DNA from: Myxococcales bacterium
GTDB lineage: Bacteria; Myxococcota_A; Polyangia; Polyangiales; Houyiibacteriaceae
Assembly: GCA_012744445.1 (NCBI GenBank)
Contig: JAAYBZ010000072.1
Span: 1 to 39,365, forward strand
Direction: 5' to 3'
DNA: 39,365 bases
The notes below the pieces were generated by a model. That model was not told the DNA's origin, did not search any database, and was given only the letters and a program-made list of their open reading frames with translations. Of this stretch, positions 1 through 39,365 are shown piece after piece. Position 1 is the first letter of the stretch, and the number at the start of each line of letters is the position of its first letter. The translations under genes were made by a program, and so were the position numbers.

Positions 1-2
1 AG

Positions 3-602
3 CTCGAGTTCGGACGCGCCCTCCTCGCCGGCATCGCCTTCCTCGCGCTCCGCCTCGGCGACCGCGTCACCTCGGCCTCCTACGACGAAGCCGCCGTGAC
101 CTTCGCGCGCGAATCGCGGGGCGCGCGCTCCCTCGAGGCCGCCGTCACGCCGCTCTTCGACGATCCCGTCCCCGGCCGGAAGACCGACCTCGCGCGCGCG
201 GCGTCGGGCATCACCCGCGTCGAGCCGAGCGGGCTCGTGGTGCTCGTGAGCGACTTCATCGAGGACTCCCCCGCGAAGGCGCTCTCGGCGCTGCGCCCGA
301 TCGCGCTCCGGCAGAACGAGATCCACGTCGTCCACGTCCTCGACCCCGCGGAGACGCGCCTCTCGCTCGACGTCCCGGCCCGCATCGAAGGGCTCGAGGG
401 CGAGCCGCCGCTCGACGTCACGCCGGATCCCGCGCTCGCCGAGGCCTACCGCGAGGCCATCGACGGCCTGCGCGTCGACGTGCGCCGCGCGGCCCACGCG
501 CTCGGCGCGGCGCATCACTTCTTCGAGACGTCGGTCGACGCCGTCGCCGCGGTCGCGGAGATCGTCGGCGGGACGACGGGCCGCCGCGGGGAGGCGTCGT
601 GA
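3..602 (+). CDS. DUF58 domain protein, 3' part only
   Basis: The reading frame is open from the window edge to TGA at 600-602, so the start lies upstream; 199 residues are visible. The first residues (LEFGRALLAGIAFLALRLGD) match the helix that in DUF58 proteins follows the von Willebrand-A-like core, and a later stretch (GLVVLVSDFIED) resembles the beta-strand and acidic loop of that fold. DUF58 proteins usually sit between a MoxR ATPase and BatA-type membrane proteins. The next gene is BatA-like and starts on the stop codon of this one, which fits that layout. The molecular role is not established; the family is thought to act with MoxR ATPases in envelope protein maturation. The family call is fairly sure, the function is inference. 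Confidence 0.75.
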   Translation, partial: LEFGRALLAGIAFLALRLGDRVTSASYDEAAVTFARESRGARSLEAAVTPLFDDPVPGRKTDLARAASGITRVEPSGLVVLVSDFIEDSPAKALSALRPIALRQNEIHVVHVLDPAETRLSLDVPARIEGLEGEPPLDVTPDPALAEAYREAIDGLRVDVRRAAHALGAAHHFFETSVDAVAAVAEIVGGTTGRRGEAS

Positions 603-2623
603 TGGGCTTCGCGATCCCCGCCGCCCTCCTCGCCCTCGCCTTCGTCGCCGGCCCCATCGTGGCCCACCTCGTCCGTCGGCGCGGCGTCGACGTCCGCACG
701 CTCCCCACCGTGCGCTACCTCCAGAAGGCGCTCTCCGCCTCGAGCCGCAAACGGCGCCTCATCGATCTCCTCCTCCTCGCGGTGCGCATCCTCGCGGTGG
801 TGGCGCTCGCGCTCACCGCGGCGCAGCCCTTCCGCGCGCTCCCCGAGGGAAGCCTCGGCGCGCTCGCCGTGAGCGCCACCTTCGTGGTCGACGACTCCCA
901 CTCGATGCGCGCACGCAAGGGCGGCGACGCGCTCGTCGACCTCGCGATCGATCGCGCGCTCGCCGATCTCGCCGCGCTCCCCGAGGGATCTTCGGTGTCG
1001 GTGATCGCCGCGGGCGCGCCGCCTCGCGTCCTCGTGCGGCGGACCCGCGCGCGCGACCTCGCCGAGGCGGCGCTCCGCTCCCTGCGCGGCGGCTCCTCGC
1101 GCGGCGGCGCGCTCGTCCCGGCCCTCGAGCAGGCGCACGGCACCTTCGAGCCCGGCCTCGACCGTCACCTCTTCGTCTATTCGGACTTCGCCGCGCACGC
1201 CGCCGGCGAGCCGCCGAGCTTCCCGCCCGGCGCGCGCGTCCACCTCGAGGTCCTCCGGCCGGAGGCCACGCACAACCGCCGCATCGTCGACGCCCGCGTC
1301 CGGCCGCTCGACGCCGACGGGGAGGACCTCGCGGTCGACGTCTTCGTGCGCTCGGACGAGAGCGAGCGCGCGCGCTTCGAGATCGGGCTGCGTGAGGCCG
1401 GCAAGATCCTCGCGCGCGAGGTCGGCACCTTCGACGAAGGCGGCGAGGGGCGCGTCTCGCTGACCGTCCGCGCCGAAGCCGCGGGCGACGTGGTGGAGGC
1501 GGTCATCCTCGACGGCGACGACCTCCTCCCCGAGGACGACGTCCGCCCCGTGCTCACGCGCGACGAAGCGCATACACGCGTCCTCGTGGTGGACGGTCGG
1601 CCCCGCCCGCAGCTCCTCGACTCGGCCGCGGGCTTCTTCCGCGCCGCGCTCCGCAACGCGCCGGCGCGGGACGGACGTTTCGCGGTCCGCCTCGTCGACG
1701 ACGAGGGGCTCGACGAGCGCGCCATCGAAGAGGCCGACGTCATCGTCTACGCCGACGTGCACGCCCCGGATCCGGCGCGCTTCGCCCGGGTGCTCGCGCA
1801 GGTGGAGCGAGGGCGCGGACTCCTCGTGGCGCTCGGAGAGGCGAGCGATCCCTTCGCCTACGCCGGCCTCCTCGGCGCGGCCGCCCCCGCCCGCATCCTC
1901 GCCGCGAGCGAAGGCGCCAAGCTGGGCGCCGAGAGCGAGATCCTGGATCAAGACCTCGGGAACCTCCGCGCGACCAAGCACTTCCCGCTCGAGCCGGCGA
2001 GCGACGCCACCGTCCTCCTCCGGCTCGCGGGCACCCCGCTCGCCGTGGAGCGCGCCTACGGGAGCGGCACCGTCGTCCTCCTCGGTGTCCCGCTCGACGA
2101 CACGCTCTCGAACTTCCCCTACCTCCCGGCGTACCTCCCCACGATGGTCGCCATGGTCTCGCGCCTCGCGCCGCCCTCGCTCGGCCGCGGCGTGTTCACG
2201 GCCGGCGAGGCCGTCGCGCTCGAGCCCTTCTTCCGCGAGCGCGACGAGCTCTGGGTGGAGACGCCGGCGGGCCGCCGCGTGACCGTCCGCCGCGCCGAGC
2301 CACGCTTCGTGGACACGGGCGAAGCCGGGCTCCACCGCGTGCTCGAGGCGGGGGCCCCGAGGGCCTCGTTCGTGGTCGTCCCGCCGGTCGAGGAGACCGC
2401 GCTCGGCGAGGGCCCCGTGCCCGAGCCCCCCGCCGCGCGCGAGGGACGCGCGGCCGGCGACACGGCCCGCGCCGACCTCACGCCGCTCTTCGCCTTCCTC
2501 GCCGCGCTCCTCCTCGCGATCGAGGGCTTCATCCGGACGCGCGCCGCCGGGGCTCAGGCCCGGACCGAGACCACCACGCGCGGCATCCCGCCGAGGTCCG
2601 ACACCGCGCGCGTCTCGCGGTAG
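602..2623 (+). CDS. BatA-type membrane protein with von Willebrand factor A domain
   Basis: 673 residues. The N-terminus has the BatA pattern: a hydrophobic segment at about 2-22, a basic stretch (HLVRRRGVDVRTLP) and a second hydrophobic segment at about 57-80. A VWA domain follows whose metal site shows as DDSHS (DxSxS). A last hydrophobic segment near residues 620-640 would anchor the C-terminus. ATG 602 is preferred over GTG 599 because GGGGAGG at 588-594 is 7 bases upstream; the ATG overlaps the TGA of the DUF58 gene, suggesting translational coupling. BatA-like proteins work with DUF58 and MoxR partners at the inner membrane. The last 70 bases run antisense into the 3' end of prmC, so the tail beyond the final membrane segment may be species-specific. 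Confidence 0.82.
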   Translation: MGFAIPAALLALAFVAGPIVAHLVRRRGVDVRTLPTVRYLQKALSASSRKRRLIDLLLLAVRILAVVALALTAAQPFRALPEGSLGALAVSATFVVDDSHSMRARKGGDALVDLAIDRALADLAALPEGSSVSVIAAGAPPRVLVRRTRARDLAEAALRSLRGGSSRGGALVPALEQAHGTFEPGLDRHLFVYSDFAAHAAGEPPSFPPGARVHLEVLRPEATHNRRIVDARVRPLDADGEDLAVDVFVRSDESERARFEIGLREAGKILAREVGTFDEGGEGRVSLTVRAEAAGDVVEAVILDGDDLLPEDDVRPVLTRDEAHTRVLVVDGRPRPQLLDSAAGFFRAALRNAPARDGRFAVRLVDDEGLDERAIEEADVIVYADVHAPDPARFARVLAQVERGRGLLVALGEASDPFAYAGLLGAAAPARILAASEGAKLGAESEILDQDLGNLRATKHFPLEPASDATVLLRLAGTPLAVERAYGSGTVVLLGVPLDDTLSNFPYLPAYLPTMVAMVSRLAPPSLGRGVFTAGEAVALEPFFRERDELWVETPAGRRVTVRRAEPRFVDTGEAGLHRVLEAGAPRASFVVVPPVEETALGEGPVPEPPAAREGRAAGDTARADLTPLFAFLAALLLAIEGFIRTRAAGAQARTETTTRGIPPRSDTARVSR

Positions 2624-3417
2624 GCGCCCGTCTCGCGGTGGAGCGCCGTCACGGCCTCGGCTTGGTGGTCGCCCACCTCGACGAGGATGGCGCCGCCCGA
2701 GACGAGCCTCGCGGGCGCCTCGCGCGCGAGCCGGCGGTGCAGGTCGAGCCCGTCCTCGCCACCGTCGAGGGCGAGGCGCGGCTCGTGGTCGCGCACGTCG
2801 GGATCGAGCGTCTCGATCTCGGCGCGCGGGATGTAGGGCGGGTTGGAGACCACGAGATCGAAGCGCTCGTCCGCGGCGAGGGGGGCGAAGAGATCGCCCT
2901 TCCGGAGATCGGCGCGGTCGGCGACGCCGAGCGCGCGCGCGTTCTCCGCCGTGACCTCGAGCGCGACGTCCGAGAGATCGATCCCGACGAGCGTGGCGGC
3001 GGCGCGTTCGGCGAGGAGGCTCAGGCCGATGGCGCCGCTCCCCACCCCGACCTCCACGACGCAGCGAGGCTCGCCCTCGGGGAGGAAGCCGAGCGCGGCC
3101 TCGACGAGGGATTCCGTCTCGGGGCGCGGCACGAGGACGCCGGGGCGAACGGCGAAGCGGTGCTTGTAGAAGTCGCGGAAGCCCACGATGTACGCGATGG
3201 GCTCGTGCGCGCGGCGCCGCGTGACGAGCTCACGGAGCTTCGCGCGCTCCTCGTCGTCGAGCGGGCGGTCGAGGTCCATGTAGAGCCCCACGCGCGAGAG
3301 CCCGAGCCCGTGCGCGACGAGCAGCTCGGCGTCGAGCCGCGGCGAGCTGAGCCCGCGCTTCTTGAAGTCCTCGGTGGCCCAGGCGAGGACCCGACGGATC
3401 GTCCAGCGCTCGCTCAC
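2554..3417 (-). CDS. prmC: Peptide chain release factor N5-glutamine methyltransferase
   Basis: 287 residues, the usual PrmC/HemK length. It methylates the glutamine of the GGQ motif in release factors RF1 and RF2, using S-adenosylmethionine in the cytoplasm. The N-terminal helical domain has the typical ARLLAW/LDAELL-like pattern (SPRLDAELLVAHGL at about 25-38). SAM motif I is VEVGVGSGAIGLSL at about 121-134, and the catalytic NPPY motif is at 192-195. The start is GTG at 3417. It lies 10 bases after a membrane TPR-like gene on the same strand, so the two probably share a transcript. In many bacteria prmC follows prfA; that gene is not here. The 3' end overlaps the convergent BatA-type gene by 70 bases. 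Confidence 0.94.
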   Translation of the reverse strand: MSERWTIRRVLAWATEDFKKRGLSSPRLDAELLVAHGLGLSRVGLYMDLDRPLDDEERAKLRELVTRRRAHEPIAYIVGFRDFYKHRFAVRPGVLVPRPETESLVEAALGFLPEGEPRCVVEVGVGSGAIGLSLLAERAAATLVGIDLSDVALEVTAENARALGVADRADLRKGDLFAPLAADERFDLVVSNPPYIPRAEIETLDPDVRDHEPRLALDGGEDGLDLHRRLAREAPARLVSGGAILVEVGDHQAEAVTALHRETGAYRETRAVSDLGGMPRVVVSVRA

Positions 3418-3427
3418 GGGCCCGCCG

Positions 3428-4309
3428 TCAATGAGGCCTGAACTTGGGCTTGGGCATCCGCCCGGCCGCGCCGAGGACCTGCTTGGCGAGCTTGGCGACC
3501 TCGGGCCGCTTCTCCGCGAAGGCGAGCTGCGTGACGACCTCGGGCGCCTCCTCGACGAGGACCTCGAGCGATTTGGTGGCGAGACCGCGCTTCTTCTGCT
3601 GTACGCAGGTGTAGACGCGAGCGCGGTGGAGGAGGATGCGCACCTCGCCGTAGCTCGGATCGTCCGGGCTGTAGGTCTCGAGGAGCTTCATGGCCTCGTC
3701 GGCCTTCCCGGTCCGGGCGAAGGCCTCGGCCATCACCGCGGCGTACATGGCCTTGGCCTTGGGCTGGGGCTGACGGTCCAGGCGGATCTCGTCGGCGAGC
3801 GCGCGGGCGTCGCGGGCGCGCCCCTGCGCGAGGTAGAAGAGCGCGAGGTTCGCGCGGATGTCGTCGGCGATCATCGCCGGCGCCTTCTTGAGATCGACCT
3901 TCTCGAGGACCTCGATCGCCTTGTGCGGGTTCTCCTGGGCGAGGAGCTGCGCCTGGGCGAGCGCGTTCATCGCGTCCTTGCCCTCGCCCGTCTGCGCGGC
4001 CTGGAGCCTCTCGAGCGCGGCCTTGCGGCTCGCCGGGTCCTTCGCGTCCTTGAGGATGTCGAGGAGCGCGGCCGACTTCCTCGTGAGCCGCCACACGTAG
4101 AATCCGAGGCCGAGGGCCACGGCGGTGAGCACGCCCGCCACCACGAAGCCCCAGATGCCGATGTAGGGCGACGCCATCGCGGCGAGCACCCAGACCACGG
4201 CGAAGCCGACGGCGATCTGGGCGATCACCTTCCAGTTCATCTTGGGACGCTCCATCTGCTCGAGCGCCGCGCTAGGGTCGAGAGACGCCTTTCTCTTGGG
4301 CTTGGCCAC
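3428..4309 (-). CDS. Membrane-anchored TPR-like hypothetical protein
   Basis: 293 residues. A Lys/Arg-rich N-terminus is followed by two adjacent hydrophobic helices at about 27-47 and 52-72 (SPYIGIWGFVVAGVLTAVAL region). The rest is alpha-helical with Ala-rich, TPR-like repeats (for example DDIRANLALFYLAQGRARDA and AEAFARTGKADEAMKLLE). This predicts a small hairpin membrane anchor with a soluble helical scaffold on one side. No enzyme motif is visible. It is divergent from pilB with 107 bases between the starts, and upstream of prmC on the same strand. A role as an assembly scaffold is possible, but nothing ties it directly to pili. The product is real on codon bias and operon packing; its function is unknown. 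Confidence 0.75.
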   Translation of the reverse strand: MAKPKRKASLDPSAALEQMERPKMNWKVIAQIAVGFAVVWVLAAMASPYIGIWGFVVAGVLTAVALGLGFYVWRLTRKSAALLDILKDAKDPASRKAALERLQAAQTGEGKDAMNALAQAQLLAQENPHKAIEVLEKVDLKKAPAMIADDIRANLALFYLAQGRARDARALADEIRLDRQPQPKAKAMYAAVMAEAFARTGKADEAMKLLETYSPDDPSYGEVRILLHRARVYTCVQQKKRGLATKSLEVLVEEAPEVVTQLAFAEKRPEVAKLAKQVLGAAGRMPKPKFRPH

Positions 4310-4351
4310 GGTGGGCGCAGTTACCCCGAAAGCACGCCTTCATCAAGGCTT

Positions 4352-4383
4352 CACTTCTATGAAGTGGACGCAGCGGTTATGAT
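4352..4383 (+). promoter_or_regulatory. Candidate pilB promoter region with inverted repeat
   Basis: The 107-base gap between the divergent TPR-like gene and pilB contains an inverted repeat, CACTTC-TAT-GAAGTG (4352-4366). It also has a -10-like TATGAT at 4378-4383. No good -35 box is seen at 16-18 bases upstream, which would be consistent with an activator-dependent promoter or with a chance match. I looked for a sigma-54 GG-N10-GC element in this gap and did not find a convincing one. Confidence 0.3.
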
Positions 4384-4416
4384 GCACACCCCGTCTTCGA
4401 ACCCCGTGGTGAAGTG

Positions 4417-6123
4417 ATGAGCAATCGGCTCGGCGAGCTCTTGGTCCGCGAGAAACGCATCTCCCTCGAACAGCTCCGGCAAGCTCAGCACGCGCAGAAG
4501 ACCCAGAAGGTGAGCCTCGGGTACGCCCTCGCCAAGATGGGCTACATCTCCGACTCCGAGATCACCGACTTCCTCGCGCAGCACTATCGCGTCCAGGCGG
4601 TCGACCTCACCAAGACGCAGATCCAGCCCGAGGTGGTGCGGCTCGTCTCGAGCGAGGTCTGCCACCGGCACAAGATCATCCCCCTCTCGCGCACGAACTC
4701 GACGCTGCAGGTCGCCATGGCCGACCCGTCGAACCTGCACGCGATCGACGATCTGAAGTTCCTCACGGGCCTCCAGATCCAGCCCTTCGTCGCGTCGGAG
4801 ACGTCCATCCTGGCCGCCCTCGAGAAGGCCTACCAGGCTCCGGAGATCTCCTACGACGACATCATGGAGGGCTTCGACGAGAACGAGATCGGCTTCGAGG
4901 CCGGCTCGGAGGACAACACCAACCTCGTCGATCTCGAGCGCGCGTCCGAGGACGCGCCGGTCGTCCGTCTCTGCAACGCCATCCTCCTCAACGCCATCAA
5001 GAAGGGCGCGTCCGACATCCACATCGAGCCCTACGAGAAGTCCTTCCGCGTGCGCTACCGCGTGGACGGCGTCCTCCAGGAGGAGATGCACCCGCCGGCC
5101 AAGCTCAAGAACGCCATCGCCTCGCGCCTCAAGATCATGTCGTCGCTCGACATCGCCGAGCGTCGTCTCCCGCAGGACGGACGCATCAAGCTCAAGCTCG
5201 GCAAGGGCCGCGAGATGGACTTCCGCGTCTCGTGCCTCCCCACGCTCTGGGGCGAGAAGATCGTCCTTCGTCTCCTCGACAAGTCGAACCTCCAGCTCGA
5301 CATGACCAAGCTTGGCTTCGAGCAGAAGGCGCTCGAGGACTTCCAGCGCGCCATCCACCAGCCCTACGGCATGGTGCTCGTCACCGGTCCCACGGGTTCG
5401 GGTAAGACGACCACGCTGTACTCGGCGCTCTCCGAGCTCAACAAGCCGGGCATCAACATCAGCACCGCCGAAGACCCGGTCGAGTTCAACCTCGAGGGCA
5501 TCAACCAGGTGCAGATGCACGACGACATCGGCCTGAACTTCGCCGCCGCGCTCCGCAGCTTCCTCCGTCAGGACCCCGACATCATCATGGTCGGTGAGAT
5601 CCGTGACTTCGAGACGGCCGAGATCGCGGTCAAGGCGGCCCTCACCGGCCACTTGGTCCTCTCGACGCTCCACACGAACGACGCGCCGAGCACCGTCACG
5701 CGTCTCCTCAACATGGGCGTCGAGCCCTTCCTCGTCACCTCGTCGGTGAACCTCGTCCTCGCCCAGCGCCTCGCGCGGAAGATCTGCGCGGGCTGCCGCG
5801 AGGAGATCAAGACGGAGCGGCAGGCCCTCCTCGACGTCGGCTTCAAGGAGTCCGAGCTCGACCAGGTGCGCACCTTCCGCGGCAAGGGCTGCGAGACCTG
5901 CGGCGGCACCGGCTACAAGGGCCGTATCGCGCTCTACGAGGTCATGCCCTTCGGCGATCGCCTCAAGGAGCTCGTGCTCCAGGGCTGCTCCTCGGCCGAG
6001 CTCAAGATCGAGATGATCAAGCTCGGCATCAAGACGCTCCGCATGAGCGGCCTCACCAAGGTCGTCGAAGGCGTGACCACGATCGAAGAGGTCGTGCGCG
6101 TCACCGCGGCCGACTCCAACTGA
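4417..6123 (+). CDS. pilB: Type IV pilus extension ATPase PilB
   Basis: 568 residues, close to the length of Myxococcus PilB. It is the cytoplasmic hexameric motor that drives pilin polymerisation. The N-terminal GspE/PilB N-domain (about 1-150) precedes the secretion ATPase core. The core has Walker A GPTGSGKTT at about 324-332, an Asp box around EDPVEFNLEGINQVQ, a Walker B region with DPDIIMVGEIRD and a His box at LSTLHTNDAPST. A tetracysteine zinc site, CxxC at 457/460 and CxxC at 492/495, is typical of PilB and GspE. The stretch QVQMHDDIGLNFAAALRSFL is what I recall from myxobacterial PilB and favours PilB over GspE. GTG 4414 is an alternative start. PilT, PilC and other pil genes are not in the window, so the gene appears separated from a pil cluster on this side. 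Confidence 0.93.
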   Translation: MSNRLGELLVREKRISLEQLRQAQHAQKTQKVSLGYALAKMGYISDSEITDFLAQHYRVQAVDLTKTQIQPEVVRLVSSEVCHRHKIIPLSRTNSTLQVAMADPSNLHAIDDLKFLTGLQIQPFVASETSILAALEKAYQAPEISYDDIMEGFDENEIGFEAGSEDNTNLVDLERASEDAPVVRLCNAILLNAIKKGASDIHIEPYEKSFRVRYRVDGVLQEEMHPPAKLKNAIASRLKIMSSLDIAERRLPQDGRIKLKLGKGREMDFRVSCLPTLWGEKIVLRLLDKSNLQLDMTKLGFEQKALEDFQRAIHQPYGMVLVTGPTGSGKTTTLYSALSELNKPGINISTAEDPVEFNLEGINQVQMHDDIGLNFAAALRSFLRQDPDIIMVGEIRDFETAEIAVKAALTGHLVLSTLHTNDAPSTVTRLLNMGVEPFLVTSSVNLVLAQRLARKICAGCREEIKTERQALLDVGFKESELDQVRTFRGKGCETCGGTGYKGRIALYEVMPFGDRLKELVLQGCSSAELKIEMIKLGIKTLRMSGLTKVVEGVTTIEEVVRVTAADSN

Positions 6124-6139
6124 GCCCGCGCGCCGCTCG

Positions 6140-6157
6140 GCGGCCCGTACGGGCCGC
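6140..6157. terminator. Perfect 18-base palindrome between pilB and TPR-HTH gene
   Basis: GCGGCCCGTACGGGCCGC reads the same on both strands and lies in the 53-base gap between two convergent genes. As RNA it would form a stem of 7 or more G:C pairs around GTAC. No T-run follows on either strand, so it may be an intrinsic-like or bidirectional transcription end rather than a classical terminator. A protein-binding palindrome is the alternative. Confidence 0.4.
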
Positions 6158-6176
6158 GCGACGCTTCGAGGAGCGC

Positions 6177-7142
6177 TCAGCGCGCGCTGCAGTAGCGGGG
6201 ATCGCTCGGCCGGAGGTCGAGCACCTCGCGCAGCTCGCTGTAGCGCTGCGAGAGCGAGTTGGGGTTCACGCCGTAGCGCCTGGCGATGGTGGCCTGCGTG
6301 GAGCCCTGCCGCTTGTGCACGAGGGCGACGGCGTATTCCACGGCCGCCGCGAGCACCGCGGGCTTGTGCGTGCGCACCGCGCGCCGCGCCGTGAAGTCAC
6401 GCCACATGCGGCGCGCGGCTTCGAGCTCGGCCCGCGAGAAGCCGGCGCTCTCCATCCCGCGCTCGAAGGCGAGGCGCACCTCGTCGTCGCGGTCGTGGCC
6501 GCCTTCGATGGAGGTGAGGTGATCGCGGCTGCGATCGCGGGGCTCGCTCGGATCGGGCGCGCCCTGCTCGATCCAGTCGAGGAGCTCGTGGTGCTCGTCG
6601 TGGTGGGGCGCGCGCTCGGCCGCCTCGAGGGCGAGCTTGCGGGCCTCGTCGAGGTCCCCGAGCCGCGCGACGCAATGCGCGAGCGAGGCGGTGAGCTCGT
6701 CGTGCTCGGGCTCGAGCCGGTGCGCGCGCTCGAGGTGCGGGCGCGCCTCGGCCGGGCGATCGAGCGCGACGTCGAGGAGGTGCCCGACGTTGTGGTGGTA
6801 CCACGGCATGTCCGGGTTGGCCTGAGCGGCCCGACGGTAGTAGGCGACGGCCGCCTCGTAGTTCCCGAGCAGCGCCTGACAGAGCCCCATCAACGCCTCG
6901 GCCACGTCGTCGCCGGGCTCGAGCTTGAGGATCTGCCGCACGTGCAGCGCCGCGTTCCAGGGGTCGTGCTCGAGGCAGAGCTCCGCGAGGTGGCGATGGG
7001 CGAAGAGCCGATCGTCGACCTCACGCGCCACCCGGAGGAGCGCCTCGAGGTGCGTCCGCGCCGCGCCGATGTGATTGGACGAGAGCGCCTTCTCCGCCTT
7101 CTGGCGGAGCTCCGGGACCGAGGGCTCCCTCAATCTGGGCAT
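6177..7142 (-). CDS. TPR protein with C-terminal helix-turn-helix (TFIIB/cyclin-like)
   Basis: 321 residues. Residues ~10-180 form TPR-like helical pairs (LGNYEAAVAYYRRAAQANP, GDLDEARKLALEAAERAPH). A polar linker at ~185-220 leads to a C-terminal region at 255-312. There, a long helix (PAVLAAAVEYAVALVHKRQG) is followed by STQATIARRYGVNPNSLSQR, which reads as a helix-turn-helix with the recognition helix starting at NPNSL. The pattern of a long Ala-rich helix plus 'ATIARRYGV..NSL..RYSEL' resembles the second cyclin repeat of TFIIB-like proteins and bacterial HTH domains of that shape; this is pattern matching only. A ribosome site (AAGGAG) precedes ATG 7142. It lies 58 bases after the SAM methyltransferase on the same strand. 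It may be a DNA-binding regulator with a protein-interaction arm; no target is visible. Confidence 0.65.
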   Translation of the reverse strand: MPRLREPSVPELRQKAEKALSSNHIGAARTHLEALLRVAREVDDRLFAHRHLAELCLEHDPWNAALHVRQILKLEPGDDVAEALMGLCQALLGNYEAAVAYYRRAAQANPDMPWYHHNVGHLLDVALDRPAEARPHLERAHRLEPEHDELTASLAHCVARLGDLDEARKLALEAAERAPHHDEHHELLDWIEQGAPDPSEPRDRSRDHLTSIEGGHDRDDEVRLAFERGMESAGFSRAELEAARRMWRDFTARRAVRTHKPAVLAAAVEYAVALVHKRQGSTQATIARRYGVNPNSLSQRYSELREVLDLRPSDPRYCSAR

Positions 7143-7200
7143 CGCGGCTCCTTGTACCTTTTCGCGTTTTTCTCGGCAACAGCGTTCTTTGGGCGCGAAA

Positions 7201-7917
7201 TCACAGGCGCTTCAGCACCAGGACGTAGAACCCGCCGAAACGTCGCAGAGGGGAGCGCATCAGCTTACGTTCGGCGGCGGCGAGCGCCTCGCGAACGAGC
7301 GGGATCCGGTGGAAGAACGCGGCCGGCGTCGCGACGCGCACACCGTAGGTCTCCACGACGGATGTGCCCTGGGGGATGCGCGCGAGCGCCGTTCTCGGCG
7401 TATCCCACCGCGTGAAGACCTCCGACTCGTCGCGCGAGGCGCTCACCTTCCCCGGCCCGGCGAGCCGCTTCGCGAGGTAGCGGAGGCTCCACCGGTTGTA
7501 GAGCTCGAGGACGATCGTCCCGCCCGGCCGCGTGACGCGTACGGCCTCGGCGAGCGCGCGGTCGATCGCCTCCACGTGCGCGAGGACCTTGAACGAATAG
7601 ACGACGTCGAACGACGCGTCGGGGAACGGGAGCGACGTCACGCTCCCCTCGACCACGTCGAGCCCCTTCGCGCGCGCCTTCTCGAGCATCCCCGGGCTCA
7701 GATCCACGCCCACGGCGCGCGAGGCGACCCGCGCCACCTCCTCGAGGAGGAGCCCGGTCCCGCAGCCGAGCTCGAGCACCTCGCGGCCTTCGCAATGTGG
7801 AAGGAGGATCGAGAGCTCGAGCGCGTCGAGGAGCGCGTGGTATCCGACGTCCCGCCCGCGCTCGTAGCGCGCCGCGAAATCGTCGTAGTACGCGCGGACC
7901 CGCGCATCGTCGCTCAT
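7201..7917 (-). CDS. Class I SAM-dependent methyltransferase
   Basis: 238 residues starting at ATG 7917 (MSDDARVRAYYDDFAARYER). The frame stays open further upstream, but that part would run into the promoter of the divergent OmpA-like gene and has no domain, so I reject it. SAM motif I is VLELGCGTGLLLEEV, the acidic end of strand 2 is GVDLSPGMLEKARAKG, motif II region is PFPDASFDVVYSFKVLAHV, and post-II is VTRPGGTIVLELYNR. This is the Methyltransf_11/UbiE-like type. The substrate cannot be told. The C-terminus (LRRFGGFYVLVLKRL) fits the last beta strands of this fold. It is upstream of the TPR-HTH gene on the same strand, 58 bases apart, so co-transcription is likely. Confidence 0.88.
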   Translation of the reverse strand: MSDDARVRAYYDDFAARYERGRDVGYHALLDALELSILLPHCEGREVLELGCGTGLLLEEVARVASRAVGVDLSPGMLEKARAKGLDVVEGSVTSLPFPDASFDVVYSFKVLAHVEAIDRALAEAVRVTRPGGTIVLELYNRWSLRYLAKRLAGPGKVSASRDESEVFTRWDTPRTALARIPQGTSVVETYGVRVATPAAFFHRIPLVREALAAAERKLMRSPLRRFGGFYVLVLKRL

Positions 7918-7954
7918 CCGAGCCTCGTTATGACCGGCCGCGTCAAAAGTCAAT

Positions 7955-7999
7955 TCCACCCGTAAAGGTGGATAAGAAGTCGCGGAACGTTGGTATAGT
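7955..7999 (+). promoter_or_regulatory. Candidate promoter and inverted repeat before OmpA-like gene
   Basis: The 93-base divergent gap contains TATAGT at 7994-7999 (5 of 6 to the sigma-70 -10 box), 11 bases before the ATG. That implies a very short leader. The -35 position (GATAAG, 7971-7976) is poor. Just upstream lies a perfect 6-base inverted repeat, TCCACC-N6-GGTGGA (7955-7972), that overlaps the expected -35 region and could be an operator. All of this is motif reading only. Confidence 0.35.
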
Positions 8000-8010
8000 C
8001 GCGGCCACCC

Positions 8011-9918
<1,908 letters not shown>

Positions 9919-9927
9919 GCCGCGCAC

Positions 9928-9959
9928 GAGGGCGTGTCCTCCCCATGAGGCACGCCCTC
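9928..9959 (+). terminator. Strong hairpin after OmpA-like gene
   Basis: GAGGGCGTG (9928-9936) pairs perfectly with CACGCCCTC (9951-9959). Inside it CCTC (9938-9941) pairs with GAGG (9947-9950), leaving a CCCAT loop and one bulged T. That is 13 base pairs starting 9 bases after the stop codon. The downstream tract is only weakly T-rich, so termination may rely on the stem or on Rho. Confidence 0.65.
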
Positions 9960-9983
9960 TCGGCGTGGTTACATTGAGACGTG

Positions 9984-10364
9984 ATGCCCTTCGAGATGTC
10001 GTGGCTGCTCACGCTCAGCGTCTTCTCGATCGTGGCCTTCGTAGGCTCGCTCCTCGCGCTGCCCTACCTCGTCATCAAGATGCCGCGCGACTACTTCGTG
10101 CGGCCGGAGCCCAAGCGGCCGTTCTGGCTGCGCCTCGCGCGGAACCTCGTGGCGGCCGTCCTCGTCGCGGCGGGCGTGGCCATGCTCTTCCTCCCGGGCC
10201 AGGGCGTGCTCACCATCCTCGCCGGCCTCGGCTTCGCCTCCTTCCCCGGAAAGCGCGAGCTCGAGCGGAAGCTCCTCGACAAGAGCCGCGCCCTCCCGGC
10301 CCTGAACGCCATCCGGAGGCGCGCCGGTCAGCCGCCGCTCGAGCTCCCGAGCAGCTCGTCGTAG
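9984..10364 (+). CDS. Small membrane protein, PGPGW-like
   Basis: 126 residues. Two hydrophobic segments, about 6-29 (LLTLSVFSIVAFVGSLLAL) and 52-82 (a long helix broken by LPGQGVLTILAGLGF), enclose a basic loop (KMPRDYFVRPEPKRP). The 'FLPGQGVLTILAGL' motif resembles the PGPGW family of short membrane proteins of unknown function. ATG 9984 is taken as the start; GTG 9981 directly precedes it. The last 37 bases overlap the 3' end of the convergent glycosyltransferase gene, so the Ser-rich tail (LPSSSS) is encoded antisense to that gene's end. Which side carries the loop, and the function, cannot be told from the sequence. Confidence 0.72.
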   Translation: MPFEMSWLLTLSVFSIVAFVGSLLALPYLVIKMPRDYFVRPEPKRPFWLRLARNLVAAVLVAAGVAMLFLPGQGVLTILAGLGFASFPGKRELERKLLDKSRALPALNAIRRRAGQPPLELPSSSS

Positions 10365-11461
10365 AGCCCTTCGTAGGCCCTTACGCCCCCCTCCACCGAG
10401 TGCCGTGAGGCGACGGCCGCGGCGCCCCTCTCGCCAAGCGCGCGGCGCCGCCCCTCGTCCGAGGCGAGCTGCCGGATGGCGTGCGCGAGCGCCTCGGGGG
10501 CGGGCGTCACCGCGAGCGCGGCGCCTTCCTCCGCGAGCTCCTCGGCCGGCGATCCCTCGGCTACGATCACGGGACGCCCGAGCGCCATCGCCTCGAGGAG
10601 GACCAGCGGCTGATCCGTCTTGCCGTAGAGGGACGTCGAGGGGAAGGCCACGACGTCGGACGCCTCGAGCAAGGCGTGGATGCGCGGCGTCTCCCCGACG
10701 AAGTGCACGCGCGGAGTCACGCCGAGCGCCGCCGACATCGCGCGCAGATCGGTCTCGAAGCGCTTGGAGAGCGGCGTCTTCGGCCGATGGGCGATGGCCA
10801 CGATCACCTCCTCGCGCCGGAGCGCGGCGAGCGCGCGGAGGAGGAGCTGCGCGCCGCCGCCCACCTCGAGGTCGCCAGGAAAGCAGACGAGCGCACCCGA
10901 GAGCGGCAGCCCGAGCGCGCGGCGCGTCTCCGCCGGCGAGACGCCGGAAGGCGTCGGGGGCTCGATGAACGCCGGGATCCGCCGCACGCGCTCGCCGGGG
11001 ACGCCCGCCTCGAGGAGGCGCGTCTCGGTATGCCGCGAGAGCACCACGTTCACGTCGGCGAAGAGGACACCGCGGACGTCGAGATCCTCCTTGGGCGCGC
11101 TCGCGAGCGTGTGCACGGTGGGCACGCGACGAAGTCGGGTGACGAGCCGCGCGGCGAAGCTGCTCCTCGGATTGGGCGCGAAGAAGTGGTGGTGGATCGC
11201 CGCCTCGCGCTCGCGCAGGAGGTGGACGAAGACGGGCACGTGATCGTAGAGGCGCGGCGCGTAGCCCATGCCCTTGGGCGGGAGCACGTCGACGGCCTCG
11301 ACGGCGCGGCCTCCCCGCGCGACGGGCGCGCCCTTTCCGCGCGTGACGAGCACCTGGGCGTCGTAGCGCGAGAGGTGCGTCGAGAGCGCGCGGACGAGGT
11401 TCTTGCTCCCGTCGCGGAACGGGGGCTCCACCGGCTTCGAGACGTAGAGGACCTTCGTCAT
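10328..11461 (-). CDS. Glycosyltransferase family 4-like protein
   Basis: 377 residues with two Rossmann-like halves (GT-B). The N-half starts MTKVLYVSKPVEPPFRDGSKNLV-like, with a Gly/Ser acceptor loop. The C-half carries VCFPGDLEVGGGAQLLLRA, VHFVGETPRIHALLEASDVVAFPS and QPLVLLEAMALGRPVIVA. The latter is the E-x7-type nucleotide-sugar binding region, although the first Glu is replaced by Gln (DQPLVLLEAM). It probably transfers a sugar from an NDP-sugar to a cell-surface or lipid acceptor; donor and acceptor are unknown. It stands alone on its strand, with a 99-base gap to the divergent acidic protein gene. Confidence 0.85.
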   Translation of the reverse strand: MTKVLYVSKPVEPPFRDGSKNLVRALSTHLSRYDAQVLVTRGKGAPVARGGRAVEAVDVLPPKGMGYAPRLYDHVPVFVHLLREREAAIHHHFFAPNPRSSFAARLVTRLRRVPTVHTLASAPKEDLDVRGVLFADVNVVLSRHTETRLLEAGVPGERVRRIPAFIEPPTPSGVSPAETRRALGLPLSGALVCFPGDLEVGGGAQLLLRALAALRREEVIVAIAHRPKTPLSKRFETDLRAMSAALGVTPRVHFVGETPRIHALLEASDVVAFPSTSLYGKTDQPLVLLEAMALGRPVIVAEGSPAEELAEEGAALAVTPAPEALAHAIRQLASDEGRRRALGERGAAAVASRHSVEGGVRAYEGLYDELLGSSSGG

Positions 11462-11560
11462 CGTGCGCTCGCGCCGTCTACCACGGCCGAGGTGAGGAGC
11501 GAAAGCCGCGCCCCCTCAGGATTTCCGGCCACGGTCGAAACGTGTCAGAGTTCCAGGCAA

Positions 11561-12331
11561 ATGAGCGACGACCTGGAACGAGACGACGAAGAGGCGACGC
11601 CGAACGAGCCCGCGTCCTCCCCCGAGCCCTCGCCTTCGGCTGCGTCGCCGACCCCCGACGCGACCGACGCGCCCGACGAGGAAGATCACGAACCCGACAC
11701 CGACGCGGAAGATCCGGCGGATGATCCCGCGGACGAAGCGTCCGACGAGGAAGACGAAGACGACGACGACGAGCAGGACGAGGCCCCGCCTCGGAGCCAG
11801 TACTGGAGCGAGCCGCCGCCGCGCGAGTCCAAGGGCTTCCGCGACTCGGATCTCTTTCGTCAACAGCGCAAACGCCTCGAGCTGACGCTCCGCGAGATCA
11901 TCCGCAAGGCCGTCGAGAAGGGCGTCGACGCGGGCGTGGGGGCCATCGAGCAGAGCGTCGACGTCATCGAGCGAAGCATGGAGGTCGGCCGCGGGCGCGT
12001 GAAGAGCGTGCGAGAGGTCATCGAGGAGGTGAAGCTCCCGAAGGATCTGCCCAAGGACCTCGCCTCCGCGCTCTTCAGCCAGATCGAAGAGGGCAAGAAC
12101 GTCCTCGTCGGCGCCATCGCCTCCGAGGTCCGCGGCTTCCTCGAAGAGACGGACATCGCCTACGAGCTCCAGCGCGTGCTCACGAGCCTCTCCTTCGAGA
12201 TCTCCACCGAGATCCGCTTCGTCCCCAACGAACGTGGCCTCCCGCGCGCCGAGGTGCGCTCCAAGGCACGTCCCAAGGTCTCCGCGCGGCGCGCCAAACG
12301 GCGCCGCCACGACGACGACCAAGAGGATTGA
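11561..12331 (+). CDS. Acidic-headed, helical, basic-tailed hypothetical protein
   Basis: 256 residues with marked charge segregation. Residues 1-73 are almost only Asp, Glu, Pro, Ala and Ser. Residues ~95-215 are amphipathic helices (REIIRKAVEKGVDAGVGAIE; SVDVIERSMEVGRGRVKSV) with regular heptad-like spacing, and 236-250 are basic (SKARPKVSARRAKRRR). No signal peptide or membrane segment is present. Such a layout suits a cytoplasmic coiled-coil or phasin-like surfactant or a nucleic-acid-associated protein; the sequence does not decide. It ends 6 bases before the uroporphyrinogen-III methylase/synthase gene, so the two are probably co-transcribed. It is real by codon bias and context, function unknown. 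Confidence 0.72.
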   Translation: MSDDLERDDEEATPNEPASSPEPSPSAASPTPDATDAPDEEDHEPDTDAEDPADDPADEASDEEDEDDDDEQDEAPPRSQYWSEPPPRESKGFRDSDLFRQQRKRLELTLREIIRKAVEKGVDAGVGAIEQSVDVIERSMEVGRGRVKSVREVIEEVKLPKDLPKDLASALFSQIEEGKNVLVGAIASEVRGFLEETDIAYELQRVLTSLSFEISTEIRFVPNERGLPRAEVRSKARPKVSARRAKRRRHDDDQED

Positions 12332-12337
12332 TCCTCG

Positions 12338-13858
12338 ATGAAAGGCATCGTCCATCTCGTCGGCGCCGGCCCCGGCGATCCGGATCTCATCACCGTCAAG
12401 GCGCGGCGTCGCCTCGCCGAGGCCGACGTGGTCCTCTACGACGCGCTCGTCCACCCGGAGGCCCTCTCCGTCTGCCGCAAGGACGCGGAGCTCGTCTTCG
12501 TGGGCAAGCGCGCCGGCCGCGAGAGCGCCCGACAAGCGGCCATCCACGAGCTCATGCTCGAGCACGCCTCGGCCGGCAAGCGCGTCGTCCGCCTCAAGGG
12601 CGGAGATCCCTACCTCTTCGGGCGCGGCTCCGAGGAGGCCGAATTCCTCGCCGAGCACGGCATCCCCTTCGAGGTCGTGCCCGGCGTGCCCTCCCCGCTC
12701 GCGGCCACGGCGTACGCCGGCATCAGCCTCACGCACCGGACGCGCTCGTCGTCGGTGGCGTACGTCACCGCGACCGAGTCCGAGGAGAAGGATCGCACGA
12801 GCCACGACTGGCCCAAGCTGGCCACGGCCACGCAGACGCTCGTGATCTTCATGGGCGTGCGCAAGCTCGAGACGCTCATGCGCATCCTCGCCGAGAACGG
12901 CCGCGATCCGTCCACGCCCGTGGCCGTCATCCAGTGGGCCTCGCTCCCCAAGCAGCGCACGGTCATCGGCACCGTGGCCGACATCGCCGAGAAGGCCAAG
13001 GCCGCCGGCGTGGGCATGCCCGCGCTCACCATCGTGGGCGACGTCGTCTCGCTCCGCGAACAGCTCCGGTGGTACGACGCGCGCCCGCTCTTCGGCAAGC
13101 GGGTGCTCGTGCCGCGCACGGCCGAGGGGAGCGAGCGCCTCGTCCGCCTCCTCCGTGATCGGGGTGCCGAGGCCGTCGTCGCGCCCTCGCTCCGCATCGT
13201 GCCGCCCGAGGATCCCGAAGCGCTCGCGGAGGCCGCCGCCAAGGCGAGCACCTACGACCTCGTGCTCTTCACCAGCGGGAACACCGTGGACGCCTTCTTC
13301 GCGGCCCTCGCCTCGCGCGGCAAGGACGCGCGGGCGCTCGGTACGGCCGAGGTGGCGGCCGTCGGCCCCAAGACCGCCGAGGCGCTCGCCAAGTACGGGG
13401 TCCGCGCCGACCTCGTGGCCAAGAGCACCCGCGCCGAGGGGCTCCTCGAGGAGCTCCGCCGCCGGCACGCGGATCTCGCGAAGAAGCGCGTGCTCTTCCC
13501 GCGCGCCGAGTCCGCCCGTCCCGTCCTCCTCGAGGGGCTCCGAGCCGACGGCGCCGAGGTCGATCTCGTGGTGGCCTACCGCGCGCTCCCGCCCAACGAC
13601 GAGGGCCGGCGCGAGATCCAGGCAGCCGTCGACGAAGGCGTCGACGCCGTGCTCGTCTCGAGCGGCGCCACCTTCGACCACCTCGTCGACGCGCTCCGCG
13701 ATCCGGCGTGCCTGCGCGCGGCCAAGCTCGTCTCCATCGGCCCCGTGACCACCGACGCCATCCAGAAGCACGGCTTCGAGGTCGCCGCCGAGGCCTCCGA
13801 GAGCACGCTCGAGGCGCTGGTCGACGCCCTCGAGGCGTCCTACGAAGGGGGATCGTGA
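12338..13858 (+). CDS. cobA-hemD: Fused uroporphyrinogen-III C-methyltransferase / uroporphyrinogen-III synthase
   Basis: 506 residues. Residues ~1-245 are the SUMT domain: GAGPGDPDLITVKARRRL at the start, LKGGDPYLFGRG, and VPGVPSPLAATAYAGISLTH. They methylate uroporphyrinogen III twice with SAM to precorrin-2 (siroheme/cobalamin branch). Residues ~255-506 are the HemD domain, which cyclises hydroxymethylbilane to uroporphyrinogen III (KRVLVPRTAEGSERLVRLLRD; VLFTSGNTVDAFF; SIGPVTTDAI). Such fusions are known in other bacteria. HemC is not in this window. The stop overlaps the ATG of the following lipoprotein gene (TGATG), so translation is coupled, which is unusual company for a tetrapyrrole enzyme. 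Confidence 0.93.
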   Translation: MKGIVHLVGAGPGDPDLITVKARRRLAEADVVLYDALVHPEALSVCRKDAELVFVGKRAGRESARQAAIHELMLEHASAGKRVVRLKGGDPYLFGRGSEEAEFLAEHGIPFEVVPGVPSPLAATAYAGISLTHRTRSSSVAYVTATESEEKDRTSHDWPKLATATQTLVIFMGVRKLETLMRILAENGRDPSTPVAVIQWASLPKQRTVIGTVADIAEKAKAAGVGMPALTIVGDVVSLREQLRWYDARPLFGKRVLVPRTAEGSERLVRLLRDRGAEAVVAPSLRIVPPEDPEALAEAAAKASTYDLVLFTSGNTVDAFFAALASRGKDARALGTAEVAAVGPKTAEALAKYGVRADLVAKSTRAEGLLEELRRRHADLAKKRVLFPRAESARPVLLEGLRADGAEVDLVVAYRALPPNDEGRREIQAAVDEGVDAVLVSSGATFDHLVDALRDPACLRAAKLVSIGPVTTDAIQKHGFEVAAEASESTLEALVDALEASYEGGS

Positions 13859-14253
13859 TGCGCCTCCCGCTCGTCTTCGTCCTCGCCCTCGTCGCGCTCG
13901 TCGGTTGTGAGTCCAAGGATCCCACGCGCTCCATCGCGTACGACGCCGAAGACCTCCCCTGCGCCCAGGGCGACGACGCGTTCTGGGAGAGCGGGCCGCT
14001 CCCCGGCCTCGACGGCGAGGTGGCGCCCGGCTGCGAGTGGGTGCGCTTCCCGGGTCGCACGGTGGTGGAGATCCAACACGACCTCGGGCGGACGCCTTCG
14101 GACGTGGTGATCTACGTCGCGTTCTCGCGGACGGGAGCGTCGGGCACCATCGCGAGCGGCGACGCCGGGCGCATCGTCGGCGCCGACGACACCCGCGTGG
14201 TCGTCGAGAACACCACCGAGCAGGACTTCTTCGTGCGCGTCGTCCTCCGGTGA
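13858..14253 (+). CDS. Small predicted lipoprotein
   Basis: 131 residues. The N-terminus MRLPLVFVLALVALVGCESK has a hydrophobic core and a lipobox with Cys at 17, predicting lipid attachment in the cell envelope. The mature part is Gly/Asp-rich and strand-like (RTVVEIQHDLGRTPSDVVIY; TRVVVENTTEQDFFVRVVLR), suggesting a small beta-sandwich. Two further cysteines, in DLPCAQGDD and APGCEW, could form a disulphide. ATG 13858 overlaps the stop of cobA-hemD; the TGA overlaps the GTG of the next gene. No family recognised. Confidence 0.75.
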   Translation: MRLPLVFVLALVALVGCESKDPTRSIAYDAEDLPCAQGDDAFWESGPLPGLDGEVAPGCEWVRFPGRTVVEIQHDLGRTPSDVVIYVAFSRTGASGTIASGDAGRIVGADDTRVVVENTTEQDFFVRVVLR

Positions 14254-14702
14254 GCCGCGCGCCTCATACGCTCCACTTCGACGCGTCGGCCGAGCGCTCC
14301 CACGCCCGCCTCCGTGGGATGGCCGCGCTCGTGATGCTCCCCGCCGCGCTCCTCCTCCTGCTCCGCGGCGGCCTCCTCGGAAAGCTCCTCGGCGTGGCCG
14401 GCACGCTCGTCTCGGTCATGTGGATGCGGCGCGCCGCGAAGGCCCCGGCCCCGCCGCTCTTCGCGCGCATCGACCTCGTCGAAGACGCCCTCCTTCTCCA
14501 CGGGACGCACGTCGCACGCGAGATCCGCTACGACGCCATCGAGCGCGTCGAAGCCGACGAGGAGCGCCTCGTCGTCGCCATCGTCCTCCGCGACGGAGAG
14601 CGCGTCGAGCTTCCCCCCGGTTACGGAGGGCTCGGGGTGGAGGCGCTCGCCCACCGCATCGACGGATTCCGCCGTCGTCATTTGATCGGACACGATGCGT
14701 GA
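14250..14702 (+). CDS. Membrane protein with PH-like C-terminal region
   Basis: 150 residues from GTG 14250, which overlaps the previous stop (GTGA). A hydrophobic hairpin at ~26-58 (AALVMLPAALLLLLRGGL; LLGVAGTLVSVMWM) is followed by a domain rich in beta-strand patterns (FARIDLVEDALLLHG; IRYDAIERVEADEERLVVAI; RVELPPGYGG) ending in an amphipathic helix. This resembles bacterial PH-domain (YdbS-like) membrane proteins, but the match is by shape only. It is the last gene of the run that begins at 11561, 27 bases before clpS, so read-through into the clp operon is possible. Confidence 0.6.
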   Translation: MSRAPHTLHFDASAERSHARLRGMAALVMLPAALLLLLRGGLLGKLLGVAGTLVSVMWMRRAAKAPAPPLFARIDLVEDALLLHGTHVAREIRYDAIERVEADEERLVVAIVLRDGERVELPPGYGGLGVEALAHRIDGFRRRHLIGHDA

Positions 14703-14729
14703 CGCGGAATTGAGGGTTACTCTCTTCGC

Positions 14730-15059
14730 ATGCCCAGGGAACCCGACAGCGGGACGGGAACCGTCGTCAAAGAGAGAGCCCGTCAGAAGCCGAAGAAGCC
14801 GCCGCTCTACCGCGTTCTGATGCACAACGACGACTACACCACGCGGGATTTCGTGGTGTACGTCCTCGAGACGGTGTTTCACCACGACGAAGCCTCCGCC
14901 GTGCGCATCATGCTCCACGTTCACCACAATGGCGTGGGGGTCGCGGGTGTGTTCACGCGCGAGGTCGCCGAGACCAAGATCCACATCGTCGAGCAGCTCG
15001 CTGCGCGGGAGGAGTTCCCCCTCCTCTTGACGATGGAGCCCACCGAGGACGAGGAATAG
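14730..15059 (+). CDS. clpS: ATP-dependent Clp protease adaptor ClpS
   Basis: 109 residues, similar to E. coli ClpS (106). It binds proteins with destabilising N-terminal residues (Leu, Phe, Tyr, Trp) and passes them to ClpA. The N-terminal extension is basic, then the conserved core follows: NDDYTT at 33-38 (pocket residues Asn33 and Asp34-35), LHVHHNGVG with His65 matching E. coli His66, and the ClpA-contact face GVFTREVAETK. At the position of E. coli Met40, the gate residue that excludes beta-branched residues, this protein has Arg39 (NDDYTTRDF against NDDYTPMEF). clpA starts 6 bases after the stop and aat overlaps clpA, giving a complete substrate-tagging, recognition and unfolding set. 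Confidence 0.95.
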   Translation: MPREPDSGTGTVVKERARQKPKKPPLYRVLMHNDDYTTRDFVVYVLETVFHHDEASAVRIMLHVHHNGVGVAGVFTREVAETKIHIVEQLAAREEFPLLLTMEPTEDEE

Positions 15060-15065
15060 TTCGAC

Positions 15066-17333
15066 ATGCCCGGACCGATGATCGCCAAGGAGCTCCAGAT
15101 GACGCTGCGCCGCGCGTTCGAAGACGCAGGCGCGGCCCGCTACGAGCTCGTCACGCTCGAACACCTCCTCCTCGCGCTCCTCGACGATCCCACGGCCAAG
15201 GCGGCGCTCGAGCACGTGGGCGCCAACCTCGGGCGGATGCGCGAGGCCCTCACCGAGCACATCGAGGCGCACGCGCCCCGCGTCCCCGGCGCACATCACT
15301 ACGAGCCGCAGCAGACGCTCGCGGTCGAGCGCGTCCTCCAGCGCGCCGCGTTCCACGCCATCTCGTCGGAGATGGACACCATCGACGGCGCGAACGTCCT
15401 CATCCAGCTCCTCAAGGAGGAGGACTCCTTCGCGGTCTACGTCCTCGCGTCCGAGGGCGTCGAGGCCTTCGCGCTCAAGCGATACGTCTCGCACGGCCGC
15501 AACACGGGCCTGCAGAAGCGCGGCCGCGAGAGCGGCGAAGAGGCCGACGCCGAGGCACCCTCGCCCGACGGAGACCCCCTCGAGGCCTTCTGCACCGACC
15601 TCAACGCGGAGGCCGCGGCCGGGCGCATCGATCCGCTCGTCGGCCGCGACCACGAGATCGAGCGCACCATCCAGGTCCTCTGTCGGCGCCGCAAGAACAA
15701 CCCGGTGCTCGTCGGCGAGCCCGGCGTGGGCAAGACGGCCATCGCCGAAGGCCTCGCCATGCGCATCCACGAGGGCAAGGTCCCCGAGGTACTCCAGAAC
15801 GCGCGCATCTTCGCGCTCGACCTGGGCGGCCTCCTCGCGGGCACCAAATACCGCGGCGAATTCGAAGAGCGGCTCAAGGGCGTGCTCAAGCGCCTCGAGG
15901 AGATCGACGGCTCGATCCTCTTCATCGACGAGCTCCACATGATCGTCGGCGCGGGCGCCACCACGGGCTCCACGATGGACGCCTCCAACATCCTCAAGCC
16001 CGCGCTCTCCTCCGGGAAGCTCCGGTGCATCGGCTCCACCACCTACGCCGACTTCAAGCACCTCGAGCGCGATCGCGCGCTCGCCCGGCGCTTCCAGAAG
16101 ATCGACGTCCCCGAGCCGAGCGTCGAGGACACCATCAAGATCCTCGAAGGGCTTCGCCCGAAGTACGAGGAGCACCACGGCGTCCAATACGAAGACGGCG
16201 CGCTCGAGGCCGCCGCCAAGCTCTCGTCCAAGCACATCGTCGAGCGCTTCCTCCCCGACAAGGCCATCGACGTCATCGACGAGGCGGGCTCCTACGACCG
16301 CATGAAGCCGGAGAGCGAGCGCAAGCGCGTCGTCTCCACCACCGACATCGAGGCGGTCGTGAGCAAGATGGCGCGCGTGCCCATCGAGTCGGTCTCGGCC
16401 TCCGAGCGGGATCGGCTCCGCGACCTCGAGCCCGAACTCAAGAAGGTCATCTACGGGCAGGACGAGGCCATCGAGGCGCTCAGCTCGGCCATCACGCTCT
16501 CGCGCGCCGGCCTGCGCGCGCCCGACAAGCCCATCGGCTCCTTCCTCTTCGCCGGCCCCACCGGCGTCGGCAAGACCGAGCTCGCGCGACAGCTCGCGCG
16601 CATCATGGGCGTCGAGCTCATCCGCTTCGACATGAGCGAGTACAGCGAGCGTCACTCGGTCTCGCGGCTCATCGGCGCGCCGCCCGGCTACGTGGGCTTC
16701 GATCAGGGCGGGATGCTCACCGACGCCGTCCGCAAGCACCCGCACAGCGTCGTGCTCCTCGACGAGATCGAGAAGGCGCACCCCGATCTCTTCAACATCC
16801 TCCTCCAGGTGATGGACCACGCGAAGCTCACCGACAACACCGGTCGGGAGGCCGACTTCCGCAACGTGATCCTCATCCTCTCCACCAACGCCGGTGCGTT
16901 CGAGGCGCAGGAGAAGGTGGTGGGCTTCGGCAAGAGCGGACAGGCCGACGTCAAGACGATGGAGAGCCGGTCCAAGGCGGCCATCGAGCGCACCTTCCCG
17001 CCCGAATTCCGCAACCGACTCGACGCCATCGTGCAGTTCTCCGGGCTCTCGCCCGAGATCATCCTCCAGGTCGTCGACAAGGAGATCCGTCTCCTCGCCG
17101 AGATGCTCGCCGAGAAGGACGTCGTGCTCGAGGTCAGCGACGCCGCGCGCCGCTGGCTCGCGGAGCACGGCTACGACGCTCGCATGGGCGCGCGTCCCAT
17201 GGCCCGGCTCGTCGAGCGCGAGCTCAAACGGCCCATCGCCAAGGCGATGGTCTTCGGTGAGCTCTCCGAGGGTGGTGGACGCGCCCTCGTCGACGTGAAC
17301 GACGACGGGTTGGTCCTCCGCTACGAACGATGA
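15066..17333 (+). CDS. clpA: ATP-dependent Clp protease ATP-binding subunit ClpA
   Basis: 755 residues, matching E. coli ClpA (758). The N-domain (about 1-150) is the ClpS docking site. AAA+ module 1 has Walker A GEPGVGKT at 217-224 and an acidic Walker B (SILFIDELHMIVGAG). Module 2 has Walker A GPTGVGKT at 497-504 and VVLLDEIEKAHPD. The loop after TNAGAFEAQEKVVGFGKSG carries VGF where E. coli ClpA has the IGL ClpP-binding loop, so ClpP docking is expected. No long coiled-coil middle domain is present, which separates it from ClpB. A ClpP partner lies outside the window. The ATG of aat overlaps this stop. Confidence 0.95.
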   Translation: MPGPMIAKELQMTLRRAFEDAGAARYELVTLEHLLLALLDDPTAKAALEHVGANLGRMREALTEHIEAHAPRVPGAHHYEPQQTLAVERVLQRAAFHAISSEMDTIDGANVLIQLLKEEDSFAVYVLASEGVEAFALKRYVSHGRNTGLQKRGRESGEEADAEAPSPDGDPLEAFCTDLNAEAAAGRIDPLVGRDHEIERTIQVLCRRRKNNPVLVGEPGVGKTAIAEGLAMRIHEGKVPEVLQNARIFALDLGGLLAGTKYRGEFEERLKGVLKRLEEIDGSILFIDELHMIVGAGATTGSTMDASNILKPALSSGKLRCIGSTTYADFKHLERDRALARRFQKIDVPEPSVEDTIKILEGLRPKYEEHHGVQYEDGALEAAAKLSSKHIVERFLPDKAIDVIDEAGSYDRMKPESERKRVVSTTDIEAVVSKMARVPIESVSASERDRLRDLEPELKKVIYGQDEAIEALSSAITLSRAGLRAPDKPIGSFLFAGPTGVGKTELARQLARIMGVELIRFDMSEYSERHSVSRLIGAPPGYVGFDQGGMLTDAVRKHPHSVVLLDEIEKAHPDLFNILLQVMDHAKLTDNTGREADFRNVILILSTNAGAFEAQEKVVGFGKSGQADVKTMESRSKAAIERTFPPEFRNRLDAIVQFSGLSPEIILQVVDKEIRLLAEMLAEKDVVLEVSDAARRWLAEHGYDARMGARPMARLVERELKRPIAKAMVFGELSEGGGRALVDVNDDGLVLRYER

Positions 17334-18073
17334 GCCTCCCTTCGAGAATCGACCGTGGGCGATTGGCCTTCCCGCCGCCGGAGACCGCCGGCCCGGAAGG
17401 GATCGTCGCCTTCGGCGGCGACGCCTCGCCGGAGCGTCTCCTCCTCGCCTACGGCCAGGGCATCTTCCCCTGGCCGCACGAGGGCTATCCGCTCCTCTGG
17501 TTCTCGCCCGATCCGCGCTTCGTCCTCGAGCTCACGAGCTTCACCATCCCGCGCTCGCTCCGGAAGACGATCCGGAAGGGCCGCTACGAGATCCGCTTCG
17601 ACACGCGCTTTGCGGACGTGATGCGCGCGTGCAGCCGGGTCCCGCGCCCCGGCCAGCGCGGCACGTGGATCACCGAAGAGCTCATCGCGGGCTTCACCGC
17701 GCTCCACGAGACGGGCTTCGCGCACAGCATCGAGGCCTACGAGGGCGACGAGCTGGTCGGCGGGCTCTACGGGATGAGCCTCGGCAAGGCCTTCTTCGGC
17801 GAGAGCATGTTCGCCCTCCGCCCCGACGCCTCCAAGGTCGCCTTCTCCACGCTCGTGGCGCACCTCTCGCGCTGGGGCTTCCACTTCGTCGACTGCCAGG
17901 TCTACACCGACCACCTCGCGCGCTTCGGCGCCGTCGAAGAGCCGCGCAGGCGCTTCCTCGCGCGGCTCCGGCACGCGCTCGAGCAGCCCACGCGCGTCGG
18001 CCCGTGGAGGCGCACGCTGAGCCCCGACGAGGTGCTCGACGAGATCGCGCGCCTCGAAGGCCGCGACGGCTGA
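17330..18073 (+). CDS. aat: Leucyl/phenylalanyl-tRNA-protein transferase
   Basis: 247 residues (E. coli Aat is 234). It transfers Leu or Phe from aminoacyl-tRNA to the N-terminal Arg or Lys of proteins, creating N-degrons for ClpS/ClpA. Family signatures visible: GIVAFGGDASPERLLLAYGQGIFPWPHE, WFSPDPRFVLEL, GTWITEELIAGFTALHE, GFAHSIEAYEGDELVGGLYG, GKAFFGESMF and FHFVDCQVYTDHLARFGAVE. The start overlaps clpA (ATGA), so the unit clpS-clpA-aat is translationally linked. Its product and recogniser are thus made together. The usual C-terminal region is intact. Confidence 0.96.
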   Translation: MSLPSRIDRGRLAFPPPETAGPEGIVAFGGDASPERLLLAYGQGIFPWPHEGYPLLWFSPDPRFVLELTSFTIPRSLRKTIRKGRYEIRFDTRFADVMRACSRVPRPGQRGTWITEELIAGFTALHETGFAHSIEAYEGDELVGGLYGMSLGKAFFGESMFALRPDASKVAFSTLVAHLSRWGFHFVDCQVYTDHLARFGAVEEPRRRFLARLRHALEQPTRVGPWRRTLSPDEVLDEIARLEGRDG

Positions 18074-18083
18074 GCGCCGCGCC

Positions 18084-18959
18084 TCAGCGCAGGTAGATGA
18101 TCCCGAAGTCCTCGGCGATCTCGGGGAACGGGATCACCGCGATGGCCACGTCGCGCTTGAGGATGCGCGCGTTGGTCACGTAGCCGTTGGGGTTCTTTGC
18201 GAGATCCGCGCGGCGCGTGGCGGCGTCGGGGATGACATCCTCCACCTCGAGCGGAGAGTTGGGGAGCTTGTAGAATTCGTCGCCGAGGTAGGCGAAGGCC
18301 CAGATGACGAGGACGCGCTCCTTGCCCTGCTCCGCCTCGCGGCGCATCTGGAGGGTGATGCGGTTGCCTTCCTTCCAGAGCCCATAGCCGATCACCGCCG
18401 CGGCGACCGCCTCGCCGTCGCGCTGGATGGGCGCGACGAAGTAGATGTACGGCACGGCCTTCTCGCCGCGGCCGAGCTTGCCCACCACGTGCGTGGGCTT
18501 GCCTCGCTCGAAGGCGGCGCGGAGCTCGGGGCTCTCCTCGAAGAGGTTCCGGCCCTCGAAGAAGCGGTTCCCGTCGGTGTCGCGGTCCCGCGCGAGCACC
18601 GCGCCGTCGGTGTCGAGCACGACCATGAGGTCGACGGGCGAGAAGACGAGCGCCTGGATGACCTCGGGCGGCTTGGTGGTGGCCGCGAGCGCCGATCGGA
18701 GCTGCTCCTCGGAGGGCGGCGTCTCGGACTGGAAGAGCGGCGTGAGCCGGTTCGCGACCTTCTGCACCGCCTCCACGTGCTTCTCGAAGTTCTCCTTCAC
18801 CAGCGCGCGGATGCGCTCGACGTCGCCTCCCTCGTGGAGGGCCGAGAGCGCCCGCTCGCTCTTGGTCTCCGACTCGCAGCCGACGAGGGCGAGCGAGGCG
18901 AGGAGGACGAGCGCGGAGGTGGTCCGCGCGAAGAGCCCGTAGGGTCGTGTGGCGTTCAT
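18084..18959 (-). CDS. Cache-like sensor lipoprotein
   Basis: 291 residues from ATG 18959. The signal peptide ends in the lipobox LVGC with Cys28. After a helix (LVKENFEKHVEAVQKVANRL) there is a segment reminiscent of Cache sensor domains: VVLDTDGAVLARDRDTDGN, then FEESPELRAAFERGKPTH, then YIYFVAPIQRDGEAVAAAVIGYG. This is the usual strand-helix-strand PAS-like core of extracytoplasmic ligand sensors. Unlike most Cache proteins it has no membrane helix or signalling domain, so it may be a stand-alone lipid-anchored sensor or binding protein. It is divergent from the hydrolase gene, sharing a 91-base promoter region. Confidence 0.7.
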   Translation of the reverse strand: MNATRPYGLFARTTSALVLLASLALVGCESETKSERALSALHEGGDVERIRALVKENFEKHVEAVQKVANRLTPLFQSETPPSEEQLRSALAATTKPPEVIQALVFSPVDLMVVLDTDGAVLARDRDTDGNRFFEGRNLFEESPELRAAFERGKPTHVVGKLGRGEKAVPYIYFVAPIQRDGEAVAAAVIGYGLWKEGNRITLQMRREAEQGKERVLVIWAFAYLGDEFYKLPNSPLEVEDVIPDAATRRADLAKNPNGYVTNARILKRDVAIAVIPFPEIAEDFGIIYLR

Positions 18960-18992
18960 CGTCCTCGGAGCATACCCCAATGTTGGGTCGCG

Positions 18993-19038
18993 TTGACACC
19001 GGCCCACCCGAGTCGCAATCTTATTGAACCTGGTTCAA
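18993..19038 (+). promoter_or_regulatory. Promoter with perfect palindromic operator upstream of hydrolase gene
   Basis: TTGAACC-T-GGTTCAA (19024-19038) is a perfect 7+1+7 inverted repeat lying 12 bases before ATG 19051. Upstream is TTGACA at 18993-18998, an exact sigma-70 -35 box, with weak -10 candidates (CAATCT 19016-19021 at 17 bases; TCTTAT 19019-19024 at 20 bases). The palindrome would overlap the -10/+1 zone, the usual place for a TetR-type repressor. No regulator gene is adjacent. A second, weaker inverted repeat, CCCAA-TG-TTGGG (18976-18987), lies nearer the divergent lipoprotein gene. Confidence 0.65.
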
Positions 19039-19050
19039 CGAGGAGAGGCC

Positions 19051-19884
19051 ATGCGCCAGCACCCCACCATCAAGCCGCGCCGCCCCGACTTCAAGCTTCG
19101 CGAGGTCCCGCGCTATTGGCAGAGCGGCGATCCGGTGGCCACCCACCTCTCGAACGCGCTCTTCATGCTCTTCCCCGCGGGCGAGCGCTTCTTCATCCGC
19201 AGCGTGCGCCGCTACGAATCGCGCTACCGCGACGATCCCGCGCGCATGAAGGAGCTCCGCGGCTTCTACGGCCAGGAGGGCGCGCACGCGGCCGTCCACG
19301 ACGAGGCCATCCGCATCCTCGAGGAGCAGGGCTACCAGGTCCGCGACCACCTCGATCGCTTCGAGAAGGTCTGCTTCGAGTTCCTCGAGAAGCGCCTCCC
19401 CGACGTGCTCGCGCTCAGCGCCACGGCGGCCACCGAGCACTTCACGGCCCTCATGGCGCGCAACGCCTTCGACAACCCGGTCTTCACCGAGGAGGCGCAC
19501 CCGGAGATGCGCAAGTTCATGCTCTGGCACGCCGCCGAGGAGATCGAGCACAAGGCCGTCGCCTACGACGTCCTCCAAGACGTGAACCCGAGCTGGCTCG
19601 TGCGCGCGGCGGGGATGCTCATCGCGGCGTCGGCCCTCGTCTACTTCTGGCGACAGGGCATCCGCACCCTGCTCCGCCAGGACGGCATCTCGGCGCGCGA
19701 GGCGCGCGAGCGCATCCAGGCGCTCCGCCAGCGCTCCAACCACGACTTCATGCGCGACGTCCTGCTCAAGGGGATCCTCGAGTACCTCCGGCCGGACTTC
19801 CATCCCTGGCAGGTGGACGACCTCCACAAGGCGGAGTCCTTCCTCGCCTCGCTCGAGACGAGCCCCGCGCCCGCCTCGGCCTGA
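19051..19884 (+). CDS. Predicted metal-dependent hydrolase (PF10118-like)
   Basis: 277 residues from ATG 19051 behind AGGAGAGG. The family is known by a His/Glu-rich helical core, likely binding two metals. Here FYGQEGAHAAVHDEAI gives Glu76, His79 and His83, TEHFTALM gives Glu129 and His130, and WHAAEEIEHKAVAYDVL gives His160, Glu163, Glu164 and His167. This ExxH pattern resembles diiron enzymes. A hydrophobic segment at ~183-200 (LIAASALVYFW) suggests membrane association. The substrate is unknown for the family; a lipid is plausible given the membrane segment. Expression looks repressible from the palindrome at 19024-19038. In-frame codons upstream (from ATG 19024) overlap that palindrome and are rejected as the start. 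Confidence 0.8.
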   Translation: MRQHPTIKPRRPDFKLREVPRYWQSGDPVATHLSNALFMLFPAGERFFIRSVRRYESRYRDDPARMKELRGFYGQEGAHAAVHDEAIRILEEQGYQVRDHLDRFEKVCFEFLEKRLPDVLALSATAATEHFTALMARNAFDNPVFTEEAHPEMRKFMLWHAAEEIEHKAVAYDVLQDVNPSWLVRAAGMLIAASALVYFWRQGIRTLLRQDGISAREARERIQALRQRSNHDFMRDVLLKGILEYLRPDFHPWQVDDLHKAESFLASLETSPAPASA

Positions 19885-19951
19885 GCCTTGCCCTCGCCGG
19901 CCGACGCGTCCGCGACGTACCCCTTCCCCGCCCCGCGCGGTAGGTTGAGAC

Positions 19952-20908
19952 ATGCGCCGCGAAACGGGGGGTCGGTGTGCGTCGGCGGTGGTCTTCCTGT
20001 GCTTGCTCGGAGCCTGCGGGCCTTCGTCGACCGGGTATCAGGGCTACGTCGAGGGCGAGTTCGTCTACGTGGCGTCGTCGCAGGCGGGCCGTCTCGAAGC
20101 CGTCTTCGTGGAGCGCGGCGACGAGGTGGAGCCCGGCGCACCCCTCTTCCGCCTCGAGGCCACGCTCGAGGCCGAGGCGCTCGATCACGCGGCGCGTGAG
20201 CTCGCCGCCGCCGAGGCCCGGCTCGCGGATCTGCGCGTGGGCCGGCGCCCCGAAGAGCGCGCCGTGGTGCGCGCCCAGCTCGCGCAGTCGAGGGCCATGG
20301 CGCGCAACGCCGAGGAGCAGCTCGAGCGCACGCGGCGCCTCTTCGAGGCGGGGGCGGTGTCGGAAGCCCAGCTCGACGAGAGCCGCGCCGCAGCCGAGAG
20401 CGCCGTCGCGCGCGTCGCCGAGCTCGAACGCCAGCTCGAGGTGGCGGCGCTCCCGGGGCGCGCGCAGCAGATCGCCGCGGCCGAGGCGCAGGTGGAGGCC
20501 GCGCGTGCGACGCTCGCCCAGGCCGAGTGGCGCCTCGCGGAGAAGTCGCCGCGCGCCGAGGAGGCCGCGCGGGTCTTCGACGTCGTCTACCGCGAGGGCG
20601 AGTGGGTGCCCGCCGGGCGCCCGGTCCTCCGCCTCCTCCCCGAGGACCACGTGAAGATCCGCTTCTTCGTGCCCGAGGCGGCGCTCTCCTCGATCCGGGT
20701 GGGCCAGGTGGTGAAGGTCGAATGCGACGGCTGCGCGCCCGGGCTCTCGGCCACCGTCCGCTACGTCTCCGCGGAGGCCGAGTACACGCCGCCGGTGATC
20801 TACAGCCAGGAGACGCGCGAGAAGCTGGTCTTCATGGTGGAGGCGTGGCCCTCGCCCGAGGTGGCGCCGAGCCTCCACCCCGGCCAACCGGTGACGGTCC
20901 AGCCATGA
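19952..20908 (+). CDS. Lipoprotein HlyD-type efflux adaptor
   Basis: 318 residues. A short signal with lipobox LLGAC (Cys22) predicts an inner-membrane lipid anchor instead of the usual transmembrane helix. The biotinyl-lipoyl half (YVEGEFVYVASSQAGRLEAVF; VERGDEVEPGAPLFRLEA) precedes a long Ala/Glu-rich alpha-helical hairpin (~65-205). Next come the second lipoyl half (VYREGEWVPAGRPVLRLLPED) and a beta-barrel (IRFFVPEAALSSIRVGQVV). Such proteins link an inner-membrane transporter to the outer envelope. The stop overlaps the ABC ATPase start (ATGA). It resembles E. coli YbhG-type adaptors. No outer-membrane channel gene is present in the unit. Confidence 0.88.
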   Translation: MRRETGGRCASAVVFLCLLGACGPSSTGYQGYVEGEFVYVASSQAGRLEAVFVERGDEVEPGAPLFRLEATLEAEALDHAARELAAAEARLADLRVGRRPEERAVVRAQLAQSRAMARNAEEQLERTRRLFEAGAVSEAQLDESRAAAESAVARVAELERQLEVAALPGRAQQIAAAEAQVEAARATLAQAEWRLAEKSPRAEEAARVFDVVYREGEWVPAGRPVLRLLPEDHVKIRFFVPEAALSSIRVGQVVKVECDGCAPGLSATVRYVSAEAEYTPPVIYSQETREKLVFMVEAWPSPEVAPSLHPGQPVTVQP

Positions 20909-21855
20909 GCGATCCCAGGACGCGCGAGCTCGCCATCGCGGTCCGCGGGCTCAACAAATTCTTCGACGAGAAGCACGTCGTCCGCGACCTGAGCCTCGAG
21001 GTGCGGCGCGGCGAGATCTTCGGCTTCCTCGGCCCGAACGGCAGCGGCAAGACGACCTCCATCCGGATGATGTGCGGCCTGCTCACGCCGGACTCGGGGA
21101 GCGGCACCTGCCTCGGCTACGACATCCTCCGCGAGGCCGACGCGATCCGTCGCCGCGTCGGCTACATGACCCAGCGCTTCTCGTACTGGGAAGACCTCAC
21201 CATCCGGGAGAACCTCGACTTCGTCGCGCGTCTCTACGAGATGCCGCAGCGCACCCGCGTGGTCGACGAGGCGCTCGAACGGCTCGGCCTCGCCGCGCGA
21301 CAACACCAGCTCACCGCCACCCTCTCGGGCGGCTGGAAGCAGCGCCTCGCGCTCGCCGCCTGCATGCTCCACGAGCCCGAGCTCCTCCTCCTCGACGAGC
21401 CGACCGCGGGCGTCGATCCCAACGCGCGCCGCAACTTCTGGGAAGAGCTGCACCGGCTCGCCGCGCGCGGCATCTCGGTGCTCGTCAGCACCCACTACAT
21501 GGACGAGGCCGAGCGCTGCCACAAGCTCGCGTACATCGCCAACGGCCGCCTCCTCGCCCAAGGGCCCGTCGACGAGGTCGTCCGCTTCCAAGGGCTCTCG
21601 ACCTACTCCGTCCGTGGCGAGGGCGTCACCACGCTCGCGAGCCAGCTCGAGCGCATGCCGGGGGTGGATCAGACGGTGGCCTTCGGCTCGGTCCTCCACG
21701 TCACAGGGCGCGACGCGGCGGCGCTCGAGGCGAGCCTCCGCGAGCTGGCCGCCTCGCGACCCGACGTCCAGATCGAGCGCATCGAGACGAGCCTCGAAGA
21801 CGTCTTCATCCACCTCGTCGCGCACGCGTCCGAAGATGCGGGAGGTGGGTCGTGA
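20905..21855 (+). CDS. ABC transporter ATP-binding protein
   Basis: 316 residues, a single nucleotide-binding domain. Walker A is GPNGSGKT at 43-50, the Q-loop is MTQRFSYWEDLT, the signature is LSGGWKQR from 140, and Walker B is LLLLDEPTAGVDPNARR at 160-. The H-loop is VLVSTHYMDEAERC. A C-terminal extension (from ~220) with two beta-alpha units (SVRGEGVTTLASQLERMP; IERIETSLEDVFIHL) is typical of the drug/lipid exporter (CcmA/DrrA-like) family. It powers the permease encoded next, with which it overlaps (GTGA). The related E. coli YbhF has two NBDs fused; this one has one and would act as a homodimer. Confidence 0.95.
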   Translation: MSDPRTRELAIAVRGLNKFFDEKHVVRDLSLEVRRGEIFGFLGPNGSGKTTSIRMMCGLLTPDSGSGTCLGYDILREADAIRRRVGYMTQRFSYWEDLTIRENLDFVARLYEMPQRTRVVDEALERLGLAARQHQLTATLSGGWKQRLALAACMLHEPELLLLDEPTAGVDPNARRNFWEELHRLAARGISVLVSTHYMDEAERCHKLAYIANGRLLAQGPVDEVVRFQGLSTYSVRGEGVTTLASQLERMPGVDQTVAFGSVLHVTGRDAAALEASLRELAASRPDVQIERIETSLEDVFIHLVAHASEDAGGGS

Positions 21856-22985
21856 GCCGGTTCTCCTTCTCGCGTTGGGGCGCGATCGTGCGCAAGGAGT
21901 TCATCCAGCTCCGGCGGGATCGCATCACCTTCGCGATGATCGTGGTCGTGCCCATCATGCAGATCGCCGTCTTCGGCTTCGCGATCAACGCGGATCCGAG
22001 GCACCTCCCCACCGCGGTCGTGCGGGCGGAGCAGAGCGAGTTCACGCGGAGCCTCGTCGCGGCGCTAGAGCATTCGACCTATTTCGACGTGGTGGAGGAG
22101 CTCCCCGACGAGGAAGCGGCGCGCGAGGCGCTCGCGCGCGGGCGGGTGCAGTTCGTGCTGAACATCCCCGCCGACTTCACCGTGCGCCTCCTCCGCGGCG
22201 AGCGGCCCGCGATCCTCCTCGAGGCCGACGCCACCGATCCCGCCGCCACCGGCATGGCGCTCGGCGCCGTGCAGCCGCTCGTCTCCGCCGTGCTCGCGAA
22301 GGATCTCCGCGGCCCACACGCCGCGCTCGAGAACGAGCCGCCGGCGTTCGAGATCCGCGTCCACCGCCTCTACAACCCGGAGAACATCACGCGCTACAAC
22401 ATCGTGCCGGGCCTGATGGGCGTCATCCTCACGATGACCATGGTGATGATGACGGCCATGGCCATCACGCGCGAACGCGAGCGCGGGACGATGGAGAACC
22501 TCCTCGCCACGCCCGTCCTCCCGCTCGAGGTGATGACCGGGAAGATCGTGCCCTACGTCGCCATCGGGCTCGTCCAGGCGACGATCATCCTGGTGACGTC
22601 GCATTGGATCTTCGGCGTGCCCTTCCTCGGGAGCCCCGTCGCGCTCTACTTCGCCACGCTGCTCTTCATCGCGTGCAACCTGACGGTCGGCATCACCCTC
22701 TCGTCGCTCGCCACGAGCCAGCTCCAGGCGATGCAGATGGCGACGTTCTACTTCCTCCCCAACATCCTGCTCTCGGGCTTCATGTTCCCTTACGCGGGCA
22801 TGCCGCGCTGGGCACGGTGGTTGGCCCAGCTCCTGCCGCTCACGCACTTCAACCGCATCGTCCGTGGCATCGTGCTCAAGGGCAACACCTTCGCGGACAT
22901 GGTGCCGCACCTCTGGCCGCTCGCCCTCTTCATGCTCGTCGTGATGGGCATCGCCACGCGCTTCTACCGGCGCACGCTCGACTGA
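21852..22985 (+). CDS. ABC-2 type exporter permease
   Basis: 377 residues from GTG 21852. Transmembrane segments: one near 24-48 (ITFAMIVVVPIMQIAVFGFAI), then a large extracytoplasmic domain (~49-180), then about five more (PGLMGVILTMTMVMMTAMAI; IVPYVAIGLVQATIILV; ALYFATLLFIACNLTVGI; MATFYFLPNILLSGFMF; LWPLALFMLVVMGIATRF). The ITRERERGTMENLLATPV coupling motif is classic for this family (YbhR/YhhJ type). With the adaptor and ATPase it makes a complete unit: adaptor-ATPase-permease. Only one permease gene is present, so the membrane part would be a homodimer. Substrate unknown; a multidrug or lipid-like molecule is the family norm. Confidence 0.93.
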   Translation: MSRFSFSRWGAIVRKEFIQLRRDRITFAMIVVVPIMQIAVFGFAINADPRHLPTAVVRAEQSEFTRSLVAALEHSTYFDVVEELPDEEAAREALARGRVQFVLNIPADFTVRLLRGERPAILLEADATDPAATGMALGAVQPLVSAVLAKDLRGPHAALENEPPAFEIRVHRLYNPENITRYNIVPGLMGVILTMTMVMMTAMAITRERERGTMENLLATPVLPLEVMTGKIVPYVAIGLVQATIILVTSHWIFGVPFLGSPVALYFATLLFIACNLTVGITLSSLATSQLQAMQMATFYFLPNILLSGFMFPYAGMPRWARWLAQLLPLTHFNRIVRGIVLKGNTFADMVPHLWPLALFMLVVMGIATRFYRRTLD

Positions 22986-22991
22986 GAGCGC

Positions 22992-23024
22992 AAAAAAAGG
23001 CGCCGCCCGCGGGGGACGGCGCCT
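22992..23024 (-). terminator. Bidirectional terminator between permease and rhodanese-E1 genes
   Basis: AGGCGCCG (22998-23005) pairs perfectly with CGGCGCCT (23017-23024), with extra C:G pairing inside. On the minus strand it is followed by seven T (complement of A7 at 22992-22998), a textbook intrinsic terminator for the rhodanese-E1 gene ending at 23044. For the plus-strand permease the stem is usable but the tail is only CTCTTGCG-like, so it is weaker in that direction. Confidence 0.8.
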
Positions 23025-23043
23025 CTTGCGTTCGCGAGCGCGC

Positions 23044-24207
23044 TCAGCGCGTGCAGAAGCCTTCGTAGTCGATGTACTCGGTGATGGTCGGCGAGTCGCC
23101 GCAGACCACGCACTGCTTGTCGCGGCGGAGGCGGAACTGCCGGAAGACCATGGGGAGCGAGTCGTACTGGAGGAGACGACCGACGAGCGGCTCGCCCTGC
23201 CCGAGGATGATCTTGATGGCCTCGGTGGCCTGGATGACGCCGATCACGCCAGGAAGGACGCCGAGGACGCCGGCCTCGGCGCAGCTCGGCGCGAGGTGCG
23301 CGGGCGGCGGCTCCGGGTAGAGGCAGCGATAGCAGGGGCCCTTGCCCGGCCAGAAGGTGGTGACCTGACCGTCGAAGCGGAAGATCGAGCCGTGGACGAC
23401 GGGGATGCCCTTCCACACGCTCGCGTCGTTGACGAGGTAGCGCGTGGGGAAGTTGTCGAGGCCGTCGACGATCACGTCCCAGCCCTGGTCGAAGATGCGG
23501 TCGATGTTGGAGCTGTCGAGCCGCTCCTTGAACGGGACGATCTTGACGTCGGGGTTGAGGTTCTGGAGCGTCTTCGCGGCGCTGTCGACCTTGGACTCGC
23601 CCAGGCGATCCATGCCGTGGATGACCTGGCGCTGGAGGTTCGAGGCGTCGACCGTGTCGCCGTCGACGATGCCGAGCGTGCCCACGCCGGCCGCCGCGAG
23701 GTAGAGCGCGGCGGGCGCGCCGAGGCCCCCCGCGCCGAGGCAAAGGACGCGCGCCTTGAGGAGCTTCTCCTGGCCCTTCTCGCCCACCTCGGGGAGGAGG
23801 AGGTGGCGCGAGTAGCGGTCGAGCTGCGCGTTGGTGAAGGCGAACGGAACCTCGGTGGGGAAGCCCTTGTCCTTCCAGTCGCCGAAGCCCGGGTTGGCCG
23901 ACTCGACGTCCTCGTAGCCGAGGTCCATGAGCGCCTTGGCGGCGAAGGCCGAGCGGATGCCGCCCGCGCAGTAGGTGATGATCTTGGCCTTCTTGTCGGG
24001 GAGGCGGCTCGTCGCCTGCATCTCGAGGAAGCCGCGCGGGAGGTGGATCGCCCCCGGGATGTACCCCTGACGCCATTCGTCCTTCTCGCGCACGTCGACG
24101 AGCGTGATCTTCTCGCCGGACTCGAGCCGGGCCTTGAGGTCTTCGAGCGAGACCTGCTTGATGGCGGCCTTGGTCTCTTGGAGCAGCTCTGAGTACGTCT
24201 TCGCCAT
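23044..24207 (-). CDS. Rhodanese-ThiF/MoeB-type E1 fusion protein
   Basis: 387 residues. The rhodanese domain is N-terminal (about 15-120): LVDVREKDEWRQGYIPGAIH, and the persulphide loop CAGGIRS with Cys80. The E1-like adenylation domain follows: GAGGLG at 158-163, GIVDGDTVDASNLQRQVIH, and the zinc cysteines CYRC and CVVC. MoeB/MOCS3-type enzymes activate the C-terminus of a ubiquitin-like sulphur carrier (MoaD, ThiS) and can pass on sulphur from the rhodanese. In MOCS3/Uba4 the rhodanese is C-terminal, so the order here is reversed. It stands alone, with its own promoter and terminator. The carrier partner is not in the window, so molybdopterin, thiamine or tRNA thiolation cannot be chosen between. 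MoeB is the nearest name. Confidence 0.88.
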   Translation of the reverse strand: MAKTYSELLQETKAAIKQVSLEDLKARLESGEKITLVDVREKDEWRQGYIPGAIHLPRGFLEMQATSRLPDKKAKIITYCAGGIRSAFAAKALMDLGYEDVESANPGFGDWKDKGFPTEVPFAFTNAQLDRYSRHLLLPEVGEKGQEKLLKARVLCLGAGGLGAPAALYLAAAGVGTLGIVDGDTVDASNLQRQVIHGMDRLGESKVDSAAKTLQNLNPDVKIVPFKERLDSSNIDRIFDQGWDVIVDGLDNFPTRYLVNDASVWKGIPVVHGSIFRFDGQVTTFWPGKGPCYRCLYPEPPPAHLAPSCAEAGVLGVLPGVIGVIQATEAIKIILGQGEPLVGRLLQYDSLPMVFRQFRLRRDKQCVVCGDSPTITEYIDYEGFCTR

Positions 24208-24228
24208 GGGGTTCTCCTGAGGTGCGCG

Positions 24229-24256
24229 AGTATGGATACCCAGCCCATGTCGTCAA
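24229..24256 (-). promoter_or_regulatory. Candidate promoter of the rhodanese-E1 gene
   Basis: Reading on the minus strand: TTGACG (complement of 24251-24256, 5 of 6 to TTGACA), a 16-base spacer, then CATACT (complement of 24229-24234, 4 of 6 to TATAAT). Transcription would begin near 24220, about 12 bases before the start codon, and GGAG lies in the leader. The 224-base gap 24208-24431 also holds the leader of the plus-strand lipoprotein gene, where I see no clear promoter. Confidence 0.5.
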
Positions 24257-24431
24257 GGCATCACGGGCCCTTACGTCGCGTCCCTCAATTCATGCGTCGG
24301 AATAGTAAAGAATCAAAGCCACGGCGCGCGGGCCTCACTTCCCCCCTTCCGACGCGGCGCGAGGCATGGTGAAGTCACGCACCTCGGGGGGCCCGGAACG
24401 TGAGCGAGGCTCGCCGAGGGAGAGAGAAAAC

Positions 24432-24881
24432 ATGCACACGCGAGGCCTCGTCGCCCTTTGTCTTACCTTCGCCCTCGGCTGCGGCGGAGGCACCTCCCCC
24501 GCCGAGCCGGAGTCCTCGTCCGGCGAGGAGCGGGTCGTCGTCGAGAAGCCGGGCGACCACGAGGCGCAAGAGGCCGACGAAGCGGCGCCTGCCCACACCA
24601 CCAACAAGCACGCCCTCGACGAGGAGGCCTCCGAGACCCTCCACCAGGCGGAGTGGCTCCGGGAGGAGCAGTCGCGGATGAAGCGTCAGCTCGACGCGCA
24701 GCTCGGCCGCAAGGACGTCTCCTGCGCCTCCGTGCGCGAGACGCGCGACGAGGTCTGCTTCGTGAGCGAGCGCATCTGCGCGCTCGTCGCCGACGACTCG
24801 GCCGTGGCGAGCCGCTGCGAGGAGTCGCGCGCGACGTGCGACGGGGCCAAGGCCCACGTCGCCGGCAGCCGCTGCAAATAA
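24432..24881 (+). CDS. Cys-rich predicted lipoprotein with twin CX6C motif (copy 1)
   Basis: 149 residues from ATG 24432 (GGGAGAG upstream); an in-frame ATG at 24366 would add a charged stretch before the signal and is less likely. The signal ends FALGCGG, a lipobox with Cys 17. A Pro/Ser/Glu-rich linker (SPAEPESSSGEER...) leads to a Gln/Arg-rich helix and then a C-terminal domain with CX6C, 12 residues, CX6C (CFVSERIC ... CEESRATC), plus extra cysteines (SCASV; SRCK). The spacing suggests a disulphide-linked helical hairpin. A related protein is encoded near 35086-35460. It abuts the Nnr gene end with no gap. Confidence 0.75.
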   Translation: MHTRGLVALCLTFALGCGGGTSPAEPESSSGEERVVVEKPGDHEAQEADEAAPAHTTNKHALDEEASETLHQAEWLREEQSRMKRQLDAQLGRKDVSCASVRETRDEVCFVSERICALVADDSAVASRCEESRATCDGAKAHVAGSRCK

Positions 24882-26381
24882 TCAGCCGCGGATCGAGCGG
24901 AGCACGGTCGGGAGCGCGTCGGCCACCTCCGAGGCGAGCAGCCCGCGGTCGGTCGCCGCGGCCCACTCCCCCGCGAGCGCGTGCCAGAGCACGGCCGTGC
25001 ACGCCGCCTCGAAGGCGTCCTCGAGCGTGCCGAGGAGCGCCCCGACGATCCCCGAGAGCACGTCGCCCGTGCCGCCCGTGCCGAGGGCCGGCGTCCCGCG
25101 CGGACAGACCGCAAGACGGCCGTCGGGGCTCGCCACGACGGTGCCGGCGCCCTTGAGCACGGCCACGTGACCGCTCTCCGCGGCGAGGCGCGTCGCGGCC
25201 GCGTATCGGTCCCGCTGCACCTCCGAGGTGGAGATGCCGAGGAGCCGCGCGGCCTCCTTGGGATGCGGCGTGAGGACGCGGGGCGCCGTGGCCGACCTCA
25301 GCGCGCCGATCCCGACGCCGTGGGCGAGGAGGTTCAGGCCGTCGGCGTCGACGCACACGGGGAACGGCGCCTCGAGCGCGACGCGCTCCACCACGGCGCG
25401 CGTCGCGTCGTCCTCGCCGAGCCCGGGGCCGAGCACGCCCGAGGTCTTGCCCTGGAAGCTCCGCGAGAGCGCCTCGGCCCCCTCGAGGGGGGCGAACATC
25501 AGCTCGAGGCACCGCGGCGCGATGGCGTGCGCGGCCTCGGGCGGCGCGACGAGGGTCGCGAGCCCTGCCCCGGCCCGGAGCGCCGCGCGGCCGGCGAGGA
25601 GCGCGGCGCCGGGCTTGTCGGCCGAGCCCGCGTAGAGCGCCACGTGCCCCGCCGTGCCCTTGTGCGCGTCGGCCGAGCGCGCGACGAGCGACTCGGCGAG
25701 ATCCCAGGCCTCGAGGAGCCACGCACCGGTCTCCACGTCGTCGGGCACGCCGAGCCCCGCGACGACGATCTCGCCCGCGCGTGCGCGCCCGGGGTGCTGG
25801 TGGAGCCCGCGCTTTTCACCCAAGAAGGTGACGGTGAGCGCCGCCGTGGGCGCAAAGCCGAGGATCTGCCCGGTGTCGGCGTCCACGCCCGACGGGAGGT
25901 CGAGCGAGACGAGGGGCGCGCCGGCGGCGTCGATGGCCTCGAGCACCGCGCGATCCTTCCCCTGGATCTCGCGCGTGAGGCCGGTGCCGAAGAGCCCCTC
26001 CACGACGAGGGTCGCGCGCGCGAGCAACGCCTCGAGCTCGTCGAGCCGCTCGAGCGGGCGCGGCGCCTCGCCCATACCCACGAGCGCGTCGAAGTTCACC
26101 CTGGCGTCGCCCGTGATCCGCTCGGGCGGGACGGTCACGAAGGAGACGACGCGCGCGCCGGCCGAGAGGAGGTGTCGCGCCACCACCCAGGCGTCCCCGC
26201 CGTTCTGGCCGGGCCCGCCCACCACGACCGCGAGGTCGAGGCGATCGTGGAAGCGCTCGAGGATGGCCTCCGCCGCGCCACGGCCCGCGTTCTCCATGAG
26301 GAGGAGGCTCGGCACGCGGAGGCGCTCCACGGCGTCGCGATCGAAGGCGCGGCTCTCGGCTCGGCTGAAGAGGGGGCGCAT
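24882..26381 (-). CDS. nnr: Bifunctional NAD(P)H-hydrate epimerase/dehydratase
   Basis: 499 residues. It repairs hydrated NADH and NADPH. The N-terminal epimerase domain (~1-215; SLLLMENAGRGAAEAI; VVVGGPGQNGGDAWVVARHL) interconverts R and S hydrates. The C-terminal ADP-dependent dehydratase domain (~225-499) has GVLGPGLGEDDATR, VLTPHPKEAARLLG and GTGGTGDVLSGIVGALLG, the ribokinase-like nucleotide motif. The gene is the last of a five-gene run (rluA-type, two lipoproteins, prkA, nnr), 6 bases after prkA. Fusion of both activities is normal for this enzyme. It ends directly against the stop of the plus-strand Cys-rich lipoprotein. Confidence 0.94.
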   Translation of the reverse strand: MRPLFSRAESRAFDRDAVERLRVPSLLLMENAGRGAAEAILERFHDRLDLAVVVGGPGQNGGDAWVVARHLLSAGARVVSFVTVPPERITGDARVNFDALVGMGEAPRPLERLDELEALLARATLVVEGLFGTGLTREIQGKDRAVLEAIDAAGAPLVSLDLPSGVDADTGQILGFAPTAALTVTFLGEKRGLHQHPGRARAGEIVVAGLGVPDDVETGAWLLEAWDLAESLVARSADAHKGTAGHVALYAGSADKPGAALLAGRAALRAGAGLATLVAPPEAAHAIAPRCLELMFAPLEGAEALSRSFQGKTSGVLGPGLGEDDATRAVVERVALEAPFPVCVDADGLNLLAHGVGIGALRSATAPRVLTPHPKEAARLLGISTSEVQRDRYAAATRLAAESGHVAVLKGAGTVVASPDGRLAVCPRGTPALGTGGTGDVLSGIVGALLGTLEDAFEAACTAVLWHALAGEWAAATDRGLLASEVADALPTVLRSIRG

Positions 26382-26387
26382 CTCGGC

Positions 26388-28670
26388 TCAGGTATAGTCG
26401 AGCAGGCGCCGCGAGAGGAGCTCCTGGAGCGCCACGACCGCGGCATGGGTCGGGTAGCCGTGCCGCTCTTCGAGGGCGCGGAGCGCTCCGCGTGCGCGCG
26501 AGGCGAGATCGGGCTCGAGGTCCTTCTCCCGCGCTTCGACGACGGCCACGATGGCGCGCCCGATCTCGGCGAGCTGCGCGCGGTGCTCGCGGAAGTAGCT
26601 GGCGGAGAGCCGCCGGAGGAGATCGGGGAAGACCTCGCCGTAGTCCACCTCTTGGCCCGGATGGTCGATGGCGTAGCTCGCGATGCGGCTGATGAGGTCC
26701 TTGCGGAAGTCCGGGCCGCCCTCGTCGGTGATGGCCTCCTCCACGCGACGCAGGAGCTCCGCGTCGGGCGGCTCGTCCTTGCCCGTCACCGGATTCCACA
26801 CGCGCTCACCCTTCACGTCGTGCGAGGCGTGGATGATGTACCGCGAGAAGAGCTCGCTCGGGCGCCCCACGTCGAAGAGCCCGCTCGCGTCGCGCAGCTC
26901 GTCCTCCACGCGATCGAGCCAGGCCTCGCGCACGACGAGGACGAAGTCTTCGTGGGCGTAGTAACCGCCGTCGGGGTTGCGCTTGAGGAAGTCGTAGTCG
27001 GCCGTGCGGCAGAACTCCTCGAGCGCGTCGAGCACCTCGATGGGCGTGAGCACGCCGCGCGAGGCACGCGCCGCGCTGCCGAGGAGGAGCGCGCGGATCT
27101 CGCGCGGGGAGGCGCCGACGGATCCCTCCACGGAGGGCCCGTCGTCGTGCTCCTCGAGGATGGCGCGGACGTTGGCCGAGAGGAGCTTCGCTTCGTTCTC
27201 GGAGAGGCGCTCGGGGATGTCGCCGTAGGTGAGGAGCCGGACCTTCTCGTAGGGGCTGAGGCTCGCGGCGAGGTGGCCGAGCGCGGGATCGCGGTAGTTC
27301 TCGCGGCGCGGGCGGTGGAGGCGCGTGAGCACGGCCCAGAGCGCGGCCACGTAGATGGTGTGCGGCGCCACGGCCACGCCGAGCTGCGGGACGATCTGCG
27401 ATTCGTAGATGCCGCGCTCGGCCTCGACGTCGAGGAGATAGGGCATGCGCACGAAGGTGAGCCGCCCCTGGAAGCTCAAGAACTCCGGGTGCTGCTTGAA
27501 CGCCTGGAGGTGGAGATCGTTGGACGTCGCGAGGAGCACCGAGTCGATGGTGAGCTGCGAGGTGCGGAGGGCGACGTCCCCCGTCTCGATGGCGAGGAGG
27601 AGGTAGCGCCACGCGTCGAGCGGGCGCTTGAGGAGATCGCTGAACTCGAGGATGCCGCCGCGCCCGTCGACGAGATCGCCCACGGCCTCGAAGAGCGTCA
27701 GCGCGCTGAGCGAGGCCGGGAGACGCCCGAGCGATTGATCCGCCGTGATCTGCCGCTCGTGCGCGTCGACGGCCATCTCGGGGCCGATGGTGACGAGGCC
27801 GCGCCGATACCGCCGCGAGAAATACTCGCGCTCCACCTGGACGTGCGCGAGCACGCGCGCGAGGTCGCCGCGATATGCGCGGAGGAGCGCCTCGAAGATC
27901 TGCTGGTTCTGGTGCGAGAGCTCGCCGTCCCACAGGAGATCCGGCGGGCTCGTCGAGAGGCCCGCGCGCTCGTAGCAGGCGTTGAGGAAGCGGCGCCGCT
28001 CCTCACGCGGCAGGAGGAGCAAGGGATGGTCGCGGAGCGCCGGCGAGATCTTCACCTGGATGCGCTCCTCGGGGAGGTGGGCGTAGGACTCGTCGGTGCT
28101 CGCGGGTCTCCGCTCGGAGGAGAAGCCGATGCCCTTGCCGTCGCTCCCGCTCGGGAAGACCCACGAGAAGCGATAGGTCGCGCCGTCGTCCGTCTCCGAA
28201 TAGACCTCCACGCCGCGCATCAGACAGGCGACGAGCGTGCTCTTGGCGCTGCCGTTGGGGCCGTGGAGGAGGACGAGCCGGTTGCTCCGTCCTTCGCGGG
28301 CGAAGGCCGAGACGGCCTGGACCACCGCCTCCTGCACCCGCTCGTGCCCCTGGAGGTGATCGCTCCGCCGACGCCGGCCGTTGGCCGGGAGCCCATCGCC
28401 TGCGAAGGCGAGATCGAAGATCCGGTAGCGGCGCTCCGTCCCCCACGGGCGGCGGTGCTCGTAGCTGCCGAAGTGCTCGATGGCGCCGAGGACGTAGCGG
28501 GCCGCGTCGCGCGTGTGACGCGCCGGATCCGCCTCGGCCATCGCCAGGAACTCCGAAAACGAGAGCACACGACGCTGCGCGCCGAATCGCTCCCTCACGC
28601 TCTCGACGACCTCCCCCAGATTCCCCACCGCCACACCACGAACGTAGCGGTCCGGGAGGGCGTCGGGCAA
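26388..28670 (-). CDS. prkA: PrkA-family serine protein kinase/AAA protein
   Basis: About 760 residues. PrkA/YeaG proteins have an N-terminal AAA module and a C-terminal kinase-like region. Here the AAA N-region is residues ~30-400 with P-loop GPNGSAKS (137-144), where other PrkA members usually have GPVGGGKS. Later motifs are DLLWDGELSHQNQQIF, LEFSDLLKRPLDAWRYLL, DSVLLATSNDLHLQAF and FQGRLTFVRMPYLLDV. The C-terminal PrkA part includes SPYEKVRLL and VKGERVWNPVTGKDEPPDAEL. The start is uncertain: TTG 28670 gives the full N-terminus, while GTG 28634 or 28628 lie close by. The usual partners YeaH (DUF444) and SpoVR are missing from this window. The gene lies between two lipoprotein genes and nnr. 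Confidence 0.86.
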   Translation of the reverse strand: MPDALPDRYVRGVAVGNLGEVVESVRERFGAQRRVLSFSEFLAMAEADPARHTRDAARYVLGAIEHFGSYEHRRPWGTERRYRIFDLAFAGDGLPANGRRRRSDHLQGHERVQEAVVQAVSAFAREGRSNRLVLLHGPNGSAKSTLVACLMRGVEVYSETDDGATYRFSWVFPSGSDGKGIGFSSERRPASTDESYAHLPEERIQVKISPALRDHPLLLLPREERRRFLNACYERAGLSTSPPDLLWDGELSHQNQQIFEALLRAYRGDLARVLAHVQVEREYFSRRYRRGLVTIGPEMAVDAHERQITADQSLGRLPASLSALTLFEAVGDLVDGRGGILEFSDLLKRPLDAWRYLLLAIETGDVALRTSQLTIDSVLLATSNDLHLQAFKQHPEFLSFQGRLTFVRMPYLLDVEAERGIYESQIVPQLGVAVAPHTIYVAALWAVLTRLHRPRRENYRDPALGHLAASLSPYEKVRLLTYGDIPERLSENEAKLLSANVRAILEEHDDGPSVEGSVGASPREIRALLLGSAARASRGVLTPIEVLDALEEFCRTADYDFLKRNPDGGYYAHEDFVLVVREAWLDRVEDELRDASGLFDVGRPSELFSRYIIHASHDVKGERVWNPVTGKDEPPDAELLRRVEEAITDEGGPDFRKDLISRIASYAIDHPGQEVDYGEVFPDLLRRLSASYFREHRAQLAEIGRAIVAVVEAREKDLEPDLASRARGALRALEERHGYPTHAAVVALQELLSRRLLDYT

Positions 28671-28680
28671 CTCCGGAGCG

Positions 28681-29187
28681 TCATTCCTCGCGGAGGGAAT
28701 ATCCGAGGGTCTCGTCGTGGAAGGTGCAGCTCGTGGGGATGCACATGGCGAACTTCACGTGGGCGTTCACCCTCCCCTCGGCCGCCTCGGAGGACTTCCG
28801 GGCCACGAAGACGAAGCGGGCCACGTCGTCGGAGAGCGTGGCGGCGTCTTCGCGGTCGAGGCGCGCCTTCTCGGGCGAGAACGCGCCGTCGGCCGCGATG
28901 GTCACGGCGATCGGGTACTCGGTGTTCACGTGCCACTCACCCACGCCTTGGAGGCTCACCTCGAAGGCCTGCTGGGCGTCGTCGGCCCCCTCGATGCGCG
29001 TGAGGGCGAGCTTGTACGTCCCGCGCTCGATCGACGACGGAGCGTCCACGACCTCGTCCTTCGCTTTCGGGGCCGTCTTGGCCTCGGGGGCGTCCGACGT
29101 GCTCCGGGCGGGCGGCGTCGGCGCCTTGTCGCAGGCCACGAGCGCAGTGAGGAGGGAGAGGAGGAGGAGGCGTCGGGAGGTGGTCAT
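28681..29187 (-). CDS. Predicted lipoprotein with CX5C motif
   Basis: 168 residues from ATG 29187. Signal MTTSRRLLLLSLLTALVAC with Cys19 lipobox. A Pro/Ala/Lys-rich linker is followed by a beta-rich domain (GTYKLALTRIEGADDAQQ; FEVSLQGVGEWHVNTEYPI; DDVARFVFVARKSSEAAEG; RVNAHVKFAMCIPTSCTFHD). The CIPTSC pair could be a disulphide; the shape recalls DsbD N-terminal-like folds, but this is a weak resemblance. The ATG overlaps the stop of the preceding lipoprotein gene (ATGA); prkA begins 10 bases after its stop. Confidence 0.75.
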   Translation of the reverse strand: MTTSRRLLLLSLLTALVACDKAPTPPARSTSDAPEAKTAPKAKDEVVDAPSSIERGTYKLALTRIEGADDAQQAFEVSLQGVGEWHVNTEYPIAVTIAADGAFSPEKARLDREDAATLSDDVARFVFVARKSSEAAEGRVNAHVKFAMCIPTSCTFHDETLGYSLREE

Positions 29188-29705
29188 GGTTTGCTCAGCT
29201 GGAACTCTACGGCGGAAAGCACGAAGTCGCTCGCGTGCGCGAGGTGGAAACGCCCACGCACCACGCCGTCTTCCTCGATCCACTTCACGAAGGCCACGAA
29301 GCGCCCGCCGAGGACGCGGTCGCCGGCGCGGCCGAGCGTGCGATGCCCGGGGTGATCGGCGCGGCTCCGGAGGTCCACGCTCGCGTCGATCTTCCCCTTG
29401 AGGGTCTTCTCCACCTCGAAGCCGAGGTCGACGAAGGCGCGGCCCTTGGAGTCGCCGCCCTGGCGCGCCGTCTTGAGCACGCCCACGAAGACCACGTCCG
29501 CGCGCGCCGCACGCGCGCCGATCTCGCGCTCCCAATCGTCACGCCATCGGCCGGAGAGCTTCGCCGGATCCTCGACGAATTCCACGCTCCCGTCGAAGAG
29601 GGCCTCGTCCTCGGGCGAGAACGGGCTCGTCACGGATCCCTTGCTCGGCCCGCCGCAAGAAACGCAGGCGAAGAGCGCGAAGGCGAGCGTGGCGATGCGA
29701 ATCAT
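29184..29705 (-). CDS. Predicted lipoprotein, TIMP/NTR-like shape
   Basis: 173 residues from ATG 29705, which overlaps the stop of the pseudouridine synthase gene. Lipobox FACVSC with Cys17. The mature part has ADVVFVGVLKTARQGGDSKG, VDLGFEVEKTLKGKIDASV, DRVLGGRFVAFVKW and VVRGRFHLAHASDFVLSAVEF. The order 'A.FVG.V... F.VEK.LKG... G..FVAF' resembles netrin/TIMP-like beta-barrels of bacterial lipoproteins, but lacks the usual second Cys. Its stop overlaps the next lipoprotein's start. Function unknown. Confidence 0.72.
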   Translation of the reverse strand: MIRIATLAFALFACVSCGGPSKGSVTSPFSPEDEALFDGSVEFVEDPAKLSGRWRDDWEREIGARAARADVVFVGVLKTARQGGDSKGRAFVDLGFEVEKTLKGKIDASVDLRSRADHPGHRTLGRAGDRVLGGRFVAFVKWIEEDGVVRGRFHLAHASDFVLSAVEFQLSKP

Positions 29706-30769
29706 GAGACGTCCTCCAGGAGCTCGTCCGGCGCGTCCTCCGGGAGCCCCCTCATCCAGAGCGATTCCATGTCTTCGGGCAACGGCGCCACGAGCTCGAG
29801 CGGCTCGCCCGTCCGCGGGTGCGGCACGACGAGCCGGTGCGCGTGGAGCGCGTGGCGTGCGAGGCCGAGCCTCCGCTCGAGCTCGGGCGTCATCCCCGTC
29901 TCGATGTGCTCGTAGAAGGGCGCGGGGCCCTCGGGGCCGTAGAGCTTGTCGCCCACGATCGGGTGCGAGAGCGCCGCGAGGTGCACGCGGAGCTGGTGCT
30001 GCCGCCCCGTGACGGGCTTGAGCTCCACGAGGCTCAGCGCGCGCGCGCGATCGAGCACACGGTACTCCGTCGTCGCCGGGCTCCCGCCGTCGTCGAGGGG
30101 GCGCGGCTCCATCAGGAGGTGGAGCCCGCTCTCCGCGCGACCGAGCGGGAGATCGATGATGCCCTGGTCGGGCGCGAGGTGGCCCCGGACCACGGCGAGG
30201 TAGGTCTTGGAGGTCTTGCGATCCTCGAAGGCGCGCTTGAGCCGGCGCTCGGCCTCGGCGTGCTTGCCACAGACCACGATGCCGCTCGTCTCCTTGTCGA
30301 GCCGGTGCGCGATCTGGGGCGGGTTCTCGCCGTAGCGCTCGCGGAGCAGGTGGGAGAGCGTGTTCTTGTGGTAGGTCGCCGAGGGGTGCACGGGCAGCCC
30401 CGGTGGCTTGTCCACCGCGAGCACGTCCTCGTCCTCGTAGAGCACCGTGAACTCGCGCGGGGCGATGGGCTCCTCGAAGGGCGGGCGGATGATGTAGACC
30501 GTCTCGCCGTAGCGCACGCGATCGCTCGGCATCCGCTTGGTCCCGTCCTCGCGATAGGCGCACGCCCGCACGATGGCGTTCGCGCGCGTGCGAGAGAGCC
30601 GCGGGATCCGCCCCTGGATGAATCGATCGAGGCGTTGCCCAGCCTGCTCGCGCGCGACGGGAAAGCTCAGGATGATGGACTGCGGGTGGCAGCCCTCGGG
30701 GATCGGGATGGTCTTTCTCTGGGCGATGGGCGATTGGCTATCAGCAGGCGGGCGCGGGATCAATCGCAC
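29702..30769 (-). CDS. RluA-family rRNA/tRNA pseudouridine synthase
   Basis: About 355 residues. An N-terminal S4-like RNA-binding region (AGQRLDRFIQGRIPRLSRTRANAIV at ~43-68) precedes the synthase core: VLAVDKPPGLPVHPS and the catalytic motif HRLDKETSG, with Asp158. Further core motifs are KTYLAVVRG, ALSLVELKPVTGRQHQLRVHLA and ALHAHRLVVPHPRTGE. This is the RluC/RluD type, which isomerises uridines in 23S rRNA. The start is not certain: GTG 30769 or TTG 30763 gives a short N-terminal extension; the frame has no ATG nearby, and the next gene starts at 30812 on the other strand. It is the first of the five-gene operon. Confidence 0.9.
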   Translation of the reverse strand: MRLIPRPPADSQSPIAQRKTIPIPEGCHPQSIILSFPVAREQAGQRLDRFIQGRIPRLSRTRANAIVRACAYREDGTKRMPSDRVRYGETVYIIRPPFEEPIAPREFTVLYEDEDVLAVDKPPGLPVHPSATYHKNTLSHLLRERYGENPPQIAHRLDKETSGIVVCGKHAEAERRLKRAFEDRKTSKTYLAVVRGHLAPDQGIIDLPLGRAESGLHLLMEPRPLDDGGSPATTEYRVLDRARALSLVELKPVTGRQHQLRVHLAALSHPIVGDKLYGPEGPAPFYEHIETGMTPELERRLGLARHALHAHRLVVPHPRTGEPLELVAPLPEDMESLWMRGLPEDAPDELLEDVS

Positions 30770-30811
30770 CTCGATGGGGCGTGATTCCGCGCGCGGCGGA
30801 GGGCAAACTGC

Positions 30812-33205
30812 ATGGCGGTGACCCCCGCGCCGCGAGAGAATCGGTTCGAGTTCCAAGGCGCGCTCGTCGGCCTCCTCGCGCTCCTCCTCGTCTTCGTCCC
30901 CGTCATCCCCAGAGGCGAGACGCCCATCGCGGAGGAGATCCCTCCCACCGAGGGGATGCACACGCCCTCGAGCGAGCCGGCGCCGGCGCCCGACCTCGAC
31001 GGCCCCGAGGCGCCTTCGGCGGCCCTCTCCGGCCTCGTCCGCCTGCCGGGCGGCGCGCCCGCGAGCGGCGCGCGCGTCCGCGTCTTCGGAAGCGCGCTGC
31101 TCGGCTTCCTCGAGGTGGGCGCCGACGACGAGGGACGCTTCGCCTTCCCGGCCCTCCCGCCCGGCTTCTACGAGCTGCACGCCTTCCGTGGCGCGCACGT
31201 GGCGCACGCGGCGCGCGGCATCCAGGTGAAGGCCGGAGAGAGCACCGAGATCACGCTCGACCTCGTCCCCGGCGTCTCGATCCGCGGGCGCGTGGTGAGC
31301 GCACGCACAGGCGAAGGACTCCGCGGCGCCGAGGTCCGGGTGAGCGGCGAGCTCCTCGACGTCGCCGCGCGCGTCGTCGAGACGACGGCCGACGGCACCT
31401 TCGTGATCGACGGGCTCACGCCGGGGGAGAAGATCCTCCGCGTGCACAAGGAGGGCTTCGTGCACGACGGACCGCTCCAGGTCATGCCCGGCGGGGACGA
31501 GCTCCTCATCCGCCTCGGCACCGAAGCGCGCCTCCGCATCGAGGTCGTCGATCCGCGCGGCCGCCCCGTGACCGACGCCGAGGCGCAGCTCCTCGTCGAA
31601 GGCTCCATCGACCGCGCCGCCACCCCCATCCCGGCGCCGCGCGATCGGCTCCTCGTGGTCCCCGGCCCCGTCCCGCCGATCCCCGCGGCGGCGGGCGCCG
31701 TCCCCGACGCGCGAAAGTCGATCCTCGCGAGCGCCTCGAGCGACGAGCGCGGCCTCGTCGAGATGGACGGCCTCGCCGCGGCCACCGTGCGCGTGCGGCT
31801 CTCGGCCGACGGAAGGCCCACGGTCATCGGCGAGCCCATCGAGCTCCGCCCGGGCCAGACGCGCGAGGCGCGCATGACGCTCCCCTACGGCGGGAGGCTC
31901 TCGGTGCGCGTCTTCGACTCGGTCGGCGTGCGCGCGGAGGACGCCGATCTCGCCGTCCACCTCGAGGGCGATCCCATCGGCGCCTACGCCCGCACCGACG
32001 AGAACGGCGAGGCCGAGTTCTCCGGGCTGCTCGGCGCGCTCACCGTCCGCGCATCGCGCGGCGCGACGCCCCCGGTGGTCCAGCGCGTCTCCGTCGGCGA
32101 AGGCGAGCACCACACCCTCACCCTCACGCTCACCGAAGCGCGCGACGCCCTCTTCGGCCGCGTGGTGGACGCGCGTGGCTTCGGCATCGCCGGCGCGACG
32201 CTCGAGCTCACCACGCTCTCCAAACGTTCGCCCTTCGAGGCCGCGCGCCGCTCCGAGCCCGACGGCACCTTCCGCTTCGAAGACCTCCCGGCCCCACCCT
32301 ACCGCGTCGTCGTGCGGCATCCGGCCTACGCGGAGAGCGAGCCGATCCGCGTCGACGCGCGCGGCGAGCCCCTCAACGTCACGCTCGATCCCGGCGGCGC
32401 GATCGTCTTCGAGCTGCGCGACCGGCGGACGCTCGGCCCCGTCCCCGCCGAGGTCACGCTCGTCCGCGGCGATCGGCACATCGTCCGCCGCGCGTGGCCC
32501 GACGGCCGCGTCGAGATCGACCACGTCCCCCTCGGGCGATGGACGCTCCGCGTGGACGATCCGCGCTACGTGCCCTTCGAGCAGCCGGTGGAGCTCGCGC
32601 GCGACGGCGCTCGGCCTCCGCGCGTCGATCTCGGCCGCATCGATCTCTTCCAGGGCGCGACGGTCTCGGGCGAGCTCGTGGACTCGTTGGGCGAGCCCAT
32701 CTACGGCGCCAGGATCGTCGCTGGCGACGGCGCGCACGCGGAGGTGAAGACCGACGAAGGCGGGCGGTTCACCGTCACGCGGCTCGCGCCGGGACGCCTC
32801 CGCGTCGCGGCCCTCCTCGACTCGGGCGAGCGCGTGGAGAGCGCCATCTTCTCCTTGCGTGAGGGCGAGGTGCGCGAGGGGCTCCGCCTGGTCGCGCGCT
32901 CGCGCGGAGAGGCCGTCGACGTGGCGCCGGCCTCCCCCAGCGCCCGCGTGGGCATCGCCGCGACGGTCGTCGATCGCGACGGCGGCGTCGTCGTCGACTG
33001 GGTCGCGCCCGGCTCCAAGGCGCAGAAGAAGGGCCTCCGCCCCGGCGATCGCGTCCTCGCCGTCGACGGCGCCTCCGTGCTCATCGCGGCCCAGGTGCGG
33101 CCGCTGCTCCGCGCCTCCGCCGGCGAGCGCCGCACGCTCCGCATCGCCCGCGGCGCGCGCACGCTCGAGCTCGTGATCGAGCCCGAGCCGTTCACGCCGC
33201 CCTGA
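30812..33205 (+). CDS. Carboxypeptidase-regulatory-like repeat protein with C-terminal PDZ domain
   Basis: 797 residues. One N-terminal hydrophobic segment (~16-35) would act as a signal anchor. Then come about six Ig-like carboxypeptidase-regulatory repeats, recognisable by GxVxxxxGxPxxGAxVxV and DGxFxFxxLxPGxYxLxA patterns (for example LSGLVRLPGGAPASGARVRV; FGRVVDARGFGIAGATLEL; SGELVDSLGEPIYGARI). A PDZ-like domain closes the protein (ARVGIAATVVDRDGGVVVDW; GSKAQKKGLRPGDRVLAVDG). There is no protease catalytic triad. It is likely an extracytoplasmic scaffold or adhesion protein. It is divergent from the rluA-type gene and convergent with the MBL-fold gene; the two stop codons sit inside one TGAGCCGGCTCA palindrome. 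Confidence 0.8.
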   Translation: MAVTPAPRENRFEFQGALVGLLALLLVFVPVIPRGETPIAEEIPPTEGMHTPSSEPAPAPDLDGPEAPSAALSGLVRLPGGAPASGARVRVFGSALLGFLEVGADDEGRFAFPALPPGFYELHAFRGAHVAHAARGIQVKAGESTEITLDLVPGVSIRGRVVSARTGEGLRGAEVRVSGELLDVAARVVETTADGTFVIDGLTPGEKILRVHKEGFVHDGPLQVMPGGDELLIRLGTEARLRIEVVDPRGRPVTDAEAQLLVEGSIDRAATPIPAPRDRLLVVPGPVPPIPAAAGAVPDARKSILASASSDERGLVEMDGLAAATVRVRLSADGRPTVIGEPIELRPGQTREARMTLPYGGRLSVRVFDSVGVRAEDADLAVHLEGDPIGAYARTDENGEAEFSGLLGALTVRASRGATPPVVQRVSVGEGEHHTLTLTLTEARDALFGRVVDARGFGIAGATLELTTLSKRSPFEAARRSEPDGTFRFEDLPAPPYRVVVRHPAYAESEPIRVDARGEPLNVTLDPGGAIVFELRDRRTLGPVPAEVTLVRGDRHIVRRAWPDGRVEIDHVPLGRWTLRVDDPRYVPFEQPVELARDGARPPRVDLGRIDLFQGATVSGELVDSLGEPIYGARIVAGDGAHAEVKTDEGGRFTVTRLAPGRLRVAALLDSGERVESAIFSLREGEVREGLRLVARSRGEAVDVAPASPSARVGIAATVVDRDGGVVVDWVAPGSKAQKKGLRPGDRVLAVDGASVLIAAQVRPLLRASAGERRTLRIARGARTLELVIEPEPFTPP

Positions 33206-33211
33206 GCCGGC

Positions 33212-34444
33212 TCAGACCGCGCGCCAGACTTCGTCGTCGCAGGCCGCGCGGCCGTCCTTCTCGAGCTTGAGGAGGTGCGCCTCGAGGCTGAGCGCGGCGA
33301 GCGGCCATACCGCCTGGGGCGTGTCGTCGTAGGCCAAGGGGAGGAGCTCTTCGACCGTGGCCTCCCGCTTGCGCAGGAGCGCCTCGAGGACCTTCGCCTC
33401 GCGCATGAGGCGGTGCGCGCGGTAGAAGTCGAGGAGCTCCTTGGGCGAGAGGATCACGCCGCCGTGCGCGGGGAGGAGCATCGAGGGCGCGCGCTCCTTC
33501 ATGCGCTCGAGCGACTCGAGGTAGAGCGACATGTCCCCGTCGTGCTTCTCGACGAGGATGGTGCCGATGCCGGCGACCATGTCGCCCGCGACGAGCGCGC
33601 GCGTGCGGTGCTCGAAGAAGCAGAGGTGCCCCGGGGCGTGCCCCGGCGTGTGCATGGCCTCGAGCTCGATCCCTCGGCCGAGGGCGATGCGCTCGCCCTC
33701 GTCGATGGCGCCGTGGAAGTCGACGCTTCCCTCGAGCCGCGCGATGGTGGCCCGGTGCGCGCGCAAGGGCACGCCGAAGTGCTCGGAGAGGTAGCGCGCG
33801 CCGCCCACGTGATCGGGGTGATGGTGCGTGACCAGGATCTCGCGAAGCTGGAACCCGAGGCGCGCCCTCTCGGCCTCGACGATGGAGACGAAGCGCTCGA
33901 GCTCCGCGTGATCCGCGCTCGCCGGCTCGATGATCACCGCCTCGTCGCCCGCGACGAGGAAGGCGTTGGTGTGCGTCGCCGGGAGGATCGTCGGCGTGCG
34001 CACGGGGAGCATGAAGAAGCCCTCGGCGATCTCGTATGCGCCGTCGCGATCGAGCGGCGCCTCGTCGCCGAGCGCGACGTAGGTGGCGAGCGAAGGCGAG
34101 AGGAGCGCCTCGCCGCGTCGCCATGCCTCGCGGAGCGCCTCGCGCGTGACGAAGTCGAGGCCGCGCGCCGCGTGCGGCACGCCCCTCACCTCGTGGATCT
34201 CCACGCTCGCCGAGAACGCGTCACCTCGCCCGACGAAGGTGCCGCGATGGCGGACCTCCACGTCGTCGCGCGCGAGGCCGAAGCGCTCTTCGAGCAGCGC
34301 CTCGACCGCTCCGTCGGCGTCGTTCTCGATGGCGATCTCCGGCAGCTCGATCCACTCGCCGCGGTGGACGCCCTCGCCGGCTCGCTTGCTCGTCCCGACC
34401 CGCCCCTCGCCGTCCACGGCGAGGAGCGCCACCCGCCTCCTCAC
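33212..34444 (-). CDS. Metallo-beta-lactamase-fold hydrolase with Nudix-like N-terminal domain
   Basis: 410 residues from GTG 34444. Residues ~1-140 resemble a Nudix fold (VALLAVDGEGRVGTSKRAGEGVHRGEWIELPE), but the Nudix box is degenerate: where REL..E.G is expected it reads VEALLEERFGL. From ~150 is an MBL domain with HHHPDH (207-212), MHTPGHAPGHLCFF, ALVAGDMVAGIG and LLPAHGG. The end (~330-410; EATVEELLPLAYDD..., LEAHLLKLEKDGRAA) looks like the winged-helix tail of LACTB2-like endoribonucleases, so an RNase or thioesterase role is possible. The GTG overlaps the stop of the GTPase gene; the two are probably coupled. Confidence 0.85.
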   Translation of the reverse strand: MRRRVALLAVDGEGRVGTSKRAGEGVHRGEWIELPEIAIENDADGAVEALLEERFGLARDDVEVRHRGTFVGRGDAFSASVEIHEVRGVPHAARGLDFVTREALREAWRRGEALLSPSLATYVALGDEAPLDRDGAYEIAEGFFMLPVRTPTILPATHTNAFLVAGDEAVIIEPASADHAELERFVSIVEAERARLGFQLREILVTHHHPDHVGGARYLSEHFGVPLRAHRATIARLEGSVDFHGAIDEGERIALGRGIELEAMHTPGHAPGHLCFFEHRTRALVAGDMVAGIGTILVEKHDGDMSLYLESLERMKERAPSMLLPAHGGVILSPKELLDFYRAHRLMREAKVLEALLRKREATVEELLPLAYDDTPQAVWPLAALSLEAHLLKLEKDGRAACDDEVWRAV

Positions 34445-35103
34445 GAGATCGGCCTCGGGAAGAGCGAAGGCCGGCGCGAGGGCACGCGCGGCGCCGTGCG
34501 TCCCTCCGGGAGATCCGCCGGGTTGCCCACGGTGCGGAGCGTCTCCTTGGTGATCGCCTTGAAGGTGTCGAAGACGCCGACGCCCGTCGTGGCCACCGCC
34601 TCGAATTGCGGCACCGTGCCCGGGATGGCCAAGGCCTCACGAAGGTCGTCCACCGGGAGGACGCCCGGGAGATCGCGCTTGTTGTACTGGACGACGAGCG
34701 GCAGACGATCGGGATCGTCGCCCTGGAGGCGCAGGTTCGTCGCGAGGTTCTCCATCGAGTCGACGTTGTCCTCGAGGCGCGTCGCCTGCGAGTCGACCAC
34801 GAAGACCACGCCGTCGACGTGTCGCAGGACGAGCCTTCGCGTGGAGTCGAAGGCCACCTGCCCCGGCACGGTGCAGAGGTGGATGCGCACCGAATACCCG
34901 TGGAAGCTCCCGAGGTTCACGGGGAGCAGATCGAAGAAGAGCGTCCGCTCCGATTCGGTCTTGAGCGAGACCAGCTTCCCGCGCAGATCGGGGCGAGAGC
35001 GCTGATGGATGGTTTCGAGGTTGGTCGTCTTCCCGCACAGGCCGGGGCCGTAGTAAACGAGCTTGAGATGAAGCTCCTTACGGTTGTGGTCGATGAGCGG
35101 CAT
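34441..35103 (-). CDS. MglA-family small GTPase
   Basis: 220 residues from ATG 35103 (MPLIDHNRKELHLKLVYYGP). The P-loop is GPGLCGKTTN; the switch region contains FFDLLPVNLG; LCTVPGQV matches the G3 region; and QYNKRDLP is the NKxD base-recognition motif. This closely resembles MglA, the prokaryotic polarity GTPase of Myxococcus, but in that family the DxSS or SKL-like base is variable and the N-terminus is similar. A C-terminal extension of about 25 residues (GNPADLPEGRTAPRVPSRR...) is Pro/Arg-rich and not part of the fold. No MglB/Roadblock gene is next to it. The stop overlaps the start of the Nudix-like/MBL gene. Confidence 0.9.
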   Translation of the reverse strand: MPLIDHNRKELHLKLVYYGPGLCGKTTNLETIHQRSRPDLRGKLVSLKTESERTLFFDLLPVNLGSFHGYSVRIHLCTVPGQVAFDSTRRLVLRHVDGVVFVVDSQATRLEDNVDSMENLATNLRLQGDDPDRLPLVVQYNKRDLPGVLPVDDLREALAIPGTVPQFEAVATTGVGVFDTFKAITKETLRTVGNPADLPEGRTAPRVPSRRPSLFPRPIS

Positions 35104-35460
35104 GAGGACGGGGCTCGGGATACGAGTACGCGATACCCCGAGAAGCGTCAACGGCGATCGCCCCACGGGCTCGCCCTGGTGGCCGCGCTCACGCTCCTCG
35201 CGGCCTGCGGTGGGCGGAAGCCCGGCGAGGCCGAACAGCACGAGCTCTACCGCACGGTGCAGGAGGGAGAGGCCCGACAGGACGCCGCCTCGTCCTCCCC
35301 CTACGTCACGCCGCTCGAGACCGCTCGGGCGATCTGCGACGCCGCCCGCGACGTGTGCAAGGCGGCGAAGCGATCGCGCGAGGCCGACGCCAAGGAGCGC
35401 TGCCAGCGCGCGCAATCGCGCTGCGACGCCGCCATGGCCGCGGCCACCGGCGGCGGCTGA
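35086..35460 (+). CDS. Cys-rich predicted lipoprotein with twin CX6C motif (copy 2)
   Basis: About 125 residues. The start is uncertain: in-frame ATG 35068 or GTG 35086 both overlap the 5' end of the divergent GTPase gene, and no start lies between 35104 and the signal core. A basic region (KRQRRSPHG), hydrophobic core (LALVAALTLLAACGG) and lipobox Cys give a standard lipoprotein signal. The mature part carries CX6C, 14 residues, CX6C (CDAARDVC ... CQRAQSRC), matching copy 1 at 24432. A Gly-rich tail ends at TGA 35458-35460, 6 bases from the convergent greA stop. Confidence 0.6.
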   Translation: MVDERHEDGARDTSTRYPEKRQRRSPHGLALVAALTLLAACGGRKPGEAEQHELYRTVQEGEARQDAASSSPYVTPLETARAICDAARDVCKAAKRSREADAKERCQRAQSRCDAAMAAATGGG

Positions 35461-35466
35461 TCCCCC

Positions 35467-35934
35467 TCAGATCCAGAGGACGTCGACGATCTCGTAGACC
35501 CGCTCCCCCGCCGGGGTACGGACCTTCACCTCGTCGCCCACCTCGCGGTTGATGAGCGCGCGGGCCACGGGCGAGGTGACGGAGATCTTGCCCGCGTTCA
35601 CGTCGGCCTCCTCGGAGCCGACGATGCGGTAACGCTTCTCCACGCCGTCCTCGTCCTGGAGCACGACGGTGGCGCCGAACTTCACCCGGGTCCCGCTCAA
35701 GGTCTTCGGATCGATGACCTCGGCGCGCGCGAGCTGATCCTCGATCACGCGCATGCGCGCCACCACGAGCCCCTGGCGCTCGCGCGCCGCGTGGTACTCG
35801 GCGTTCTCCTTGAGGTCGCCGTGGTCGGCCGCCGTGCCGATCTCCTCGGAGATCTTCGGCATCTCGGCCTTGAGTGCGGCGAGCTCACGCTTGAGCGCCT
35901 CGAAACCTTCCGGAGTCAACGGGACTTTCTCCAT
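35467..35934 (-). CDS. greA: Transcription elongation factor GreA
   Basis: 155 residues from ATG 35934, preceded by GGAAGG at 7 bases; ATG 35949 in frame is less likely. GreA binds RNA polymerase in the secondary channel and rescues backtracked complexes by transcript cleavage. The N-terminal coiled coil carries the acidic tip motif (DHGDLKENAEYHAARERQG), and the C-terminal FKBP-like domain includes VVLQDEDGVEKRYRIVGSEEAD and SVTSPVARALINREVGDEV. It lies downstream of carB and the esterase-like gene on the same strand; carB-greA linkage is common in proteobacteria. Confidence 0.95.
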   Translation of the reverse strand: MEKVPLTPEGFEALKRELAALKAEMPKISEEIGTAADHGDLKENAEYHAARERQGLVVARMRVIEDQLARAEVIDPKTLSGTRVKFGATVVLQDEDGVEKRYRIVGSEEADVNAGKISVTSPVARALINREVGDEVKVRTPAGERVYEIVDVLWI

Positions 35935-35950
35935 GACAATACCTTCCATG

Positions 35951-35968
35951 CCCCGGCGAAGACCGGGG
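35951..35968 (-). terminator. GC hairpin in the greA leader
   Basis: CCCCGG-CGAAGA-CCGGGG (35951-35968) forms a six-pair stem 17 bases upstream of the greA start codon, within the 62-base gap to the esterase-like gene. With no T-run it could be a weak terminator for the carB side or a leader structure affecting greA translation. Motif reading only. Confidence 0.4.
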
Positions 35969-35996
35969 CGTGTCGAAATACCTGGCCCGGCCCCCC

Positions 35997-36916
35997 TCAG
36001 TCCGCGGGTTCGCGGACGAGCTCGGACGTATGGAATCGAAGGAGCTCGATGGCCCCGGCCCCCCGACCGTACTCGATGTCGTGCGTCCCCGGGGTGTCGA
36101 CGAAGGCGTGCGGCACCGAGCGCTCGCGGAGCGCCTGCGAGAACCGGAGCGTCGCGGCCCGGGCGGGATCTTCCTCGCTCGTGACGAGGCGGATCGCCTG
36201 ACCGGCCTCCGGCTTCACGAGGTGCGCGATGGAGGCGACCATCGACTCCTCGAGCGAGGGCTGGATGGCGCCGACCGCGCCGAAGGCCTCGGGCTTGCGG
36301 AGGCCCACCTCGAGCGCGACGCGGCCGCCGAGGCCGATGCCGTCGATGCCCGTCCCCTCACGACCGCGCGCGACGCCCTCGAAGGCCTCGCGCACCGCCG
36401 GGAGCACCACGTCGACGAGCCAATCGGCGTAGCGCGAGAGCTCCTCGGGGCTCGCGGCGGAGAGGTTCGGGACGTAGGGGCTGACCACGACCGGCGCCGC
36501 GAAGGGCGTGCTGGCGAGGCGCGCGTTGATGGCCGCGAGGTGCTCGGCCGAGACGAAGCCGTTGAAGTCGCGCCGCTCGAGGCGACCGCGCTCGAAGGCG
36601 CCGTAGGCCACGGGGAGCTCGAAGTTCACGCTCCAGATCATCGGGCCCTTGGAAGGACCGCGCTCGGCGCCCCGGAGATCGTGGAGCGCGACCACCATGG
36701 CGTACCGGCCCTCCGGCGGCGCCATCGCACGGTCGGGTCGACGGGGGATGATGACCGCGACGGTCTGCGGATCCCCGTCGAGCCCCTTCACGCTGACGCG
36801 GCGATGGTGCACGAACTCGGCGCCCGGCTGCGCGGCGCCGATCACGGCCCACGAGAGGGCCGCCACAGAGGCGGCGATCAGCAAACGCCGGATCGCCTTC
36901 CCGGTGCGAGCGGAGT

Positions 36917-36920
<4 letters not shown>
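35997..36920 (-). CDS. Alpha/beta-hydrolase-like protein lacking the catalytic Ser
   Basis: 307 residues. An N-terminal signal segment (RRLLIAASVAALSWAVIGAA) suggests export. Then an esterase-type fold: VAVIIPRRPD, YAMVVALHDLRG, VVVSPYVPNLS and a helix (DVVLPAVREAFEGV). The nucleophile elbow reads GIDGIGLGGRVALEVGLRKP; where the family has GxSxGG, residue 196 is Gly (codon GGC, one base from the Ser codon AGC). A His in DTPGTHDIE (His280) and an acidic residue near EEDP remain. It therefore looks like a pseudoenzyme or a misread base. ATG 36920 overlaps the carB stop. Its place between carB and greA is not the usual order. Confidence 0.75.

Positions 36921-39365
<2,445 letters not shown>

Follow-up and report, generated by a model that had tools for sequence, protein, structure and literature searches.

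An Arg-gated ClpS adaptor encoded in a clpS-clpA-aat operon of a Myxococcales bacterium, with a gate residue conserved in its family

The solved ClpS structure closest to the protein described here is that of Caulobacter crescentus (3dnj, 3gq1; 60% identity, 0.9 Å). It shares with our protein the binding residues, a Val at the position of E. coli Val65 and ClpA as the partner; however, its gate is Met53, and it carries TP where our protein carries TT. E. coli ClpS (1mbu, 2wa8, 3o2h) is likewise similar in fold, pocket residues, ClpA partner, the clpS-clpA gene pair and the presence of Aat in the genome, but it is gated by Met40, is 45-46% identical, and has Leu32-Val33 where our protein has Met31-His32. 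In both of these proteins, specificity was widened to beta-branched residues by shortening the gate (M40A or M53A), and to our knowledge only short gates have been reported to admit such residues.

An Arg gate is present in two other ClpS proteins of solved structure. One is ClpS2 of Agrobacterium tumefaciens (AtuClpS2; 4yjm, 4yjx, 4yka), the additional, second ClpS copy of its genome, which reads NDDYTPREF in its PDB sequence; the other is the chloroplast ClpS1 of Arabidopsis thaliana (AtClpS1; 7d34), which reads NDNFNKREY. Both resemble our protein at the gate but differ from it in having Ala at the position of E. coli Val65. In addition, AtuClpS2 has TP rather than TT (42-43% identity), and AtClpS1 has an NDNFNK motif, works with ClpC and ClpF, and is 34% identical. 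The title of Stein et al. (2016) ascribes a “more stringent specificity” to AtuClpS2. Selectivity of AtClpS1 is controlled by a basic gatekeeper together with hydrophobic pocket residues; in one study it bound Phe and Trp, and Leu weakly, while in another it bound Phe, Tyr, Leu and Trp, and Ile was not bound (PMC7966870). As cited in that paper, Colombo et al. (2018) held the Arg gate itself responsible for the affinity differences of AtClpS1, while its weaker contacts with Leu have been attributed to the Val-to-Ala change at the Val65 position (PMC11371169). The residues that follow the N-terminus also matter: acidic residues at P2 to P5 weaken binding to E. coli ClpS, for which D36 and E41 at the rim have been blamed (PMC12258705).

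The window (the whole stretch of 39,365 nucleotides from a Myxococcales bacterium that was analysed) carries the following features of interest:

14730..15059, + strand: clpS, 109 aa, predicted Arg-gated N-degron adaptor (PF02617, AlphaFold, Foldseek)
14826..14834, + strand: codons of Asn33-Asp34-Asp35, predicted binding-site residues (from the sequence; invariant in a 47-sequence alignment)
14844..14846, + strand: CGG codon of Arg39, the gate, equivalent to E. coli Met40 (from the sequence and alignment)
14919..14924, + strand: codons of Val64-His65, equivalent to E. coli Val65-His66 (from the sequence and alignment)
15066..17333, + strand: clpA, 755 aa (TIGR02639 ClpA, 1033 bits, cut-off 993)
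17330..18073, + strand: aat, leucyl/phenylalanyl-tRNA-protein transferase, 247 aa (PF03588, E=5.9e-71; TIGR00667, 183 bits, cut-off 144)

Positions 14730-15059 translate into exactly one ORF of 109 aa containing NDDYTTRDF. Its product matched the PF02617 ClpS profile of Pfam (E=3.9e-31; 107 bits against a cut-off of 23), and NCBIfam ClpS models matched it under their cut-offs (114 bits at best). In a gap-free alignment with the E. coli and Caulobacter proteins, Arg39 falls on Met40 and Met53, respectively, and N33, D34-D35 and H65 fall on N34, D35-D36 and H66 of E. coli ClpS; all four residues that bind the alpha-amino group are present. Among the compared ClpS sequences, N33, D34 and H65 were found in 100% and D35 in at least 98%. 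An earlier note on this DNA, made from the letters alone, had read the motif, the Arg at the Met40 position and the retained Asn33, Asp pair and His65 in the same way, and translation and alignment bear it out. It had also contrasted NDDYTTRDF with NDDYTPMEF. The Arg is indeed notable, but the second Thr overstates the difference, being usual in the nearest relatives: among 167 distinct ClpS sequences, TT rather than TP precedes the gate in 67% of the M-gated and 98% of the R-gated ones.

Modelling of the protein gave a confident ClpS fold. In an AlphaFold model built with 47 homologues, the core had pLDDT values above 90 from about residue 21; the N-terminal 20 residues were modelled with low confidence, which fits the known flexibility of the N-terminal extension of ClpS. 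The top Foldseek match was Caulobacter ClpS (TM 0.96 on target length, 0.9 Å), with structures of its M53A variant also among the PDB matches, and AtuClpS2 and AtClpS1 ranked behind it.

The clpS gene is the first of a compact clpS-clpA-aat operon, in which only 6 bases separate the clpS stop from the clpA start and the aat ATG overlaps the clpA stop (ATGA). A partner for ClpS is encoded directly downstream, by a gene whose product scores above the TIGR02639 cut-off. The source genome has one ClpS and one Aat, and a separate contig carries one gene of the Bpt/ATE_C family (G000:C119:9063-9422), the product of which matched NCBIfam NF002346, a family labelled arginyltransferase, with 280 bits. 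Aat yields mostly N-terminal Leu, and the characterised Bpt of Vibrio transfers Leu to Asp and Glu (PMC3692480). Judged from these profile matches, the tagging enzyme, the adaptor and the unfoldase of the pathway are all encoded in this genome. The operon, the strong conservation and the confident model together make it very likely that this ClpS is functional, as the earlier note had supposed when calling it probably active.

The Arg gate is not peculiar to one genome. It was found in all 24 genomes of the source family from which the locus was fetched, encoded by all six Arg codons (CGG in 8, AGG in 5, CGC in 4, CGA in 3, CGT in 2 and AGA in 2). As the median identity of the ClpS core among these family members is 72%, the use of six codons at an invariant gate indicates purifying selection on arginine, and a sequencing error, drift or an oddity of a single genome can be dismissed. 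The gate is one of 35 invariant columns among the 79 of the core.

Beyond the family, 379 Myxococcota genomes were surveyed, of which 278 had a readable ClpS motif, and aligning the pocket across the phylum, another proposal of the note, showed that Arg recurs: it was the gate in 51 of the 278, belonging to 35 genera. In the 167 distinct sequences, which come from the phylum and its neighbours and are enriched for relatives of our protein, the gate was M in 81, R in 63, Q in 12, K in 5, F in 4, H in 1 and C in 1. Met was thus replaced almost always by long side chains, and a gate of Ala, Gly or a beta-branched residue (Val, Ile, Thr) occurred in none of these 167 sequences. Mapped on a tree of 103 ClpA proteins, changes between M and non-M gates number at least 10 and those between Arg and non-Arg at least 9; both counts are approximate because the tree came from a quick search and has several weak forks. 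The earlier note had reasoned that the residue would not matter if long gates were common among ClpS proteins of conventional specificity; the first part largely holds, as Arg or other long chains are frequent in Myxococcota ClpS. From the sequences compared, the Arg gate is a variant already known from plant and Agrobacterium ClpS, conserved in this family and repeatedly evolved.

What separates our protein from the AtuClpS2/AtClpS1 type is the pocket floor: Arg is present at the Met40 position, but Val64 takes the place of the Ala at the Val65 position. Val or Ile occupies this position in 98% of the distinct R-gated relatives, and among the compared ClpS proteins Ala was found only in AtuClpS2, AtClpS1 and the second ClpS (L187) of one Myxococcota genome, G061, which is the R-gated exception. 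G061 has two ClpS genes, L187 (G061:C59) and L188 (G061:C95), one M-gated and one R-gated, each adjoining a clpA-like gene; the R-gated L187 has TPREF together with Ala, the combination of Agrobacterium ClpS2.

Most likely (we would put the probability at about 0.6), the protein is a working ClpS for Phe, Trp, Tyr and Leu in a ClpAP N-degron pathway, in which the Arg gate provides a modest tuning. Asn33, Asp35 and His65 would bind the free alpha-amino group of the substrate; the pocket would take a bulky hydrophobic first side chain, namely Phe, Trp or Tyr and, in all likelihood, Leu; and the substrate would then be passed to the product of the adjoining clpA. Arg39, being long and flexible, would replace the rim Met and still shut the rim against beta-branched residues, while modestly affecting the affinity for Leu or the preferred second residue. 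The affinity for Leu or the sensitivity to the next residues may be altered, and the exchange probably makes a fine adjustment to the choice of protein ends without giving access to targets of a new class. The interpretation of the earlier note is partly supported: its “different” set of residues may apply in this modest form. Sequence, fold, gene context, Arg conservation and repeated gate switching are established here; what the pocket prefers to bind and what Arg does to that preference are inferred.

The retention of Leu is suggested by the partner enzymes. By hand count, each of the 20 R/K-gated genomes of the class has Aat, as do 24 of the 25 M-gated ones, so loss of Aat in R-gated lineages can be discarded; as this enzyme conjugates largely Leu, R/K-gated ClpS proteins would be expected still to read it. 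A sole ClpS unable to do so would leave Aat and the Bpt-family enzyme without an outlet, an argument that assumes the usual amino-acid choice of both. Moreover, since our protein keeps Val at the Val65 position, the Val-to-Ala basis proposed for the weaker Leu contacts of AtClpS1 is missing.

ClpS and Aat were lost together in many genomes of the class, each being found in 107 of 144, in nearly identical sets; G396 and G379 have ClpS without Aat.

The Arg gate might instead make this ClpS prefer aromatic residues (Phe, Trp and Tyr, with weak Leu). Both solved Arg-gated proteins, with the gate checked in their PDB sequences, are the “stringent” ones, as Stein et al. (2016) put it for AtuClpS2 in their title and as the weak binding of Leu by AtClpS1 in one study suggests (PMC7966870). 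However, both also carry the Ala blamed for the reduced Leu contacts of AtClpS1 (PMC11371169), Leu was among the residues bound by AtClpS1 in the second study, and Aat, mostly a Leu donor, was kept in every R/K-gated genome checked. Our ClpS is also the only one of its genome, while AtuClpS2 is an extra copy. We therefore regard such a narrowing as rather unlikely. A broader or shifted specificity, in which Arg would admit beta-branched or other residues or would respond to the second residue (tolerating, for instance, an acidic P2 like that of the Leu-Asp/Glu ends which Bpt makes), appears improbable. A positive charge at the rim could matter, given the effect of acidic P2-P5 residues through D36 and E41 in E. 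coli (PMC12258705), and the many changes to R, K or Q suggest some selectable effect. Nevertheless, basic gates did not go with Bpt: by hand count, and with phylogeny as a confounder, a Bpt-family gene occurred in 6 of 20 R/K-gated genomes of the class versus 21 of 25 M-gated ones, rather the reverse of what a gate matched to Bpt-made Leu-Asp/Glu ends would give, and we rejected that match. The “broader” specificity offered by the earlier note also finds no support in the gate itself, as Arg is long, the known widening came from shortening, and we know of no long gate reported to admit beta-branched residues. Arg-gated ClpS proteins have been published as equal in specificity or as more restricted (PMC7966870; title of Stein et al. 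2016), so that what is known of them does not point to a widening.

At the other extreme, any long flexible rim residue (Met, Arg, Lys, Gln) might serve equally, its identity being irrelevant. The repeated switching on the ClpA tree and the variation of the gate within families f12, f15, f16 and f39 fit this notion, as does the finding that, among the columns listed and in 7 independent pairs (a comparison of low power), no column consistently tracked the gate as a compensating pocket change. On the other hand, purifying selection fixes Arg in all 24 members of the source family, with all six codons in use and in a core where no more than 35 of the 79 columns stay invariant, which argues that Arg and Met are not simply interchangeable there; near-neutrality thus strikes us as very improbable. 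Modest tuning of a conventional ClpS is the reading we prefer, and a more far-reaching version of it is speculative and, in our judgement, unlikely: bacteria of the Polyangia type might repeatedly have evolved an Arg-, Lys- or Gln-gated sole ClpS with a canonical pocket (Val65 kept) and a shifted N-degron code, differing for instance in how Leu or the second-residue charge is read; the effects of gate and pocket floor, confounded in the two known Arg-gated proteins, would then be separated in nature.

If the Arg gate does tune the bacterial N-end rule, this lineage offers a clean natural test, since Arg sits on an otherwise canonical ClpS, each genome has a single copy, and the operon includes the gene of the tagging enzyme; if it does not, several long gates, Met40 among them, would be equivalent. 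Arg-gated ClpS2 is already the basis of N-terminal amino-acid binders for protein sequencing (PMC12874005), and variants combining Arg with Val65 could serve as scaffolds for such binders.

Several other observations were made. Family f46 (L138-L141, L189, L190) has a Phe gate throughout, together with Thr at the position of E. coli Met62; by alignment, Phe is likewise the gate of the Plasmodium ClpS (4o2x), for which binding of Ile as well has been reported. In G026:C17, G108:C24, G353:C561, G384:C184 and G474:C572, a second, weaker ClpS domain lies inside an ORF of 250-500 codons, and these are possibly ClpS-domain fusions or paralogues. Elsewhere in the window, a single ORF (12338-13858) that lies upstream of the clpS operon fuses a tetrapyrrole methylase with HemD (uroporphyrinogen-III synthase), an OmpA-type protein with a sub-threshold match to the outer membrane exchange protein TraB is encoded at 8011-9918, and the product of 30812-33205, 797 aa long, has five carboxypeptidase-regulatory-like repeats as well as a PDZ domain at its C-terminus.
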